Of a stretch of 63,161 nucleotides of DNA, positions 1 through 63,161 are shown piece after piece. Position 1 is the stretch's first letter. Each line of letters begins with the position of its first letter. The notes beneath the pieces are model-generated. The model searched no databases. It saw only the letters and a program-made list of their open reading frames with translations, and was not told the origin of the DNA. Source of the stretch: Archaeoglobi archaeon (GTDB lineage Archaea > Halobacteriota > Archaeoglobi > Archaeoglobales > Archaeoglobaceae); contig JAPDIW010000001.1 in the NCBI GenBank assembly GCA_029259415.1, forward strand, positions 1 to 63,161, read 5' to 3'. The position numbers and the translations under genes were made by a program.

Positions 1-2
1 AC

Positions 3-1550
3 AAACTTTTAGAAGGCTACAGAGGGATGAGGGGTGATGTTGAAGCCGTCATAAACCTGCTTTTGAAGCTGAATGAACTTGTTGAGAAAGAGAGTATAGT
101 GGAGATGGATTTGAATCCCGTCTTTGTATATGAGAAGGGATTGGTTGTTGCTGATGCCAGGATTGTTGTTGGTGAGAGGAAGAGGTTCGATGTGGAGGTT
201 GGGGACATAGACTTCTTCTTTAATGCCGAGAGTGTTGCGGTTGTTGGTGCTTCAAGGAATCTCTTCAAACCCGGCGGAATGGTTCTGAACAATCTCAAAA
301 GCTTGGGGTTTAAGGGGAAGGTTTATCCCGTCAATCCCAATGCAGATGAGATTCTGGGCTTCAAGTGCTATCCTTCCGTTAAGGCTATTCCCGACAAGGT
401 CGACCTCGTGATAATAGCCATTCCTTCGAAAAATGCGATAAAGGTTGTTGAGGAGTGCGCGGAAAAGGGTGTTAAAGGGATTGTAGTATTGAGCGGAGGG
501 TTTGCAGAAGGTTGGGAGCATGGAAAAGAGCTTGAAAAGCAGATTGTCGAAATAGCAAGAAAAAGCGGAATGAGGATAATCGGGCCAAACACTATGGGAA
601 TTCTTGACCCGGAGTCGGGTTTGACTTCTTTCTTTTCGATGCTCAGGAAATTGGGTAAGGGAAACATTGGTGTTTTGGCTCAAAGCGGTGCTGTTGCCAA
701 CTTCATCCTTTTGCCCCTCTGGCACGTCGGTTTCAGCAGAATTGTGGCTATAGGCAATAAAGCCGATGTAGGAGAGGTTGAAGTGCTGAACTACCTGCTC
801 AAAGACTCGAAAACGGAAGTCGTGGCAACATACCTCGAAGGCTTCACGAACGGCAGGAAGTTCTACGATCTGATGAAGTCTGCTAAAAAACCCATTGTTG
901 TTTTAAAGTCTGGCAGAACTGAAGCTGGGAAAAGGAGCGCTTTGAGCCACACAGCTTCGATATCCACGAGCGAAGAAGTCTTTGAGGCTGCTTGCCGACA
1001 AGCTGGTGTGGCGAAGGTTTACGACTTCGAGGAGCTTGTGGATGCAGTCAAAGGTTTTGCCCTCCAACCACTCCCCAAGGGTTCGAGAGTCGGAGTGATC
1101 CAGCCTTCAGGTGCTGAATGCGTTATGTCAGCAGATGCAGTGATAGAGAATGGCCTAACGCTGGCGAAGTACTCTGAGGAGACACTTGAAAGGCTTTACG
1201 AGCTCGCTCCTGAATGGCACAGTATCAACAACCCCCTCGACTTGTATCCGATTGCAGAAAAGAGTGGAGATGAAGTTTTCAATGAGGTTCTGAAAATATT
1301 CAACGATGATGAAAACATCGACGCTATTATTGCCGGCGTCTTCATCCCAAGCCTCATGAAGCTGGGTGTTGACTTTTCATGGACTAAGAAATTCAAAAAG
1401 CCTGTTCTCTTCAACATGAAGGACGATATAGAGGAGCTCAGGAATGCGAGGATTGAAATCGAGAAAAGTGGTGTTCCTGTTTATCCCACTCCCGAAAGGG
1501 CTGTGAGGGTGCTGAGACACATGGTAACGGTTGCAAAGAGGAAATTTTAA
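3..1550 (+). CDS. ADP-forming acyl-CoA synthetase, C-terminal part (5' truncated by window edge)
   Basis: Makes acyl-CoA reversibly from acid, CoA and ATP, releasing ADP; in Archaeoglobales such enzymes activate or de-activate acetate and other acids. The frame is open to the left edge: residues before the first ATG (base 27) still read as the end of an ATP-grasp domain (GYRG, then LNPVFV and DARIVV). A CoA-binding Rossmann domain follows (SVAVVGAS, near residue 70), then a ligase domain with GVLAQSGAV and the SHTAS motif. The histidine there (His308 counted from base 27) matches the phosphohistidine of the alpha subunit. Order is therefore beta then alpha, the reverse of the common alpha-beta fusion. 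It is followed by two acyl-CoA genes on the same strand. Substrate unknown. Confidence 0.88.
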   Translation, partial: KLLEGYRGMRGDVEAVINLLLKLNELVEKESIVEMDLNPVFVYEKGLVVADARIVVGERKRFDVEVGDIDFFFNAESVAVVGASRNLFKPGGMVLNNLKSLGFKGKVYPVNPNADEILGFKCYPSVKAIPDKVDLVIIAIPSKNAIKVVEECAEKGVKGIVVLSGGFAEGWEHGKELEKQIVEIARKSGMRIIGPNTMGILDPESGLTSFFSMLRKLGKGNIGVLAQSGAVANFILLPLWHVGFSRIVAIGNKADVGEVEVLNYLLKDSKTEVVATYLEGFTNGRKFYDLMKSAKKPIVVLKSGRTEAGKRSALSHTASISTSEEVFEAACRQAGVAKVYDFEELVDAVKGFALQPLPKGSRVGVIQPSGAECVMSADAVIENGLTLAKYSEETLERLYELAPEWHSINNPLDLYPIAEKSGDEVFNEVLKIFNDDENIDAIIAGVFIPSLMKLGVDFSWTKKFKKPVLFNMKDDIEELRNARIEIEKSGVPVYPTPERAVRVLRHMVTVAKRKF

Positions 1551-1592
1551 GTATTTTCCAGTATATTTTCTTTTGCCCTGGAGGTGTACCTG

Positions 1593-2420
1593 TTGAAGTT
1601 TCAGGACATAATCTACGAGAAAGAAGGTAAAGTTGCGAAGATAGCAATAAACCGCACTGAAAAGCTGAATGCCTGCACTCCTGTGACGGTTTACGAAATT
1701 AGCAAGGCATTTATCGATGCCTGGACTGACAGAAAGATTGGAGTTGTAGTTTTTACTGGAGCAGGAGATAAAGCCTTCTGCGTTGGTGGGGATCAGTCCA
1801 TCAGAGATCTGGGAGGATACAAGGGATACAGCGGTGAGGAACTTGAGGGAACTATTGCTGCTTTGCCTTTAGAGGTGGGATGGCAGATAGTAACTTTCCT
1901 GATAAGGCACATTCCAAAGCCGGTCATTGCGAGAGTTAACGGTTACGCTGTTGGTGGAGGGCACGTCTGGCAGGTGAACTGCGATCTTTCCATTGCTTCC
2001 GAAAGGGCAAAGTTCGGCCAGGCAGGACCGAGAGTAGGCAGCTTCGATCCCGGATTTGGGACGGGAGAGTTGTGGAGAAATGTGGGGATGAAGAAAGCCA
2101 AAGAAATCTGGTTCCTCTGCAGGCTTTACTCTGCTGAAGAGGCTCTCAAGATGGGGCTTGTGAACGCTGTAGTTCCCCACGAAAAGCTTGACGAGGAGGT
2201 GGAGAAGTGGTGCAACGAGCTGCTTGAGAAAAGTCCTACAGCACTGAAAATGCTGAAGTACGCTTTTCTTGCAGACACCGAAGGACTGGCAGGTATTACG
2301 GAGCTCGGAGTTGGGGGGCTAAGCCTGTATTATGGAACTGAAGAATCAGTAGAGGGCAGGAACGCCTTCATGGAGAAGAGGAAGCCAGACTTCTGGAAGT
2401 TTGTTGAAGGAGGTGATTGA
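1593..2420 (+). CDS. Crotonase-superfamily hydrolase, BadI/MenB type
   Basis: Enoyl-CoA hydratase fold with the oxyanion-hole segments FCVGGDQS and GYAVGGGHV, and the GSFDPGFG loop with the Asp shared by MenB (naphthoyl-CoA synthase) and BadI (2-ketocyclohexanecarboxyl-CoA hydrolase). The stretches EIWFLCRLYSAEEA and LYYGTEES and the EKRKPDF tail read closer to BadI as I remember it. Lying between an acyl-CoA ligase and a 3-hydroxyacyl-CoA dehydrogenase, ring cleavage or beta-oxidation is more likely than menaquinone synthesis. Start choice: a GTG at 1584 is also in frame, but GGAGGTG at 1580-1586 lies 6 nt before TTG 1593, so TTG is preferred. The stop abuts the next ATG. Family is certain; exact substrate is inference. 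Confidence 0.8.
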   Translation: MKFQDIIYEKEGKVAKIAINRTEKLNACTPVTVYEISKAFIDAWTDRKIGVVVFTGAGDKAFCVGGDQSIRDLGGYKGYSGEELEGTIAALPLEVGWQIVTFLIRHIPKPVIARVNGYAVGGGHVWQVNCDLSIASERAKFGQAGPRVGSFDPGFGTGELWRNVGMKKAKEIWFLCRLYSAEEALKMGLVNAVVPHEKLDEEVEKWCNELLEKSPTALKMLKYAFLADTEGLAGITELGVGGLSLYYGTEESVEGRNAFMEKRKPDFWKFVEGGD

Positions 2421-3308
2421 ATGAAGCTGGAGGATATTAAAGTTATAGGTGTTGTTGGTGCTGGAGTTATGGGGCACGGAATTGCCCAGGTGGCTGCAAG
2501 AACCGGATATGAAGTTATTATGGTTGATGTCAGTGAAGATGTGCTGAAAAAGGCGATGGAGCTTATCGAGTCGGGGCCTTTTGGCCTGAAAAGGCTGGTT
2601 GAGAAGGGGAAGATGAGTGAGGATGAGGCAAAGGCCGTCTTGGCTAGAATAAAGACCTCAACTTCTCTTGAGGCTTTGAAAGATGCGGACTTCGTTATTG
2701 AGGCTGTAACTGAAAAAGCAGATCTCAAAAAGAAGATCTTTGCCGAGCTTGACAAAATATGCAAGCCCGAAACTATCATCGCCTCAAATACCTCGGCAAT
2801 AATGATATCAGACTTAGCAACTGCCGTAGAAAGGAAGGACAAGTTCATCGGCATGCACTGGTTCAATCCCGCTCCAGTAATGAAGCTGATTGAGGTTGTA
2901 AGGGGAGCTTTGACGAGCGATGAAACTTTCAATCTAACTGTGGAGCTTTCAAAGAAGATGGGTAAAATACCCATTGAGGCTGGTGACGGGCCAGGCTTCT
3001 TTACAACAAGATTCATCAACTCGTGGCTCGTCGAAGCCGTAAGGCTCTTCGAGATCGGCATTGGCGGGATAAAGGAAATCGACGAGATGTGCAAGCTTGC
3101 CTTTGGTTTCCCAATGGGGCCATTTGAGCTTATGGACCTTATCGGCTTGGACACAGCGCTTCATATTGCTGAATACCTCTACAACGAGACGAAGGAGCCG
3201 CACTATGCTGCCCCAAACACGCTGAAGAAGCTTGTCCTCTCAGGATACATTGGAAGAAAGCCCGGCAGCAGGGGAGGCTGGTACGACTTTTACGGCATCG
3301 AAAAATAA
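2421..3308 (+). CDS. 3-hydroxyacyl-CoA dehydrogenase
   Basis: Oxidises L-3-hydroxyacyl-CoA to 3-ketoacyl-CoA with NAD+. The N-terminal Rossmann domain has GVVGAGVMGHGIAQ. The catalytic segment has ASNTSA, then HWFNPAPVMKLIEV, which carries the His and the Glu of the catalytic pair. The C-terminal dimerisation domain has GPGFFTTRFI and GPFELMDLIGLD. At 295 residues it is the single-function length (no fused hydratase). GGAGGTGA ends just before the upstream stop and serves this ATG, so translation with the crotonase gene is coupled. Probably the dehydrogenase step of the pathway started by the two upstream genes. Confidence 0.92.
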   Translation: MKLEDIKVIGVVGAGVMGHGIAQVAARTGYEVIMVDVSEDVLKKAMELIESGPFGLKRLVEKGKMSEDEAKAVLARIKTSTSLEALKDADFVIEAVTEKADLKKKIFAELDKICKPETIIASNTSAIMISDLATAVERKDKFIGMHWFNPAPVMKLIEVVRGALTSDETFNLTVELSKKMGKIPIEAGDGPGFFTTRFINSWLVEAVRLFEIGIGGIKEIDEMCKLAFGFPMGPFELMDLIGLDTALHIAEYLYNETKEPHYAAPNTLKKLVLSGYIGRKPGSRGGWYDFYGIEK

Positions 3309-3371
3309 ACTCTCTTTTTTCTTTCTTGGTATTACTACTGGTAATATATCGCTTATCTAACATTACAAAAG

Positions 3372-3379
3372 TTTATATA
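3372..3379 (+). promoter_or_regulatory. TATA box of the homocysteine-synthesis operon
   Basis: TTTATATA lies about 25 bp upstream of ATG 3401, the spacing at which archaeal transcription starts on or next to the start codon. No ribosome binding site precedes the ATG, so the mRNA is probably leaderless. The 92-bp gap upstream separates this operon from the acyl-CoA genes. Confidence 0.7.
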
Positions 3380-3400
3380 CCTTAACATGATGCTGAGTGC

Positions 3401-4876
3401 ATGGTCAAAACGATTGAAGAGATAAATCAGAAAATCAGAGAGGAGAACGTTGTAGTTGTCACCGCTGCCGAGATGAAAGAGATTGTGGAGGAGCTTGGGG
3501 CTGAGAAGGCTGCGAAGGAAGTTGATGTCGTCACTACCGGCACATTTGGAGCGATGTGCTCCAGTGGAGCCTTTTTCAATTTTGGCCATTCTGACCCCCC
3601 TATCAAAATGCAAAGAGTGTGGATGAACGACGTTGAAGCTTATACTGGTATTGCAGCAGTTGACGCTTATCTTGGTGCTGCTCAACTGTCCGAAACTGTC
3701 GAGGAGTACGGAGGGAGTCATGTTATAGAGGAGCTTGTCAAGGGCAGAGAGGTTGAGCTGAAAGCAACAGCCTACGGAACGGACTGCTATCCGAGAAAGG
3801 AGATAGTCACGGAAATATCGCTGGAAGATGTCAACCAGGCGGTTATGCTCAACCCGAGAAACGCTTACCAGAGGTACAACGCTGCAACAAACAGCTCAGA
3901 CAGGATTTTGAGGACATACATGGGCACCCTTCTTCCAAACTTTGGAAACGTTACCTTTGCAGGCACTGGAGAAATAAGCCCCCTCAACAACGACCCTGAA
4001 TACAGAACGATAGGCGTTGGAACAAGAATATTCCTTTGCGGGGCTAAAGGATATGTTATTGGTGAGGGAACGCAGCACGCACCTCCCTACGGGACTCTAA
4101 TGGTCAAGGGAAATCTGAAAGAAATGAAACCCGAATACATGAGGGCAGCGTACTTCCCTGGTTACGGTGCAACGCTTTTCGTTGGCATAGGCATACCAAT
4201 CCCGATACTCGATGCGGAAATGGCGAGATTCACGGCAGTTAGAAACAGCGAGATAGAGACAAAGATTATCGACTTCGGTGTTGCAAGGAGAGACAGGCCG
4301 GTGGTGAGGAAGGTAACTTACGAAGAGCTAATCAGCGGAAAAGTTGAGATAAATGGCGAAGAGGTGAGAGTTTCACCACTCTCAAGCTTTTACATGGCGG
4401 AGAAGATAATGAAAGAGCTTAAGCGACAGATTGAGGGGGGAGAGTTTCTCCTCACGGCTCCGGTGGACAGGATTCCAACAAAGGAAGTTCTCAAGCCGAT
4501 GAGGCAGAGAGAAATAAAGGTTGTAAAAAGCGTGATGGTTGAAACATACACCATATCACCCGACACGCCAATAGAGGAAGCTGCAAGGATTATGATAGAT
4601 AAAGGAATTAACCATCTGCCGGTGGTTGAAAACGACGTTCTTGTAGGTATAATTACGTCTTGGGATATCGCCAAGGCTGTGGCAAGAACCAAGAAAGGAG
4701 TGGTTAGAGAGATAATGACGAGAAGAGTAATCTACACGCATCCCGATGAGCCGGTGGAGGTTGCAGCGAGGAAAATGGAAAAGAACAACATCTCAGCACT
4801 GCCTGTGGTTGACTCGAAAAAGAGGGTGCTTGGGATAGTGACAAGCGAAGATTTGAGCAAGTTGATTGCGAGGTGA
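3401..4876 (+). CDS. L-homocysteine synthesis protein (DUF39/HcyBio) with C-terminal CBS pair
   Basis: Family of Methanosarcina MA1821, needed to build homocysteine from aspartate semialdehyde and sulfide in archaea. The DUF39 domain (about residues 1-365) carries two conserved cysteines, Cys53 (GAMCSSG) and Cys129 (YGTDCYP), matching the pair reported essential in MA1821. Two CBS motifs follow (about 375-490: MVETYTISPDTPIEEAARIM and HPDEPVEVAARKM), which may sense adenosyl ligands such as AdoMet. The partner ferredoxin gene starts 4 bases after the stop. A sulfidic habitat and abundant sulfide fit this route. Function rests on family knowledge; the CBS ligand is inference. Confidence 0.9.
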   Translation: MVKTIEEINQKIREENVVVVTAAEMKEIVEELGAEKAAKEVDVVTTGTFGAMCSSGAFFNFGHSDPPIKMQRVWMNDVEAYTGIAAVDAYLGAAQLSETVEEYGGSHVIEELVKGREVELKATAYGTDCYPRKEIVTEISLEDVNQAVMLNPRNAYQRYNAATNSSDRILRTYMGTLLPNFGNVTFAGTGEISPLNNDPEYRTIGVGTRIFLCGAKGYVIGEGTQHAPPYGTLMVKGNLKEMKPEYMRAAYFPGYGATLFVGIGIPIPILDAEMARFTAVRNSEIETKIIDFGVARRDRPVVRKVTYEELISGKVEINGEEVRVSPLSSFYMAEKIMKELKRQIEGGEFLLTAPVDRIPTKEVLKPMRQREIKVVKSVMVETYTISPDTPIEEAARIMIDKGINHLPVVENDVLVGIITSWDIAKAVARTKKGVVREIMTRRVIYTHPDEPVEVAARKMEKNNISALPVVDSKKRVLGIVTSEDLSKLIAR

Positions 4877-4880
4877 TAAC

Positions 4881-5267
4881 GTGAAACTTCTGCTCAGATT
4901 TGACTCCAGAACTGTTACAGAACCAGTATTATCAAAAACAACACTAAAAACGGGAGCCCTAATCAACATACTCAGAGCGTCAGTGGGTGCGAGGAGGGGA
5001 GAAATCTTGATAGAAGTCGACGATGAAAAGGCCAAAGAGGTCGAGAACATCTTGAAAGAGGAAGGAGTTGAGGTAATCGAACTTCTTGAAGCGGTTCAGA
5101 AGGACGATGAGAAATGCGTTCATTGCGGAGCATGCGTGAGCATCTGTCCAACTGAGGCAATAAGCTTCAATGGAGAGAAGAGAGTGATAGTGAATGCAGA
5201 GAAATGCGTTCATTGCGGAGCATGCGTGAAAGTCTGCCCTACAAAAGCTCTCAGTCTTCCCCTTTAA
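4881..5267 (+). CDS. NIL domain - 2x[4Fe-4S] ferredoxin, partner of HcyBio
   Basis: Family of MA1822, the redox partner in sulfide-dependent homocysteine synthesis. The NIL (ferredoxin-ligand-binding-like) domain covers about residues 1-75. Two CxxCxxCxxxCP clusters follow (KCVHCGACVSICP and KCVHCGACVKVCP), enough for two [4Fe-4S] centres. A TTG at 4866 is in frame, but GAGGTGA at 4870-4876 overlaps the upstream stop and points to GTG 4881, giving 128 residues. The two cluster halves share a perfect 31-bp DNA repeat. The 3' end overlaps the convergent kinase gene by 17 bp. Confidence 0.88.
   Translation: MKLLLRFDSRTVTEPVLSKTTLKTGALINILRASVGARRGEILIEVDDEKAKEVENILKEEGVEVIELLEAVQKDDEKCVHCGACVSICPTEAISFNGEKRVIVNAEKCVHCGACVKVCPTKALSLPL
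5109..5229 (+). repeat. Perfect 31-bp direct repeat inside the ferredoxin domain
   Basis: Bases 5109-5139 and 5199-5229 are identical over 31 nt and lie 90 bp apart, in the same frame. Each copy encodes EKCVHCGACV, the start of an iron-sulfur binding motif. Identity at third codon positions is more than protein selection demands and suggests recent gene conversion between the two half-domains. Confidence 0.95.
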
Positions 5268-6621
5268 TTTTTGGTATTTTTATCTCAAAAATTGCGCCGC
5301 TTGGCTTATTATCCTTAACTTTTATCTCTCCTCCAAAGATTTCGATAATCCTTTTCGTAATGTAAAGGCCCAACCCCATCCCGTTTCCTTCCGTAAAGCC
5401 CTCCTCGAAAATCCTATCCTTGATTTCGTCAGGTATGCCCTTTCCAAAGTCAATAACCCTGACCACACCATTACTCTCGTTTGCCAAAACTTCCACTCTG
5501 GCCTTACCGCCTCCGTGAACCATTGCATTCTGCAGGATGTTGTTCAGTACAGTCCTAAGTCCCTCATTAGCCCTCACAAACACGCTTTCCGCCTTAACAT
5601 CCATTTCCACATCTTTAAACTGCTCAACCACCTCTTTTACTATTTCAACAACGTTTATCGGTTTCAGCTCCTCAAGAGCCATTTCAAGCTCTCTTGCATC
5701 GTTAATTAGTCTGAAAACATAATCGGCCTTTTTGATTGCCAAAGGTATCAGTCTCTCAGCCTCTTCAGAAGAATCCTGTATGATTTCCAGAGCTCCCCTG
5801 ATTGCCGTAACTGCATTAGCGATGTCGTGCCTCATAATCTTGTTGACAAAGGCCAGATACTCCCCCTTCTTTTTGAGCTCAAGGTTTAGCTTGTGAATAT
5901 CAGTCGTGTCAACAACGGTAGCAGCAACTGCTGGCTTTCCCCTGTAGGTAACTCTCCCCGGCCTCGCCGTGACCCACCTCACCTCACCGTCCTTCCGAAT
6001 TACCCTCCAGCTGTAGGTTTCCATGATGTCCCTCAGACCCTTTTCCCTCTCCACGTACCTCCTGTAAACTAGCCCCCTATCTTCGGGGTGAATTAGGAAA
6101 AAGGGATTTCTACCTACAATCTCCTCCCTCTTGTATCCGGTAGCCTCCTCAAATGCCTTGTTTACGTAAACCATCACCCCATCTTGGAGAAGGTAAACGG
6201 GAGTCAGAGAATCCTCAACAAGAGTCCTGTAAAACTCCTCACTCTCTCTTAAAGCCTGTTCAAGCTCTTTTGCCTTAGTGACGTCAATCCAGTTCCCTAT
6301 CATGTAATTTTTGCCCAAAAAGCTGAATTTTGCAGCGAAACCCCAGACGTACTTGACTCTACCGTTCTTCGTTACATAACGCGACTCGTAAAATCTACCT
6401 TCCTCTCCAAGCTTTTCAAATTCTTTTCTGAGATAATTACGGTCCTCTGGATGAGCCAGCTCGAAAATACTATCCATTGCGTAAATCTCCTCTTTGGAGT
6501 ACTTTGTGGCCCTTTCAACAATATCGTTGACGTAAAGAATCTTGCCTTTATCATCTGTTATGTAAATGGCTGCGAGGGATTTATCCACGACTTTTCTCCA
6601 AAAATCCAGATCGAATTCCAT
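5251..6621 (-). CDS. PAS-PAS sensor histidine kinase
   Basis: Soluble two-component sensor with no membrane segment seen. Two PAS domains (about residues 8-120 and 125-245; LYVNDIVERATKYSKEEI and VYVNKAFEEATGYKREEI) are each followed by a PAC-like region. The dimerisation helix holds the phospho-acceptor His265 (IMRHDIAN). The ATPase part has an N box (NILQNAMVHG), a G1 box (DFGKGIPDEI) and a G2 box (GMGLGLYITK). No response regulator lies nearby, so it is an orphan. Its 3' end overlaps the convergent ferredoxin gene by 17 bp. The signal is unknown; a redox or soluble ligand bound by PAS is typical. Confidence 0.9.
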   Translation of the reverse strand: MEFDLDFWRKVVDKSLAAIYITDDKGKILYVNDIVERATKYSKEEIYAMDSIFELAHPEDRNYLRKEFEKLGEEGRFYESRYVTKNGRVKYVWGFAAKFSFLGKNYMIGNWIDVTKAKELEQALRESEEFYRTLVEDSLTPVYLLQDGVMVYVNKAFEEATGYKREEIVGRNPFFLIHPEDRGLVYRRYVEREKGLRDIMETYSWRVIRKDGEVRWVTARPGRVTYRGKPAVAATVVDTTDIHKLNLELKKKGEYLAFVNKIMRHDIANAVTAIRGALEIIQDSSEEAERLIPLAIKKADYVFRLINDARELEMALEELKPINVVEIVKEVVEQFKDVEMDVKAESVFVRANEGLRTVLNNILQNAMVHGGGKARVEVLANESNGVVRVIDFGKGIPDEIKDRIFEEGFTEGNGMGLGLYITKRIIEIFGGEIKVKDNKPSGAIFEIKIPKIKGED

Positions 6622-6659
6622 TTTTGGCCTATACTCAAAACGATTATTAAGGTTTACTA

Positions 6660-6980
6660 TTACTTGTCTCTGCGTTTTTTCAACAAAGAGGGGAGGTGGA
6701 TAACGTACCTCCCGTCCTCCTGTAAGGCAATAACGATTCCCTCACCCTGCAAAAGCCTCTCTATGTTAATCTCGTACTTTCCGGGAGAAATGATGCGAAC
6801 CGTCTCTATCCCCATCTCCGTAAGTTCTTTTCTTATCTCCTCCTCGACTTTCTCTGGCTCCTTGGGCTTCTTCTCGTCAGGAACGTAGAGGAACTTGTTG
6901 TTCCCACACTCACATCCCTGAAGTAACCGCATGTCGCCTGTTGGATAAAGCTTTCCGCATTTGGTGCATCTGTGAGCCAT
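6660..6980 (-). CDS. Zn-ribbon protein, DUF2072 / OapC-like
   Basis: 106 residues. The N-terminus has CTKCG and, about 20 residues on, CEC (near residue 30), a small zinc ribbon. The C-terminal half (KYEINIERLLQGEGIVIALQ) is the conserved part of DUF2072. It is the third gene of a GTPase-DUF2073-Zn ribbon set kept together in many euryarchaea and named oapA/B/C in haloarchaea, where it sits beside a replication origin. No orc1/cdc6 gene is in this window. The biochemical role is not established. Confidence 0.8.
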   Translation of the reverse strand: MAHRCTKCGKLYPTGDMRLLQGCECGNNKFLYVPDEKKPKEPEKVEEEIRKELTEMGIETVRIISPGKYEINIERLLQGEGIVIALQEDGRYVIHLPSLLKKRRDK

Positions 6981-6988
6981 AGAAACCC

Positions 6989-7345
6989 CTAAACCTGGAC
7001 GAGAGCTTTGATTACATCAGCCTGCTTTTCGAGAGTCTTGAGCCTGTTTGCAGGGCCTATTACCGTCAGCCTACCCTTGGGTTTTCCGAAGAGTTTTGAA
7101 AACACACTCCTTTCCTTAACTGGATACGATTCCACCTCAATGCCTATGAAGTTCTCGTGGTCTATCTCCAGCATCGTCATTTCGATTAATTTCGCCTCCT
7201 CCTCAGGAGTCAGGCCAGTCTCAAGGACGACAATCTTACCCTCCTTCACGTTGTCCAGAATCATCCTCAGCTTCTCCATAGAAGGCATCTTTTCGAGCAT
7301 CTCCTTCGATATCAGGTGCATCTGCACTCCTTCCATCTCCATCAC
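6989..7345 (-). CDS. DUF2073 / OapB-like protein
   Basis: About 118 residues without a recognised catalytic motif. The conserved stretch has KIVVLETGLTPEEEAKLI and the C-terminal GRLTVIGPANRLKTLEKQAD. The start is ambiguous: GTG 7345 overlaps the stop of the GTPase gene as GTGA, and ATGs follow at 7342 and 7336. Always found with the GTPase and the Zn ribbon protein, which suggests a complex. Function unknown. Confidence 0.78.
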   Translation of the reverse strand: MMEMEGVQMHLISKEMLEKMPSMEKLRMILDNVKEGKIVVLETGLTPEEEAKLIEMTMLEIDHENFIGIEVESYPVKERSVFSKLFGKPKGRLTVIGPANRLKTLEKQADVIKALVQV

Positions 7346-7977
7346 CCGAACCTCTCGGCCATTGCCTTATAAAGCGAGTCTATGTTGATACCCTTTAAAG
7401 CCGAAATCGGCACGACGGGGTGCTGTGGAAAAGCTGACTTTATCCTTGCCGGAGAGGCGTTTGGCAGGTCTATTTTGTTAGCAACTATCAGCAGGGGGAG
7501 GTTTCTCGCCTCCATGTTACCTACTATGGTTACGTTCACCTGGGTGAAGGGGTCCTCGGTGGCGTCCATGACAAGCAAAACCCCGTCAAGGTCATCAAGC
7601 CACTTTATCGCCTCAATAACACCCTCAGTCGCTTCCTTAGCTCTTCTCTTTGCCTCCTCCTCATCCATGCCGTACTTCAAGAATTCGTGAAAGTCAATCT
7701 TCGTCGCAAGTCCAGGAGTGTCAACAATGTCAATAGTGAGAGACTTTCCGTCAACTTCTATTTTCACACCCTCTCTGAGCTTGGCCCTCCTCGTCTCGTG
7801 CGGCACATCGCTCGGAGAACCGATTACGTCTCCAGTCCAGTCCCTAAGAATTCTGTTTGCAAGAGTTGTTTTGCCGGCATTTGGAGGGCCGTAAATACCT
7901 ATTCTCATCTTGTCCTTCTTGAAGAACAGCTTCAGAATGAATCCGAATCTCTTTCTTATGGCAAGCATCAATCCCAT
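7342..7977 (-). CDS. Era-like small GTPase, OapA-like
   Basis: TRAFAC-class GTPase with all G motifs: G1 GPPNAGKTT (near residue 31), G3 DTPGL, G4 NKID (VANKIDLP) and a likely G5 SAL (PISALKG). A short basic N-terminal extension precedes the P-loop. GAGGTG lies just before ATG 7977. It heads the three-gene operon with the DUF2073 and Zn-ribbon genes, overlapping the next start by 4 bp. Membrane, ribosome or replication roles have been suggested for relatives; none can be chosen from sequence. Confidence 0.87.
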   Translation of the reverse strand: MGLMLAIRKRFGFILKLFFKKDKMRIGIYGPPNAGKTTLANRILRDWTGDVIGSPSDVPHETRRAKLREGVKIEVDGKSLTIDIVDTPGLATKIDFHEFLKYGMDEEEAKRRAKEATEGVIEAIKWLDDLDGVLLVMDATEDPFTQVNVTIVGNMEARNLPLLIVANKIDLPNASPARIKSAFPQHPVVPISALKGINIDSLYKAMAERFG

Positions 7978-8013
7978 TCTGACACCTCACTTTATTTTCC
8001 ACATAGGTGATAA

Positions 8014-9318
8014 TTAAAACTTATCCTTCATTCTCCTGAAAACTGCAACGGAAGCAAGAAAGGCTGCAAGAGTTAGCAAGATATCCAAGGGTGATACTGC
8101 CCTGCTTTCAAATTCATAAACAACAGCATCAGCAGCCTTGGGGCTATCAACAATCACCCCTACCTCCCTGTTAAGCTTAAGTCCGTACATGTTCATGTTT
8201 GCAGAGGTTATCAGAAGCCTTTCATCCGCTACTACCGCCTTTCCGTGGAGCCTTTCCACAAGTTTTATCTCTACACCCTCCTCCCTGAGAGTTTCCACAG
8301 CCTCTTTTGAGGCATACCTGGCATCCAGCACCACCTTTATCTTCGCTCCATTCTGCTTTGCTTTTCTGATAGCCTCAAGGAGACCATCATCCTTGTACCA
8401 CTTGAAGTCAATATAAGGAGCTATGATGTAGAGCCTCTGCCTAGCTGAGGAAATAAATTCGAGGACAGGGTTGCAGTCTGGCAAAATGAAGACGGTTACG
8501 GGAGCTTTAAAAGTCAAAACCTTACCGCCAGCACCATTTCTGTAAACCCACTCGGAGCACGATTTTGAGACATTCGTTGAATACTTCCTATCGTTTTCGA
8601 GCAGTCGTAACAGCATCTCTGACACGTTGTGGTTCTCAAAAACTATGATAAAACCCTTTTTGCTGAACTGCCAGTTCTCCGTTGTGATTACAACACTGTT
8701 GTTCTTCACCGCAAACTTGTAGTGGAAGTTTCTGTAGGAGGGTGAGGACAGGAAAACTGTGCTCGTCTCAAACTCCCTGCATGGTTTGTTTGTTCTTGCA
8801 TCGACAAAAACTTTTGAGGGATTGAATGGTGCATGGAAGGTGTATGAGGCAACAATCCACCCATCATCCAGGGAGAAATCGGAGGGAGTTAAGATTAACT
8901 GTCCCTCTACGACTTCTGTAAGGCATGAAAAGTTGCTCCAGTCCTCATACTTAAACTCCCATCCAGATGGAGTTCTGTAGTAAATTACCCCCTCATCGAG
9001 GAACTCGATATCTTTACCGTAGTGAAAGCAGTCTTTTCCATCGGCGTCTTCAACACACACTTCCTCTCCTCTGTTTGAGAGAGCCATTTCTGGAGAAAAT
9101 TGAATGTCCGCCTTATATCCAAACCTCTCTTCAAAATAGCTCAGATTCTTTGTCGCTATATGTGTTCCGGCTTCAGCATTAATCCATCTGTTTGAATCAT
9201 TAAGCAGGCAGCTTGAGTTGCAGTGGAACTTCACGTACTCTGCTTCATCCAGTCCGTAAGGGTTGGGATACACTTCAATTAGAGTTGCTGCGAGAAGCAT
9301 CAGAAGAGCCAATTTCAT
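8014..9318 (-). CDS. Secreted, membrane-anchored phospholipase D-like protein
   Basis: Signal peptide ([15 protein letters not shown]), a long extracellular N-terminal region with several cysteines ([16 protein letters not shown] resembles a lamin-tail-like start), then a PLD-type domain in the last 170 residues. Only one HKD motif is visible ([19 protein letters not shown]), so it may act as a dimer. A C-terminal membrane helix ([17 protein letters not shown]) with RRMKDK after it anchors the protein facing outward. The start overlaps the mptA 3' end by 44 bp. Phosphodiesterase or nuclease activity is family knowledge; the substrate is unknown. Confidence 0.8.
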
Positions 9319-10222
9319 TCCTCAACTCCTCGAACGTGGCAAACCTCTCCGCCACGACATTGTGCTGGTGAATGCTCTCCTCATTTTCCTGCCGCAGAAA
9401 TGCCAGTATGTCTCCCGGAGCGTCGGGGAAGGCTTTCAGCAGCTCCATCGCCATATACCTGACTCCATCCTCAACAAACCTCGTGTTCCGGTGTGCTGCC
9501 TCAACAACAGCAAGCTCATCCTCTCTTTTGAGAATCTCGTAGGTTTCATAGCTCATGGATGACTTAGCGACCTCAATTAGCTTTGATATGGGAACTTTGA
9601 AGCTGTCCGTGACCTGAACCTTTAGCGTCGCTCTCCCACGCTGGTTGTGCGTTGCAACCGGAATGGCATCAAGAATTTTTTTGATTGTCTCCTCATCGAA
9701 CCCCATTTTAGCCAGTCTCTCTGCTGAGCTTGCTTTGACAAGTTCCTGCGCACATGGACATGCTGTTATTCCTGTAACCTCCACACCCACCATTACAATT
9801 TTGTTCCCATCCCTGCTCAGCGTTGCCTCCCCGAAAATTTTCACCACTTCCTGCGTTCTCTGCCCCGTTCTTGGCGTTCTCTTTCTCATTATTAGCTCTG
9901 AATTCATCCTCGCCTCCGCTTTTGTGGCATACTCGTGCCTTAACAGAAGGTGCTTTGCTATCTCGACAACTAAATCCTCGATGTTCTCTATGGGTTTTGC
10001 TGTCAGCGCCTCAATAACCTCGTCTATAACCTCAAAATTTCTGCTGAGATTGACACCTTTAAGATGAGCAGGTAAGTCAACGAAAACGTCAAAGGTTGAG
10101 ATTAAAATAATTGGCCTTTTCCCCTCTCTCTGAACCTCCACGAGCTTTTTGATGCCTGTGGCACCAACTCTGCTCAGGCCTATGGGAATTTCAGGCTTCA
10201 GAAGCTGAACGTCCGGAAGCAT
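9275..10222 (-). CDS. mptA: GTP cyclohydrolase MptA (GTP cyclohydrolase IV)
   Basis: First committed step of tetrahydromethanopterin synthesis: GTP to 7,8-dihydroneopterin 2',3'-cyclic phosphate, Fe(II)-dependent. FolE2/MptA family signatures: [11 protein letters not shown], the metal-site region ITACPCAQ with its cysteines, [12 protein letters not shown], and [17 protein letters not shown]. At 315 residues it is of usual length; the last ten residues are hydrophilic and overlap the PLD-like gene. H4MPT is the C1 carrier of Archaeoglobus, so presence is expected. Confidence 0.95.
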
Positions 10223-10274
10223 GGAGTCAGTTTGCTGGCAGATTAATAACTGTTGTCGATTTGTGAAGGCCTAA

Positions 10275-10595
10275 TCAGAATTCATGTACTCTGTCCTTCG
10301 GGTACTTCCTCTCGTTCTTCTCCATTTTCCTCTTAACAGCCACTAACGGATCAATTCCGGCAACATCGCAGAGGAAAAGGGCGTAGATGAGGATGTCTGC
10401 AATCTCTTCCTCCACATCCCTGCCTCTTTCTTCAAGAACTCTCATCTCGTCCTCAACGCTCCTCGTCCACTGAAAAAGCTCAAGAAGTTCTGCAGCCTCA
10501 ATAGCAATTGAAACGGAGAGGTTTTTGGGCGTGTGATACTTCCTCCAGCCTCTCGAGTCTCTGAAATCTCTCAGAATGTCGAAAAGCTCCTGCAT
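10275..10595 (-). CDS. MazG-like nucleotide pyrophosphohydrolase
   Basis: Short all-alpha NTP pyrophosphohydrolase of the RS21-C6/MazG type, about 106 residues. Metal ligands are seen as IAIEAAELLELFQW (ExxE) and VEEEIADILIY (EExxD). Length and the conserved Trp and Lys at the N-terminus (RGWRKYHTPKNL) match dCTPase/MazG-like house-cleaning enzymes. It lies 21 nt downstream of the 3-hydroxyacyl-CoA dehydrogenase gene on the same strand. The preferred nucleotide cannot be told. Confidence 0.87.
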   Translation of the reverse strand: MQELFDILRDFRDSRGWRKYHTPKNLSVSIAIEAAELLELFQWTRSVEDEMRVLEERGRDVEEEIADILIYALFLCDVAGIDPLVAVKRKMEKNERKYPKDRVHEF

Positions 10596-10616
10596 GGAGA
10601 AAGTGAGTTTAAAGAA

Positions 10617-11720
10617 TTAAATCTTGCTCCTCAACAATTCGCACGGTCTGAATATTTCAAGCTTTGTTACCTCTAAAGCCTCTTTGAGCGCATCGAGAAT
10701 GTTCGGGTAGCCAAGCATCTCTGCTGCATCCATTATTCCGTAAGGGGCGTTTGTTGCGAGCATGTAAACTCTGTTTACCGTCTTTTCATCGGCAATCCCA
10801 TCCTCAACAATTCTCAAGGCTTCGTTGATTATCGCAGCGACAAGCGGCCTTACATCCGCAGGAGAAGCAGCGGGGATTTTTGCTATGCTTCCTTCCCATT
10901 TGTAAAATCCCTCACCGCTCTTTTTGCCAAGCTTTCCCCACTCGACCATTTTCTCCATGAAAAAGTCCATCGAGCGAATTCCCCTGAATCTATCTCCGTA
11001 ATACTCTCGGAAGCTTTCAAGAACATCTTTAGCCACATCAAGGCCGATCATGTCGAGGAGTTCAAAAAAGCCGTATTTCAAGCCGAGATTTTTCATGGCC
11101 GCATCAACTTCTTCAGGTCTGTGGTAGAGCAGGCAGTATCCAACCGCAACACCTGCAGCGCCGAGCATTCTATTCAAAACGTGTCCTCTGCACTCCTTCT
11201 TCAAAACAACAGGTTCCTTACCTATGATTTTGGCCATGCTAACTCCTTTTTCTAACGCCTCCTCTGATACCCTGCTACCTCCCACCTCCACAAGGGGCAT
11301 GAGGATTGGAGGGTTGGAAAAATGAAAGAGTGTGAGCCTTCCGGGATTCGAGAGTTTCTCAGCAATCTCGGACGGCATGAAGCTTGAGGTGTTTGTTGCA
11401 AAAACAGCCCTATCGTTAAACTTCTCTATCTCCCTGAAAAGCTCTATTTTTGGCTGTAATTTCTCTGTAATGGCCTCAACAATAAAATCGCAATCCCTGA
11501 CACTTTTCAACTCTGTTGTGTAGTGTATGGATGAGACCAACTCATCACTCTTTTTCAAACCCGCCTCTCCAAGCTCATTTAAACACTCTTCTTCGTGCTT
11601 CTCTCTTGCTTTCTTTAGAGCTTCTTCGCTTCTGTCCACCAGAACCACTTTAAAGCCTGCGTTGGCGAAGAGGGCAGCTATATCCGCCCCCATCGTTCCT
11701 GCCCCTATGACACCGATCAT
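10617..11720 (-). CDS. 3-hydroxyacyl-CoA dehydrogenase (long form with two C-terminal domains)
   Basis: Rossmann N-terminus GVIGAGTMGADIA, catalytic HFSNPPILMPLVEV with its His and Glu, then two 3HCDH C-terminal modules (GHVLNRMLGAAG and NAPYGIMDAAEMLG). At 367 residues it is longer than the 295-residue paralogue at 2421-3308 and clearly diverged from it. GTG 11729 is in frame, but ATG 11720 overlaps the upstream stop as ATGA and is preferred. Last acyl-CoA gene of the cluster that begins with the SCP2 gene. Substrate unknown; may act on branched or 3-hydroxy dicarboxyl CoA esters. Confidence 0.88.
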   Translation of the reverse strand: MIGVIGAGTMGADIAALFANAGFKVVLVDRSEEALKKAREKHEEECLNELGEAGLKKSDELVSSIHYTTELKSVRDCDFIVEAITEKLQPKIELFREIEKFNDRAVFATNTSSFMPSEIAEKLSNPGRLTLFHFSNPPILMPLVEVGGSRVSEEALEKGVSMAKIIGKEPVVLKKECRGHVLNRMLGAAGVAVGYCLLYHRPEEVDAAMKNLGLKYGFFELLDMIGLDVAKDVLESFREYYGDRFRGIRSMDFFMEKMVEWGKLGKKSGEGFYKWEGSIAKIPAASPADVRPLVAAIINEALRIVEDGIADEKTVNRVYMLATNAPYGIMDAAEMLGYPNILDALKEALEVTKLEIFRPCELLRSKI

Positions 11721-11935
11721 AGTTTCCACTCTTTTACAACTCTATCAGGCTTAGTGCCATGTCGTAATGCATGTAAGCTAAGGACGGCCTCAACACTCTT
11801 ATCTGTCATCACACACTCACAGTTGACGTATTCGGTCAATGCATCTCTTGCCTTCATCGCCTGGCCAAGTGCACCGTAAAGACTGGCGTCGAGAGGATCG
11901 AGAGACCCTCTCTGCTCCCCTTGAGCATTCTCCAC
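11717..11935 (-). CDS. Small orphan protein in acyl-CoA cluster
   Basis: 72 residues, no family recognised. It begins at GTG 11935, one base after the stop of the decarboxylase-like gene, with GGGAG upstream, and ends in an ATGA overlap with the dehydrogenase gene. Such tight packing between two real genes supports it being translated. It is mostly helical in look (SLYGALGQAMKARDALTEY) with two cysteines in VNCECVM, and ends basic. It may be a subunit or modulator of a neighbour; that is a guess. Confidence 0.55.
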   Translation of the reverse strand: MENAQGEQRGSLDPLDASLYGALGQAMKARDALTEYVNCECVMTDKSVEAVLSLHALRHGTKPDRVVKEWKL

Positions 11936-11936
11936 C

Positions 11937-12683
11937 TCAGTACTCCCTGAGAATATCAACAAAGCCGAGTTTCATGTCGAACTGGAAGTAGATGGCCGTC
12001 ATGAAAGCGTCAATCTCAACCTTGTGGACTGGGTCGATGACAGAGGGAGAGTCGTAGGTAATATTCCCAGGCCCCATGAAGATGACTCTCTCTCCTTTTG
12101 GATCAGTATGGAAGTCTATGTCCGCATACCACTTAACGAGCTGAGTAACTCCACCCTTGCCTTTTATCGGCGGAAGGTGACGGACTGAATAGAGATAGGT
12201 GGGTTTTGGAAGGATAAAATCAATCATCTCCCCCATAGCCCTTGTGTTGGGCTTCATTACGAACGTCACAAGCCTCTTGCCCGCGGGTCTTTCGAGATAC
12301 CCCATCACGACGTCAAACTCCTTAACAAGCCCGATGTTTGCCAGCTTTTTCGGTGCACCAGCAAGCTCCCTTCCGGCAGCCAGAGCAGAATCGTTTGTTA
12401 CATATATGTACGGAATGTAGTACCCCATATCTCCCTGCTCGTCCTCCACCTGAATTACCGTCAGATATTCGTGGTACTCACCAACCGTGCTGAAGGAGTA
12501 GTGCGAAATCCAAATTCCACCCTGAGCGGGTTTGCTGTATGGTTTCAATCCTTCCGGCAGCAAGTCCTCCACATCGTTCTTGATGGTAAAAAATCCAGTT
12601 ATGGCCTCACAGTTTCTATACTCAATTCCCCTTTCCTCATCCACCTCGTAAAGAGGGGAATCTAACGGAATTCCTTTCAACAT
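11937..12683 (-). CDS. Acetoacetate decarboxylase-family protein
   Basis: ADC-like fold, about 248 residues. The motif GRELAGAPKKLA matches the region around the Schiff-base lysine of acetoacetate decarboxylase (two adjacent lysines, one catalytic). Upstream ITGFFTIKNDVEDLLPEGL is also typical of the family. GTG 12692 is possible, but GAGGTG six nt before ATG 12683 decides the start. Family members do decarboxylation, or other Schiff-base chemistry such as dehydratase or aldolase reactions. Together with a dehydrogenase for 3-hydroxyacyl-CoA, a role in removing a 3-keto acid is plausible but unproven. Confidence 0.82.
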   Translation of the reverse strand: MLKGIPLDSPLYEVDEERGIEYRNCEAITGFFTIKNDVEDLLPEGLKPYSKPAQGGIWISHYSFSTVGEYHEYLTVIQVEDEQGDMGYYIPYIYVTNDSALAAGRELAGAPKKLANIGLVKEFDVVMGYLERPAGKRLVTFVMKPNTRAMGEMIDFILPKPTYLYSVRHLPPIKGKGGVTQLVKWYADIDFHTDPKGERVIFMGPGNITYDSPSVIDPVHKVEIDAFMTAIYFQFDMKLGFVDILREY

Positions 12684-12703
12684 ACCAACCACCTCACTAA
12701 CTA

Positions 12704-14008
12704 TTAGCTAAAAATTCTCGTAATATGGTTTACATCATAAAATTCCTTTTCGTAATTATCTACAACATCCTCAGCAGCTTCAAGACTTAGAACCTCCACC
12801 GTTCCGTCCTCAATCAGCATGCTCCGCGCATCTCTGAATAGCTTCTCAATTATGAACTCCTTGCTCAGCCCGTATGCACCGAAAATCTGCACGGCATCGT
12901 GAGCAACCTCGTAAGCAATTTTCTTTGCGTAAATCTGCGCAGCCCTCGCATGTCTTGGCGATGCATCTGCTGTTTGCTGCTCTATTATTTTCTTATGAGT
13001 GTATTCCGTTACCTTCCTTACGTAGTAGCGCGCAGTCTCGACCTTCTCGAACATCTCGTAAAGCTTCAGCTTTATGTTCTTGTGCTTCGCTATCTCCATT
13101 CCTCCCTGAACTCGCTGTCTGGCGTAGTTCAAAGCCTCCTCAAAACACGCTCTCGCCAGGCCGACAGCAAAAGCTCCCATGCCGCAGCTCGTCAGGCAGA
13201 GGAGCTGGTCGCAGAATATGCCGTAAAAGAAACCCGGTGCAACAACAACGTAGTGCTCAGGAATCCTGACGTTGTCAAAGAAGAGTTCTCCCTGAGGATC
13301 GTCCCTCATTCCGAGCATGTCTGCAGGCCTTCCCTTTTTTACACCATCCGAATCAAGGGGAACTATGCAGAACAGCCCCTCTGCTATACTTCTCGACCCT
13401 TTAAGCTGTGCATGCAACCCGCAGTGAGTTGCAACTGGCGCTGATGAAACCCATGCGGACTTCTGCCCACTTATCACCCACTCATCTCCATCTTTCTCCG
13501 CCACAACATTGCCCTTGCCAAACCTCGCAACGAGCTCCGGATCCTCCCTTAAGTTAATCAGGTAGTCACTGCCATGCTCAGGCTCTGTAACTCCCCAGCA
13601 ACCGTGAAACTTCCCCTCATCATCTTCAATCCACGGAACCACCAGCTCCTCGTACACATCCGGAGTTCCAAAGAGAGCGGCAGAAACGAAAGGTATCATG
13701 TCCACTCCCAAAGCTGTAGCGAAGCCCAAACTACCCCAAGCAACCTCCTCGAAAATTATGTAGCGCTGCAAGGGCGTTAAGCCTGGACCGCCTTTGTTCT
13801 CTGAAAGGTACATGCGATGGTACCCGAGCTTCTTCATCTGCTTCATCACTTTGAAGTACGGCGATCCTGGCTTGATCCGCTCTTCCGGAGACATTCTGTC
13901 GAGTTCGACTGAGGCAGGCCTTATGACCTCCTCAGCAAATCTGTGAACTTCCTCTCTAAGCATGTGGTCTTCTTCGCTCAGCTCATCGAGGTCAAGAAAC
14001 TTTGACAT
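12704..14008 (-). CDS. Acyl-CoA dehydrogenase, atypical catalytic site
   Basis: FAD enzyme oxidising acyl-CoA to enoyl-CoA. The N-terminal helical domain, a beta domain with CWGVTEPEHGSD and WVISGQKSAWVS, and the C-terminal helical domain (QIFGAYGLSKEF) are all present. At the usual catalytic position, where most enzymes read YEGT, this one reads LIEDGTVEV, which puts Asp at the place of Glu. The helix-G alternative (ERL) is also missing; the region reads FCDQLLCLTSCG. Second gene of the SCP2-led operon. It may take cyclic, branched or otherwise unusual acyl-CoA. Confidence 0.9.
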   Translation of the reverse strand: MSKFLDLDELSEEDHMLREEVHRFAEEVIRPASVELDRMSPEERIKPGSPYFKVMKQMKKLGYHRMYLSENKGGPGLTPLQRYIIFEEVAWGSLGFATALGVDMIPFVSAALFGTPDVYEELVVPWIEDDEGKFHGCWGVTEPEHGSDYLINLREDPELVARFGKGNVVAEKDGDEWVISGQKSAWVSSAPVATHCGLHAQLKGSRSIAEGLFCIVPLDSDGVKKGRPADMLGMRDDPQGELFFDNVRIPEHYVVVAPGFFYGIFCDQLLCLTSCGMGAFAVGLARACFEEALNYARQRVQGGMEIAKHKNIKLKLYEMFEKVETARYYVRKVTEYTHKKIIEQQTADASPRHARAAQIYAKKIAYEVAHDAVQIFGAYGLSKEFIIEKLFRDARSMLIEDGTVEVLSLEAAEDVVDNYEKEFYDVNHITRIFS

Positions 14009-14029
14009 CCCCCAACACCCATAAAAAAA

Positions 14030-14650
14030 TTAGGATTCGATGGGGATGGATGCCATGAGGTCTGTGAATTTCTTTACAGTGGCCATGTTTCGCATCATAT
14101 AGCCCATATCTCCCTGCAGCTTGAGCTTACCGCTGACGACAAGAGTGATAGCATCTGCTTTCCCCATAACGAGCTGTTTGAAAACCGCATAAGGCCCGAT
14201 GAGCTTGAACTTCGCGTCCTCATGCTCTCCCGGTGCGGCAACCTCAATATTTCTGAATTCACCGTGCCAGAAGTCCATCCAGATGTTGAGCGTAGCACCC
14301 TTCGCAGCCTCAAGTATCTTATCGGGATTTTCAGCTATCTTCTTTGCAATCTCTTCCACATTGACCTCGCTCAGATTGGCATCCAGAGACAGGCCGAGGG
14401 CTTCAAGCAGTTTCTCACTTGGCGTTCCTTTAAATTTCTCCCTTTTCTCCTTCGGAATACTGTCCAGCATGCCAAGAAAACCCTTCAAAACCTTCGGGTT
14501 CTGGAAATCCTTCAAAGCCTCCTCATCCAGCTCTACAACACAGAGGTAGTCTCCTTCCCAGTTAGCTGCCACCTTTTTGTATTCTTCATCGGCGTTTACC
14601 TTCTTGTGCAACTCTTCCATCCACTCCTTTGACGGAAACACAACTGCCAT
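14030..14650 (-). CDS. SCP2 sterol/lipid-carrier domain protein
   Basis: 206 residues. The C-terminal 110 residues form an SCP2-like domain (LNIWMDFWHGEFRNIEVA and ITLVVSGKLKLQGDMGYMM, the last being the typical family end). SCP2 proteins bind acyl-CoA or lipids in a hydrophobic tunnel. First gene of the operon that holds an acyl-CoA dehydrogenase, a decarboxylase-like protein and a hydroxyacyl-CoA dehydrogenase, so a substrate carrier role is likely. TTG 14656 is in frame; ATG 14650 is preferred. A TATA-like AATATTTAAATATT at 14695-14708 puts the transcript start near 14677. Confidence 0.82.
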   Translation of the reverse strand: MAVVFPSKEWMEELHKKVNADEEYKKVAANWEGDYLCVVELDEEALKDFQNPKVLKGFLGMLDSIPKEKREKFKGTPSEKLLEALGLSLDANLSEVNVEEIAKKIAENPDKILEAAKGATLNIWMDFWHGEFRNIEVAAPGEHEDAKFKLIGPYAVFKQLVMGKADAITLVVSGKLKLQGDMGYMMRNMATVKKFTDLMASIPIES

Positions 14651-14694
14651 GTTCAATCAAACCATTAATAGATATTTTAATCTTTTGAGATTAC

Positions 14695-14708
14695 AATATT
14701 TAAATATT
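14695..14708 (-). promoter_or_regulatory. TATA element of the SCP2-acyl-CoA dehydrogenase operon
   Basis: AATATTTAAATATT, a perfect palindrome containing TTTAAATA, lies about 50 bp before ATG 14650. The predicted transcript start is near 14677, leaving a leader of roughly 27 nt. A second AT-rich tract (GATTAAAATATC) is closer to the gene but gives a start inside the coding region. Confidence 0.5.
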
Positions 14709-14749
14709 AGTTTACCCGCTCACATATGAGCATCAGGAAGCAAAATTGC

Positions 14750-15304
14750 TCATTTTCTGAAAATGAGAGTGTAACCTCCCGGAAATACAGAGTATTTCAC
14801 ATTTCTACCATAGGTCCTCTCAAAGAAGTTCTTTATTGCTCTGCATAGGACTTCTGCTAGTCCTTTTCCCACGTTCGACCTAACCAAAACGTGTGTTTCC
14901 CCATCCACACAGTTCACTTTAGCGTCGATGGCCCAGTTCATCGCTATTAGAGCGACTTTCATGAATTCAATTGCCTCTTCAATGGTGATTTTTTCTATTG
15001 GTTTTCCGTAGTACCATTCGAGCAGGAAATTAAACTCGTTCTCGCTCAGAATTTTATCAATATCTCCTCTAAGAGCGTTCTCCGCACTCTCAAAACCGAT
15101 GGCGATTATTCCAGCTTCCTTCATCATTTTAACACGAAGGCGGTCAATCTTTGATAACTCGGTTTCTCTGGTTTCGAATAGGTTTTTTACGGCCTCTTCA
15201 AGAAGTCTGTTAAGCTGGCCGTATTCGGGAAGGAGCTTACTGATGTAATTTTCGTAAACACTCCGATCTATCGTTGTCTGAATCCTTATTTTTCTTGACG
15301 CCAT
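14750..15304 (-). CDS. Ribbon-helix-helix-type putative regulator, unknown C-domain
   Basis: 184 residues. The first 45 (KIRIQTTIDRSVYENY, then helices to AVKNLF) look like a ribbon-helix-helix DNA-binding unit. The remaining 135 residues form an unrecognised alpha/beta domain ending NVKYSVFPGGYTLIFRK. It is divergent from the KaiC-like gene at 15440 across a 135-bp AT-rich gap, with its own TATA (CAATTATATGG on the minus strand, near 15330) at leaderless distance. It may control itself and the KaiC-like gene. No family name can be given. Confidence 0.6.
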   Translation of the reverse strand: MASRKIRIQTTIDRSVYENYISKLLPEYGQLNRLLEEAVKNLFETRETELSKIDRLRVKMMKEAGIIAIGFESAENALRGDIDKILSENEFNFLLEWYYGKPIEKITIEEAIEFMKVALIAMNWAIDAKVNCVDGETHVLVRSNVGKGLAEVLCRAIKNFFERTYGRNVKYSVFPGGYTLIFRK

Positions 15305-15410
15305 ACAAAGAGTAATCTTGCAGCCATATAATTGTTATTATTTTTTTCAGTTTTTTAATCCTAATGTTTATTATGAGCATAGAAGTAACCTCTGGAAGAT
15401 TTTTGCCTTC

Positions 15411-15433
15411 ATTATAATATCACTACAATTGTA
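15411..15433 (+). promoter_or_regulatory. TATA box and TACAATTGTA palindrome before the KaiC-like gene
   Basis: ATTATAATATC at 15411-15421 is followed by the perfect 10-bp palindrome TACAATTGTA at 15424-15433, then ATG 15440. The palindrome sits between TATA and the expected transcript start, the usual place for an archaeal repressor site. AATTGTTATTATT near 15329 is a related half-site at the divergent promoter. The ribbon-helix-helix protein next door is the natural candidate binder. Confidence 0.4.
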
Positions 15434-15439
15434 ATAATA

Positions 15440-16198
15440 ATGAAAAACCTTAAAAGTACCTGCGTCAATATGTTTAATGGTGGTAAAGTGCAAGTACTAA
15501 AAACTTCGGACGTGCCTACAGGCATCGTTCTGCTTGATAGAAGATTAGATGGGGGTTTACCCGCAGGTAGCTTTGTGTGTGTGCATGCAAACCCTCTCGC
15601 GATGCCTGAGGCTTTCCTTTATCAGTTCGCCACCGTTATGAAGAGTTACTACTTTACCACAAGCCGTCCGGCAAAGTTTGTCAAACTGGATATGGAGAGG
15701 CTCCGCCTCGATACACAGTTCGTATCATTCGTAGATGTTTACGAGCAGTATTATCTCAACGAGTACGGTCAGTTCATCGTTGAGGACAGATACAGAGACA
15801 AGGAAATTTTCGACTACGTTGATGATAGGTTGTCAAAAATAGCAGAGGAGGAGAGTGGTGAGTATAACATTGTTATCGACTCCCTCTCCTTCTTCCTGAA
15901 CCTCAACACCGACTGGGGGCTCAAGGACTGGTTGATAAACAAGCTATACACCCTTGCAAAAGAGAACGGAACTGTTGTTTACTGTCACCTCGTCAAAGGC
16001 CTCCACCCATCATATGTTGTTAACAGAGTTCTTGAGATGTCTGACGTTGTTTTTGACATTGAGGTGGAGAGGGTGGGTGAGAGGCTGGTAAGCAAGTTCG
16101 CGGTTCCCAAGTTGAGGGGGAAGAGACCCGTTTCCGAGTACTTCAGGTTCTACGTTGAAGAAGGTGTTCAGGTGGACACGTCAAGAGATATTGCGTAA
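15440..16198 (+). CDS. KaiC/RecA-like protein with degenerate Walker A
   Basis: 252 residues with the fold signature of KaiC/RadA-like ATPases: TGIVLLDRRLDGGLPAGS at the start, then the nucleotide-loop position, which here reads VHANPLAMPEA and lacks the GKT/S of a Walker A. A Walker B-like strand remains (YNIVIDSLSFFL). It resembles the HTR-like/DUF7504 group of archaeal pseudo-ATPases. TATA spacing supports ATG 15440 as a leaderless start. It overlaps the convergent ecfT gene by 31 bp. Likely a regulatory or scaffold protein rather than an ATPase; role unknown. Confidence 0.7.
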   Translation: MKNLKSTCVNMFNGGKVQVLKTSDVPTGIVLLDRRLDGGLPAGSFVCVHANPLAMPEAFLYQFATVMKSYYFTTSRPAKFVKLDMERLRLDTQFVSFVDVYEQYYLNEYGQFIVEDRYRDKEIFDYVDDRLSKIAEEESGEYNIVIDSLSFFLNLNTDWGLKDWLINKLYTLAKENGTVVYCHLVKGLHPSYVVNRVLEMSDVVFDIEVERVGERLVSKFAVPKLRGKRPVSEYFRFYVEEGVQVDTSRDIA

Positions 16199-16803
16199 AT
16201 TAAGGCCAATATTGAGGCAAACAAAAGAAGAAAATCAACCTTCCTAGGTTTTCTTGTTTTTCCAGCAACTTTATACCTAAAATTTTTCGAGTAAAGTGAT
16301 TCGGCAAAGCTTACCGATCTCAGAATGACTGTTGAGACAAAAGCCTTCAGCAGTCTATAGTAGGATCTGCCGTAAAGGCTCTTGACGTTCTCGAAGTCGC
16401 TGACTATCACCGGAAGCATGGAGAGGGAAATTTGAAGCAGGCTTACGAGTTTTTCAGGAAACTTGAAAAAGGTCAAAGCTCCGGTGATTTCGGATGGTTG
16501 AGATGAGAACACAAGAGACCCGGCCGAGATTACCCCAATAAAAGCTAAGAGCGATTTTAAAGCCTTGATTCCGACAAAAAATGCAGTGATGGCAAAGAGG
16601 ATGTAGAATGGCAGAAAGGCCTTCAGGAGCTTCAAGCTCCTACCCTTTGTCACAATCAAGGGGATTAATATTGCGAAAAGCGAAACTTCAGGAGCCATAC
16701 CGGAAATGTATACGGAGACTGAGAGGAGAGAGGCTGACAGTAGCACACATCTACCCTCTCTCTCCCCACCCCTCAGCCCCTCTTTGAGCGATTCGATTAT
16801 CAT
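16168..16803 (-). CDS. bioN: ECF transporter transmembrane protein (EcfT / BioN)
   Basis: Membrane coupling subunit of an energy-coupling-factor transporter, 211 residues with about five or six helices (for example LLKAFLPFYILFAITAFFVGI and SLLQISLSMLPVIVSDFENV). The coupling-helix region, an A-R-(G/S)-like motif in the family, is weak here (LYGRSYYRLLKAF). It overlaps the ATPase gene by 4 bp and is the last gene of the bioY-led operon, so it is assigned to biotin uptake by context. Confidence 0.82.
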   Translation of the reverse strand: MIIESLKEGLRGGEREGRCVLLSASLLSVSVYISGMAPEVSLFAILIPLIVTKGRSLKLLKAFLPFYILFAITAFFVGIKALKSLLAFIGVISAGSLVFSSQPSEITGALTFFKFPEKLVSLLQISLSMLPVIVSDFENVKSLYGRSYYRLLKAFVSTVILRSVSFAESLYSKNFRYKVAGKTRKPRKVDFLLLFASILALIYAISLDVST

Positions 16804-17894
16804 AGCTCCACCTTTTTGTTACAGTGATCAGCAACTTCCGAATCGTGGGTTGCGATGATTGCTGATTTTCCGTGCTTTCTGAGCAGGTAGATCAGTTTCT
16901 TTCTGAAGTTGCAGTCCTGCCCGGCTGTGGGTTCGTCGAGAAGCAAAATTTTTGATTTGAACACCTTTGCAATTGCCACTCTCTTCATCTGTCCCCCGCT
17001 GAGGGACTGCGGATGCCTGCTGAGAAGCTTTTCTATCCCCAACTCTTTGGCAATGACCGGATCAACTTCTTTACCCACGCTGTCCTCAACAAGGTGATAG
17101 GATGGATTCTGCAAAACAATGGAAAAATCCAGCCCTTGCCTTCTCATGTCCTTTGCTATTCCTTTCAGCATCATCGTCTTTCCCGCCCCGTTGTCCCCAA
17201 CAAGCGCGATTAACTCATTATCCCTAAGCTCAATTTCTCCATCATATATTATCTCACCCAGTTCAACCTCTGGAATCTCCATATCCTCAAGTTCAAGGCC
17301 GATATTCACCGTTCTCTCGAAGTACTTCGAAAACTCAAGCCTGTGGTCTGAAACAACATGTGGATAGTCCTTAACAATTCTGATAACTCTCATCGCATTT
17401 TTACGGCTCAGATTTGCAAAAGGCTCATCAAAAACGAGTACTTTTGCCTTAGAAACTATTGCAGAAGCGATTTCGACCAATTGAAGCTCTCCGGTTGATA
17501 GCTCGTAAGTTTTCCTCTCCAAAAGCCCGGCAATTCCTAACTCCTCGCAAACCTCTTCAGCCTCTTTTTTAGCCTCAGTTCTGCTCACTCCAAGCTGAAT
17601 GAGGGGGAAGATGATCTCATCAACGACGTCAGTGGAGGTTATCATCTCTTCGGGGTTCTGCTTGACAAAGAACGCAATTTCCGGACTTGGTTTCTGTCCA
17701 AAAACCCTTACGTGGCCTTCAAGACGTCCGCCGACAAAGTGGGGAATTAAGCCGTTAATCATTTTAAGGATGGTGCTCTTCCCGGAACCTGTTGAACCAA
17801 TGATGAACTCGCCACCTTCAAAAGTTGCGTTAAAATCCCTCAGGCCTACGTTTCCGTTCGGGTAAACATAGCTTTTCACGCTGAACTCAATCAA
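16800..17894 (-). CDS. ECF transporter ATPase, two fused ABC domains (BioM-like)
   Basis: 364 residues holding two compact ABC ATPase domains. Domain 1 (1-195): Walker A GSTGSGKST, signature STGELQLVEIA, Walker B VLVFDEP. Domain 2 (200-364): Walker A GDNGAGKT, signature LSGGQMKRVAIA, Walker B ILLLDEPTAG. ECF transporters usually use two separate ATPases; this fusion supplies both, and each half is shorter than a normal ABC domain. Start overlaps bioY by 8 bp and the end overlaps ecfT by 4 bp. It powers the transporter whose substrate protein is BioY. Confidence 0.92.
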   Translation of the reverse strand: MIEFSVKSYVYPNGNVGLRDFNATFEGGEFIIGSTGSGKSTILKMINGLIPHFVGGRLEGHVRVFGQKPSPEIAFFVKQNPEEMITSTDVVDEIIFPLIQLGVSRTEAKKEAEEVCEELGIAGLLERKTYELSTGELQLVEIASAIVSKAKVLVFDEPFANLSRKNAMRVIRIVKDYPHVVSDHRLEFSKYFERTVNIGLELEDMEIPEVELGEIIYDGEIELRDNELIALVGDNGAGKTMMLKGIAKDMRRQGLDFSIVLQNPSYHLVEDSVGKEVDPVIAKELGIEKLLSRHPQSLSGGQMKRVAIAKVFKSKILLLDEPTAGQDCNFRKKLIYLLRKHGKSAIIATHDSEVADHCNKKVEL

Positions 17895-18507
17895 CTTTCA
17901 TCCCCCTTTCTGTCAGCATTCTGTGAACATATCTGAAAACAAGAACAGCGAGGAGGTGGTCTACGAAGAAGTCCTGTGGGATGAAGAGCAGTACGGTGGC
18001 AGCAAAGACTACCATCGCCGGAGAAGTTAGGCTGAGGCCGAACATTCTTGTAGCATTCTCAGACCATGAGAGAAGGCTTTGTGTGTTGATTGCGAAGCTG
18101 TAGAAAACAATAAAGCCGAGAAGGTAGATTGGAGCAGATGCAAAGAGTGTTGAAATCCACAGCAACAGTAATTCTTTCCTTTCTCCTTTCTTCCAGATTA
18201 ACTTCCTGAAGACCCCAGCTAGAAACGATGAGATCGTGAAGCCATAGAGAAATCCCGCTGTCGGGCCTAACAGCACTCCCAGCCCTCCCCCACCGGCAGC
18301 CATTGGTAAGGCGAGGGCTATGAGTAATAAGTACAGCACCATTGATAAAAGTCCGTAGTATGGCCCGAGCAAGAAACCAGAAAGCATTACTCCGAAGTTC
18401 TGCATTGTATAAGGAATAGGACCGATTTTAAAGCTGATCTGAGCAGATACCGCAGTTATTAAAGCCATTACCACTGCCAGAACTACTTTTTTAATATCGT
18501 TAACCAT
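17887..18507 (-). CDS. bioY: Biotin transporter substrate-binding protein BioY
   Basis: S component of the biotin ECF transporter, 206 residues with about six membrane helices. Family signatures: GPIPYTMQNFGVMLSGFLLGPYYG at the N-terminus (seen here as two adjoining pieces) and GGGGLGVLLGPTAGFLYGF in the centre, the biotin-site region. It heads the operon bioY - ATPase - ecfT. A BirA-type operator covers the start codon, so uptake should be shut off when biotin is plentiful. No biotin synthesis genes are in the window. Confidence 0.92.
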   Translation of the reverse strand: MVNDIKKVVLAVVMALITAVSAQISFKIGPIPYTMQNFGVMLSGFLLGPYYGLLSMVLYLLLIALALPMAAGGGGLGVLLGPTAGFLYGFTISSFLAGVFRKLIWKKGERKELLLLWISTLFASAPIYLLGFIVFYSFAINTQSLLSWSENATRMFGLSLTSPAMVVFAATVLLFIPQDFFVDHLLAVLVFRYVHRMLTERGMKVD

Positions 18508-18527
18508 GAATGCTAAAAGGTTAACGA
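18497..18527 (-). promoter_or_regulatory. BirA-type biotin operator over the bioY start
   Basis: TCGTTAACC - 13 nt - GGTTAACGA, a perfect inverted repeat with 9-bp arms (18497-18505 and 18519-18527). The BirA site known in bacteria and archaea has the form TTGTnAACC - N14/15 - GGTTnACAA, so arms match closely and the spacer is one base short. ATG of bioY (18507-18505) lies inside it and a TATA box (18529-18538, AATTTATAAG on the minus strand) directly precedes it, so bound repressor would block initiation. Confidence 0.8.
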
Positions 18528-18528
18528 A

Positions 18529-18538
18529 CTTATAAATT
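18529..18538 (-). promoter_or_regulatory. TATA box of the biotin transporter operon
   Basis: On the minus strand this reads AATTTATAAG, about 25 bp before ATG 18507, so the bioY mRNA is probably leaderless. The box touches the outer arm of the palindrome at 18519-18527. Confidence 0.65.
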
Positions 18539-18595
18539 TTTTGTGGATTGATAACCTAACAGCAATTCTTATATTATTCCGAGCTAACAAATCTT

Positions 18596-18787
18596 ATGCC
18601 AGTACTGATAGTTTACGGGCCAAAACTCGACGTTGAGAAGAAGAGGGAGTTTGTGGAAAGGCTAACGGAAGTTTGTGCAGAAATCTATGGTATGGACAAG
18701 AATGCGATAACAATTCTGATTCACGAGCCTCCTGCTGAGAATGTCGGTGTTGGTGGGAAGCTTATAGCGGATAGAGAAAGAGAATGA
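18596..18787 (+). CDS. 4-oxalocrotonate tautomerase-family protein
   Basis: 63 residues, the normal length of a 4-OT subunit. It starts MPVLIVYGP, so removal of Met exposes the catalytic Pro1. A TATA-like CTTATATTA at 18568-18576 gives a leaderless start at ATG 18596. The 3' end overlaps aroC by 4 bp (ATGA). Family members tautomerise enol/keto acids such as 2-hydroxymuconate. Linkage to chorismate synthase hints at aromatic metabolism, but the substrate is not known. Confidence 0.87.
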   Translation: MPVLIVYGPKLDVEKKREFVERLTEVCAEIYGMDKNAITILIHEPPAENVGVGGKLIADRERE

Positions 18788-19866
18788 ACACCTTCGGATT
18801 TTTTTTAAAGGTCACGACCTGGGGAGAGAGTCACGGAAAGGCTGTTGGATGTGTAATTGACCACTTCCCCTCCGGACTGGAAGTTGACGAAGATTTCATT
18901 CAGAGGGAGATGGAAAGAAGGAGGCCGGGAGGGAAGTATGCCTCGAAGAGGAAAGAGGCAGACCGGGTGGAGATTCTTTCGGGAGTTTTTGAAGGCCTAA
19001 CGACCGGCACTCCGATTTCGATGCTTATATGGAACACAGACGTTGACTCGAAAGCGTATGAGAATTTGAAGACTGTTTTCAGACCCGGACATGCCGATTA
19101 CACCTACTGGGCAAAGTTTGGAATAAGAGACTGGAGGGGTGGAGGAAGAGCTTCGGCGAGGGAGACAGCGGCGAGGGTTGCTGCTGGCGCGATGACGAAA
19201 CTGCTGCTGAGGAAGTACGGTATTAAGGTAATGGGGTATGCCAAGGAAATTGCAGGTGTTGAATGCAGGATAGGCGACCCGGAAGAGGCTTTTGAAAGGG
19301 CAGAGAGGAGTCCCCTAAGGATGCCAGACGAAAAGGCGGAGAGAGAGGCGGAGAAGAGGTTGAAAGATGCAATGAGTGAAGGGGACAGCGTTGGGGGTGT
19401 TGTAGAGGTTGTAGTCAAAAATGCTCCCGCAGGCTTGGGAGAGCCAGTTTTTGGCAAGCTCGATGCGTATCTGGCATACGCGGTCATGGGCATTCCAGCA
19501 GTGAAGGGTGTGGAGATTGGAGCTGGCTTCCAGGCTGCAAGGAAGAGGGGGGGCGAGAATAACGATCCTTTAGTTATAAAGAACGGTAAAATAGCCTTCT
19601 TAACTAACAATGCAGGCGGAGTTCTTGGAGGAATTTCCAACGGAGAAGACATAGTTCTGAGAGCCGCAATTAAGCCGACACCGTCCATCTCAAAGACCCA
19701 GAGAACAGTTGACTACGAGAGGATGGAAGAGGTGGAGATAAGCGTTAAGGGCAGACATGACCCCTGCATAGTTCCCAGGGCTGTGCCGGTTGTTGAGGCA
19801 ATGGTCGCGCTGGTTATTGCTGACTGCATGCTGATGCAGGGGTTAATTCCGAGAAGATTGCTGTAA
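18784..19866 (+). CDS. aroC: Chorismate synthase
   Basis: Last shikimate step: EPSP to chorismate with reduced FMN. Signatures: WGESHGKAVGCVIDHFPSG near the N-terminus, RGGGRASARETAARVAAG in the centre, and KGRHDPCIVPRAVPVVEAM near the end. At 360 residues it has usual length. It is translationally coupled to the tautomerase gene. Tail of the gene faces the convergent acyl-CoA dehydrogenase with a 29-bp gap. Confidence 0.97.
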   Translation: MNTFGFFLKVTTWGESHGKAVGCVIDHFPSGLEVDEDFIQREMERRRPGGKYASKRKEADRVEILSGVFEGLTTGTPISMLIWNTDVDSKAYENLKTVFRPGHADYTYWAKFGIRDWRGGGRASARETAARVAAGAMTKLLLRKYGIKVMGYAKEIAGVECRIGDPEEAFERAERSPLRMPDEKAEREAEKRLKDAMSEGDSVGGVVEVVVKNAPAGLGEPVFGKLDAYLAYAVMGIPAVKGVEIGAGFQAARKRGGENNDPLVIKNGKIAFLTNNAGGVLGGISNGEDIVLRAAIKPTPSISKTQRTVDYERMEEVEISVKGRHDPCIVPRAVPVVEAMVALVIADCMLMQGLIPRRLL

Positions 19867-19895
19867 AGAAAAATCAGAAAAATTGAATGAGAAAT

Positions 19896-21140
19896 CTATT
19901 CGTAAACTTTCTCCCACTCCTTGTACCAGTCCATTGCGTCCTTCTCCACATCTCTATCTTTTGATGGTAGCCCCATCATCTTGTAGGTCTCGTGCTGGAT
20001 GAGCAACTTCATGATTTCGTTGCTTCCCGTCCATATCGGTGATAGCCTCATGTCTCTGAGCATCCTCTCAACCGGATAAACTTGCGTGTAGCCTATACCG
20101 CCAAGAATCTGCATTGCCTTGTTGACAACATCCCATCCAACGTCCGTTGCGAAGTACTTAGCCTCGCTCACCAGCCTTCTCGGATCTGGGCCTTTTCCGG
20201 CGTCGTATAAGTCCACAGCTCTTGCAGCATTGTAGGTTAAAGCTCTTGCCGCATCGAGCTTCGTTATCGCCTCAGCCACCATGAAGTTAACTCCCTGAAA
20301 CTCCCTAATTTTTCTGCCGAAAGCTTTTCTCTTGTTGGAATACTTTACGGCAACTTCCAGAGCCGCTCTTGCCGTTCCGAGTGCTCCGGCAGCGGAAGTT
20401 AGCCTTTCCGGGATCATCATCCTGTTGAAAATTTCTCTTGCCCCATTAACCTCACCAACTCTGTACTCATCCGGCACCTCGACGTCCTTGAAGACTATCC
20501 TTGCCGTCCCCATCCCCCTGAACCCAAGCAGGTTGTAGATCTCTTCAATCTCAACACCCATATCCCTCTCAACCAGAAAAGCGGTAAGAGCCTTGTGTCC
20601 GGGAGCATTTGGATCAGTTCTGGCATAAATCAGGTAGAAGTCTGCCACCTTTCCTCCAGCGATAAACCTCTTCGCACCATTCAGCACCCAGACGTTTCCT
20701 TTCTTCTCAGCTCTAGTCGTTGTGCCGAAGAAGTCGCTACCACCTCTCGGCTCAGTCAAACCCTCAGCCGAAACCTTTTTTCCCTTGATTATCGGCTTCA
20801 GAAACTCCTCCTTCTGCCACTCCTGACCAAAGCGGTATATGGCTTCTCCAACAATGCTTACCATCGCGTAACTGCATCCAATTCCGTTCCCCAACACACC
20901 AACTTCTTCAACAGCCACACTCTCAGCAGTCCAGCTCAGCCCTCTCCCGCCGTACTCTTCAGGGAATCTCAATCCAAGCATTTTTCTTTTTGCCGCCTCC
21001 TCCAGAAATTCGAAGGGATAATCAACCTCATCTCTGTCCATTCTCCTCAAAAGTTCGGGATCAATGGCATTAACGAGCTCCTTAGCCTCCTCCCTTATTT
21101 TTATCTCCTCCTCAGTCAGAAGGGCGTTGTTTTCAAGCAT
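19896..21140 (-). CDS. Acyl-CoA dehydrogenase (helix-G glutamate type)
   Basis: FAD-dependent acyl-CoA to enoyl-CoA oxidation. Substrate/FAD motifs AEGLTEPRGGSD and WVLNGAKRFIAGG are present, and the C-terminus has GGIGYTQVYPVERMLRD. At the MCAD catalytic position it reads IWTGSNEIM, without Glu; instead MIPERLTSAAG carries the Glu used by isovaleryl-CoA and long-chain enzymes. GTG 21149 overlaps the acyl-CoA synthetase stop, but GAGGTG six nt before ATG 21140 supports that start. It shares an operon with an AMP-forming acyl-CoA synthetase below a LiuR-like regulator, fitting branched-chain or fatty acid breakdown. Confidence 0.92.
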   Translation of the reverse strand: MLENNALLTEEEIKIREEAKELVNAIDPELLRRMDRDEVDYPFEFLEEAAKRKMLGLRFPEEYGGRGLSWTAESVAVEEVGVLGNGIGCSYAMVSIVGEAIYRFGQEWQKEEFLKPIIKGKKVSAEGLTEPRGGSDFFGTTTRAEKKGNVWVLNGAKRFIAGGKVADFYLIYARTDPNAPGHKALTAFLVERDMGVEIEEIYNLLGFRGMGTARIVFKDVEVPDEYRVGEVNGAREIFNRMMIPERLTSAAGALGTARAALEVAVKYSNKRKAFGRKIREFQGVNFMVAEAITKLDAARALTYNAARAVDLYDAGKGPDPRRLVSEAKYFATDVGWDVVNKAMQILGGIGYTQVYPVERMLRDMRLSPIWTGSNEIMKLLIQHETYKMMGLPSKDRDVEKDAMDWYKEWEKVYE

Positions 21141-21145
21141 TTGCA

Positions 21146-22633
21146 TCACCTCTCCAATAACATATTTCTTAACGAAAGTTTGTTAATTTTTCCCGTGCTT
21201 GTGAGCGGGATTTCATCAACAATCACAAAGTCTTCGGGGATCCACCATTTTGCGATCCTACCTTCTTCAACGGCCTTGAGCAAATGCTGCTTCACATCAT
21301 CAATGTTCGCTTTACTCCTGTCAAGAGGTTTGATTACTGCAAAAGGTCTTTCTCCCCACTTCTCATCCGGTTTCCCCAGAACTGCAACATACTCCACCCA
21401 CTCAATTTCCGAGATCACAGATTCCAGCACGCTGCTTGGGATCCACTCACCACCCGACTTGATGGCATCCTTAACTCTGTCCAGTATCTTTATTCCTCCA
21501 TCAGGCATTTCAACACCGAGGTCTCCAGTTTTGAACCATCCATCTTCGGTGTAAGCTTCTTTTGTTTTCTCCTCGTCCTTGTAGTACTCCATGGGGAGCC
21601 ACGGAGCCCTGAAATATATCTCGCCTGACTCACCGCTCATTCCCTCCTGAGGGACTATTTTGAACTCCGCAAAGGGAACAGGATGCGTCACCTGCCTGAT
21701 GTAATCAATACCCTTCTTCTTCGCTTCCTCTGTCATAATGGAAATCGAGGAAGCGAGCATGTCAGTGCCACCGTATATTGTTGAGAACTTCATTCCCGCT
21801 TTTTCCATTCGCCTTGCCAAGTCAATCGTGATCGTGCTACCCCCAATCAGCACTTTAAGACCGCTCAAATCCTCCTTTGTTTCAAGCAACATGTTGACCA
21901 TGGTTGGAACTGCGTTAATCCAGGTTACACCTTCCTTTTTGATGATTTTCACAGCTTCTGCTGGTTCAAACCTGCCTCCCATTACCAGCTTTAGACCCAT
22001 ATATGGCCCAATGAAAACTGTCCCCCATGCAAGAATGTGGTAAATGGGTATTTGTGGGAAAATCACGTCCTTGTAGGCTAGATTTGCAGGAGTTTCGTGA
22101 TGAGCGAGCTGGTGTGCAATGCTAAGTGCGCCGTGAATCATTTTTTCGTGGCTGTATCTTACGGCTTTGGGCAACCCCGTGGTGCCGCTGGTAAAAAGAA
22201 TGACTGCAACATCGTCGGGCTTTACGTTGATTTCAGCCGCACCAGCATCTGCTTTTTCAACAACCTCTTTGATATGCAAACTCTCGCCGTCGTGAACCTT
22301 AGTTAGGCCAGAAAAGTCGTCGGAATAAATCAAAAGTCCGGATTCGGATTTTCTCAGTGTGTAAGCTATCTGGTCCGGAGGCAGCCGGATGTTCACAGGA
22401 TAAATGATTCCTCCTGCTGCAGTTACTGCATAAATCAATTCGAAAAACTCCGGCGTGTTCCAGTCTGCAACTGCTACCACTTCGTTTTTAATCCCCACGC
22501 TCTTAAAGTACGCTGCTAGTCCTTGGACTCTTTCAAAGATTTCTGAATAATTTCTAGCACCATTTTTGCCTACAACCTCTGTGTTCGAAAACAACTTTGC
22601 CGCCCTTTCCAAAATATACGGAATAGTAAACAC
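21146..22633 (-). CDS. AMP-forming acyl-CoA synthetase
   Basis: Activates a carboxylic acid through acyl-AMP. Adenylate-forming motifs: LFTSGTTGLPKAV (P-loop), STIYGGTDM, DGWFKTGDLG, IKSGGEWIPSS and the C-terminal lysine in STGKINK. About 495 residues, a normal length. A TTG at 22657 is in frame, but the TATA box (22663-22673) would start transcription near 22643, downstream of it; GTG 22633 with GGTGA four nt upstream is the better start. It is followed by the acyl-CoA dehydrogenase gene. Chain length specificity cannot be judged. Confidence 0.92.
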   Translation of the reverse strand: MFTIPYILERAAKLFSNTEVVGKNGARNYSEIFERVQGLAAYFKSVGIKNEVVAVADWNTPEFFELIYAVTAAGGIIYPVNIRLPPDQIAYTLRKSESGLLIYSDDFSGLTKVHDGESLHIKEVVEKADAGAAEINVKPDDVAVILFTSGTTGLPKAVRYSHEKMIHGALSIAHQLAHHETPANLAYKDVIFPQIPIYHILAWGTVFIGPYMGLKLVMGGRFEPAEAVKIIKKEGVTWINAVPTMVNMLLETKEDLSGLKVLIGGSTITIDLARRMEKAGMKFSTIYGGTDMLASSISIMTEEAKKKGIDYIRQVTHPVPFAEFKIVPQEGMSGESGEIYFRAPWLPMEYYKDEEKTKEAYTEDGWFKTGDLGVEMPDGGIKILDRVKDAIKSGGEWIPSSVLESVISEIEWVEYVAVLGKPDEKWGERPFAVIKPLDRSKANIDDVKQHLLKAVEEGRIAKWWIPEDFVIVDEIPLTSTGKINKLSLRNMLLER

Positions 22634-22662
22634 ACTCTCACCCAGCAGAAATAGCAATGAAT

Positions 22663-22689
22663 AATATTTAAACTTAACGTTTACGTCAA
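22663..22689 (-). promoter_or_regulatory. TATA box plus LiuR-type palindrome of the acyl-CoA operon
   Basis: On the minus strand the palindrome (22674-22689) is followed directly by the TATA element GTTTAAATATT (22673-22663). The palindrome on the plus strand is TTAACGTTTACGTCAA, matching the symmetric form TTnACGTnnACGTnAA. Bacterial LiuR (MerR family) binds an ACGTnnACGT-type palindrome as I recall it. The site overlaps the stop codon of the MerR gene and abuts the TATA box, where a regulator could help or block the basal factors. Confidence 0.65.
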
Positions 22690-23078
22690 CTGCTTCTTTC
22701 TAACTCTTCCAGTCTTTTTAAAAGCATGTCTCGAAGATTTATGATATCCTCTTTAAGAAGTTCGAGTTCCCTTATCTTCTCCTCTATTTCTCTCAGCTTC
22801 TTCTCACCGTATTTCAGGGTGAGCCTTATCTGTTCAGGCTCTCCTGCAACATCATACATTTCAATCATTTCTCTGATCTCTTCAAGGCTGAAACCCAGCC
22901 TTTTCCCTCTCAAAATAAGCTTCAACTTTGCCCTGTCTTTCTTAGAGAAAATTCTTTGATTACCCTTGGTCCTCTCTGGGTTCAACAACCCAATCTCCTC
23001 GTAATAACGAATAGTCCTCGTGCTTATCTCGAACTCCCTAGCAAGTTCCGAGATTGTGTAGTGCTCTTTTTTCTTCAT
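22686..23078 (-). CDS. MerR-family regulator, LiuR-like
   Basis: 130 residues. A winged helix-turn-helix at 8-75 (YTISELAREFEISTRTIRYY, then EEIGLLNPER) is followed by KLKLILRGKRLGFSLEEIREMI and a long coiled-coil helix for dimerisation. The GKRLGFSLEEIREM segment is characteristic of LiuR/PbrR-like regulators of leucine and fatty acid catabolism in proteobacteria. No cysteine metal site is seen. The next genes downstream are an acyl-CoA synthetase and dehydrogenase, and a matching palindrome separates them. MerR proteins are not common in archaea, so transfer from bacteria is likely. Confidence 0.88.
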   Translation of the reverse strand: MKKKEHYTISELAREFEISTRTIRYYEEIGLLNPERTKGNQRIFSKKDRAKLKLILRGKRLGFSLEEIREMIEMYDVAGEPEQIRLTLKYGEKKLREIEEKIRELELLKEDIINLRDMLLKRLEELERSS

Positions 23079-23179
23079 TTGGAGAATGGTAGGTTATAGA
23101 CTTTAAAATATTTCCCTTCTAATGATTTATCTAACAAAATAGCGACTGGATATTAGATAAATACCTAAATGCAAAAAAA

Positions 23180-23188
23180 TTTATATAG
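23180..23188 (+). promoter_or_regulatory. TATA box before the HTH-hydrolase operon
   Basis: TTTATATAG lies about 60 bp before ATG 23243 and predicts a transcript start near 23210, leaving a leader of about 33 nt that carries a full GGAGGTGA ribosome binding site (23230-23237). This contrasts with the leaderless starts of many nearby genes. Confidence 0.6.
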
Positions 23189-23242
23189 TCCTTAGTATAA
23201 GTAAAAAATGTAAACACATAACTGTAACTGGAGGTGAATCAT

Positions 23243-23611
23243 ATGGTTGAAGAGCTGACTGAAAGGGAAGAAAGAATCGTCCAGTTGCTCTCAGAGACTG
23301 GCCTGAACAGAAATATAGCCAAAGTAGTGGTTTTCCTCGCAAAGGCAGGTGAAGCGGTCTCAAGGGATATAGAGAGAGCAGCAAACCTCAGACAGCCTGA
23401 AGTAAGTCTGGCGATGAAAGATCTCAAAGAGTGGGGCTGGATTAAGGAGAGAGAGATCAAGAAGAAAGGTAAAGGAAGACCGCTTAAATGCTACAAGCTC
23501 ACCAGAGATTTGAAGGAAATAGTTTCGGAACTTGTCCAGAACAAGAAAGAAGAGATAAAGAAGATTGAAAAGGACCTTGAAGAACTGGAGAAGCTCGTTG
23601 GATTGAAGTGA
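23243..23611 (+). CDS. Archaeal winged-helix regulator with coiled-coil tail
   Basis: 122 residues. The helix-turn-helix covers about 20-75 (NIAKVVVFLAKAGEAVSRDI, then RQPEVSLAMKDLKEWGWI), followed by the basic wing KKKGKGRPLKCYKL and a C-terminal coiled coil rich in Lys and Glu. It resembles COG3388-type archaeal predicted regulators. GTG 23234 is in frame but lies inside the ribosome binding site, so ATG 23243 is used. It is coupled (TGATG) to a hydrolase gene. Effector and targets unknown. Confidence 0.75.
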   Translation: MVEELTEREERIVQLLSETGLNRNIAKVVVFLAKAGEAVSRDIERAANLRQPEVSLAMKDLKEWGWIKEREIKKKGKGRPLKCYKLTRDLKEIVSELVQNKKEEIKKIEKDLEELEKLVGLK

Positions 23612-24327
23612 TGCACCTCGATAAAAAAATAGGCAGAGTATTTACAAGGACATACGTAGAAAAGGCGTTATTAGTCTGCCACGGACTGCCCTACGAGCCG
23701 GGTTCAGTGGTGGAGAAGAGTTATACAAACCTTGCTTCCCTATTTTCTAAACGTGGTTTTCCAACAGTAATTTTTGACTTTTCAGGAACTGGTTTGAGTG
23801 ATGGACATTTCAGCCTCAAGTCGTGGGTCGAGGACTTGCTGACAATAGCGGAAAATTTTGAGAAAGTCAGCGTTCTCGGATACAGCATGGGCGGGGCTGT
23901 TGCAGTTAGAGCTGCAGTTGAAATGCAGAACCTCCAAAAGCTCGTTGTTGTCTCAGCACCCTGCTGCATCGACCTCTTCAACGATCAGGTTCTGGAAATG
24001 GTTTACGAAAATGCATGTATGAAAAACATTTTGAAGGGTATCGGTAGCTTCGAGAGCTTTCGAGACTCGTTTTTGAAGGAGTTCTCCGAAATCGAGCCCA
24101 AAAACTGGATTGGTGATGTTGAAGTCGAAAAGCTAATCGTGCATGGAAGAAAGGACAACATCGTGCCCTTCGAGAATGGAGTAACTCTTTACAATCTCGC
24201 AAAGGAGCCAAAGACGTTCGTGGAGGTTGAGGAGGGGGACCACTTTTTAAGACAGGATGAAAGGGTTTTAAACCTAATCGCTGACTGGCTTGAGGGCAAA
24301 ATAAAGGAAAAAAGAATCAAGATTTGA
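23611..24327 (+). CDS. Alpha/beta hydrolase
   Basis: 238 residues of the serine-hydrolase fold. Nucleophile elbow GYSMGG; oxyanion region [11 protein letters not shown]; the strand [13 protein letters not shown] is typical; a late [11 protein letters not shown] supplies the Asp and VEEGDHFL the His of the triad. GTG 23608 and ATG 23611 are both possible; ATG 23611 overlaps the upstream stop. Similar to esterases or lipases of COG1073 kind. Its 3' end overlaps adk by 11 bp. Natural substrate unknown. Confidence 0.85.
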
Positions 24328-24970
24328 TTTTTTCGAGTATTGCCTCTATTTCCTTCCAGACTCCTTCTATATCTTTTGTTCCGTCAACGTCATAGAGTAC
24401 GCCTCTCTTCCTGTAGTAATCGATAAGTGGTTCCGTGTTCTCTCTGTAAACTCTGTATCTCTCCCTTACAGTTTCCTCCTTGTCATCATCCCTCTGGTAA
24501 AGCTCTCCTCCGCACTTGTCGCACTTGTTATCTTCTTTGGGTGGAGCGTAAATTAAGTGATAAACGGCTCCGCAGTTCCTGCATGTTCTTCTGTTAGTGA
24601 TTCTCTTCACAACCTCCTCTTCGGGAACAACGATGTTGATAACGGCATCTATCTTTTTGTTCAGCTCTTTGAGCATCTCGTCAAGAGCTTCTGCCTGAGC
24701 GATGGTTCTTGGAAATCCGTCAAGAATGAATCCTTTTTCGCAGTCAGGCTGCTGAAGTCTTTCCTTGACTATCCCAATAACAACTTCATCCGGCACAAGC
24801 TCTCCCTTATCCATGTACTCTTTGGCTTTTTTACCCAGCTCTGTTCCCTTAGCAACAGCTTCTCTCAGCATATCACCGGTAGAAATCTGTGGAATACCGT
24901 ATTTTTCAACCACTCTCTTTGCCTGCGTACCCTTACCTGCTCCAGGTGGGCCGAGAAAAATCAGGTTCAT
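24317..24970 (-). CDS. adk: Adenylate kinase (zinc-LID type)
   Basis: ATP + AMP to 2 ADP. P-loop [14 protein letters not shown]-binding [11 protein letters not shown] and LDGFPRT, and a long LID with four cysteines (CRNCGAVYH, then [14 protein letters not shown]), the structural zinc type. 217 residues, the bacterial-like long form rather than the short trimeric archaeal form. TATA (CTTTAAATTTTT read on the plus strand, near 24992-25003) stands about 25 bp before the ATG, so the mRNA is leaderless. Confidence 0.96.
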
Positions 24971-25219
24971 GTGCTTGCTTTACTGTTACACCTTTAAATT
25001 TTTTGATTTTTAGCGTGTTTGGTATCACAGTGTACGGCTCCCTAACAAAGAGGAGTTGCATAACAAACGCTGGGTATGGTATTTGAAGTCAATATCTGCT
25101 CTGAGATAGTTGTTCGCACCTCCTTACGGATTCATTGTTAGAAATTTTATTTCAGTTAAAATTAGTCTTCAAGCCAAAAATCTGTAGCAACCATTAAAAT
25201 TAAAAAAGAAAAAAAGGTT
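24971..25219. other. 249-bp gap with possible hairpin
   Basis: No gene is recognised. The adk promoter occupies the left end. Bases 25012-25071 could fold: AGCG-TTTG at the left pairs with CAAACGCT at the right, and an inner GGCTCC pairs with GGAGTT round a 10-nt loop. A plus-strand TTTAAATT lies just before it. The right third is A/T-rich. It could be a small RNA, a leader or a decayed gene; none is supported well. Confidence 0.3.
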
Positions 25220-26119
25220 TTAGAACACAACCTGCTCCGGTGCAAGCTTCGTCAGAATCTTCTGGTCGGTGATGACTCCAACAGGCTCTCCCTTGTCCGT
25301 GACAAGGAGAATTCTCACCTTTTCGTCCCTCATAAGTCTAAGTGCCTCGCCTATCTTGGTGTCCTTTTCAACCATTACGAGTTTGGGTCTCATAACCTCC
25401 TCGACTTTGCTGTCAAGCTTTCCCTCTGCCACGGCCTTAGCAACATGGTCGAGAGTGAATATTCCCACAAACTTGCCGTTCTTCTGAACGGGTGTGCAGT
25501 AAATTCCGTTTTCTGCAAGCACCTTTGCAGCATCAGCAACCTTCTCCTCCGCATCAACCGAAATTATCGGTGAGGACATGTGCTCTCCAACCGTGTCTTT
25601 TGGCAGAGCCACGATTTTTTCAATGTCTAACACAATTGTGTTCTCCGTATCATCTCTTCCGACAACCTTTCCGTAAATCATCATCTCGTTAACAGGTGTT
25701 GGGCCTACAATCACGCTGTCACCGGGACTGATCTTTTTGATGTCCCCGATTATCCTAATTCTCGCCTGGCAGATGCTTGGATTTGAGATGGAAGGCATTG
25801 AAATCTCTTCAGCAGATAGTTCTTCCATAACGTTTCCGTTGACAATGACAGGAACAACTACAGACTCTTCTGGCCTGGTTACTGATAGTAGCTCGTAGGC
25901 TTTTGATGTTGGCCTGTAACCGCCTTTTGGTCCCGGTACACCTTCTACAAGACCGAGGGCTCTCAAGGCCTGCATCTGATTCCTTACGGTTCCGGGATTT
26001 CTGTTAATAAGCTCAGCGATCTCCTCTCCTTTCACCGATCCGCCAGCCTTTTTCTTGTACAGCGTTATTAACGCATACAGGATGTCCTTCTGAATCTGGG
26101 TTAAGTCCAACTCGACCAT
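25220..26119 (-). CDS. HTH regulator with C-terminal CBS pair
   Basis: 299 residues. The N-terminal winged helix (LTQIQKDILYALITLY, then NRNPGTVRNQMQALRALGLV) is followed by a central beta-rich region (about 80-170) and two CBS motifs (175-295: SSPIISVDAEEKVADAAKVL and RPKLVMVEKDTKIGEALRLM). CBS pairs bind adenosyl nucleotides, so it may link gene expression to energy or AdoMet state. GGAGGTG precedes ATG 26119, and TTATAAATATA near 26170 gives a leader of about 30 nt. Conserved in euryarchaea; targets unknown. Confidence 0.82.
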   Translation of the reverse strand: MVELDLTQIQKDILYALITLYKKKAGGSVKGEEIAELINRNPGTVRNQMQALRALGLVEGVPGPKGGYRPTSKAYELLSVTRPEESVVVPVIVNGNVMEELSAEEISMPSISNPSICQARIRIIGDIKKISPGDSVIVGPTPVNEMMIYGKVVGRDDTENTIVLDIEKIVALPKDTVGEHMSSPIISVDAEEKVADAAKVLAENGIYCTPVQKNGKFVGIFTLDHVAKAVAEGKLDSKVEEVMRPKLVMVEKDTKIGEALRLMRDEKVRILLVTDKGEPVGVITDQKILTKLAPEQVVF

Positions 26120-26242
26120 TCACACCACCTCCAATCTTTAATTTTAATATTCTTTAATGGTCGTGAGGTATATTTATAATTTTCTGACAGTGGAATGTTA
26201 AAGAAAAGGATTCTAAAAATAATAAAATCAAGATTAATTTCG

Positions 26243-26998
26243 CTATCGTCTTAACTTCTTAACCTCTTCAACTATTTTTGGGAGGATTTCTCCGGCCTTA
26301 CCTATAATTTTGACGTCGAAAATCGGATCAGCCATTGTTGGCTCAGCATTTACGATAATCATCTTTGCTCCTGATTTTTTGGCAATGTAAGGCAGCTCAG
26401 CGGCGGGATAAACCACGAGGCTTGAGCCTACGACCATGAATGCATCGCAACGCTTCGCCTCCTCAATAGCCTCAAAAAGCGTTCTTTGTGGTAGAGGTTC
26501 ACCGAACAGCACGACTCTTGGCTTAACGTAGTAGCTTCCACATTTTCTGCACCGCGGTATCTCTCCTTTTTTGAAGTCTTCAGCAAACTCGCTCCAGTCG
26601 TAGGTTTCGTGGCAGTCGAGGCAGTCGAGCTTATCCATGCTGCCGTGAAGCTCCAAAACCCTTCTGCTTCCTGCTCTCTGATGAAGCATGTCGATGTTTT
26701 GTGTAATGACGGCCTTCACAATCCCCATTCTCTCAAGTTCTGCAATTGCATAGTGAGCTGGGTTTGGCTCGGCAAACAGCTTATCTTTCAGTTCCATTGA
26801 AAACTCCCAGAAGGCACGCGGGTTCCTCTTGAATCCCGAAATGGAGGCTACCTCTTCAGGGTCGTACTTTTTCCATAACCCGTCTTTACCTCTGAAGGTT
26901 GGAATTCCGCTCTCTGCCGAGATTCCTGCACCGGTAAAAACCACAGCGTGTTTTGATTTGGCGAGAATTTCTGCTGCTTTTCTTATCTCTTCCTCCAT
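26243..26998 (-). CDS. Sir2-family NAD-dependent protein deacylase
   Basis: Removes acyl groups from lysine using NAD+. Motifs: FTGAGISAESGIPTFRG, TQNIDMLHQRAG, catalytic His in LELHGSMDKLDC, and a zinc finger with CLDCHETYD and CRKCGSYYVKP. VVGSSLVVYPAAELP and IVNAEP end the Rossmann part. Very close to A. fulgidus Sir2Af2 as I remember it, with several substitutions. Its neighbours are unrelated. Substrates in archaea include the DNA-binding protein Alba. Confidence 0.94.
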   Translation of the reverse strand: MEEEIRKAAEILAKSKHAVVFTGAGISAESGIPTFRGKDGLWKKYDPEEVASISGFKRNPRAFWEFSMELKDKLFAEPNPAHYAIAELERMGIVKAVITQNIDMLHQRAGSRRVLELHGSMDKLDCLDCHETYDWSEFAEDFKKGEIPRCRKCGSYYVKPRVVLFGEPLPQRTLFEAIEEAKRCDAFMVVGSSLVVYPAAELPYIAKKSGAKMIIVNAEPTMADPIFDVKIIGKAGEILPKIVEEVKKLRR

Positions 26999-27038
26999 AT
27001 TTCCTTATAAGTCGCTAAATTTAATATTTTTTGCCAGT

Positions 27039-28109
27039 TCAGTATATCAGTTCTGCGAGCATGTCCTTTTCGATTGCAAGCCTTATCTCTCTCGCTATCC
27101 TTCTCCCCATGTACATGTTCTCCCCGAAAAGGATGTAGGAGTAAGGTGAGGTGGGAATTCCTACGTTCGTCCCTGCAACTATTCTGGCGGAGATTTCGAA
27201 GACATACATCGTTGCGTTTTCGTCAAAAATCGACTCTATGCAGAACGCTCCAACCATTCCCGGATAGGCTATCTTCTTCGAGACCTCAACGATGCCTTCA
27301 GCAGCCTCAAAGGCCTGAACGAGCAAAGACTCCCTAAGAACGACAGGGAAGTTTCCCACCACCGTGTATGTTGGATTTATGTTCACCCTTATCTGCTCCT
27401 TTGCAGGAACCTTCCCCAGGGCGTCTGCTGTTGACTCATACCGCCTGTCAGCAGCTATAAGCTCTATCCGCCCGTAAACGGGGGAGTAGAAGAATGAGAA
27501 GTAGATGTTCGCTCCCAAAATGTATTCCTGTATCTCAGCGTTTTTGACGTCCTCCTCCTTAATAAGCCCTTTCTTAACCATTTCTTCCGAGATTTCGTAA
27601 AATTCGTCGGAGGATGAGACTATAAAGTATCCTCTTCCACCTTTCGCCCCCGGATACTTCACTATCGCCAGACCTTTTATCTCCTCAGGACTGCTGAACT
27701 TCTTCGGCATCCTGACTCCTGATCTCTCTAACCACTCTCTCTGCTTGTCCCTATCCGTCTCCCAGATCATCAGCTCTCTGTTTCCGAACATTGGGAGAAG
27801 CAGAGAGTCGAACTTGCCAATATAGGCGTTGAATGACCCGTGAGGGATTAAAATCGTGTTTAGCTGCCTTAACTTATCCTGAATTTCTTCTTCCAGCAAT
27901 TCTGCGTAGTCAGAAATGATCAGAAACTTATCCACAACTCCAAAGTTCTCGTAAACCTTTTTTTCCCTCTCCCTGCAAATGCAGACCGTGCTGAATCCTT
28001 CTTCCTTTGCTCCTTTGAGAATGTTCAGTGCTGAGTGGCTTCCAATCGTTCCTATGTGGATGTTATCTTTATCGTAATCTTTAAGGACGGAGAGTATCTT
28101 TTCTCTCAT
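27039..28109 (-). CDS. purP: Formate-dependent FAICAR synthetase PurP
   Basis: 5-formaminoimidazole-4-carboxamide ribonucleotide synthetase: AICAR + formate + ATP to FAICAR, the archaeal replacement for the folate-using PurH formylase. ATP-grasp fold with GTIGSHSALNILKG at the N-terminus, VKYPGAKGGRGYF, DRRYESTADALGKVPA and FEISARIVAGTNVG. 356 residues, full length. GTTTATATAA (28131-28140, read on the minus strand) at leaderless spacing is the promoter, facing the next operon. Confidence 0.95.
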   Translation of the reverse strand: MREKILSVLKDYDKDNIHIGTIGSHSALNILKGAKEEGFSTVCICREREKKVYENFGVVDKFLIISDYAELLEEEIQDKLRQLNTILIPHGSFNAYIGKFDSLLLPMFGNRELMIWETDRDKQREWLERSGVRMPKKFSSPEEIKGLAIVKYPGAKGGRGYFIVSSSDEFYEISEEMVKKGLIKEEDVKNAEIQEYILGANIYFSFFYSPVYGRIELIAADRRYESTADALGKVPAKEQIRVNINPTYTVVGNFPVVLRESLLVQAFEAAEGIVEVSKKIAYPGMVGAFCIESIFDENATMYVFEISARIVAGTNVGIPTSPYSYILFGENMYMGRRIAREIRLAIEKDMLAELIY

Positions 28110-28181
28110 CGCTCCGACCTTTTGTGAAGGTTATATAAACCGTTCGAAAAGTTAAAATTTTAGATTAACAAGTTAAAGAAG

Positions 28182-28451
28182 ATGTCAAGCTGGGAAAAGT
28201 ACAGCGACAGCATTGAAAAAAGCAGGATATACCACGAGAGATATCACAAGGCTGTTGCAAATCCGGTCAGAAAAGAAATCCTAAAAATGATTGCTGAAGG
28301 AAAGAGCGAGGAGGAGATTATGGAGAAGCTGAATCTAAGCAAAAAAGAGCTTGATTACCACCTGAAAATACTGGAATGGGGGTTCTGCATTGAAAGAAAG
28401 GATGGTGGGTGGAGAATAACGAAGGAGGGTGAGATAATTGAGTACCTCTGA
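28182..28451 (+). CDS. Small winged-helix protein
   Basis: 89 residues, ArsR-like core: VANPVRKEILKMIAEGKSEE, then KLNLSKKELDYHLKILEWGF and a wing (RKDGGWRITKEGE). No cysteine metal site. It starts at the ATG about 28 nt from an AT-rich TATA-like tract (leaderless). It overlaps the nitrilase-family gene by 14 bp, so the two are made together. Regulator of unknown target. Confidence 0.7.
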   Translation: MSSWEKYSDSIEKSRIYHERYHKAVANPVRKEILKMIAEGKSEEEIMEKLNLSKKELDYHLKILEWGFCIERKDGGWRITKEGEIIEYL

Positions 28452-29211
28452 TAAAATCCGTGTGGCCATAGCTCAGCAGAGGATCCTGCCTGACAGAGAG
28501 GTAAACATAATGAAGGGTATGAGCCTCATCAAGAGGGCTCTTCAGGTTAAAGCCAACATTGTCATACTTCCGGAAGTGTTCAATACGGGTTTTTACAAGC
28601 ACAATTACGAGTCTGTTGAACCTCTTGAGGAGGAACTTTCCCTGCTGCTCAAGATTTCACAACAGAAGGATATTATGATAATAGCGGGGGTTGCAGAGAG
28701 GGAAGATGATGATTTATACAATTCAGCGGTTATAATCCACAGGGGTAAAATAATAGGGAAATACCGAAAAACTCATCTTTTCCCCTTAACGGACGAGAAA
28801 AAGCACTTCAAGGCGGGAGATAAGCTTGAAGTTTTTGAAACACCATTCGGCAAAATCGGGTTGCTCATATGCTACGAAGTGAGGTTTCCAGAGTTGTCAA
28901 GAAAGCTCGTCAAAATGGGTGCTGAAATCATTGCTATTCCGGCAGAATTTCCGAAGGAGAGGATTGAGCACTGGAGGGTTCTGCTTCAGGCGAGAGCAAT
29001 CGAGAATCAGGTTTTTGTTGCCGGTGTGAACTGCGTTGAGGGTGATTTGGACTACGGAGGACACTCGATGCTCGTAGATCCGATGGGGTCTATCCTTATC
29101 GAAGCCTCAGAGTATCAAGAGGTTATGATGAGCGATATAAGGCTCAGTGAGGTTTATGAAGTGAGGGAGAAGTATCCGTTCCTGAACGATTTGAGAGAAG
29201 AGCTTCTATGA
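28438..29211 (+). CDS. Carbon-nitrogen hydrolase (nitrilase superfamily)
   Basis: 257 residues with the Glu-Lys-Cys triad: Glu in IVILPEVFNTGF, Lys in YRKTHLFP, Cys in LLICYEVRFPE. These enzymes cleave amides such as omega-amides or carbamoyl groups. TTG 28438 is accepted because GGAGGGTGA lies about six nt upstream; the alternative GTG 28462 would remove part of the first strand. The 3' end overlaps hemD by 4 bp. Omega-amidase-like length; substrate unknown. Confidence 0.88.
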   Translation: MSTSDKIRVAIAQQRILPDREVNIMKGMSLIKRALQVKANIVILPEVFNTGFYKHNYESVEPLEEELSLLLKISQQKDIMIIAGVAEREDDDLYNSAVIIHRGKIIGKYRKTHLFPLTDEKKHFKAGDKLEVFETPFGKIGLLICYEVRFPELSRKLVKMGAEIIAIPAEFPKERIEHWRVLLQARAIENQVFVAGVNCVEGDLDYGGHSMLVDPMGSILIEASEYQEVMMSDIRLSEVYEVREKYPFLNDLREELL

Positions 29212-29888
29212 AAGTGCTCATTCTACGGCCTGAAGAGCTTCTCGAAGACACTCTGAAAAAGTTTTCAGAGCATGGATTTGAGGCATACGGCTGCCCTTTC
29301 ATAAAGCTCAGATATGTTGATTTTGAAGTTCCCGAACATGACTTTGCGATAGTCACCAGCCAGAATGCGGCAAGAGCTTTGAAGGAGAGAGGAGTAAAGC
29401 TGAAAAGGGTTATAGCCATAGGCAAAAAGACTGCAGAGTTGATAGATGCAGAAGAGGTGCTTTTACCCTCAAAATTCGACTCTGAGACTCTTTACAGAGA
29501 GTTCGCTGAAATGCTGGGGGGGAAAAGAGTTGTTGCGTTCAGAAGCAACGCTGGAAGTGATGTAATTAGGAGACTGGCTGAAATTGCCGACTTCAGGGAA
29601 ATTGAGGTTTACAGAATCGAGAAGCTGCAGGGAGAGGTGCAGAAAAAGGAGATTGAGAGGGTGAAGGCGGGTTTTTACGATGCAATCGTTTTCTCCAGCG
29701 GCATGATAGCGAGAAGCTTTCTTGAACTCTGCAATGAGGAATGTCTCAAAGCACTTGAGAAAATTTTAATCGTGGCTATAGGCCCTCCCACAGCGAATGT
29801 TCTGGCTGAAAAAGGTGTTAAGGCAGAGATTCCCGAAGAATACACCTTTGATGGGATTATAAGGCTCTTAAAGTCCAAGAAGATGTAG
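29208..29888 (+). CDS. hemD: Uroporphyrinogen-III synthase
   Basis: Closes hydroxymethylbilane to uroporphyrinogen III, the source of siroheme and (through the alternative route) heme, needed for sulfite reductase. Two-domain HemD fold: FAIVTSQNAARAL, IAIGKKTAELI, VVAFRSNAGSDVIRRLAE, AIVFSSGMIARSFLE and VAIGPPTANVLAEKG. 226 residues. It overlaps the radical SAM gene tail-to-tail by 21 bp. Other heme genes are not in the window. Confidence 0.88.
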   Translation: MKVLILRPEELLEDTLKKFSEHGFEAYGCPFIKLRYVDFEVPEHDFAIVTSQNAARALKERGVKLKRVIAIGKKTAELIDAEEVLLPSKFDSETLYREFAEMLGGKRVVAFRSNAGSDVIRRLAEIADFREIEVYRIEKLQGEVQKKEIERVKAGFYDAIVFSSGMIARSFLELCNEECLKALEKILIVAIGPPTANVLAEKGVKAEIPEEYTFDGIIRLLKSKKM

Positions 29889-30833
29889 GTTTCCAATATT
29901 CACTTTTTTGAGGTGTCTTTTCGCAGCTTCGTAGCACCTCTTTACCTGCTCCACTGGAGTGACAGGGAAGTCGGACATTCTGTAGTCAGGATGGAAAACG
30001 AGCAGGCTGTAAGGGATTTCGGGGCTTAGTGAAGATATGAAGCGGGCGATGCTCTCAACCTCCTCCTCATCAACGTAAAACGGCACGAGAAGCGTTGTTG
30101 CGGAGAGAACCTCTGCTCCGTATTTATCAAAGATTCTCTCAAAGTTGTGCTTCACTCTCTCATTATCCCTTCCGGTCAGCAGGATGTGTAGGTTTCGATT
30201 CCATGCCTTTAGGTCGAATTTAACAGTCCCTCCAGACTTTAAACTTAGCTCGGCAGCTTTTAAAGCAAGAGAAGTGTTTCCCGCTCCGTTCCACTCCCAG
30301 CAAATCATCAGGTCTTCCCTCAGCTTTAGAGCCTTTCTGCTGAATTTCAGGGCAAAGGGAAGCTGGGGTTCAGGCGAACCGCCGAAATGACAGACGCATT
30401 TCACCCTTGAACTCTCCGCAGCACGCAGAAGCTCTTCAACGCTAACTGTTCTGACGTTTTCAAAGTGCTTGTGTGTCCAGTTTTGGCAGTAAAGGCAGTC
30501 GAAGTTACATCCATAGTAGAAGACTGCGAGATTCGTTCCTGTTTGTTCGCTTCCCCTGCAAAACCACGCGTTGCAGCAGTTCGTTGGCAAAGGGTCTTCG
30601 TAGTATGTCAGCTTGCCGTATTCAGGCCTACCGCAAAGAGCAGTGCCGGAACACTCGTTGCTGCACAGCTTGCACTTCTTAATTTTCCTATCGTAAAGAG
30701 GAGGGTGGAGAGAAATGGCAATGTCCAGAACTTCATCTTTTTTTGAACAATCGGGGCAGACTGGGAGTGAAAAAGGGATGGACTTGCCGCAGATTTTGCA
30801 CTTAGATGAAAAAGCTGTTCCTCTTCTCCTCAT
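29868..30833 (-). CDS. Radical SAM protein with N-terminal zinc-ribbon-like cysteines
   Basis: Radical SAM motif CxxxCxxC in [15 protein letters not shown] (about residue 110). Before it come [17 protein letters not shown] and CGRPEYG, a set of extra cysteines that could bind zinc or extra iron-sulfur centres. The later [11 protein letters not shown] and KFDLKAWN fit the PflA-like activase branch (COG1180/COG1313 kind). Start overlaps the small cysteine protein gene by 32 bp. It may activate a glycyl radical enzyme or modify an unknown target. Confidence 0.8.
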
Positions 30834-31146
30834 ACCTTCCTGCGGCGATAATCATCGATAGCAAGTTCTCTGCTACCATTCTCAGCTTTTTCAGGTCGCC
30901 GCAGAAGAGGCTGTAGGTAGATATAGCCTCTGAACACGGGAGGTCGAAGTTTGTTAAAGGACAACCTTCACAGTCGAAATCGATGTACTTCTCGCAGAGG
31001 GGTGTAAGCTGCATCGCGACTTCTTCGATCTCTCTCAAAGCGTAGAGTATCGACTCCCACTTCTTTGCTGTAACCTCGATCTCTGTAGCTCCTTCTTCAA
31101 GGTCCTTAACAGCATCATCGTAGGTGTAAAGCTCGACTTTCTTCAT
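30802..31146 (-). CDS. Hypothetical helical protein with cysteine cluster
   Basis: 114 residues, family not recognised. Six cysteines, five of them spaced [21 protein letters not shown] in the middle plus FCGD, look able to bind a metal or an iron-sulfur cluster. The rest is helical. Its end overlaps the radical SAM start by 32 bp, so the two are translated together, and it may be a substrate or partner of that enzyme. This is inference from position. Confidence 0.55.
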
Positions 31147-31417
31147 TCTTTTCCGCTTGGCCCTTAAGTTATTTAAAGGTATTTAACTGGTTTTATATAA
31201 TTACCTTCGAAACAAAATTTCTTAGTCGTTATTCATTCTTTATACACGAAAAATAATCCAGTCGTTTGCTGGGTGGTGGGACGGTCACTATAGTTGGGAA
31301 AAGGACCTTGGAGTTCAAAATTTTTAAACGTTTAATCATTGATTTTTAGATAACAACATAAATATAAGGAAAAAACAAAGTAAAAATTAACGAAAAAGAT
31401 GAGAGTGGGAATGCTCT
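31147..31417. other. 271-bp divergent promoter region
   Basis: Holds the promoter for the leftward cysteine protein gene (around 31190-31203, TTTTATATAATTA) and that for uspA on the right (CATAAATATAA at 31357-31367, about 55 bp before the ATG). A G-rich stretch near 31270-31310 has no gene in it. No RNA or repeat is recognised. Confidence 0.4.
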
Positions 31418-31906
31418 ATGGAGTTGGATGAAAGAGGAAAAGTTATTCTTGTAGTTGACGATTCTGAGTGTGGGAGAATTGCAACTGAAAGGCTCGTCTC
31501 TCTTGCAAAAAAAGGATTGAGAGCTGATGTTTTTATTATCTATGGAGTAAATGTAAAAATTCTGCCCATGACTCCTCAGGAGAAGGAAATGAAGATATAC
31601 ATGGATTTAGGGGTAAAGTCCTCGAAGCTCGTCGAATTTTATCGGGACAGGTTAGAAAATGAGGGGATAAACGTGGAGCAGATAAATATAATTTTTGGAG
31701 ATATTTTAGATGAGGTACTAAAATTTGAAAGACTCATAAATCCGGACTTGATAATTCTGGGAGTTGGGAAGCACAATTTTTTAAGAGGATTGTTACGCAG
31801 CTTACAGGAAAGGTTAATTTTCGATACCGCCTCTCCTGTCCTTGTTTGCAAAGCTTATGAGGCAAAAGAAGTGGATTTGGGCAAATGTGCAAAATGTAGG
31901 TTGTAA
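31418..31906 (+). CDS. Universal stress protein (UspA family)
   Basis: 162 residues. Alpha/beta nucleotide-binding fold with VILVVDDSECGRIATERLV at the start and the ATP-site motif near residues 108-130 (LIILGVGKHNFLRGLLRS then SPVLVCKAY; the motif G-2x-G-9x-G/S is only partly kept, so ATP binding is uncertain). The C-terminal CAKC is unusual. A GAGAGTGGG lies before the ATG. Lies 117 nt upstream of the DUF22 gene, each with its own TATA. Confidence 0.8.
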   Translation: MELDERGKVILVVDDSECGRIATERLVSLAKKGLRADVFIIYGVNVKILPMTPQEKEMKIYMDLGVKSSKLVEFYRDRLENEGINVEQINIIFGDILDEVLKFERLINPDLIILGVGKHNFLRGLLRSLQERLIFDTASPVLVCKAYEAKEVDLGKCAKCRL

Positions 31907-32026
31907 CTCAGGTGGTTTAGAACTACTTGCTGTGCAATCATATTTTTACGAGGTAAAATTCTACAATAACACAAAAATTAGAAAAACGAAAGAAATATAT
32001 AACAGTTTATCATTAAGGGTATCTTG

Positions 32027-33352
32027 ATGAGCGCAAAAGTTAGTATGAGTTACTGGGTTGACGATGTCGGAGGCAGGGTAGAAGAGTTAAAGGTTGAAAT
32101 TAAACCTACAGGCTACAGAATGGCTCCGGTGACACAATGGGAGCTGCTTGTTGCAGACGAAGACAAAAAAGTTGAGAAGGGTAAGCCCACCATCGTTAAA
32201 GTCAAACCAATATTCATACCAGAAAACACACTCGTTGGACCTTTGAGTATTATGAGGCATGCTTTAGGGACAGTGATAGATGTTGTAGAATGCGGAATTC
32301 CGGGTAGGGTTGAGGAGGAAAAATGCATAAGCAAAGTCCTATTCATTCCTGTAGAGGATGGTGAAATTAAAAAAGATGATTTGATTGGCGTTTTAAAGGT
32401 GTTTTACATAAGAACCGGTCTCCTTACAAGAATTTTTAACTTGAGTCCACCCAAGGTTGAGATAAAGAGAACTTCTACAGAACTTAACATTACGTGGAGA
32501 GACAATGGAAATGTATTCAGAGAAAGGGCGAAAGTGGATGCACTAGGATATACCAGGAGCCACATTGGTGTTTGGGAGCTGCTTGTTGCAGACGAGACTG
32601 TGAAAGTGAAAAAAGGAGATGTGGCTAGGATAAAAATAAAAGAGCTTAAAATTCCACCATCAACAGTAGTTGTACCTCTGAGTGTGATGAGAAACGCTTA
32701 CGGAACCGTTTTAGATGTTGTCCAGCTGGGAAGACCGAGAAAGGTGGAGGATGAGAAGAAGATTCAGCAGGCCATATTCCTTGCAGTTGACGATGGTAAG
32801 ATAGAGGAGGGCGATTTAATAGGTGTCATCAACGTCTACTACGTGGGGATAGAGGACGTAAAGAGCGTAATCGAGGAGAAAGGGAAAGAAAGCGTCACAC
32901 TTGTTTATAGGAGTGGAGATGCAGTGATAAGAAAAAAGGTAGAAATAGAACCGTTTGGATATGTTAGGAAGCCAGTCGCGAAGTGGGAAGTTCTAATAGC
33001 AGATGAAAACAAGAAATTAAATTATGGGGAGCCAGCAGTAATCAGAGTCAAAAAAGTAAGGGTTCCGCCATACACGATAATTTATCCGTTACACATGATG
33101 AGACATGCTTACGGAACGGTTCTGGATGTCTTCTGCGACTGCCCGCCGTGGAAAGTTGAGGAAGGCGGGGATATACGAAAAGTTGTTTTCCTGCCAGTAA
33201 TGGATGGAGAGGTGAAGGAAGGAGAACTACTAGGAGTGCTCAACTTCTACGAAGTTGATGTAGAACGTGTGGGTAAGATCAAGCAGTTTTACGAAAAGTG
33301 GATAAGAATGTCTGAGGAGGAGTACATGGAGTACATAGCTGGACTTCAGTAA
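32027..33352 (+). CDS. Triple DUF22-repeat protein
   Basis: 441 residues made of three copies of DUF22 (about 1-135, 148-275, 290-425). Each copy has a WELLVADE-like motif (QWELLVADEDKK, VWELLVADETVK, KWEVLIADENKK), then PL..MR.A.GTV.DV and a Lys/Glu-rich GVL/V.NV or NFY strand end. Copies 1 and 2 share an identical 23-nt stretch (32138-32160 and 32573-32595). Function is unknown; DUF22 is restricted to a few archaea and is best known from Archaeoglobus. TTG 32024 also possible. Promoter AAATATATAAC near 31994-32003. Confidence 0.85.
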   Translation: MSAKVSMSYWVDDVGGRVEELKVEIKPTGYRMAPVTQWELLVADEDKKVEKGKPTIVKVKPIFIPENTLVGPLSIMRHALGTVIDVVECGIPGRVEEEKCISKVLFIPVEDGEIKKDDLIGVLKVFYIRTGLLTRIFNLSPPKVEIKRTSTELNITWRDNGNVFRERAKVDALGYTRSHIGVWELLVADETVKVKKGDVARIKIKELKIPPSTVVVPLSVMRNAYGTVLDVVQLGRPRKVEDEKKIQQAIFLAVDDGKIEEGDLIGVINVYYVGIEDVKSVIEEKGKESVTLVYRSGDAVIRKKVEIEPFGYVRKPVAKWEVLIADENKKLNYGEPAVIRVKKVRVPPYTIIYPLHMMRHAYGTVLDVFCDCPPWKVEEGGDIRKVVFLPVMDGEVKEGELLGVLNFYEVDVERVGKIKQFYEKWIRMSEEEYMEYIAGLQ

Positions 33353-33394
33353 TCTTCAAAAATAAAATTTTTAAAAATTTGTTAAATTTTTAAA

Positions 33395-33811
33395 TCAGTG
33401 GCCACCGCCAGCCATTATAAGTGGTCTGACTATAGCAAACAGCATCTCAACCAGTACCACGGTTAATATTAGCTTGTAAACTCTTGGTGCTTTTGGTATG
33501 GTGGCTAAAATGCTTACGATCGGAGTAAGGGCTAGTATAACAATTCCTACTAGACTGATACAGTCGAAATACTCAAGATTGGTTAGAAACCAGTCGTATC
33601 CATGGATTCTAATGCCTTTAACATCCGTCCAGAACTCTTCAGCAGGCTTGTCCCAGTTTTGCACAGTTTTTATAGGGTCAACATAAACATTCTCTCCTGT
33701 GAGGGATATTAGCCCGGGGACTATCATCACTATTAGTCCGATAAGCGTCATGACTTCCATAACTCTTGCAAAGACCTTGTTCATCGGTTCAACTTCAACT
33801 TCTTCCACCAT
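33395..33811 (-). CDS. DUF1634-type membrane protein
   Basis: 138 residues with three membrane helices (VMTLIGLIVMIVPGLISL, ISLVGIVILALTPIVSIL and LILTVVLVEMLFAIVRPLI) and an extracytoplasmic loop between the first two. DUF1634 genes usually follow TauE/SafE permease genes, as here (12 nt downstream). GAGGTGAT lies five nt before ATG 33811. Probably an accessory subunit of the permease, for sulfite, sulfonate or a related anion. Confidence 0.75.
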   Translation of the reverse strand: MVEEVEVEPMNKVFARVMEVMTLIGLIVMIVPGLISLTGENVYVDPIKTVQNWDKPAEEFWTDVKGIRIHGYDWFLTNLEYFDCISLVGIVILALTPIVSILATIPKAPRVYKLILTVVLVEMLFAIVRPLIMAGGGH

Positions 33812-33823
33812 CACTCATCACCT

Positions 33824-34711
33824 CTAAAAACCGGGGACATAACCAAGTCCTGAGAGCCCCTTCCAAACGTCCAGCACTGCCGACATCAGCATTATACCCA
33901 TAACCAGATACCTTACTGCTTTTGGCTTTGCCTTAACTGCAAGCTTTGCACCAATTCTTGCGCCGATTGTTATTCCGATTACAGAAGGTATCACAATAAC
34001 AGGTAAAACCGCTCCATTTGCCAGGTATATCCATGCTGCTGCAGCATCGTTTACTGTAATGATCAGCATGCTGGTTGACGTTGCGACCTTTACCGGTGCA
34101 CCCATGATGAGGTTCAGAACCGGAACATTGGCCCAACCTGCTCCCAGACCGAACATTCCCGCAATAAATCCGACCATTGCAAATGCGGGTATGGCAATGG
34201 CCATATTCGTTATTCGATACTCAACTACTCTCTCCAGCGATGGTTCGTACCACGCCCCCGCAACTCCGAGCTTCTTTGACAACCCATCCTGTTCGCGAAC
34301 CTCTGGAAACTCGACTCTTTTCGAAGTTGCCATCACCACGAAAATAACGAAGAGTACGATTCCAAGCATGATGTTGATATAATGCTTCCCTTCCGGGAAA
34401 GAATTCGTTATCCAAAGCCCCACAATTCCTCCCAGTATGGACGTAACGCTGGAAACTGCTACAATTGGCGCCATTATCCTTAGATTTGCAAGCCCCTTCT
34501 TTGTTAGTTGAGGAGCGGAGGACAGAGAGCTTGTAAGAGCCATTATAAGCCCTGTACCTCTGATAAAATCCACGTTGAACGGGAAAAACGCTGTTGTCAA
34601 CGGGACAAAAAGCACTCCACCTCCAACTCCAGATATCGGTGCAATGATTCCAATGACAAATGTGAACAGGAAAAGTACTGCTGGCCAGAACCACCATGCA
34701 TCCACCAACAT
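33824..34711 (-). CDS. TauE/SafE-family permease
   Basis: About eight membrane helices in 295 residues, with the two family repeats (APISGVGGGVLFVPLTTAF and FIAGMFGLGAGWANVPVL). These carriers export sulfite or move sulfonates and thiosulfate-like anions. ATG 34771 is upstream of the TATA (ATTATATTAT, 34731-34740); ATG 34711 with GGAG before it is the real start. Downstream is the DUF1634 gene. A sulfite handling role would suit a sulfate reducer but is inference. Confidence 0.88.
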   Translation of the reverse strand: MLVDAWWFWPAVLFLFTFVIGIIAPISGVGGGVLFVPLTTAFFPFNVDFIRGTGLIMALTSSLSSAPQLTKKGLANLRIMAPIVAVSSVTSILGGIVGLWITNSFPEGKHYINIMLGIVLFVIFVVMATSKRVEFPEVREQDGLSKKLGVAGAWYEPSLERVVEYRITNMAIAIPAFAMVGFIAGMFGLGAGWANVPVLNLIMGAPVKVATSTSMLIITVNDAAAAWIYLANGAVLPVIVIPSVIGITIGARIGAKLAVKAKPKAVRYLVMGIMLMSAVLDVWKGLSGLGYVPGF

Positions 34712-34979
34712 GTTTCTCCTTTCTGATAGGATAATATAATGTTTACTAAATTTTTCATCATGTATAAACATTACACAAAAGGATAACTCAGTCTTCTGTG
34801 TTCGGAATCAGTATGACTTTTCCTAAAATATTTTACTTAGTCATAGTGATTCACAATTACTCTTACTTAGCAACATGGGAATAGAAGTCTCATGAATGAT
34901 AAGCTGCACTTAAGTCTTAGTATCATTAGAAGTGTATCAATCAAAAAGTTAAAGCGGGGGGAGGTGGGGGCTAAGCGAA

Positions 34980-35054
34980 TAGCGGGGCGTGGATTTGAAC
35001 CACGGATCTGCGGGTTATGAGCCCGCCGGGATCACCTGACTACCCCACCCCGCT
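34980..35054 (-). tRNA. Initiator tRNA-Met (CAU)
   Basis: 75 nt. Acceptor stem AGCGGGG pairs with CCCCGCT (with A1-U72, the archaeal initiator mark), discriminator A, no CCA encoded. Anticodon stem and loop read CGGGCTCATAACCCG, with the three G-C pairs specific to initiators; T arm GTGGTTCAAATCCAC. A TATA-like CTTAAATAAC (minus strand, near 35080) provides its promoter, between it and the endonuclease V stop. A T-rich tract follows within 40 nt downstream. Confidence 0.93.
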
Positions 35055-35081
35055 TCAGTTTAACTTGAACCAAACTGTTAT

Positions 35082-35735
35082 TTAAGCTTTAAGGTTGTGC
35101 CTGAGTTCTCTTTTAACCTCCTTTGTCATCTTATCCGCAATTCTAACCGGTTCTGGAAGCTTGTAACCCTTCAAGCATTTCTGCACGAGTTTCAGGGAAG
35201 ATTCAGGTGAAATAAAGCTTCCAGGTGAGATGTAGATGGGGTTGCACCTTTTGCACGTTTTAAGGGTGAATCCTATAACCTCTTTTCCGTCAACGATTTT
35301 CGCAAGCTCTTCATTGACTTTGATAACTTCACCGAAAAGCCTCTTCTTCGTTATCCCCACGGTCGGCTTTCTCAGCTTCAACGCGATATAGGTCGCCAGC
35401 CCACACTTTCTTGGATGTGCTATGCCGCTCCCATCAACCATTATTGCAGTTCTCTCGTCAACAAGGTCTTTAACTGCATTTACCGCCGGCTCACCTTCTC
35501 TGAACATCAGGAAAGTTGGGATGTAGGGAAAGCTAACCTTCTCGGTCTTCACTGATTTGTCAACAACCTCCAGTTCTGGCAGCCTGAGCTTGACCGCGCA
35601 TGAAATGATTTTATCATCTATAAAAGCCTGATCAACTCCCACAACGTATTTGATATCATCGAGAGGAATCAGATCATCGAGAACAACGCTCTTTGCCATC
35701 TTTTCCTGTATTTTTCTCAGCTCTTCGAGGTTCAT
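35082..35735 (-). CDS. nfi: Endonuclease V
   Basis: Cuts the second phosphodiester bond 3' of deoxyinosine to start repair of deaminated adenine, useful at high temperature. Family motifs: GVDQAFID (first Asp), SFPYIPTFLMFREGEP and MVDGSGIAHPRKCGLATY (catalytic Asp, His), TVGITKKRLFG. 217 residues. GTG 35744 possible, but ATG 35735 overlaps the upstream stop (ATGA) with GGAAGTG six nt before. Forms an operon with the HDAC-family gene. Confidence 0.93.
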   Translation of the reverse strand: MNLEELRKIQEKMAKSVVLDDLIPLDDIKYVVGVDQAFIDDKIISCAVKLRLPELEVVDKSVKTEKVSFPYIPTFLMFREGEPAVNAVKDLVDERTAIMVDGSGIAHPRKCGLATYIALKLRKPTVGITKKRLFGEVIKVNEELAKIVDGKEVIGFTLKTCKRCNPIYISPGSFISPESSLKLVQKCLKGYKLPEPVRIADKMTKEVKRELRHNLKA

Positions 35736-36811
35736 TTGAAGCACTTCCAGTATTTTGAGTGCACCCTCTTGACATCTTCGATGTTGTGTCTCAGCTTCAC
35801 AAGAGCTGAATCTCTCTTCCTCCAGAGCAGTTCGGGAAGGTAGTTTTCAGGCTCTCTTATTGCTGATAAGTCAAAGCCCGCCATCGCTGCGATTATGCCG
35901 AGGTTTGTGTAAGGCAAGGCACCTTCAACGCTGTAACCACCTTCAAGCACAGCAACAAGCCTACCGTTGCAGTGCTTTTCAGACATTTCAACTGCTCTTC
36001 GCATCATCTCCGCATAGCCTCTCGCAGTCAAAGCCAAGCTTGTGATTGGATCGGTGAAGTGGTTGTCCTGACCTGCAGAGATCGCTATAAACTGAGGCTC
36101 AAATTCGTTTACAACTGGCTCTATTATTTCATCAATGACCATCATGTAGCCTTCATCACCAGTTCCTGGCGGTAAGGGAATGTTGACCGTGTAGCCTTCC
36201 CCCTTCCCAACTCCGCACTCCTCAGGATAACCTGTGCCGGGATAGAGCGGCATCTGGTGTGTGGAGATGAAGAGCACCCTGTCATCGTTGTAGAAAATCT
36301 CCTGAGTGCCATCTCCATGGTGAGCGTCCCAGTCAAGTATAGCAATCCTCTCAAATCCCTGCTTTAAAAGCCACTTCACCATTATCGCCATGTTGTTGAG
36401 GTAGCAGAATCCCGCACCGATGTAGGGCTTCGCATGATGCCCTGGTGGGCGAATCATTGCAAAGGCGTTATCGCATTCTTTATTTAGCACGGCCTGAGCA
36501 GCCCTGATCGCCCCTCCAGCGGCAAGCAGGGCTCTGTCAAAAACCCCTACGGGAATGTTGGTGTCGAAATCGATGATTCCCCCCCTCTTGCTCTCCGTTT
36601 CGAGGAACCTCACATACTCCTCCGTGTGCACCTCTAAAACATCATCTAATGAAGCCTTGAATGGTTCGAGAAGCACTATACGCTCACTCTCGAATATTCC
36701 CTCCTCCCTGAGCTGATCCATTGTGTATGCCAGCCTCTCTCTCCTTTCAGGATGCGTCGGACTTTGCTCGTGCTTTAGGTACTCCTCGTGGAACACAATG
36801 CCGGTAACCAT
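35732..36811 (-). CDS. Histone deacetylase-superfamily amidohydrolase (acetylpolyamine hydrolase-like)
   Basis: Zinc-dependent deacylase, 359 residues. Catalytic and metal motifs in order: RPPGHHA (His pair), DWDAHHGDGTQ (Asp and His metal ligands), STHQMPLYPG, SAGQDNHFTDP (Asp metal ligand) and EGGYS. Acts on acetylated polyamines, acetoin or lysine in various homologues; the archaeal target is unsettled. Overlap of 4 bp with nfi. Starts 73 bp from the divergent nitroreductase gene. Confidence 0.93.
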   Translation of the reverse strand: MVTGIVFHEEYLKHEQSPTHPERRERLAYTMDQLREEGIFESERIVLLEPFKASLDDVLEVHTEEYVRFLETESKRGGIIDFDTNIPVGVFDRALLAAGGAIRAAQAVLNKECDNAFAMIRPPGHHAKPYIGAGFCYLNNMAIMVKWLLKQGFERIAILDWDAHHGDGTQEIFYNDDRVLFISTHQMPLYPGTGYPEECGVGKGEGYTVNIPLPPGTGDEGYMMVIDEIIEPVVNEFEPQFIAISAGQDNHFTDPITSLALTARGYAEMMRRAVEMSEKHCNGRLVAVLEGGYSVEGALPYTNLGIIAAMAGFDLSAIREPENYLPELLWRKRDSALVKLRHNIEDVKRVHSKYWKCFK

Positions 36812-36883
36812 CTAAAACAAATTACCGTGTGAATATAAAGCTCTTTTCAAAAAGCTTTTAACTGAACTTAATTTTTAATCTTT

Positions 36884-37468
36884 ATGGAGCTCTTAGAATG
36901 TGTCGAGAAAGTTATCAAGGAGAGACGGAGTCACAGATTCTACCTCGACAAGCCGGTGGAGAGGGAGAAGCTTGAAAAGATGATTGAGCTGGCAATGTGG
37001 GCACCTTCTGCGATGAACAGGCAGCAGTGGTTTTTCGTCGTTGTTGCTGGAGAAAGGTTGAAGAGGCTAATAAGTGTCATAGAGAAGGGCTACGACTACA
37101 TTCTTCCCAGATTGCAGATGTTTTTTGCCGAAACGCCGAAAGTCATAGACCAGACGAAAAGGTTCTTCAAGAGCCTCGGAAACGCTCCCGCAGCGGTTTT
37201 TGCCTATTACACCCCCACCGGAGACGACTACAGCGATGTTCAGAGTGTTTCTGCGGCAATTCAAAACATGCTGCTCGCAGCACATGCAATGGGACTGGGA
37301 ACATGCTGGATGACGGGGCCTGTGCATGTAGAGGATGAGATAAACAAGGCGCTTGGTGTTGAAGGGAAAAAGCTGGTTGCAGTTGTTACCGTCGGCTATC
37401 CTGCCAAGAAACCACCGGTGCCACCGAGGAGGGACGTGGACAAGAAGGTAGTTTGGATGGTTGACTGA
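36884..37468 (+). CDS. Nitroreductase-family FMN protein
   Basis: 194 residues with the family start (KERRSHRFYLDKPVEREKL), phosphate-binding WAPSAMNRQQW and the C-terminal GLGTCWMTGPV. It reduces a nitro group, quinone or similar using FMN and NAD(P)H; natural substrate unknown. ATG 36884 lies about 20 nt from a TAATTTTTAAT tract, a leaderless start. Divergent from the HDAC-family gene. Confidence 0.9.
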   Translation: MELLECVEKVIKERRSHRFYLDKPVEREKLEKMIELAMWAPSAMNRQQWFFVVVAGERLKRLISVIEKGYDYILPRLQMFFAETPKVIDQTKRFFKSLGNAPAAVFAYYTPTGDDYSDVQSVSAAIQNMLLAAHAMGLGTCWMTGPVHVEDEINKALGVEGKKLVAVVTVGYPAKKPPVPPRRDVDKKVVWMVD

Positions 37469-37554
37469 TCGTTCAAGCTTTTCTCTGACAACACTTCTTT
37501 CAAAACCTCACGGCGAAGCAAACTTTAAATCCTCAACAAATAAATTCTTAACAA

Positions 37555-38145
37555 ATGATAGACAAAATCATATCAAGGTTAATCTCGATGGGAGCAGATT
37601 TAAGCTCCAAAAATGCGATAAAAGGAGCGCTCAGAATTCTGGGAGAGGATGAGGGCCTTGCAGATTACGTTTACATTCTTGTAAAGAATAGGGCTTACAG
37701 AAAAGACTGGGCCGAGCTTCCGGTTGACAGAAGATTGGTTTTCCTTCCCCAGTGCCTCAGGAACTCCAAGAACTGTCAGGCAGAGTTGACGGAGAAGGGA
37801 TACGTCTGCAAGAAATGTGGGAGCTGCGACATTGCTGAGATAGTGGAGAAAGCTGAAAGTCTTGGTTACAAGCACATCTACATAGTTCCGGGAGGGAGCA
37901 TGATTTACAGAATCCTGAAAAACCTCGATATGGATTCCTTTGCCTGTCTCGGCGTTGCATGTCTTCCAGAGCTGTGTGAGGCGAGTGAGAGGTTATCGCT
38001 GAAGGATATCCCGCATCAGTGCGTCCCTCTGCGAAAAACAGGTTGTGTAGATACAGAGGTTGATGTGGAGGAGGTCAAAGCTTTTTTGACTGCCGGTCTG
38101 GAGCATGAAAAAGAGGAAACTGGAGATCGTTCTGGAAAAACTTAG
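37555..38145 (+). CDS. DUF116 cysteine-rich protein
   Basis: 196 residues. DUF116 marks: LPQCLRNSKNCQ, YVCKKCGSCDIAEI, IVPGGSMIYRIL, CLGVACLPEL and KTGCVDTEVD. At least ten cysteines suggest a bound metal or iron-sulfur cluster. Function not established; related genes occur with radical SAM or tetrapyrrole genes elsewhere. The 3' end overlaps the methyltransferase gene by 41 bp. CTTTAAAT near 37523 is the promoter. Confidence 0.86.
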   Translation: MIDKIISRLISMGADLSSKNAIKGALRILGEDEGLADYVYILVKNRAYRKDWAELPVDRRLVFLPQCLRNSKNCQAELTEKGYVCKKCGSCDIAEIVEKAESLGYKHIYIVPGGSMIYRILKNLDMDSFACLGVACLPELCEASERLSLKDIPHQCVPLRKTGCVDTEVDVEEVKAFLTAGLEHEKEETGDRSGKT

Positions 38146-38719
38146 AGGTTTTGAGAATCCAAAAATAGAGCTTGAGCAGTACACCACCCCTCCATCTCTT
38201 GCTGCATTCATAGTAGCAACCGCAGAACTTAACGGGGATTTGGAGCTGGTTGTGGACTTGGGTTGTGGAACTGGAATTCTGGCGATAGCATGCTCTTTGC
38301 TCGGTCACTACTCCGTTGGAGTGGATTTGGATATCGAGGCTTTGAAAATAGCAAGAGAAAACGCGGTGGAGCTTGGTGTTGAAGCAGACTTCGTAAAAAC
38401 AGACGTATCAAAATTCCAGTGCAAGAAAGAAGTTACGACGGTAATGAATCCGCCTTTTGGCATACAGAGGAAGCACGCAGACAGACCATTTCTTCTCAAA
38501 GCCTTTGAAATATCAAAGGTCATTTACACAGTCCATTCCGCAGGAAGCTCAAAATTCGTCAGAAGACTTTCTGAAGAGTATGGCTTCACCGTCACCCACC
38601 AGTGGAACTTCTCCATACCTCTCAAGAAAACATACTCCTTCCACGAAAAAGCATTTAAGTATATACTCGTAGAAGTGTTTAGGATTGAGAAACATGAAAT
38701 TTGTGATGCCGGGAGATAG
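38105..38719 (+). CDS. METTL5-like adenine N6-methyltransferase
   Basis: 204 residues. AdoMet motif VVDLGCGTGILAIA, catalytic NPPFG, and the N-terminal LEQYTTPPSLAA, which fits the METTL5/COG2263 family. Eukaryotic METTL5 makes N6-methyladenosine on 18S rRNA; the archaeal one may do the same on 16S. It overlaps both neighbours (41 bp with DUF116, 26 bp with Csl4), inside a run of RNA-related genes. Function from family. Confidence 0.85.
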   Translation: MKKRKLEIVLEKLRGFENPKIELEQYTTPPSLAAFIVATAELNGDLELVVDLGCGTGILAIACSLLGHYSVGVDLDIEALKIARENAVELGVEADFVKTDVSKFQCKKEVTTVMNPPFGIQRKHADRPFLLKAFEISKVIYTVHSAGSSKFVRRLSEEYGFTVTHQWNFSIPLKKTYSFHEKAFKYILVEVFRIEKHEICDAGR

Positions 38720-39233
38720 GATAGGTTCTGCGGAAGAATACATCAAGGGAGAAGGAGTGTATGAGGAGGAAGGAGAGCTATTTGCCGCAGTGGCAGGAAA
38801 GCTCATCGTTAAAGACAGAGTTGTGAAAGTGGAGAGCATCTCTCCCATTCCTGAAATAGTCAAAGGGGATGTCGTTCTTGGTAGAGTCATCGACCTCAGA
38901 AATTCAATTGCTCTTATAGAGGTTTCAAACAAAAAGGGGGAGGAGAGGGGGCCAAGCAACAGAGGGATTGGTATTTTGCACGTTTCTAATGTTGATGAGG
39001 GATACGTTAAGGACATTTCGGAAGCTGTCGGCTACCTCGACATCCTGAAAGCGAGAGTCATAGGCGACAACTTAAGACTTTCAACGAAAGAAGAAGAAAT
39101 GGGTGTTCTAAGGGCTTTGTGCAGTAACTGCAAAACGGAGATGGTGAGAGAGGGCGACATCCTTAAATGTCCGGAGTGCGGTAAGGTGGAGAAGAGAAAA
39201 CTTTCAAGGGATTACGGCAAAGGTGAGTGGTAG
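38694..39233 (+). CDS. csl4: Exosome cap subunit Csl4
   Basis: RNA-binding cap protein of the archaeal exosome. An N-terminal domain (FVMPGDRIGSAEEY), an S1 RNA-binding domain (VLGRVIDLRNSIALIEV, GIGILHVSNVDEGYV) and a C-terminal zinc ribbon (CSNC ... CPECG). 179 residues; TTG 38685 is in frame but ATG 38694 starts the conserved protein. Very similar, not identical, to A. fulgidus Csl4 as I recall it. Rpo11 follows after 1 nt. Confidence 0.95.
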   Translation: MKFVMPGDRIGSAEEYIKGEGVYEEEGELFAAVAGKLIVKDRVVKVESISPIPEIVKGDVVLGRVIDLRNSIALIEVSNKKGEERGPSNRGIGILHVSNVDEGYVKDISEAVGYLDILKARVIGDNLRLSTKEEEMGVLRALCSNCKTEMVREGDILKCPECGKVEKRKLSRDYGKGEW

Positions 39234-39234
39234 T

Positions 39235-39495
39235 ATGGAGGTAAAGATTGTTGACATAGGAGATGATTACGTAAGGCTCGTGATTAAAGGAGAAGGACAC
39301 ACATACCTGAATCTCCTTCAGCACTACCTGGTTGAGGATGACGACGTTATTGTGGCGAGATACAACATCCCCCACCCCCTCATCGGCGAGCCAGAGATTT
39401 ACATAAAGACCAGCGGCATTAATCCGCTTGAGGCAGTTAAAAAAGCAAATGAAAAGATTATAGCTGCCTGCAACACCCTTTTAGAGCAGATTTGA
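39235..39495 (+). CDS. rpo11: RNA polymerase subunit Rpo11 (L)
   Basis: 86 residues, the Rpb11/AC19-type partner of Rpo3 in polymerase assembly. Motifs: GEGHTYLNLLQHYLVEDDDV, YNIPHPLIGEPEIYI and PLEAVKKANEKI. GTG 39223 is in frame; ATG 39235 follows the Csl4 stop by one base and begins the conserved sequence. Csl4-Rpo11 linkage is common in euryarchaea. Confidence 0.94.
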   Translation: MEVKIVDIGDDYVRLVIKGEGHTYLNLLQHYLVEDDDVIVARYNIPHPLIGEPEIYIKTSGINPLEAVKKANEKIIAACNTLLEQI

Positions 39496-39540
39496 GCTCA
39501 GAACTCAAAACCCTCATCACCTGTCAGAGGGGCCCTTTCA

Positions 39541-40992
39541 TCATTGCTCATCAAGCTTTACCCTCGCAGCTTTTAACCTTATCACAAAGGTCGCTCCGTG
39601 AGGCTTTGTCTCCTCAATCCAGATCTTTCCACCGTACCTCTCTACGAGTTTTCTAACTATGTACAGTCCCAGACCTGTTCCTCCTGCTTCTCCATATCGA
39701 AAGCTTTCGTTGAAAATCTGTCCTCTGATTTCTGAAGGTATACCGATGCCGTAGTCAATGACTCTTATCTCGCACTCATCCTCAAACTCATTCAGAAGTA
39801 TGTCAACCTTTTTTGCTCTTCCATGCTTGATTGCGTTAGAGAGGAGATTTTCAATCACCGAGTAAAACGCTTCATCTGCAAACGCAACACATCCACCCTT
39901 TACGTTTACCTCAATGTTGAACGATTTTGCCACTTCATCTGCAACTTTCCGAAGATTCACAGGCTTCAGCTTCTCACTCCTCGTTAATACAATTTTTTCA
40001 AGTTCTCTAATTTTGTCTATGTAGGCAACACTCTCATCCACAGCTTTCATGATTTTGTCAAGAAGCTCCTCTTTTTTCGTCATATGGTAGGCCTCGACGT
40101 ATCCGGAGATTATCTGCAGCTTGTTCAGTATGTCGTGCCTCAGCATTCTGTTTATCAGCTTGAGAATCTCCTGCAATTCGTTAACCTGTGCATAGAGCTC
40201 CGCATACCTCCTCCTTTCCTCATCAATTTCGTGGTAGCTGAGCAAAGCTATCTCTGTGTTGTAGAATCTGTAAAGAATAGAGAAAAGCACTATATTTGAA
40301 AACGTTAAAGCTGCAACCGGGTATTCGTAATCCATTAAACCCTTGAAAAACTCCAGCAAGGTGATGTCGCTGGCGTATTTCAAAATAAAGTAGAGAAGGA
40401 AGGACTTATGGTATGCGGCCGACTCCGTTTTCATGTATGCTGAGGTAAGCGTTAGCAGAGAGAGCATGACTGCAATGTCACAAATGAGAGTTTCTGTATG
40501 TATGAAAATTGAAAGACCTTCGAACTCAACTCCTGCCAGCTCATACAGAGAATAGAGGAGAATAGGGAATGCAAGAATTGCAGGCACAAAATGCTTCACA
40601 TTGAAGTATTTTACCTCTCTCAGAATTTTCCAGATGAGGTATCCGAGAACCGGAGTTTCTGCCAGCAAATAAATCGGGACGAAATAAGTGAAGTGCTCGG
40701 CTTTCAGCTCAAAGTTGTTAGTCACCCACACCATTTGACCCACAGTGAAGATTGAGAGTAGCATAAATCCGCAGAAAAATGCAACGGTGGAGAACAGAAT
40801 TCTCCTTTCACCTTTGGATGCTCTTACTAGGGATGCTGATACGATGAGTGCCAGTGTTAAAAGTAAAATATTTAGCAGATATATACTGGCTAGAAATATA
40901 TGTGGTGGTAAGCCATAATAGTAGTTTACGGCGAATAGCATCAGCTCAAACAATGAAAGCACAATCATTAAGTAGATACTCATTATGGTCAT
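39541..40992 (-). CDS. Membrane sensor histidine kinase
   Basis: 483 residues. About seven membrane helices in the first 255 residues (for example IFLASIYLLNILLLTLALIV) form the sensor, then a coiled coil, His286 in NRMLRHDILNKLQ, an N box (VIENLLSNAIKHG), and G boxes DYGIGIPSEI and GTGLGLYIVRKL. No response regulator nearby. The sensor resembles the MASE/7TM type of archaeal kinases; ligand unknown. Confidence 0.88.
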   Translation of the reverse strand: MTIMSIYLMIVLSLFELMLFAVNYYYGLPPHIFLASIYLLNILLLTLALIVSASLVRASKGERRILFSTVAFFCGFMLLSIFTVGQMVWVTNNFELKAEHFTYFVPIYLLAETPVLGYLIWKILREVKYFNVKHFVPAILAFPILLYSLYELAGVEFEGLSIFIHTETLICDIAVMLSLLTLTSAYMKTESAAYHKSFLLYFILKYASDITLLEFFKGLMDYEYPVAALTFSNIVLFSILYRFYNTEIALLSYHEIDEERRRYAELYAQVNELQEILKLINRMLRHDILNKLQIISGYVEAYHMTKKEELLDKIMKAVDESVAYIDKIRELEKIVLTRSEKLKPVNLRKVADEVAKSFNIEVNVKGGCVAFADEAFYSVIENLLSNAIKHGRAKKVDILLNEFEDECEIRVIDYGIGIPSEIRGQIFNESFRYGEAGGTGLGLYIVRKLVERYGGKIWIEETKPHGATFVIRLKAARVKLDEQ

Positions 40993-41097
40993 AAGTGTAA
41001 TTAATTATTAATAAGCTTAACTGCCACATCTTTTTAGAAAGATTTAGGTCTTTATATAAACCAATAAAACTTTTTTACCTGAAGGCTATGAAGAGCG

Positions 41098-42543
41098 ATG
41101 GCCTACGAGGACCTCAGAGAGTTTATCGACAAGCTCGAAGGGGAAGGAGAGCTGGCAAGAATAAAGCATGAAGTCAGCCCAACTCTTGAAATGACTGAGA
41201 TTGCTGATAGAACCGTAAAGGCTGGCGGTAAAGCCCTGCTTTTTGAAAGGCCTAAGGGCTACAACATTCCAGTCTTGCTCAACGCCTTTGGAACTGAGAG
41301 GAGGATGAAGCTCGCCCTTGGAGTGGAAAGATTTGAGGAAATAGGGGAGAGACTGCTGTCCGCACTTGAGTTCAAACCCTCCTCTTTTATGGATGCGCTG
41401 AAAGGTGTTGGAATGCTTAAGGACTTTATGTCTTTCATCCCGAAAAAGACCAGCAAGGCTCCGTGCAAGGAGGTGGAAGCTGAAAGCCTGGACAAGTTTC
41501 CAATCCTTAAGTGCTGGCCAAAGGATGCGGGCAGATTCATAACTTTGCCGGTTGTTATAACAAAAGACCCTGAAACTGGCGAGATGAATGCAGGAATGTA
41601 CAGGATGCAGGTTTTTGATGGTAAAACGACGGGAATGCACTGGCAGATTCACAAGCACGGTGCTGAGCACTTCAGGAAGATGGCTGAGAAAGGTAGTGGG
41701 AAAATAGAGGTGGCTGTAGCTATAGGTGTAGATCCAGCGACCCTCTATGCTGCAACAGCCCCTCTTCCTGCTGGCATAAGCGAGCTGATGTTTGCAGGTT
41801 TCATAAGAAGGGAGAGGTTGAAGGTGACGGAATGCGAAACTGTCGACCTCCTCGTTCCGGCAAATGCTGAAATCGTCCTTGAGGGATACGTTAAAGCTGA
41901 TGAGTCCAGGATAGAGGGGCCTTTTGGAGACCATACAGGCTACTACACGCCTCCTGAGCTCTATCCCGTTTTTCACATAACCCACATCACCCACAGAGAA
42001 AACCCGATATACCACGCAACTGTGGTTGGAAAACCGCCGATGGAGGATGCTTGGCTTGGCAAAGCCACTGAAAGAATTTTTCTGCCGATAATCCGCATGA
42101 TGCACCCGGAAATAGTTGATATGAATCTCCCTGTTGAGGGGGCATTCCACAACCTCGCAATCGTTTCGATCAAAAAGAGATATCCGGGACAGGCAAAGAA
42201 GGTAATGTACGCGCTCTGGGGAACGGGAATGCTATCCCTCACGAAAATCGTTTTGGTTGTGGATGATGACGTCAATGTGCATGACATCAGGGAGGTGATA
42301 TGGGCCGTAACATCACGCTTCGATCCGGCGAGGGATGTTGTTCTCCTCCCACCCTCACCAACTGACTCTCTCGACCACGCTGCTTACATCCCCAACCTTG
42401 CGGGAAAGTTGGGGATAGATGCGACCAAAAAGTGGAAGGAGGAGGGTTACGATCGAGAATGGCCCGATGCTGTCGAGATGGATGCAGAGGTCAAGAGGAG
42501 GGTTGATGAATTCTGGAGCGAAATGAAGAACATGGTTTTATGA
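41098..42543 (+). CDS. UbiD-family decarboxylase
   Basis: Prenyl-FMN-dependent (de)carboxylase, 481 residues. Typical start YEDLREFIDKLEGEGELARI, core GVDPATLYAATAPLPAG and RIEGPFGDHTGYY, with the catalytic Glu-Asp-Arg system spread over these. Archaeal UbiD homologues include menaquinone enzyme MqnL and anhydromevalonate-phosphate decarboxylase of the archaeal mevalonate route; either would be needed here and sequence cannot choose. The promoter is TTTATATAA near 41051-41060. It overlaps the DUF2070 gene by 4 bp. Confidence 0.9.
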   Translation: MAYEDLREFIDKLEGEGELARIKHEVSPTLEMTEIADRTVKAGGKALLFERPKGYNIPVLLNAFGTERRMKLALGVERFEEIGERLLSALEFKPSSFMDALKGVGMLKDFMSFIPKKTSKAPCKEVEAESLDKFPILKCWPKDAGRFITLPVVITKDPETGEMNAGMYRMQVFDGKTTGMHWQIHKHGAEHFRKMAEKGSGKIEVAVAIGVDPATLYAATAPLPAGISELMFAGFIRRERLKVTECETVDLLVPANAEIVLEGYVKADESRIEGPFGDHTGYYTPPELYPVFHITHITHRENPIYHATVVGKPPMEDAWLGKATERIFLPIIRMMHPEIVDMNLPVEGAFHNLAIVSIKKRYPGQAKKVMYALWGTGMLSLTKIVLVVDDDVNVHDIREVIWAVTSRFDPARDVVLLPPSPTDSLDHAAYIPNLAGKLGIDATKKWKEEGYDREWPDAVEMDAEVKRRVDEFWSEMKNMVL

Positions 42544-44039
42544 GAGGTGTCGAGAGCCTTTACCAGAAGCTTTTCTCGATTCCAAGAACTGAGATAATGG
42601 TAGCCGTCTCTTTTTTATCAGCCCTGTTCCTCTCTCTGCTCGACGAAATCTTGTTATACTTTTGGGCTTTAGTATTTGTTGTTTCGATTGTTGCTGTGAA
42701 AGCCATTAATCTGAAATTCGACCTGAAAAGAATTTCATTTCTCGCATTTTTGATTACAGTCATTAGTCTGCCTGCAGTTCTCGTGAATGGAAGTGTGACG
42801 GCATCAGCTTTTCTCTTATTCCTCGTATATTACTTCTGCTCTGAAAAGAAATCGCTCTCAATCCCGCTTGCGTCAGTCCCATACTTTGTTCTCTCTCCAA
42901 ACATCTCTACGCTGCTTGCTCTTCTGATTTCGTCCATTTTTGTAGCGGTATATCTGAGAATGCTTGATGTGAAAGTTGGTGTGGTTAGGATTAAGAACTT
43001 CGTCGAAAATTTCGTTCTTTTCTGGCTCACATCCAATTCTAAATATATGGAAAAGTTCCTCGAAGGTTCTGCTGAGGAGTTTGAAGGCAGAGTGAGGTGT
43101 CTTACTGTAAACAATGTAAGAATTGTCCAAACAGACTTCCATCCCGGACCCTTCAGAAACGTTGGTGGTGCGAGGCTGGTGGAAAGACTATCTGCTGGCA
43201 ATGCCGTTTATCTTCATTCCCCCACCTTTCACGCGAGGAATCCCGTGAGTTCTGGAGAGGTGGAGAAAATAGTTTCCAGCGTTAAATGCTCAGGAAAGAA
43301 TTTAATCCCTCAGAAACCATTCAGGATTGAGAGCAGTAATTTCGAGGTTTACTGCTTTCCGTTCAGCGAGCAGAGAGTAATTTTCGTAAGCGGGAAAAAG
43401 CACATTGACGACTTTATCATCAGCTCTGAAAGTTTCGTCGTTGACTGCCACAATGCTTTCGAGGAGAACTACGATCCAGATAGCAGAGATGTTGAGGAGA
43501 TAAAGTCCCTCGTCAGGGAAGCCGAAAAAAGAGCTTCTCAGCCTGTGGAGGTAAAATCAGCCCTCGTTAGGATTGATGCTGAGACTGAAAGCCTGTGTGG
43601 CTATGTGGCAGCAATTTTGCTCGATTACTCTGGAGAGAGATATGCAATTGCCGTTTTCGATGCAAACAACGTCGATTTGAAGTTCAGAAAGCATGTCGAG
43701 AACCTTTTTGGTGAAATCGGATACAAAGCCATTGTTGTTTCAACAGACAACCACGCCAAAACAGGCGTTAGGGCTAAGCTGGCTTACAAACCCGCAGGTG
43801 GAGATTCTAAGGACTGGGAGATTGCAGAAAGACTTGTTGAAAAATGCAGGAATGCTGAGCTTAAGGAGACAGTTTTTAGCTACAGTGAAGAGAGAGTGAG
43901 AATAAAGGTGATGGGGGAGAAGCTTTTGAGGGATAGCGAGGTGGCTGTGGAGAAAAAGGCAAAAGGACTCATCGCAACCTTTTTAGCATTCGCAGCCACA
44001 AACTATTTGTTAAGCACAATGTTGAGATTCATTGCTTAA
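42540..44039 (+). CDS. DUF2070 membrane protein
   Basis: 499 residues. Five or six N-terminal membrane helices (to about residue 145) then a large soluble domain with the family motifs TDFHPGPFRNVGGA, HSPTFHARNP, VVDCHNAF and VSTDNHAKTG; the conserved His and Asp residues look like a metal centre, as in neutral ceramidases. One more helix ends the protein. Function unknown; conserved in archaea only. ATGA overlap with the UbiD gene. Confidence 0.85.
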   Translation: MRGVESLYQKLFSIPRTEIMVAVSFLSALFLSLLDEILLYFWALVFVVSIVAVKAINLKFDLKRISFLAFLITVISLPAVLVNGSVTASAFLLFLVYYFCSEKKSLSIPLASVPYFVLSPNISTLLALLISSIFVAVYLRMLDVKVGVVRIKNFVENFVLFWLTSNSKYMEKFLEGSAEEFEGRVRCLTVNNVRIVQTDFHPGPFRNVGGARLVERLSAGNAVYLHSPTFHARNPVSSGEVEKIVSSVKCSGKNLIPQKPFRIESSNFEVYCFPFSEQRVIFVSGKKHIDDFIISSESFVVDCHNAFEENYDPDSRDVEEIKSLVREAEKRASQPVEVKSALVRIDAETESLCGYVAAILLDYSGERYAIAVFDANNVDLKFRKHVENLFGEIGYKAIVVSTDNHAKTGVRAKLAYKPAGGDSKDWEIAERLVEKCRNAELKETVFSYSEERVRIKVMGEKLLRDSEVAVEKKAKGLIATFLAFAATNYLLSTMLRFIA

Positions 44040-44054
44040 AAGGAGGTGATTGTT

Positions 44055-45227
44055 ATGGACGCAGAGACGTTAAAAGAGCTAATCAGGGATGATTTTGAGG
44101 TTATTAATGCAAGTGAGACGGTTTCAAAACTGTTCCCATTGCTTGAGAAGCTGGACAGGGATAAGGCAAACGCAATACTTGTAGAGGAGGATGGAAAGAT
44201 AGTTGGTGTTGTGAGGGAGAAGGATTTGATCAGGGGGAGTGTTTTGAAAAACCCTCACGAAACGAAGGTTAAGTCCCTTCTCGTAAGAACCGGGAAAATT
44301 GATTTGAGTGAGATAGACCCCTTCAAGGTTGCGAGAAGATTTGTGGAGGATTCCACTCCTTTTGTGATTGTTCAGCTTGACGAAAAAAAGGTTGGGGTGA
44401 TTTACATTAACGACTTCCTCAGCGCCATAAAGGACGAGTTTAAGGATGTAAAGGTTAGAGAAGTGATGAATCCTGAGGTGATAACAGTAAGGAGGTTCGA
44501 CAGTGCTGCAAAGGCTCTCTCAGTGATGAGAAACCACGGAATAGACAGGGTCGTTGTTGTGGATGAGAACAACAAGGTAATAGGCATTTTGACTGGAAAG
44601 GATGTTGTTGACAGAGTTATTTCGCCAAGAAAAAGAGTAAGAATGGGAGACTCAAGCGGAGAGAAGGAGAAGACGCTTTCAATCATGGTTGAGAGCATAA
44701 TGAGCGCCCCAGTGATTTCAGTTACGAGAAACGACTCCGTTGCAGAAGTTATCGAGCTTATGGTGGAAAACAGAATTTCAAGCGTCGTTGTTACGAGAGA
44801 CGGCTTACCGGATGGTATAGTCATAAAGAAGGATATTCTTGAATACTACCTGAGGAAGGAGTCGAAGAAGGGATTCAACGTCCAGATTACAACTTCTGAC
44901 ATATCTCTCGATGATTTTGACAGAGAGGCGATAATGGAGGACTTTGAAAAGGTGATGAGAAAGTTTGCAGACTTCCTTGGAGAGTCATACCTGTTCGTTT
45001 ACATAAAGAGGCACAAGGAGCACTTCCGCAACCTGCCTCTGATACACGTCAGGTTGAAGCTTGCAAGCGAGAAGGGCAACTTCATGGTGAGCGGAGAGAG
45101 CTGGGGAGTGGAGTATGCTGTACATGTAGCACTTAAGAAGCTCGAAAGAGAAATACTCAAGGAGAAAGAATTGCTGGAAGACAAAAGAATGGTGAAAAGA
45201 TTCTACGAGGAAGTTTTGGAGTACTAA
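44055..45227 (+). CDS. CBS-domain protein fused to an HPF-like ribosome-associated domain
   Basis: 390 residues. Two CBS pairs (about 1-270: DGKIVGVVREKDLI, NPEVITVRRFDSAAKAL, APVISVTRNDSVAEVI), then a C-terminal domain (280-390) shaped like ribosome hibernation factor HPF (VQITTSDISLDDFDREAIM ... GVEYAVHVALKKLEREILKEK). The CBS part would sense adenine nucleotides and the HPF part bind 30S subunits. AGGAGGTGAT at 44041-44050 is a full anti-16S match for ATG 44055; GTG 44046 lies inside it. 3' end overlaps hisD by 4 bp. Confidence 0.83.
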   Translation: MDAETLKELIRDDFEVINASETVSKLFPLLEKLDRDKANAILVEEDGKIVGVVREKDLIRGSVLKNPHETKVKSLLVRTGKIDLSEIDPFKVARRFVEDSTPFVIVQLDEKKVGVIYINDFLSAIKDEFKDVKVREVMNPEVITVRRFDSAAKALSVMRNHGIDRVVVVDENNKVIGILTGKDVVDRVISPRKRVRMGDSSGEKEKTLSIMVESIMSAPVISVTRNDSVAEVIELMVENRISSVVVTRDGLPDGIVIKKDILEYYLRKESKKGFNVQITTSDISLDDFDREAIMEDFEKVMRKFADFLGESYLFVYIKRHKEHFRNLPLIHVRLKLASEKGNFMVSGESWGVEYAVHVALKKLEREILKEKELLEDKRMVKRFYEEVLEY

Positions 45228-46438
45228 ATTTTTTCCAGCCTTTTTTTGACGCTCTCCGCGTGCCACTTCAACCCCTCAGCTTCTGCAATTTTTATTATGG
45301 CGTCGCCAATTCTTTTTATCGTCTCCTCGCTAAGCATCTGGAAGGTGAAGTGCTTCATAAAGCTCTCGACACTCAGACCGCCATACATCTTTGCATAGCC
45401 AGCAGTTGGCAAAACATGGTTGGTTCCTGAGGCGTAGTCTCCTGCAGCAACAGGAGAGAAGTTTCCGAGAAAGACACTCCCCGCATTTTTAATTTTCCCC
45501 AGCCAGTCCTCAGGATCTTTAACTGCAACAGTCAGATGCTCCGGGGCAAACTCATTGGCGATCTTAAACGCTTCAGCGAGGTCCTTAACCACAAGAACTG
45601 CAAAGTTTTCAAATTCACCCACAGAGCTAACTTTCTCCTTTACCTTTTCGGCAATTTCAGAGGAGTTTGTTATGACCACTGCAACCGCCATGGGGTCGTG
45701 CTCAAGCTGGGCCAAGCAGTCATAGGCTATGAAATCTGCATTAGCTATCTCATCAGCAATGACAAGAATCTCTGAAGGGCCGGCTGGCATGTCTATGGCA
45801 ACGTCCTTTGCCACAAGAAGCTTCGTTGCAGTAACATAGATATTTCCGGGTCCCACAATCTTGTAGACCTTCTCCACCGTCTCCGTTCCGTATGCCATCG
45901 CAGCTATTGCCTGTGCACCTCCAGCTTTGTAAACTTCGTCGAAGTCGGCAATGTCGAGAGCAACAAGGGTGAGGGGGTCAATTCTGCCGTCTTTATCTGG
46001 AGGTGTGCAGGCAACGAGCTTCTCAACTCCGGCTATTTTTGCTGGAACGCCTATCATGAGGGCAGTTGAGGGGTAGCTGGCTCTTCCACCTGGAATGTAG
46101 GCACCAACCTTCTCAATGGGGGTGTAGATTTTCCCCATAACGCAGTCTTCAAACTCCACCTTCATCTCCCTCTCAACGGTGGTGACGTAGTGGAATCTGT
46201 GGATGTTCTCCCTCGCAACCTCAAGGGCGTCGATTAGGCTGTCATCAACGGCATCATATGCTTTATCAATTTCCTCTTCAGAAACTCTCAGTTCGTCAAG
46301 CTCGACGCCGTCAAACTCTTTGGTAAAGCGAATTACGGCCTTATCTCCCTCATTCCTTACAGCCTCAACAATCGGCTTCACTCTTTCAATGTAATCGTCA
46401 ATGTTGACTCTGCTCCTCAACCTCAGAATTTCCTGCAT
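45224..46438 (-). CDS. hisD: Histidinol dehydrogenase
   Basis: L-histidinol to L-histidine in two NAD+ steps. Signatures: TPIEKVGAYIPGGRASYPST, AGGAQAIAAMAYGTETV, VGPGNIYVTATKL, DMPAGPSEILVIAD and FAPEHLTV. 404 residues, slightly shorter than bacterial enzymes. No other his genes are near, normal for Archaeoglobus. Confidence 0.97.
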   Translation of the reverse strand: MQEILRLRSRVNIDDYIERVKPIVEAVRNEGDKAVIRFTKEFDGVELDELRVSEEEIDKAYDAVDDSLIDALEVARENIHRFHYVTTVEREMKVEFEDCVMGKIYTPIEKVGAYIPGGRASYPSTALMIGVPAKIAGVEKLVACTPPDKDGRIDPLTLVALDIADFDEVYKAGGAQAIAAMAYGTETVEKVYKIVGPGNIYVTATKLLVAKDVAIDMPAGPSEILVIADEIANADFIAYDCLAQLEHDPMAVAVVITNSSEIAEKVKEKVSSVGEFENFAVLVVKDLAEAFKIANEFAPEHLTVAVKDPEDWLGKIKNAGSVFLGNFSPVAAGDYASGTNHVLPTAGYAKMYGGLSVESFMKHFTFQMLSEETIKRIGDAIIKIAEAEGLKWHAESVKKRLEKI

Positions 46439-46464
46439 GGTTTAAGTATGATGGGGAGAATAAA

Positions 46465-47178
46465 TCACTTTGCCAGAAGTCCGAGGAATATCATCTTCTG
46501 GAAGAGTATGATTAAGGGCAGGCTTATGCTCACTCCAAGAAGCTCGTTACCAACCCTGTAAACTCCAAAGGATTCATAACCGGAGATTAGAAGGAGCTCA
46601 AAGCTGTAGCGCACCCCATCTATGACAGCGTCGTTAAAAATCCCAGAAAACTCCTCTTTAAGCTCAAGTGTTTTGATGTTTAATCCAGAAAACTTTTTGA
46701 CATCGTCGGTAACAACCGTAATCTCCTCAGGATTCTTAATTTTGAGAATCATGTCGAGGTATGCTCTATTTGCCGTGATAACGAATACTTCCTCACTTTT
46801 CTGCAGCATCGCCTTTGCTCTGTTCTTTATTCCTGCTACCCCTCTTACACACCACACCGGGTGAAGGAGGGAAAAGTCCTCGGATTCCTTTATACTCCTG
46901 ATGGCAGTGTCAACCGCACTTACAAGCTGCTCCTTGTACTCCTCAAGAACGCTTTCCGGGTCAATTGCTCTGAAAACGGCTGGAGAGCTCTTTACAGTCT
47001 CCACCATACCCTTGTCCTCAAGCGACCTGAGCACCTCGTAAACTTTGTTTCTGGGAACGCCGCTCATTCTGTGAATTTCACTCGCCGTAGCCTCTCCCTT
47101 CATCGCGAGGGTTGCGTAAACCCTTGCCTCATAGTCCCTGAATCCCAGCTTCTTGAGAACCTCCACAGTTTCATCCAT
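46465..47178 (-). CDS. TrmB-family transcriptional regulator
   Basis: 237 residues. N-terminal winged helix (LGFRDYEARVYATLAMKGE, ATASEIHRMSGVPRNKVYEVLRSLEDKGMV), then a TrmB-type regulatory domain. The C-terminal SLPLIILFQKMIFLGL may be a membrane-associated end. Its start codon lies at one edge of the palindrome at 47178-47198, so it probably controls itself and the divergent surface protein gene. The sensed ligand is unknown; sugar binding is usual in TrmB. Confidence 0.85.
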   Translation of the reverse strand: MDETVEVLKKLGFRDYEARVYATLAMKGEATASEIHRMSGVPRNKVYEVLRSLEDKGMVETVKSSPAVFRAIDPESVLEEYKEQLVSAVDTAIRSIKESEDFSLLHPVWCVRGVAGIKNRAKAMLQKSEEVFVITANRAYLDMILKIKNPEEITVVTDDVKKFSGLNIKTLELKEEFSGIFNDAVIDGVRYSFELLLISGYESFGVYRVGNELLGVSISLPLIILFQKMIFLGLLAK

Positions 47179-47198
47179 TGTTACTACGAGGGTAACAA
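47178..47198. promoter_or_regulatory. Palindrome between trmB-like gene and surface protein gene
   Basis: TTGTTAC - 7 nt - GTAACAA, perfect 7-bp arms (47178-47184, 47192-47198). The left edge touches the TrmB start codon (47178-47176) and the right edge touches the TATA box AAATTATAAAC (47201-47211) of the divergent gene. A 21-bp site in this place is a good TrmB-type operator candidate. Confidence 0.65.
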
Positions 47199-47232
47199 CA
47201 AAATTATAAACTTTTTTGGTTTGAAATGAAAC

Positions 47233-49269
47233 ATGCGTGCGTTGATATTCACCTTAACCCTCTTATCTCTGCTCATGTATCCCGCAGTAGCAAGTGGTCC
47301 AATTTCCGCAACCATAGAATTTCACGCAAGCGTGGCGGGGAGCAACGTGTTACATCCGGGAGATAAAAAAGCAGTGACAATTCTGCTTTCGTGTGAGGTT
47401 ACAGGAGGGCTCGAAAACCTTCCGATAAACGAGAACACATCTGAAATTATTCCGATGCTCACAACAGCGAAGTCGGTTATTCTAGAACCTCATAGCTCGA
47501 TAATCGATGTTGAGAGTGAAACGATAGTCGTCGGAGATCTGCCGTGCGGAATTGTGAGGCCGGTAACCATTGTTGTGGATGTGGATAAGAACGCCTACGA
47601 GGGAAAGCATGAGTTGCACTTCGACGTGGATTACTCAAAAGCGGAACTTAATAGGGTTAATGACGTAAACACTCTGAGCTTCTCCAAGCAGCAGGATAGT
47701 ATCGACGTTGAATTTGAAATTAAAAAGAAAGATTACGATTTTGAAGTTATCTCGGTTTCATCAGACCTCGTTGCGGGGAGAGAGGGGGTTCTGAAAGTTA
47801 AGGTGGAAAACACCGGGGAAAAGCCACTGGAAAATGCCGTTTTCATGTTGAATGCAACACCACCGCTGATGGTTGAGCCGAAGGCTATGAGTGTCTATGC
47901 CGAAAATCTCGACGTTGGAGAATCATTCGAGGCAATGTTCAAGGTCTACGTCCCTGAAGGCGTTTTCCAGCAGTCTTATCCTGCAGAGGTTGTAGCGGTT
48001 TTCAGAACCTCTTCGGGAATGCCCTACAAGGTTTCAAAACCTGTAGGACTGAAAATCGAGGGAGTTGGTTATTTCGAGGTTGAGAAGATTGGTGAGTTCC
48101 TCAGTCCGGCAAAAACTCTAAGGGTTGAGCAGAGCGTCCAGATTCCTTCTATTCCGATGCTTCAGCAGAGCTTCCAGCAAAGCTCAGAGCAAAAAATGAG
48201 CAATGTTGTAACAGTCCCTTCAAGAGGTTACATAGCGTTGAGAATAACCAACACAGGCGAGAAAATCCGGGATGCCTTCGCGATGCTGACCTTCGACAAC
48301 CCCCTTCTGAAGTCCACGAGCACACCCTACCTCGGTGATGTGGACAAAGGAGAGAGCAGGGATGTTGTGTTTTACATCACATCTACAGCCCCACCGGGTA
48401 GTTATCTCGGTTATGTCGTGATAAAATACAGAGACGAGTATGGAGATGAAGCCTTCGGTCCGAAAATCTACGTTAGTGTTGAGGTGAAGCATGAGCCAGC
48501 TTTGAGCGTTTCAGAGGTCAAGACATCCAACCTCGGCATCGGACTTGTTGGGGAAGTTAAGCTCAGCTTTGCCCAGTCTGATGCGAGAAACGTCAAGCTA
48601 TACCTGCTCTCACCAGACTCAACTGTCAGCCCCGCAACGTCTTCATCATACGTTGAGAATTCCAATGACACCGCCACGTTCAGAGTAAAGGTATCCGATG
48701 ACGCTGTTGCAGGCAAACACCTCCTTTACCTCGTAGAAACTTTCGACGATGAGTATGCAAGCGATCTCGTCAGTGTTGAGGAATTTGCGATCTACATCGC
48801 TCCGAAACTCGCTGCATTTCAGGTTGTTTCGGTGAAGAGTGATTTGGTGCCCGACTCGACCGGAGAAGTTGTGATTGAGCTGAAGAACGCTGGAAGCGCT
48901 GAAATCTACAACGCAGTGGTGATGCTGGAAGTTTCTCCACCGCTTAGCATTGCTGGAATGGGTACCTTTGGCGGAATGCTTGGACAATCACAACCCGGAG
49001 AGTACTTCGTTGGAACAGTAGAGCCTGGAGAGACTGTTACAGCAAAGTTTAGGATTGACGTTGACAAGGATGCGGGTGAGGGAAGTTATCCCGCTTCGAT
49101 CAAAGTAAAGTACTACGACGAATCGAACTACGAGCACACATCGAACTCAATTGTGATATCGCTGGATGTGAAATCCTCTCCCCCCTATGTGCTGTACGCA
49201 GCGATTATTATTGCTGCAATTGGCTTTCTGATAGCTGCAGCAATTGTGCGGAAGAGGAGGAAGCAGTAA
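47233..49269 (+). CDS. Cell-surface protein with NEW3/COG1361-type beta repeats
   Basis: 678 residues. Signal peptide (MRALIFTLTLLSLLMYPAVASG), several beta-sandwich repeats of about 110-150 residues with the family phrase KVKVENTGEKPLENAVF / LRITNTGEKIRDAFAML / IELKNAGSAEIYNAVVML, and a C-terminal membrane anchor (YAAIIIAAIGFLIAAAIV) with RKRRK. Leaderless start at ATG 47233 from the TATA at 47201. Such proteins often accompany ABC or RND exporters in archaea; none is next to it here. Confidence 0.85.
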   Translation: MRALIFTLTLLSLLMYPAVASGPISATIEFHASVAGSNVLHPGDKKAVTILLSCEVTGGLENLPINENTSEIIPMLTTAKSVILEPHSSIIDVESETIVVGDLPCGIVRPVTIVVDVDKNAYEGKHELHFDVDYSKAELNRVNDVNTLSFSKQQDSIDVEFEIKKKDYDFEVISVSSDLVAGREGVLKVKVENTGEKPLENAVFMLNATPPLMVEPKAMSVYAENLDVGESFEAMFKVYVPEGVFQQSYPAEVVAVFRTSSGMPYKVSKPVGLKIEGVGYFEVEKIGEFLSPAKTLRVEQSVQIPSIPMLQQSFQQSSEQKMSNVVTVPSRGYIALRITNTGEKIRDAFAMLTFDNPLLKSTSTPYLGDVDKGESRDVVFYITSTAPPGSYLGYVVIKYRDEYGDEAFGPKIYVSVEVKHEPALSVSEVKTSNLGIGLVGEVKLSFAQSDARNVKLYLLSPDSTVSPATSSSYVENSNDTATFRVKVSDDAVAGKHLLYLVETFDDEYASDLVSVEEFAIYIAPKLAAFQVVSVKSDLVPDSTGEVVIELKNAGSAEIYNAVVMLEVSPPLSIAGMGTFGGMLGQSQPGEYFVGTVEPGETVTAKFRIDVDKDAGEGSYPASIKVKYYDESNYEHTSNSIVISLDVKSSPPYVLYAAIIIAAIGFLIAAAIVRKRRKQ

Positions 49270-49301
49270 AAACTTTTTTAACCTCCTCTACTATTTTCCT
49301 C

Positions 49302-49631
49302 ATGCTTCCAATGAATCCCAAGCAGATGAAAAAGATGATGAAGCAGATGGGCATAGATATGGAGGAGATTGACGCTGAAGAGGTTATCATCAGAACGAGC
49401 GATGAAGAACTCATTTTCCGCAGTCCCACAGTTTCCAAGATTTCGGCAAGGGGGGTTGAGACTTTCCAGGTTGTTGGTGAGTATGAGGTAGTAAAAAGAC
49501 AACCGAAAATCAGCGAGGAGGATGTGAAGCTCATCATGGAGCAGGCAAATGTTGACGAGGAGACTGCAAGAAAAGCTCTTGAAGAGGCAGGAGGAGACTT
49601 GGCTGAGGCCTTGATGAAGCTGCAAGAATGA
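49302..49631 (+). CDS. nac: Nascent polypeptide-associated complex protein (aNAC)
   Basis: Homodimeric ribosome-exit chaperone of archaea. NAC beta-barrel core (EEVIIRTSDEELIFRSPTVS) with basic N-terminal helix (KQMKKMMKQMG), and a C-terminal UBA domain (SEEDVKLIMEQANVDEETARKALEEAGGDLAEALMKL, written here as one description). 109 residues. ATGA overlap with trmI. Confidence 0.96.
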   Translation: MLPMNPKQMKKMMKQMGIDMEEIDAEEVIIRTSDEELIFRSPTVSKISARGVETFQVVGEYEVVKRQPKISEEDVKLIMEQANVDEETARKALEEAGGDLAEALMKLQE

Positions 49632-50371
49632 AGCCCCCTGTAGTCTTATCGAGGGGAAAGCACAGCTTTCTCGTTGAAAAGTTTGAGGGAAAGCTTCACA
49701 CACATCACGGTATAATAGACCTTGAGGAACTCAAGGAGAAGAGTTATGGTGATGAGGTAAGAACGCATCTCGGCGTTAAGTACCGTATAGTCCCCTTCAA
49801 CCCTGCAGACTTTTTCAGACACTTCAAAAGAGGGGCTACACCGATAATGCCCAAGGACATAGGTGCTATTATCACCTATACCGGCCTCTCGCCCGACTCG
49901 CTGATTTTTGATGCCGGAACCGGCAGTGGAATTCTCGCTGCCTACCTCGCTTACTTCAACAAGTACGGTGAAGTTGTTACGGTGGAGAAAAGGCCAGATT
50001 TTGCTAAAATTGCCAGGAAGAACTTTGAGACTGCAGGACTTAAGAACATCCACCAGATTGTTGGCGATGCCTTGCAGGTGGCAGATGGCCTTAAGGTTAA
50101 ATTTGACCTCGTCACTCTAGACATGAAGGATGATGTGGCCTTTATCAGGAAAGCGAGAGAGATACTGAACCCCGGAGGTCATGTTGTAGTTTACAACCCA
50201 TACATTGAGGCTGCGAGGGATGTATACAGGGAGATGGAGAAGCAGGGGTTCAAGGAGCTTGAGGCTTTCGAGCTTCTGAGAGTTGATCTGGACATTAAAA
50301 GAGTTGGAACGAGAACCTCAACAAAGGTCTGGCACACTGGCTACCTTGTTTTTGGAAGGTATCTGGGGTAG
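49628..50371 (+). CDS. trmI: tRNA (adenine-N1)-methyltransferase TrmI
   Basis: Makes m1A57/58 in the T loop of tRNA, helping heat stability. Rossmann AdoMet site FDAGTGSGILAAYLA, the YEKRPDFA-like VEKRPDF, GDALQV and DLVTLDM; the N-terminal PADFFRHFKRGATPIMPKD is the family start. 247 residues. Coupled to aNAC by a 4-bp overlap. Confidence 0.93.
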   Translation: MKPPVVLSRGKHSFLVEKFEGKLHTHHGIIDLEELKEKSYGDEVRTHLGVKYRIVPFNPADFFRHFKRGATPIMPKDIGAIITYTGLSPDSLIFDAGTGSGILAAYLAYFNKYGEVVTVEKRPDFAKIARKNFETAGLKNIHQIVGDALQVADGLKVKFDLVTLDMKDDVAFIRKAREILNPGGHVVVYNPYIEAARDVYREMEKQGFKELEAFELLRVDLDIKRVGTRTSTKVWHTGYLVFGRYLG

Positions 50372-50425
50372 TGTGGTTGCTTCTCGTTAGGTTAAACGGT
50401 AACTAAAACAAAAAACGATTGCGGA

Positions 50426-50923
50426 TCACAGAAATGTATTCTTTCCCCGTTCAAAGGAGAACACAGCCAAGAGGTTTAGCAACAACCCATAGATTCCGAG
50501 TAAAATTCCAGATATGCGTGCCTCGTGAGTGATCAAGGGGATAATTGTAAAGTTCGTAAGATAAAATAAACCCACGCCAAAATGGTGAAATACAACAATA
50601 AAATAGATTTTATCTAATTTGTTTTTGAATATTTGAAAGGCGATATACGTCTGCATGGCAATAGAAATTGTTAGAAGCGGGTAATACAAAGAATAACTGG
50701 AGAATATTTGTTGATATGAAATTGGAGTGTTCCAGCGAAAAAATCCGTAGGGGATAACACCTACAAAGCTTCCGAGCGGAAAAATGAAAGCTGCAAAGAT
50801 TGGGAGAATTAAAATCCAGTCCAACAGAGAGTATGGAGTCAGACATACTACCAAAATAAAAATGCCTACAAAGTATCCATAAAGGCAGACCCTATTAAAA
50901 ATGAAGAGTAGCTTGCCTTTCAT
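50426..50923 (-). CDS. Hypothetical membrane protein
   Basis: 165 residues with four or five helices (VCLYGYFVGIFILVVCL, WILILPIFAAFIFPLGSF, LYYPLLTISIAMQTYIAF, ILLGIYGLLLNLLAVF). No family recognised. AT-rich compared with the genes on either side and follows the glycoside hydrolase gene by 3 nt on the same strand, so it may be cotranscribed and act with it (for instance as a transport or anchoring partner). Confidence 0.55.
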   Translation of the reverse strand: MKGKLLFIFNRVCLYGYFVGIFILVVCLTPYSLLDWILILPIFAAFIFPLGSFVGVIPYGFFRWNTPISYQQIFSSYSLYYPLLTISIAMQTYIAFQIFKNKLDKIYFIVVFHHFGVGLFYLTNFTIIPLITHEARISGILLGIYGLLLNLLAVFSFERGKNTFL

Positions 50924-50926
50924 CGT

Positions 50927-52162
50927 TCACCCTCCAAAAAGGCTAAATTGATACTTCAAATCGTTGTATCCTAGTTTTGGTAACAGGTTATCCCTGCAAA
51001 TTCCAAAGTACCACTCTACTGTTACCGGTGATTGCCAAGGCTCATCAACTAACTCGTACCATGTAACAAAAGCCAAATAATGTCGCTGCGCCTTCTGTCT
51101 TATTGCTGGTAAAGCCGAGTTAATGAAATTCCGCTGCTCGTCTTCTCCGTGACCTACTAAGTCAGAGTATGTAGAAAACCCTGTCTCCATCACTGCAGCC
51201 TGCTTTCCATGCTGATCCGCTATGTTAAACAATGTATCAAGCTCATTCCAGTGATTGTATGGTTGATCACTCCAAGTTCCGGGATAATGGTCGATAGCAA
51301 TTACATCTATGCAATTGCCAACCCTATCCAACCAGTATTCAAGCCAGTAATCCCAGCTCCTCCAGTCAGACCAGTCTGCGAAAGCATTGACTATTGTCTT
51401 GTAGTAAATTTCATATTCATCAAGCCCGTCGTGTAAAGCTTTAATGTATTTATGATCGTCATACCAGTCTATTGGATCAGTTGGATGATTCAACTCATTT
51501 CCGAGCTGATAATACACGAGAAGATACCAGTATTCTTGAGCTATTTTAGCAGCATACTGTTTTGCTTCAAGCAAGAAGCCCTGGGTAACTTGAGCTTGTA
51601 TTATTGCCTTTCCATTCACAACGTAAAGGTTTCTTACTGGTATTTTGCTCTCCTTTGCCAGCTTCATCGTCTCATTAACCTCAACCTCACCTCTTGGAAT
51701 TTCGACTGTTTTTCCGTTTAACTTTGCCTTAATTGTTCCTGATTTAGAAACCAGCAAATTCTTAACCCAGTTGGGAAATCCTCCGCTGCTTCCAAGAACT
51801 ACGATGGCATCCATCCCCTCCTGATGAATTTTGTTTATTATTGCTTTATAATAAGCAATCGCATTCTCATTGAACTGATCTTTTTGAGGCTCAATATCCT
51901 TCCACCAAATATCGAATCGAATGTACTTGGCATTCAGATCCTTGGCTTTCTGGATCATCTGAACGTCTTTTTGAGGTAATGGATCTCCGGCATGCCAACC
52001 TTCGGGATAGTGAAAGTGAATGCAAATCGCCGTTTTTGAGAGGGTTGATTTTGTGCTCCGTATGTTAGTTAACTCGGTTAGATTTGTAGCCATTGCTGGA
52101 ACTATGCTTCCAAGCATTACTAAAACCAACAACACTGCTACAACTCTTTTCAAATTCTTCAC
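50927..52162 (-). CDS. Secreted glycoside hydrolase, clan GH-A type
   Basis: 411 residues. Signal peptide MKNLKRVVAVLLVLVMLGSI with cleavage near AMA. TIM-barrel with the clan GH-A pair: acid/base Glu223 in YYQLGNELNHP and nucleophile Glu326 in AVMETGFST. The FHYPEGWH and DIWWKDIEP parts recall GH5/GH42-like enzymes. Very few glycosidases are expected in Archaeoglobus, and the gene is AT-rich, so it may be transferred. Substrate unknown, outside the cell. Confidence 0.8.
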   Translation of the reverse strand: MKNLKRVVAVLLVLVMLGSIVPAMATNLTELTNIRSTKSTLSKTAICIHFHYPEGWHAGDPLPQKDVQMIQKAKDLNAKYIRFDIWWKDIEPQKDQFNENAIAYYKAIINKIHQEGMDAIVVLGSSGGFPNWVKNLLVSKSGTIKAKLNGKTVEIPRGEVEVNETMKLAKESKIPVRNLYVVNGKAIIQAQVTQGFLLEAKQYAAKIAQEYWYLLVYYQLGNELNHPTDPIDWYDDHKYIKALHDGLDEYEIYYKTIVNAFADWSDWRSWDYWLEYWLDRVGNCIDVIAIDHYPGTWSDQPYNHWNELDTLFNIADQHGKQAAVMETGFSTYSDLVGHGEDEQRNFINSALPAIRQKAQRHYLAFVTWYELVDEPWQSPVTVEWYFGICRDNLLPKLGYNDLKYQFSLFGG

Positions 52163-52220
52163 TACATCACCTTCCCACTACTTATCTAATTGAGCTTTAA
52201 TTCTACAACTGACTATGTGA

Positions 52221-52484
52221 TCAAATAAATAAACCTTTCCAAATTTCAACGGAGCAAAGATTAACCAGATCGTAGAAAGTTACACCAAGCTTGTAGCTTA
52301 AATACTCGATGCAGTTTGATAATGCAGCCATAAGCAGAATAAAACCATTGTTGCTCTTCTCACTTCTTAAATTTCCTTCAAGCTTTAAAATGGATTCTCG
52401 TTCAGGGATTCTGTCATAAGAGTGTGTAGTAAACCAAGCAGGTATCTGACGTTCATCCAATTCTAATTTGCAGTGTATAAGCAT
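52221..52484 (-). CDS. Small hypothetical protein
   Basis: 87 residues, no family recognised. A longer frame to 52574 exists, but a TATA (ATTTATTATA on the minus strand, 52501-52510) 25 bp before ATG 52484 supports a leaderless start there. Helical C-terminal half (FILLMAALSNCIEYLSYKLG) and conserved-looking polar start. The surrounding patch is AT-rich and holds the glycoside hydrolase, so this could be a mobile or orphan gene. Confidence 0.42.
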   Translation of the reverse strand: MLIHCKLELDERQIPAWFTTHSYDRIPERESILKLEGNLRSEKSNNGFILLMAALSNCIEYLSYKLGVTFYDLVNLCSVEIWKGLFI

Positions 52485-52604
52485 ATATTTTGTATGATTG
52501 TATAATAAATGCTTTTCGTTCCCACCGTCAGTTTTTAGATTTTGGCAACAGCAAATGTAAAGTTGGAATGGCAAATATTAAATGTTTTTTGTTGGAGAAG
52601 CGCT

Positions 52605-53759
52605 ATGGACTTCGAGCTTACACAAGACCAGAAGGATATTAAAAACGCTGCCAGAGAGTTCGCCGTAAACGAGTTCACAAAGGAGAGAGCTGAGGAGTAC
52701 GACAGAAATGAAGAGTTCCCTTTTGATTTGTGGAAAAAGGCTTGTGAGCTTGGCTTTATCGGCGTGCATTTTCCTGAGGAGTACGGCGGAGCGGGAATGG
52801 GTGTGCTTGAGAACATACTCATCGTCGAGGAGTTTTGCAGGGCCGACAGCACGATTGGCAGTGCAATAATTCTTTCAGACTTCTCCTCTGAGGTTGTGAT
52901 GAGGTTCGGCAGTGAGGAGCAGAAAAAGGAGGTTCTGCCTAAGGTGGCAGGTGGTGAGGCAATCACTGCAGGCTGCTACACAGAGCCAGAAGCAGGCAGC
53001 GATTTGACGGCGGTAAAAACGAAAGCTGAAAAGGATGGAGACGAGTGGGTCATCAATGGTTCTAAGACGTTCATAACAAATGGTACAATCGCAGACTACT
53101 ACGTAGTGCTTGCCGTCACTAATCCTGATGCGCAGCCACGCTACAGGGGGTTCTCCACCTTCCTCGTGAAGAAGAACACTCCTGGACTGAAGACCACCAA
53201 GATTGGAGGTAAGCTCGGCATAAGGGCTTCTCCAACTGCTGAAGTTGTTTTCAAAGATGTGAGGGTTGATGATTCTGCGGTTATTGGAGAGCTTAACAGA
53301 GGTTTTTATCAGGTTCTGGAGTTCTTTGACGAGAGCAGAATCGAGATCGCTGCTCAGGCTTTGGGAATTGCTCAGGGTGCTTTCGATAGACTTGTCAACT
53401 ACGTAAAGCAGAGGAAGCAGTTCGGACAGCCGATAGGAGCTTTTCAGGCTTTACAGCACAGAATTGCCGACCTGAAAACGCAGCTTGAAGCAGCGAGGTT
53501 GCTGATTTACAAGGCAGCCTGGAACTACGATCAGGGCAGGATCGATCCCGGGCTGACTTCGATGGCCAAGTACTATGCTGGGAAGCTTGCTGTCAAAATC
53601 TGCGACGAAGCTGTGCAGATGCACGGAGGTTACGGCTACATAGCTGAATACGAAGTAGAGAGGTTCTTCAGAGACGCAAAGATTACCGAAATTTACGAGG
53701 GGACGAAGGAAGTTCAGCTCAATACCATAGCCAGAGATATTCTCGGCAAGTTCAGATAG
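52605..53759 (+). CDS. Acyl-CoA dehydrogenase (classic YEGT glutamate)
   Basis: 384 residues. Full family set: CYTEPEAGSDLTA, WVINGSKTFITNG, QMHGGYGYIAEY and the catalytic Glu in IYEGTKEVQ. Similar to short-chain (butyryl) enzymes. The long frame from 52542 lacks a promoter ahead of it; ATG 52605 with GGAG nine nt upstream and the conserved start FELTQDQKDIK is used. Single-gene unit; no electron-transfer flavoprotein genes in the window. Confidence 0.94.
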   Translation: MDFELTQDQKDIKNAAREFAVNEFTKERAEEYDRNEEFPFDLWKKACELGFIGVHFPEEYGGAGMGVLENILIVEEFCRADSTIGSAIILSDFSSEVVMRFGSEEQKKEVLPKVAGGEAITAGCYTEPEAGSDLTAVKTKAEKDGDEWVINGSKTFITNGTIADYYVVLAVTNPDAQPRYRGFSTFLVKKNTPGLKTTKIGGKLGIRASPTAEVVFKDVRVDDSAVIGELNRGFYQVLEFFDESRIEIAAQALGIAQGAFDRLVNYVKQRKQFGQPIGAFQALQHRIADLKTQLEAARLLIYKAAWNYDQGRIDPGLTSMAKYYAGKLAVKICDEAVQMHGGYGYIAEYEVERFFRDAKITEIYEGTKEVQLNTIARDILGKFR

Positions 53760-53792
53760 TTTTTTATATATTTCCTCTCCCACATTTTTTTA

Positions 53793-54827
53793 ATGGCAAA
53801 AAAGCTTGTGCTTGTGATTGACAGGGACGATGACTTAGGGCAGAAAGCCGGAATTTCATCACCTGTTATCGGAAGGGAGAACGTCGTCTCTGCTGCCGTA
53901 AGGCTCGGTACTGCAGATCCGGAAGACTCAGACGTAAATGCCATGTTTGCCGCGGTAAAGATCTACGATGATCTTAAGGAAAAAGGAGAAGATGTTGAAG
54001 TGGTGGTTGTTTGTGGAGATAAGAGCGTTGGTGTCGCCTCTGACTCAAAAATTGCTGAGCAGCTTGACAGAGTTGTCTTAAACCTGAAACCATCGGGTGC
54101 GATAGTCGTTACTGACGGCTCAGAGGATGAGTTCGTTCTTCCAATCATCTCCTCGAGAGTTAAGATAGATTCGGTACAGAGAGTTGTTGTAAGACAAAGC
54201 AGAACGATTGAGAGCACCTACTTCCTTATAAGAAGGATGCTGAACGACCCAAAAATTGCAAGAATTACTCTCGCCCCTCTTGGAATGGTTTTCCTCGTTT
54301 ATTCCGTCTTCCTCGTGATGCAGCATCCCGAATGGGGTCTCGGTGGGATAATATTCTTCCTTGGCGTTTACTTCATGGTCAAGGCTTACGGGTGGGAGCA
54401 GAACATAGCAAATCTTCTGGATGCCGTTCGCGTTTCTCTCGTGGAGGGGAGACTTTCCTTCATCTTCTATGTTACATCGGCCATATTGCTCATAATCGGA
54501 ATTGTGAATGGGTTCAACGTTTCCACTAACATTCCAGAGGCAGCAGAGGCGATTTCAAGCTTCATTTTCTACAGCACGTGGTGGTTCGTCCTTTCCGGGG
54601 TATTCGCACTGCTCGCAAGGGCCGCTGATGCTTATGCAGAGAACAGGAGAGTTTCAAAGTACTTCACAATAATCTTCCTGCTGATTGCCTTTGGCCTGGT
54701 TGTCTGGGCCTCCGCTGCCTACGTGCTCAACCCTGAATCCCCGAACGCCCTTCAGAACCTCGCAGGATCAATTGTGGGGGCAATACTAATCGCCGCAATA
54801 GGTGTTTTCACGCTGAAGAGATTCTAA
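53793..54827 (+). CDS. DUF373 membrane protein
   Basis: 344 residues. N-terminal soluble DUF373 domain (KLVLVIDRDDDLGQKAGI, DSDVNAMFAAVKIYDDL, VVVVCGDKSVGV), then about seven membrane helices. Conserved among euryarchaea with unknown function. TTTATATA at 53763-53770 gives a leaderless start. The 3' end overlaps the convergent taw3 gene by 42 bp. Confidence 0.85.
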   Translation: MAKKLVLVIDRDDDLGQKAGISSPVIGRENVVSAAVRLGTADPEDSDVNAMFAAVKIYDDLKEKGEDVEVVVVCGDKSVGVASDSKIAEQLDRVVLNLKPSGAIVVTDGSEDEFVLPIISSRVKIDSVQRVVVRQSRTIESTYFLIRRMLNDPKIARITLAPLGMVFLVYSVFLVMQHPEWGLGGIIFFLGVYFMVKAYGWEQNIANLLDAVRVSLVEGRLSFIFYVTSAILLIIGIVNGFNVSTNIPEAAEAISSFIFYSTWWFVLSGVFALLARAADAYAENRRVSKYFTIIFLLIAFGLVVWASAAYVLNPESPNALQNLAGSIVGAILIAAIGVFTLKRF

Positions 54828-55373
54828 AACACCCTGCAACCTTCTCAATTTTTCCTTTCCTTTAAAGAGCTTCTCGTTTGCCCATTTAACAACATACTCA
54901 AGATATTCATCGTCGATGAGCATCCTGTTTCTCTCAGCAACAGGAAGTTCGAGTCTCTCAAGAGATACCACTTCGACCACAAAATTGTTTAGGGATATGA
55001 CTCCACTCCTCCTGAAACCGGCCTGATTTGCGATTTTCATCAGAGTTTTTGCAGCCTCAATATCTCTGCAAGCAACATGGATGATGGGCGGATACTGAAT
55101 GAGCCAGGCGATATTTCTGCTTTTCATCGCTGCTTTCTTGACCTCGCTCGCTCCTACGCCTTCATGCCACTTGCCCAAAAACACAGAGTTAACCTTATCT
55201 CCCGGCTTTTTGAGATCCAAAACCGCTATCCTACCGCTGCAGCTTGAAAGGGTGACAAAGCAGTCAAATTCATTGATGAGATCAAGCAAATCCACTATGT
55301 CAGCATCAACATTTCCCTCAGCTTTCGCCTTAAGATAACCTTCAAGTTTTTCTTTTTTGAATTTCTCCCACAT
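54786..55373 (-). CDS. taw3: tRNA wybutosine-synthesis methyltransferase Taw3
   Basis: Methylates the tricyclic base at position 37 of tRNA-Phe (TYW3 family). Motifs: FVTLSSCSGRIAVLD, FLGKWHEGV, HVACRDIEAAKTLMKIANQAGFRR (three short pieces) and GVISLNNFVVEV. 195 residues. GTG 55376 and ATG 55373 are both possible. It overlaps rfcS by one to four bases and DUF373 by 42 bp at the other end. Confidence 0.9.
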   Translation of the reverse strand: MWEKFKKEKLEGYLKAKAEGNVDADIVDLLDLINEFDCFVTLSSCSGRIAVLDLKKPGDKVNSVFLGKWHEGVGASEVKKAAMKSRNIAWLIQYPPIIHVACRDIEAAKTLMKIANQAGFRRSGVISLNNFVVEVVSLERLELPVAERNRMLIDDEYLEYVVKWANEKLFKGKEKLRRLQGVLESLQRENTYCGD

Positions 55374-56332
55374 CACTTCTTGGCGAGAGTTGAAAGGTAT
55401 GCCAGATAAGCGTCAAGCTGAATTCTCTCGTTTGCACCCTCAGTTAGTCTGAAGTCAATTTCTCCAAGCTTGTCAATGAGCTGAACTTTCAGGCTGTCCT
55501 CTATTGGCATAGAAATTATCTCTCTGAAGAGCTGTGACACTATATCCTCTCCGCTCATCCCGTATTCCACCATCAGCCTGTCCAGTATTTCTCTCGCCTC
55601 CATGAAGTTGCCCTTTAACGCGGTTTGAATCAACTCTGCCATCTCCTCGGGCCTTGCTGTTGCGGTTATCTGGTAAATTGTTTCAGCATCCACGACCTCT
55701 CCAATTGCAGCAGCACCTTGCAGAGCATTAATGGCTTTTCTGAAGTCTCCTCCAGAGATGTATATCAAGGCTTCAAGGCCATCCTCTGTTATCTTCACAC
55801 CCTCTTTTTTGCATATTTCCATCAGTCTCTTCTTCATCGCCTCTTTGGGCACGGGTCTAAACTTGAAAACAGCACACCTGCTCTGAATCGGCTCGATTAT
55901 CCTGCTCACATAGTTGCAGCTCAGTATGAACCTGCATGATTTTGAGTACATCTCCATCGTTCTCCTCAGGGCAGCTTGAGCATCAGCTGTGAGGGCATCA
56001 GCCTCATCGAGAAAGATTATCTTGAAGGGAGCATCCCCAATTGGAGCAGTTCTGGCAAACTCCTTGATCTTGTGCCTTACAACATCAATTCCCCTTTCAT
56101 CACTCGCATTCATCTCGATAAAGTTGTCCCTCCAGTTTTCTCCGAACAAATCCCTCGCAAGAGCTATTGCCGTTGCTGTCTTACCTGTTCCGGGTGGGCC
56201 TGAAAAGAGGAGATGGGGTATGTTCTTCCTTTCAACGTATCCCTTAAGCCTCTGAATTACCTCGTCCTGTCCCACAACCTCGTCAAGAGTGCGGGGGCGG
56301 TATTTTTCAACCCAGATTTCGAAGTTCTCCAT
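55373..56332 (-). CDS. rfcS: Replication factor C small subunit
   Basis: Clamp-loader ATPase. RFC boxes: KYRPRTLDEVVGQ, Walker A GPPGTGKTATA, Walker B IIFLDEADALT, LRRTMEMYS (arginine-containing), SCNYVSRIIEPIQSRC (SRC motif) and GGDFRKAINALQGAA. 319 residues, no intein. Located upstream of taw3 in a run of minus-strand genes. The large subunit is not in the window. Confidence 0.97.
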   Translation of the reverse strand: MENFEIWVEKYRPRTLDEVVGQDEVIQRLKGYVERKNIPHLLFSGPPGTGKTATAIALARDLFGENWRDNFIEMNASDERGIDVVRHKIKEFARTAPIGDAPFKIIFLDEADALTADAQAALRRTMEMYSKSCRFILSCNYVSRIIEPIQSRCAVFKFRPVPKEAMKKRLMEICKKEGVKITEDGLEALIYISGGDFRKAINALQGAAAIGEVVDAETIYQITATARPEEMAELIQTALKGNFMEAREILDRLMVEYGMSGEDIVSQLFREIISMPIEDSLKVQLIDKLGEIDFRLTEGANERIQLDAYLAYLSTLAKK

Positions 56333-56345
56333 TAAAGTTTTTTAA

Positions 56346-56966
56346 TTACGGTTGCATAAAAACTCTACGTTCAAGTCTGGGTGTTTTCTCAAAACTCACA
56401 GAGAAACCAATATCCTTCAAAAACTTTTGAGATCTCTTCCCCTCCCCGTGCATCATGAGCTCAAGGAGGTCGTTCTCATCATCGATGTCGACTGATGAGA
56501 AGAAGGAATCGAAGATTTCCGCTTTCATTCCCGATTTAAGAGCTATTTCAAGGTGTTTGAAGAAACTTCCGTAGTGATAAGAAACTCTGAACCCTCTTTT
56601 TCTTACGAGAAGCATGTTGGTTCCCCCTTTCCTTCCGGGAGCGATGACCACATCGCCATCAGTTTCAAAGAACCTCCTCAAAACCCCCTCATTGAGGAGG
56701 GGAAGGTCGGACATTATCACCGCTACTGGAACCTGATCAATTAGCTTGTTAATAGCTGTGTTCAAATCAGAGGTGTCAACCAACACTTTGGCTCCTTCCA
56801 GTTCAACCTCTGCAGGGCACAAAACTGAAACATCCCCGAAGGGTTTTACAGCATCGATAACATCGAGGAGCATCAACCTTGCAAGCTCCCTCCTCTCCTC
56901 CTCGCTGAGAAGGGGGGAAAGCCTCGATTTGGGATTGTTTGCTTTAAAGGGGATGACAATCTTCAT
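56346..56966 (-). CDS. cofC: 2-phospho-L-lactate guanylyltransferase CofC
   Basis: F420 synthesis: makes lactyl-2-diphospho-5'-guanosine (or its analogue) from phospholactate and GTP. Nucleotidyltransferase fold: IPFKANNPKSRLSPLLS, VIMSDLPLLNEG, APGRKGGTNMLLVR and FDSFFSSVDIDDENDL. 206 residues. Start overlaps ftsY by 4 bp. F420 is the main deazaflavin of Archaeoglobus. Confidence 0.93.
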   Translation of the reverse strand: MKIVIPFKANNPKSRLSPLLSEEERRELARLMLLDVIDAVKPFGDVSVLCPAEVELEGAKVLVDTSDLNTAINKLIDQVPVAVIMSDLPLLNEGVLRRFFETDGDVVIAPGRKGGTNMLLVRKRGFRVSYHYGSFFKHLEIALKSGMKAEIFDSFFSSVDIDDENDLLELMMHGEGKRSQKFLKDIGFSVSFEKTPRLERRVFMQP

Positions 56967-58012
56967 GAAAAGATTCTCTCAACCAACCATTTCGAGTCGA
57001 ACTTCACGAGGTCGTCGTACTCCTGTCCAACTCCAAAGAAGAGCACCGGTTTCTTAGTAACATAGCTGATGGAAATCGCAGAACCTCCCTTTGGGTCAGC
57101 GTCGAGCTTCGTCAAAATGCTTCCGTCAATTCCAACAGTTTCTGCGAACATTCTCGCCCTTTCCACCGCATCGTTTCCGGCAATGCTCTCGTCCACGAAT
57201 ATTATCAGGTCTGGCTTTGTCACCCTCTTTATCTTTTCAAGCTGGTCGAGAAGGTTCTTTTTGGTGTGCATCCTTCCAGCAGTGTCTGCAAGCACGACAT
57301 CAATTCCCTTGCTCTCCGCATGCTTTATAGCATCGTAAATAACTGCTGCCGGGTCAGAACCATGTTTGTGCTTGATCAGCTTAACCCCAAGCTTTTTCGC
57401 GTGCTCTTCAAGCTGCTCTATTGCTCCCGCTCTGAATGTATCTCCGGCAGCCAGCACTACTGAATAGCCCTGCTTCATCAGCCTGTTTGCCACCTTGGCG
57501 ATTGTGGTTGTTTTTCCTGTGCCGTTAACTCCAACAAAGGCGACCACTAAAGGCTTCTTCTCCTTCAGCTTCTCTTTTACAAATTCATCAAAATCGAACC
57601 GGTTTTCGTCAAGAATTTCAAGAATTATCGACTTGAGCTCTTCCATAACAATGTCAGAAAGTTTTTCAGTCAGCTTCTTCCTCCTACCAACCAACCTGCT
57701 CTTTAAGGCTTCAGATATCGCATCAACAACCTCAAAAGCAACATCGCTCTCAAGGAGAATTATTTCCAGTTCTTCAAGGATATCTTCTACCTTCTTTTCG
57801 TCGATGACAACTTCTCTGCTTACAATGAGCGCCGCTACCTTGTCTTTCAAGCTAACTTTCCGCTTTTCAGCTTTTGTTTCCTCCTTCGTGTGTTCTTTCT
57901 CTTTCTGCTCTCTCTCAACTTCAGCCTCTTTTATTTCCTCGATTTCTTTCTTCTCTTTTTCCTCTATCTTCTTTCTTAAACCGCTTAATTTCTCCTTGAG
58001 AGCTTTGAACAT
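56963..58012 (-). CDS. ftsY: Signal recognition particle receptor FtsY
   Basis: SRP-pathway GTPase at the membrane. Acidic/lysine-rich N-terminal A region (to about residue 60), N domain and G domain with GVNGTGKTTTIAKVA, AAGDTFRAGAIEQL, DTAGRMH, TKLDADPKGGSAISISY. 349 residues. First gene after the prefoldin-LX-aIF6 group; linkage of pfdA and ftsY is classic in archaea. Confidence 0.96.
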   Translation of the reverse strand: MFKALKEKLSGLRKKIEEKEKKEIEEIKEAEVEREQKEKEHTKEETKAEKRKVSLKDKVAALIVSREVVIDEKKVEDILEELEIILLESDVAFEVVDAISEALKSRLVGRRKKLTEKLSDIVMEELKSIILEILDENRFDFDEFVKEKLKEKKPLVVAFVGVNGTGKTTTIAKVANRLMKQGYSVVLAAGDTFRAGAIEQLEEHAKKLGVKLIKHKHGSDPAAVIYDAIKHAESKGIDVVLADTAGRMHTKKNLLDQLEKIKRVTKPDLIIFVDESIAGNDAVERARMFAETVGIDGSILTKLDADPKGGSAISISYVTKKPVLFFGVGQEYDDLVKFDSKWLVERIFS

Positions 58013-58018
58013 TCAGAT

Positions 58019-58429
58019 TCACTCCTGCTGTTTTGCCGCAATCTCCTGCTGGATTTTTTGAACTTGAGCCAAAATTTGCTGGAGCATCGATGTCATTTTC
58101 TCCTGATTTTCCTCAATTCTTTTTATTTTCTTTTTGATAAACTCCATTGCTTCTCCTACTTCCCTCTCCACAACAACTCCGCTGCCGATGTCAACGAGCA
58201 TTTTTTTGCTGTTCTTCACGTCAACGTAGGCAAAAACTCCTCCTCCAAGGTTCATTAGTGCTTCAACACCATTATCTATGGATTCAAAGAACTCTAGTGT
58301 TTCAAGTGTTTTTCTGTACTCGTTTTCCAGAATTTCCATCTCCACGATTCTTCTCTGAAGTGCTTCGGCCTCTTCCTGAAGTATCTGCAGAGTTGCAACT
58401 TTCTCCTGAATTTCTTTCTCAGAACTCAT
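58019..58429 (-). CDS. pfdA: Prefoldin alpha subunit
   Basis: 136 residues: two long coiled-coil helices flanking beta hairpins ([31 protein letters not shown]), the Gim5/alpha type. It delivers unfolded protein to the thermosome. The ATG overlaps the ribosomal LX stop (ATGA) and the gene ends 6 nt before ftsY. Confidence 0.94.
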
Positions 58430-58599
58430 GCCTGTTTCACTTCCTCAATTTTTATAAGATTTCTTTTAACTTTATGGTTGCTTCCCACCAAAGAGTATAC
58501 CTTTTCAAGAGCATACTTCTCGTTGTTCGCTTCCACGACTTTCGTGAACTTCTGCCAGCCTTCCTGTGTTTTGAACGCTCCTCTAACCTCAAACCTCAT
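58426..58599 (-). CDS. rplX: Ribosomal protein LX (eL20 / L18a N-terminal type)
   Basis: 57 residues starting [20 protein letters not shown] and ending [13 protein letters not shown], the archaeal LX/eL20 family, found by reading the 180-bp space between pfdA and aIF6. ATG 58599 has GAGGTGAT (58604-58611) as its ribosome binding site. Stop overlaps pfdA. aIF6-LX-pfdA-ftsY is a standard archaeal order. Confidence 0.9.
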
Positions 58600-58608
58600 A
58601 CCATCACC

Positions 58609-59256
58609 TCACGGAAAAAGGGCTTCCTCAACTATTCCCAGCTCAAATCCGGTGGTGTCTCTTCCCACCACATATCCTTTGGAATTTGCAACAACTCCGG
58701 AACCTACCATGTCGGTTCCAAAATTAACGGTTCCGGTCAGAACTTCTACTCCCGCTACTTCCTCAAGCTTCTTTACTTCCCACTCATTGATGTTGGGATT
58801 AGCCAGCCCTCCTCTATTTGTTATAACAGCAGCCATACCGACTGTTTTTATACCGCCAACAGTCCCCTTGACGAGCTCTATGCCCAAAAAATCAGCTACT
58901 TTTTCCAGAATGCTGCTGTCCATTTCGGGATTTGCAATTCCACCCCTGTCATTTATAAGCAAATTGTTTCCGAAGCACGTCATGGGAGTTTCAACAACCA
59001 ACACATCAAGCTTTCTCTCAAGTTCTTTAAGCTCGTTTGAAAGAATACGGTCGCTAACCACAGCTCCTCTGCTGTTCAAAGCCATCATTGCACCAACAAG
59101 CTCTGAACCGGCTATTTTTGTTACAATAACCTCTACTTCAAGTCTGCTCTCAATTGCTTCAATGAGGGATTTGTGGTTTACCCCAACCACCGCGTAGTCT
59201 TCCGAAACCTTTGCGTAGAGTCCAATCAGGGGATTGCCATTAACAGCAACTTTCAT
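58609..59256 (-). CDS. eif6: Translation initiation factor aIF6
   Basis: Anti-association factor of the 50S subunit, 215 residues in five pseudo-repeats (each with G-related turns such as NSRGAVVSD, NDRGGIANPEM, TNRGGLANPN, NSKGYVVGRD). Starts directly after eL31. Blocks intersubunit bridges until released by the SBDS/EF-2-like system. Confidence 0.96.
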   Translation of the reverse strand: MKVAVNGNPLIGLYAKVSEDYAVVGVNHKSLIEAIESRLEVEVIVTKIAGSELVGAMMALNSRGAVVSDRILSNELKELERKLDVLVVETPMTCFGNNLLINDRGGIANPEMDSSILEKVADFLGIELVKGTVGGIKTVGMAAVITNRGGLANPNINEWEVKKLEEVAGVEVLTGTVNFGTDMVGSGVVANSKGYVVGRDTTGFELGIVEEALFP

Positions 59257-59523
59257 TCACGCTAGCTCGACTTCAACTATTCCATCGTCGAACTTCACAG
59301 CCCTCACTCTTATCTTTGTCGGCGGTTTTTCAGCCCCTCTTTCCCAGATTTTCTCGTTCACAGCAGCGTCAATCTTCACGTTCTCAGGTTCAACCTTCAT
59401 GTGTCTGCTGAGAAACTTCCTGACATACTTTGCTGCCTTCTTAGCCCTGAGCCATCTCGGATACCTTTTCATCTTGTGCCTGAGCCTTATCGAGTAGACT
59501 CTCTCTAAGACGACCTTTGCCAT
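59257..59523 (-). CDS. rpl31e: Ribosomal protein eL31
   Basis: 88 residues: [11 protein letters not shown], then [18 protein letters not shown] and [15 protein letters not shown], typical of eL31 near the exit tunnel. The stop abuts the aIF6 start. Small basic protein, in its normal archaeal place after eL39. Confidence 0.96.
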
Positions 59524-59534
59524 CGCCCTTCACC

Positions 59535-59687
59535 TCACACTTTTAACTTGCTCCTTCTCCAGTGTCTCCTCTTTGGGCTTCCGAACACACTCCTCTTTGT
59601 CTTTACTGTAATCCAAACAGGAGCCCTTCTGTTCTGCTTACAGGCCTTTGCCAGTCTCTTCTTAACACCAACCGTCTTTTTCCCCAT
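59535..59687 (-). CDS. rpl39e: Ribosomal protein eL39
   Basis: 50 residues starting [20 protein letters not shown] and ending [13 protein letters not shown], with the conserved [11 protein letters not shown]. Read from the space between PDCD5 and eL31 genes; GGAAGTGAT precedes ATG 59687. Lines the exit tunnel. Confidence 0.95.
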
Positions 59688-59691
59688 AATA

Positions 59692-60018
59692 TCACTTCCT
59701 TATGATTCTGGTTTCTCTTTTCTTGGGCTGAGCTCTTTTCAAAATCTCAACGAGCATTTTATCGGTTATCCTGCTCTGAATTCTACCCGACTGTGCCAGA
59801 TAGATGAGCTGATTCTCAACCGCTTCAGCAATTTCAGGATGGGCCAATTTTAAACGTGAAAGCCTCTCCTTTGCCTCAGGTTCAAGAATTGCCCTCAGAA
59901 TGGCCTTCTTCTGAGCTTCAACCTGTCTTCTCATCTCCTCCTTCTGCAACTCCTCAAGCTCTTTCTGCTTCTGCAACTCCATCAGCTTCCTTCGCCTGAT
60001 CTCCTCAAGATCATCCAT
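59692..60018 (-). CDS. PDCD5-like DNA-binding protein
   Basis: 108 residues, COG2118. Acidic-basic N-terminal helix ([22 protein letters not shown]) and a C-terminal three-helix bundle ([36 protein letters not shown]). GTG 60027 is in frame; ATG 60018 with GAGGGTGG ahead fits the family. Role possibly in transcription or chaperonin binding; not settled. Confidence 0.9.
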
Positions 60019-60029
60019 AAAAACCACCC

Positions 60030-60473
60030 TCAGTACTTTTCGAGGGCAGGAATCTCGGAAACCAGTTCAGATTTGAGTTCTGTTGCAACTTTGTCGAGGA
60101 AAGATCTCCCCATCGGAGTTACAACTCTGCCCTCCCTTGTCTTCTTCACGAAGCCGAGCTGTTCGAGCTGATGGAGCGCATTTCTCACTATTGCCCCACT
60201 ACCCTTTCTAAACTTCGCTGGCTTCGAGCCTCTCCTCTTTCTCCCGCCGTAGAATGTTCTTAACCTTTCGATACCAACTGGGCCGTCAATGTAAACTCTT
60301 CTGAATATAGAGGCGAGCCTTATATACCACCAGTCATCCTGCTCCGGGCTCCTCTCCTTGTGAACGCCTGTCTTCACGTACTTCGCCCAGTCAGGAGGAG
60401 CAACCATATCCTTCAACCTTTCGGCAACCCTCTGAATTAGCAAATCCGCCGGAACATCATACACTGTCGCCAT
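60030..60473 (-). CDS. rps19e: Ribosomal protein eS19
   Basis: 147 residues: [46 protein letters not shown] (two pieces), then [13 protein letters not shown] and [11 protein letters not shown]. Required for 30S maturation. 12 nt from the PDCD5-like gene, 4 nt from the CRM protein gene. Confidence 0.97.
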
Positions 60474-60477
60474 ATCT

Positions 60478-60708
60478 TCACCTCTCGAAGGTTAGCACGA
60501 ACCCTCTGAAATCAACGAGCCTGCCCTTAACTTTTGAGGCTATCTCCCGGGCAAGCTCCTTTTTATCCTTACCAGATGACTCTCTGAAATTGCGGAGCAT
60601 TCTGACCTTAACTGCTCCGCGCTTCTCAAGCAGGAAATTTATCTCGTTTATTAAGCTTTCCGTCACACCGTTTTTTCCAACATTTATCGTTACCACGCCC
60701 TTTACCAT
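60478..60708 (-). CDS. CRM-domain RNA-binding protein (YhbY-like)
   Basis: 76 residues, the small CRS1-YhbY fold: [17 protein letters not shown] and the GxxG-like [13 protein letters not shown] with the GRLV. Probably binds pre-ribosomal RNA. First gene of the ribosome operon; GGTGAT lies before the ATG, with an AT-rich TATA-like tract near 60762 in the 60-bp gap to argC. Confidence 0.87.
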
Positions 60709-60768
60709 GTTCCTATCACCGATACCTGCCCTACCGAACTCTTATGATCGGGCTGTCTAAAAAATTTT

Positions 60769-61767
60769 TCATGGGAAGAGTGGTGGAGTTCTAAGTCCGA
60801 GAGTTTCGTCAAAGCCCATCATCAGGTTCATGTTCTGAACCGCCTGTCCCGATGCTCCCTTCACGAGGTTGTCGATGGCAGAAACAACCACAACTCTGTC
60901 CTCTCCGGGATGGATGGAGATATCGCAGAAGTTGCTTCCCCTAACCTGACTTAGAGAGACACTCTCCTGAATTCTGACAAAGAAGCAGTCCTTGTAGAAG
61001 TCCTCGTAAATCTGGTAAAGCTCATCCTTCGTAAGCTCTCCCCGCAAGAATATGTGGGCATTGGTCAGAATTCCTCTCGAACCCGGAAAAACCTGTGGGG
61101 TGAAAGAGATTTTAATGTCCTGCTGGAACTTGCCAAGTTCCTGAACCATCTCGTAATAATGGCGGTGCTCGGTGATCTTGTATGGCACTATTGACTCGTG
61201 CAAATTCGGATAGTGTGTGAATGATGAAGGGGATTCTCCTGCTCCCGTGATACCGCTCTTGCTGTCGAAAACAACCCTCTCAATCAGCTCAAGTTTTGCA
61301 AGGGGTGCTGCGGCGAGAATCGTGCTTGTCGGATAGCAGCCCGGATTGGCGACGAGGTTTGCCTTTCTTATTTCATCTCTGTGAAGCTCAGTCAGACCAT
61401 AAATGGCTTCAACATAGCCCTCATGCTTTTTGCCGTAAACCCTCTCGTAAGTTTCTCTGTCCAGCCTGTAGTCGGCAGAGATGTCAACCACCTTTATTCC
61501 GCTATTCAGAAGCTCAGGGACATACTTCATCGCTTGCCCATGAGGAACCGCTGTGAAAACGATATCACAGTCCATGAAGTTACTTAAATCAGGGCTGCAG
61601 AACTCTAGATCGTAAAATCCCTTCAGAAAGCGGTGAACCTTCCAGATTTTCTGACCCTCGTATCTTCTTGATGATGCCGCGATTACCTCAGCTTCAGGGT
61701 GGTTAGCGAGAATTCTGAGCAGTTCTGAACCAGTGTATCCGCTTGCCCCTATAATCCCTACCTTCAT
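60769..61767 (-). CDS. argC: N-acetyl-gamma-glutamyl-phosphate reductase
   Basis: NADPH-dependent third step of arginine synthesis. KVGIIGASGYTGSELLRIL at the start, catalytic Cys in LVANPGCYPTSTILAA, and HYPNLHESIVPYKITEHRHY near the substrate site. 332 residues. TTG 61788 is in frame, but ATG 61767 begins the conserved Rossmann strand and lies about 25 bp from CTTTATTTT (leaderless). Other arg genes are elsewhere. Confidence 0.96.
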   Translation of the reverse strand: MKVGIIGASGYTGSELLRILANHPEAEVIAASSRRYEGQKIWKVHRFLKGFYDLEFCSPDLSNFMDCDIVFTAVPHGQAMKYVPELLNSGIKVVDISADYRLDRETYERVYGKKHEGYVEAIYGLTELHRDEIRKANLVANPGCYPTSTILAAAPLAKLELIERVVFDSKSGITGAGESPSSFTHYPNLHESIVPYKITEHRHYYEMVQELGKFQQDIKISFTPQVFPGSRGILTNAHIFLRGELTKDELYQIYEDFYKDCFFVRIQESVSLSQVRGSNFCDISIHPGEDRVVVVSAIDNLVKGASGQAVQNMNLMMGFDETLGLRTPPLFP

Positions 61768-61806
61768 GAGGAAAGAGTTAAGAGGCAAAATAAAGAGTTT
61801 TCTGAG

Positions 61807-62103
61807 ATGTCAAAAATAGAGGATGCAGTAAAAGAGGTTAAGGACGGCGTTCTCATATCACTGCACGTATCACCCGGCTCGAAGGAAGTTTCTTTCGGCT
61901 ACGATGAATGGAGGAAGGCAATTGAGGTCAAATTAAAGAGCCCAGCAAAGGAGGGTAAGGCCAACAGGGAGCTACTGAGCATATTCAAGGAGATTTTCGG
62001 AGAAGCTGAAATAGTGAGCGGTGAGAAGTCGAGGAGCAAAGTTTTGAGGGTTAAGGGAGATAAGGATATCGTTGTTGAGAGGTTGAGGGAGTTAATCGGA
62101 TGA
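61807..62103 (+). CDS. DUF167 (YggU-like) protein
   Basis: 98 residues, small alpha/beta fold with the family core GVLISLHVSPGSKE, KSPAKEGKANRELL and EIVSGEKSRSKVLRVKG. Function unknown despite wide conservation. Divergent from argC across 39 bp. Confidence 0.88.
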   Translation: MSKIEDAVKEVKDGVLISLHVSPGSKEVSFGYDEWRKAIEVKLKSPAKEGKANRELLSIFKEIFGEAEIVSGEKSRSKVLRVKGDKDIVVERLRELIG

Positions 62104-62334
62104 TATTTCCGATGGAGTACAGATAATGCAGTGTCAGGAACCAACATACCCGAAGTGCCAAACAACTATTAGCGATTTCCAACATAGACGAAACAGGTTG
62201 TTTTCCTAGCAGTCAAGAGAAAACTCATATACTATATGTTCCGAATATTGATTGATGTTAAAACCACTGGTAAAATAGGTAGGAGGGAAGAGGCAGCTTC
62301 TACCAGAACCTTTGGATAAGTTTGGGTGATTGAG
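62104..62334. other. 231-bp region before the interrupted EVE-like gene
   Basis: No open gene is recognised. CTCATATACTATATG near 62224-62238 may be a TATA element, and GGGTGAT at 62324-62330 serves as ribosome binding site for ATG 62335. Stops are frequent in all frames. Confidence 0.35.
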
Positions 62335-62592
62335 ATGGGAGATAAAACACCAAACTACTTTTTAATCTCAGTGTCAACACGAAAAAATCTTGAACTGTGT
62401 ATAAAGTACGCATTAGCAGGATTCACAAACAGTATAAATGGACTCTGGACGTTTTTAGACATTGAAGAAGGAGATTTTGTATCTTTTCTCTACGGTGCGA
62501 GGGTCAGAAATCTCTACAGAGTTGTTCAAAAAGGCTTATAAAAATGCTGACAAAATTCCTCCGTGGCCACCAATAACCTTCAAAACCTCAGG
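62335..62592 (+). pseudogene. EVE/PUA-like gene: frameshifted and cut by an IS element
   Basis: Starts at ATG 62335 (GGGTGAT ahead) and reads [37 protein letters not shown] and [10 protein letters not shown], the beginning of an EVE-like (modified-base reader) fold, then stops at 62541. The frame one base over continues with sense: [15 protein letters not shown], joined smoothly if one A is removed from the A5 run at 62528-62532 ([14 protein letters not shown]). It then ends where an insertion sequence begins (about 62593). So one indel plus one insertion have broken the gene. EVE proteins often belong to restriction or modified-DNA defence systems; the family call is from pattern memory. Confidence 0.62.
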
Positions 62593-63161
62593 TGTAGTTT
62601 CCTAAAATTATTTCCCACCATCAAACCACCTCCAGCAGTAACCCAAAACTCTCTCAGGTGGGAGCTTTCTCAGAAATGCTTGATAAGGAGTCTCCAACTC
62701 CTCCAGATTGAGACTCATGTCAGCTTTGCAATTATACCACTCTACAAACTCATCCAGAGTTTCAAAGTATCTGGCTTTATCTTCAAGAGTCCCGTAGAAT
62801 CTCTCGATCTTACCATTCGTTTGTGGGTGGTTTACTCTTGCGACGATGTGCTTTATACCATTCTCCTCAAGGAATTTCTCAAACCTGGATTTCCCTTTTG
62901 CTCTCTTCTCTCCTGCAGATGCGTAGAACTGGGTACCTCTATCGGTAAGTATTGATTCTGGCTTACCATAATTATCTATAGCCTCTTTTAGAACTCGTAT
63001 GGCATTCTCAGTGGTCGCATTGTCGAATACTCCATAACCAACAATTAAACGGGATGCATCATCTAAATAAGCCATCATCCACTTTCCATTATAGAAAAAC
63101 CAGTCTGTATGCCACAAACTCATGGAATGCCTTCTTTCGTAGCGTATCCACCTCTTTCTCT
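62593..63161 (-). mobile_element. IS481-type insertion sequence, right part outside window
   Basis: The transposase gene runs leftward and ends 16 bp from the left edge. The terminus TGTAGTTTCCTAAAATTA starts at 62593 with the TGT common in this family. The coding continues past 63161, so the other end and the target duplication are not visible. It interrupts the EVE-like gene. Confidence 0.75.
62608..63161 (-). CDS. IS481-family transposase, C-terminal part (5' end outside window)
   Basis: Integrase core (DDE): first Asp in LWHTDWFF, second in ILTDRGTQFY, then an insert of about ten residues and the Glu in NHPQTNGKIERFYGTLE. The frame is open through the window edge (RKRWIRYERRHS before the internal ATG 63123), so the N-terminal helix-turn-helix part is outside. 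TAA at 62608-62610 ends it. Confidence 0.9.
   Translation of the reverse strand, partial: RKRWIRYERRHSMSLWHTDWFFYNGKWMMAYLDDASRLIVGYGVFDNATTENAIRVLKEAIDNYGKPESILTDRGTQFYASAGEKRAKGKSRFEKFLEENGIKHIVARVNHPQTNGKIERFYGTLEDKARYFETLDEFVEWYNCKADMSLNLEELETPYQAFLRKLPPERVLGYCWRWFDGGK

Follow-up and report, generated by a model that had tools for sequence, protein, structure and literature searches.

The analysed stretch of DNA, 63,161 nucleotides from an Archaeoglobi archaeon (hereafter the window), carries three minus-strand genes in the order merR, acs and acd. The ORF list, Pfam and a phylogenetic tree identify merR (22686-23078, minus strand) as the gene of a 130-residue, cysteine-free regulator of the LiuR clade within the MerR family. 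acs (21146-22633, minus strand) encodes an AMP-forming acyl-CoA synthetase and likely starts at a GTG at 22633, in an open frame that extends to 22657. acd (19896-21149, minus strand) encodes an acyl-CoA dehydrogenase whose likely start, judged from its relatives, is an ATG (MLENN...) near 21140. A 16-bp palindrome, TTAACGTTTACGTCAA (of the form TTnACGTnnACGTnAA), overlaps the merR stop codon at 22674-22689 and is a putative operator, identified from the sequence and from 15 genomes. The initial annotation had reported both the merR reading frame and this palindrome, and we confirm their positions.

The TATA box of the acs-acd operon (TTTAAATA, 22665-22672, minus strand) lies 1 bp past the palindrome. 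The BRE consensus is RNWAAW, and a BRE-like hexamer, GTTAAG (22673-22678, minus strand), matches it in five of six positions and has five of its bases within the palindrome. The initial annotation placed the palindrome on the TATA box, which does not hold literally: it stops 1 bp short of TTTAAATA on the upstream side and covers the BRE position. When the same promoter is read in a bacterial frame, one of six bases matches a -35 hexamer and three of six match a -10 hexamer, and a TATA box is present instead. An operator within a 19-20-bp -35/-10 spacer, as in the classical MerR arrangement, is accordingly not what we find in the window. In an ungapped comparison of five genomes from the genus of the window, invariant positions number 14 of 16 in the palindrome and 10 of 12 directly after it, versus 4 of 48 farther downstream. 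The promoter of merR itself lacks the palindrome in this genus. The divergent intergenic region between merR and mreA (23104-23183) contains a different inverted repeat, ATTTATCT...AGATAAAT with a 22-bp gap, within a long block conserved in six genomes of the genus, including those in which merR is lost or broken. This repeat probably serves the adjacent MreA-family regulator (23243-23611) as its operator.

Two matches to the palindrome with at most one mismatch occur in the window, compared with 0.03 in window shuffles; one is the exact site and the other sits within a histidine-kinase-like gene. Across 36 genomes, exact sites outside the promoters described here number 13, versus 14 for a reversed-pattern control. 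Off-promoter sites are thus as frequent as the control, which puts the chance of a fortuitous exact site at ∼4e-5 per genome for a given 200-bp promoter. We therefore reject a chance palindrome on the basis of the shuffles, the reversed-pattern control and the recurrence of the site at promoters. A wider regulon in the genus of the window was rejected as well: the other exact sites that we inspected (C1:69299 in G000, plus one to two each in G002, G006 and G007; further exact sites exist in G003, G004 and G005) lie within genes and look like chance occurrences.

A genome-wide profile search returned the window merR as the sole MerR_1 gene of the genome. Its product matches the Pfam models MerR_1 (E = 4.9e-21, over the cut-off) and MerR-DNA-bind (E = 3.7e-16), has no TetR domain and shows the LiuR domain arrangement of a MerR_1 domain followed by a short C-terminal helix region. 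To place it, we calculated a tree of 81 proteins and used the merR-ivd-mccB-ech-mccA locus of Marinobacter sp. M3C, defined by its operon context, as the LiuR yardstick. A supported clade (96/87; 43 rows of the tree, with no firm inner order) joins Marinobacter LiuR with proteins from Vibrio, Photobacterium, Rubrobacter, Bacillaceae, Archaeoglobi and an archaeon of another family of the same phylum (G082), and the Archaeoglobi proteins form a single group within it (93/97). TTTACGTTTACGTAAA is found directly upstream of Marinobacter merR, and the same palindrome, of the form seen at the archaeal promoters, lies beside the Vibrio, Photobacterium and Rubrobacter genes. The earlier description of the regulator as LiuR-like is borne out by this clade and by the common palindrome; its likeness to Proteobacteria in particular is not, as the highest identity is to Bacillaceae. 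The liu/ivd genes for isovaleryl-CoA dehydrogenase and methylcrotonyl-CoA carboxylase are not adjacent to the archaeal regulators, whose targets are acs-acd or a thiolase/acd operon; we therefore speak of the LiuR clade rather than of LiuR proper. Delta- and alphaproteobacterial relatives fall outside the clade and have no exact palindrome beside them. Seven deltaproteobacterial loci among these (L075, L076, L077, L088, L096, L104 and L116) carry another, related word (TTTACGTAAAGGTCAA or a close variant) upstream of the regulator gene. Psychromonas L074 was discarded as a yardstick, lacking liu context and lying outside the clade.

A merR match is present in 21 of 59 Archaeoglobi genomes. The initial annotation had proposed a search of related genomes for the palindrome beside acyl-CoA genes, and we find the exact site at the core promoter of acs, acd or merR in 15 genomes whose merR is intact, of which 14 are Archaeoglobaceae and the other is G082, in which merR is 57% identical and forms a merR-acd operon. 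Gene order varies around the site. The palindrome lies between merR and acs-acd in the genus of the window, where G007 has lost acs, and in G030; merR and acd diverge from one common palindrome in five genomes (G026, G034, G072, G075 and G077); in merR-acd arrangements it stands between the genes in G076 and ahead of merR in G019 and G082. In G021, merR is unlinked, on another contig and without a site, and the genome has its single exact palindrome at the acd promoter. In G008 and G065, which both retain merR, no target was found, and the thiolase/acd operon is absent. G066 has the palindrome with merR undetected in a fragmented, 9% contaminated assembly. Two palindromes overlap by 10 bp in G019 (L026:6466-6487) and in Rubrobacter (L189:4958-4979), with three ACGT cores 6 bp apart, an arrangement that may accommodate two dimers. 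At L141:5339-5850, close to one end of a 3.2-Mb contig filed under the archaeal phylum (59-68% GC), a proteobacterial-looking LiuR gene accompanies an acyl-CoA dehydrogenase gene and three exact palindromes, and the locus looks like an import or contamination. The G361 locus was set aside as an archaeal LiuR because its DNA, with 59-68% GC surrounding the gene, looks proteobacterial and lies close to where a contig ends.

The palindrome disappears together with the regulator gene. Seven relatives without an intact merR (G002, G003, G010, G016, G017, G060 and G062) retain acd orthologs of 80-99% identity, and none has the palindrome (0/7). G002 has an acd of 99% identity at the same locus and has lost merR, acs and the palindrome. 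G003 keeps an acd ortholog and lacks the palindrome. Its merR is a pseudogene (L031/L183): an in-frame TAG interrupts it around codon 7, and homology extends no further than about residue 67. The promoter element on the mreA side persists in both genomes. The association of palindrome and intact merR gives a Fisher p of 6e-6, which rises to 5e-4 when four Geoglobus-like genomes are scored as misses; the genomes are related, and these values are only indicative.

In the Geoglobus-like genus, merR (61-64% identical) stands in an unrelated neighbourhood (TiaS, Hjc, HisD), and the acs/acd promoters have no palindrome. A one-mismatch scan located a version with an altered outer base, (A)TnACGTTAACGTnAA, ∼35 bp upstream of an operon for two thiolase-like proteins, two OB-fold proteins, an acyl-CoA dehydrogenase and an enoyl-CoA hydratase. 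This version occurs in G020, G029, G063, G064 and G066 (L192:3742, L193:6692, L194:6870, L195:1358 and L196), each time adjoining a TATA-like box, ATTTAAAT; the orthologous thiolase-operon promoters of five genomes from other genera have no palindrome. Judged from these promoter sequences, the palindrome has moved to the thiolase/acyl-CoA dehydrogenase operon in this genus. According to the initial annotation, absence of the palindrome from the promoter in sister genomes that keep the gene would count against its proposal; such an absence is found here at acs/acd, but the site is present at another acyl-CoA operon.

The nearest bacterial relatives are Bacillaceae proteins, whose MerR sequences are 43-65% identical over the aligned part. 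Of the 17 Bacillaceae loci examined, most carry the exact palindrome a short distance ahead of merR; their operons usually run merR-acs-acd, as in the window. In 14 of 16 cases the palindrome fills a 19-bp spacer between -35-like and -10-like hexamers (the next best frame accounts for 5 of 16); a palindrome in a spacer of 19-20 bp is the usual layout for MerR regulators (PMC1526738). The Bacillaceae and archaeal systems thus differ in the position of the operator, upstream of merR within a spacer versus next to a TATA box, and in their enzymes, which belong to distant subfamilies: acs is 25-30% identical (29% for the window) and acd 22-26% (26%). Other acyl-CoA dehydrogenases and ligases of the Bacillaceae genomes are nearer to those of the window (37-39%), still not close. 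We therefore reject the transfer of a whole merR-acs-acd operon from Bacillaceae. Since the enzymes are distant while the regulators are 43-65% identical, regulator and operator are common to both domains and the enzymes are not. The initial annotation had left open whether regulator and site came together with the acyl-CoA operon or were adopted for it; adoption agrees with these data, arrival with the enzymes does not, as the archaeal acs and acd differ from those of the Bacillaceae operon. The regulator is more simply read as bacterial in origin, given that the clade spans Bacillota, Pseudomonadota and Actinomycetota and is found in few archaea.

The position of the palindrome relative to the TATA box bears on its possible function. 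In nine genomes from two genera the TATA box starts 1 bp after the palindrome, which places the outer half-site at the BRE position with five to six of six matches to RNWAAW. In four genomes (G030, G019, G021 and G082) the TATA box ends 0-4 bp before the palindrome, and it also just precedes the palindrome in the Geoglobus-like genus; in both cases the palindrome extends over the DNA on the start-site side. Two of the 15 genomes (G034 and G076) had TATA scores under the threshold applied. Because the palindrome is found on either side of the TATA box, a protein that blocks TBP/TFB or polymerase is the simplest reading.

While clade membership, the site, its association with the gene, the promoter geometry and the co-loss are read from the sequences themselves, we infer binding, repression, the ligand and the direction of transfer as parts of an explanation. 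We consider it probable that the LiuR-clade regulator represses the acyl-CoA operon from its core promoter, is released by acyl-CoA and was acquired without bacterial enzymes. A MerR protein of bacterial descent would bind TTnACGTnnACGTnAA as a dimer at the acs-acd core promoter and would occupy BRE/TATA or the start region, such that TBP/TFB or RNA polymerase could not engage. Repression would be relieved by an acyl-CoA that the enzymes of the operon probably make or consume. Regulator and operator would have been gained without the bacterial enzymes and attached to acyl-CoA genes that were the archaeon's own or separately acquired. In these heat-loving archaea, palindrome and regulator probably block the genes for fatty- or branched-acid breakdown until these are needed. 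Several observations count against this account: merR in G008 and G065 has no recognized target, G066 has the palindrome with merR undetected, the palindrome is missing from the merR promoter in the genus of the window, and two of the 15 TATA scores are low. The suggestion that the mechanism must differ on a TBP promoter holds for the layout (a 19-bp spacer in Bacillaceae, abutment to TATA in archaea); it is less paradoxical than claimed, because LiuR has already been described as a repressor of branched-chain amino acid utilization (PMC3223726).

The main rival to repression is an activator that, directly upstream of the TATA box, would assist TFB/TBP binding to the acs-acd promoter, perhaps only in its acyl-CoA-bound form. 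The exact 1-bp distance to the TATA box in nine genomes, an upstream-adjacent position usable by archaeal activators, and the 19-bp spacer layout of Bacillaceae, which is typical of MerR activators, would fit such a role. We nonetheless regard it as unlikely: in the four genomes and the Geoglobus-like genus with the palindrome downstream of TATA, a bound protein would more likely block the start site, LiuR is described as a repressor (PMC3223726), and genomes that lost merR retain an intact acd.

Two further explanations were weighed. Binding of the MerR protein to the palindrome is putative and an MreA regulator gene adjoins, and thus the palindrome could belong to another regulator or be a chance or inherited word unrelated to MerR. 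This is very improbable, as the palindrome tracks acd when merR is unlinked, vanishes with merR and is common to bacterial LiuR-clade genes, and as the inverted repeat on the mreA side is a different word that persists where merR is lost. It is more doubtful still that an ordinary metal- or redox-sensing MerR stands beside acyl-CoA genes by accident. ZntR, CueR and MerR are the best curated models by score, and metal-type MerR proteins the best PDB matches; their model scores are, however, far below the cut-offs, and the neighbours are acyl-CoA genes in both domains. The cysteine ligands of MerR, CueR, ZntR and SoxR are missing: neither the window protein nor the archaeal orthologs examined contain a cysteine, which makes metal or thiol sensing by the window protein unlikely. 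With metal-responsive MerR, CueR and ZntR the window regulator has the MerR fold in common; it differs from them in lacking cysteine ligands and a -35/-10 promoter and in its acyl-CoA neighbours.

The repressor reading has a precedent in FadR of Sulfolobus acidocaldarius, a bacterial-type repressor of acyl-CoA catabolism from the TetR family that binds semi-palindromic sites and is released by acyl-CoA; from a site downstream of the start it represses after TBP/TFB binding (PMC6449355). Like the window MerR, FadR is a bacterial-type regulator of acyl-CoA catabolism in an archaeon; it differs in its TetR fold, as an unrelated protein with an unrelated operator, and in controlling a 30-kb gene cluster. 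Proteobacterial LiuR, which regulates the utilization of branched-chain amino acids (ILV), belongs to the same clade and has the same palindrome and acyl-CoA catabolic targets, whereas the archaeal regulator lacks a liu operon as target, would act at TATA/TFB promoters and apparently serves one operon per genome. We found no literature on the A. fulgidus ortholog of merR, and a transcriptome paper did not contain the gene names sought. The LiuR-clade kind of regulator and bacterial-type repressors in archaea are already known; as far as the open-licence literature that we searched shows, a LiuR-clade regulator with an unchanged operator on archaeal promoters, rewiring within a family and losses that tie site to gene are new.

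Taken together, we see about an even chance that regulator and operator crossed from Bacteria to Archaea as a portable unit and were re-set from the sigma -35/-10 spacer to TATA/BRE. The outer half-site (GTTAA/GTAAA) would then double as BRE, with repressor and TFB competing for the same bases, and the pair would later have been rewired to a second acyl-CoA operon. In archaea, a core transcription machinery of eukaryotic type works with regulators of bacterial type, and tracing one regulator with an unchanged DNA word across domains is rarely possible. Here, one 16-bp operator occurs on both promoter kinds, with natural losses and natural rewiring. It thereby becomes directly testable whether simple occlusion suffices on a TBP/TFB promoter for a MerR protein with relatives in the promoter-twisting layout, and how a regulon can persist when the transcription machinery changes.
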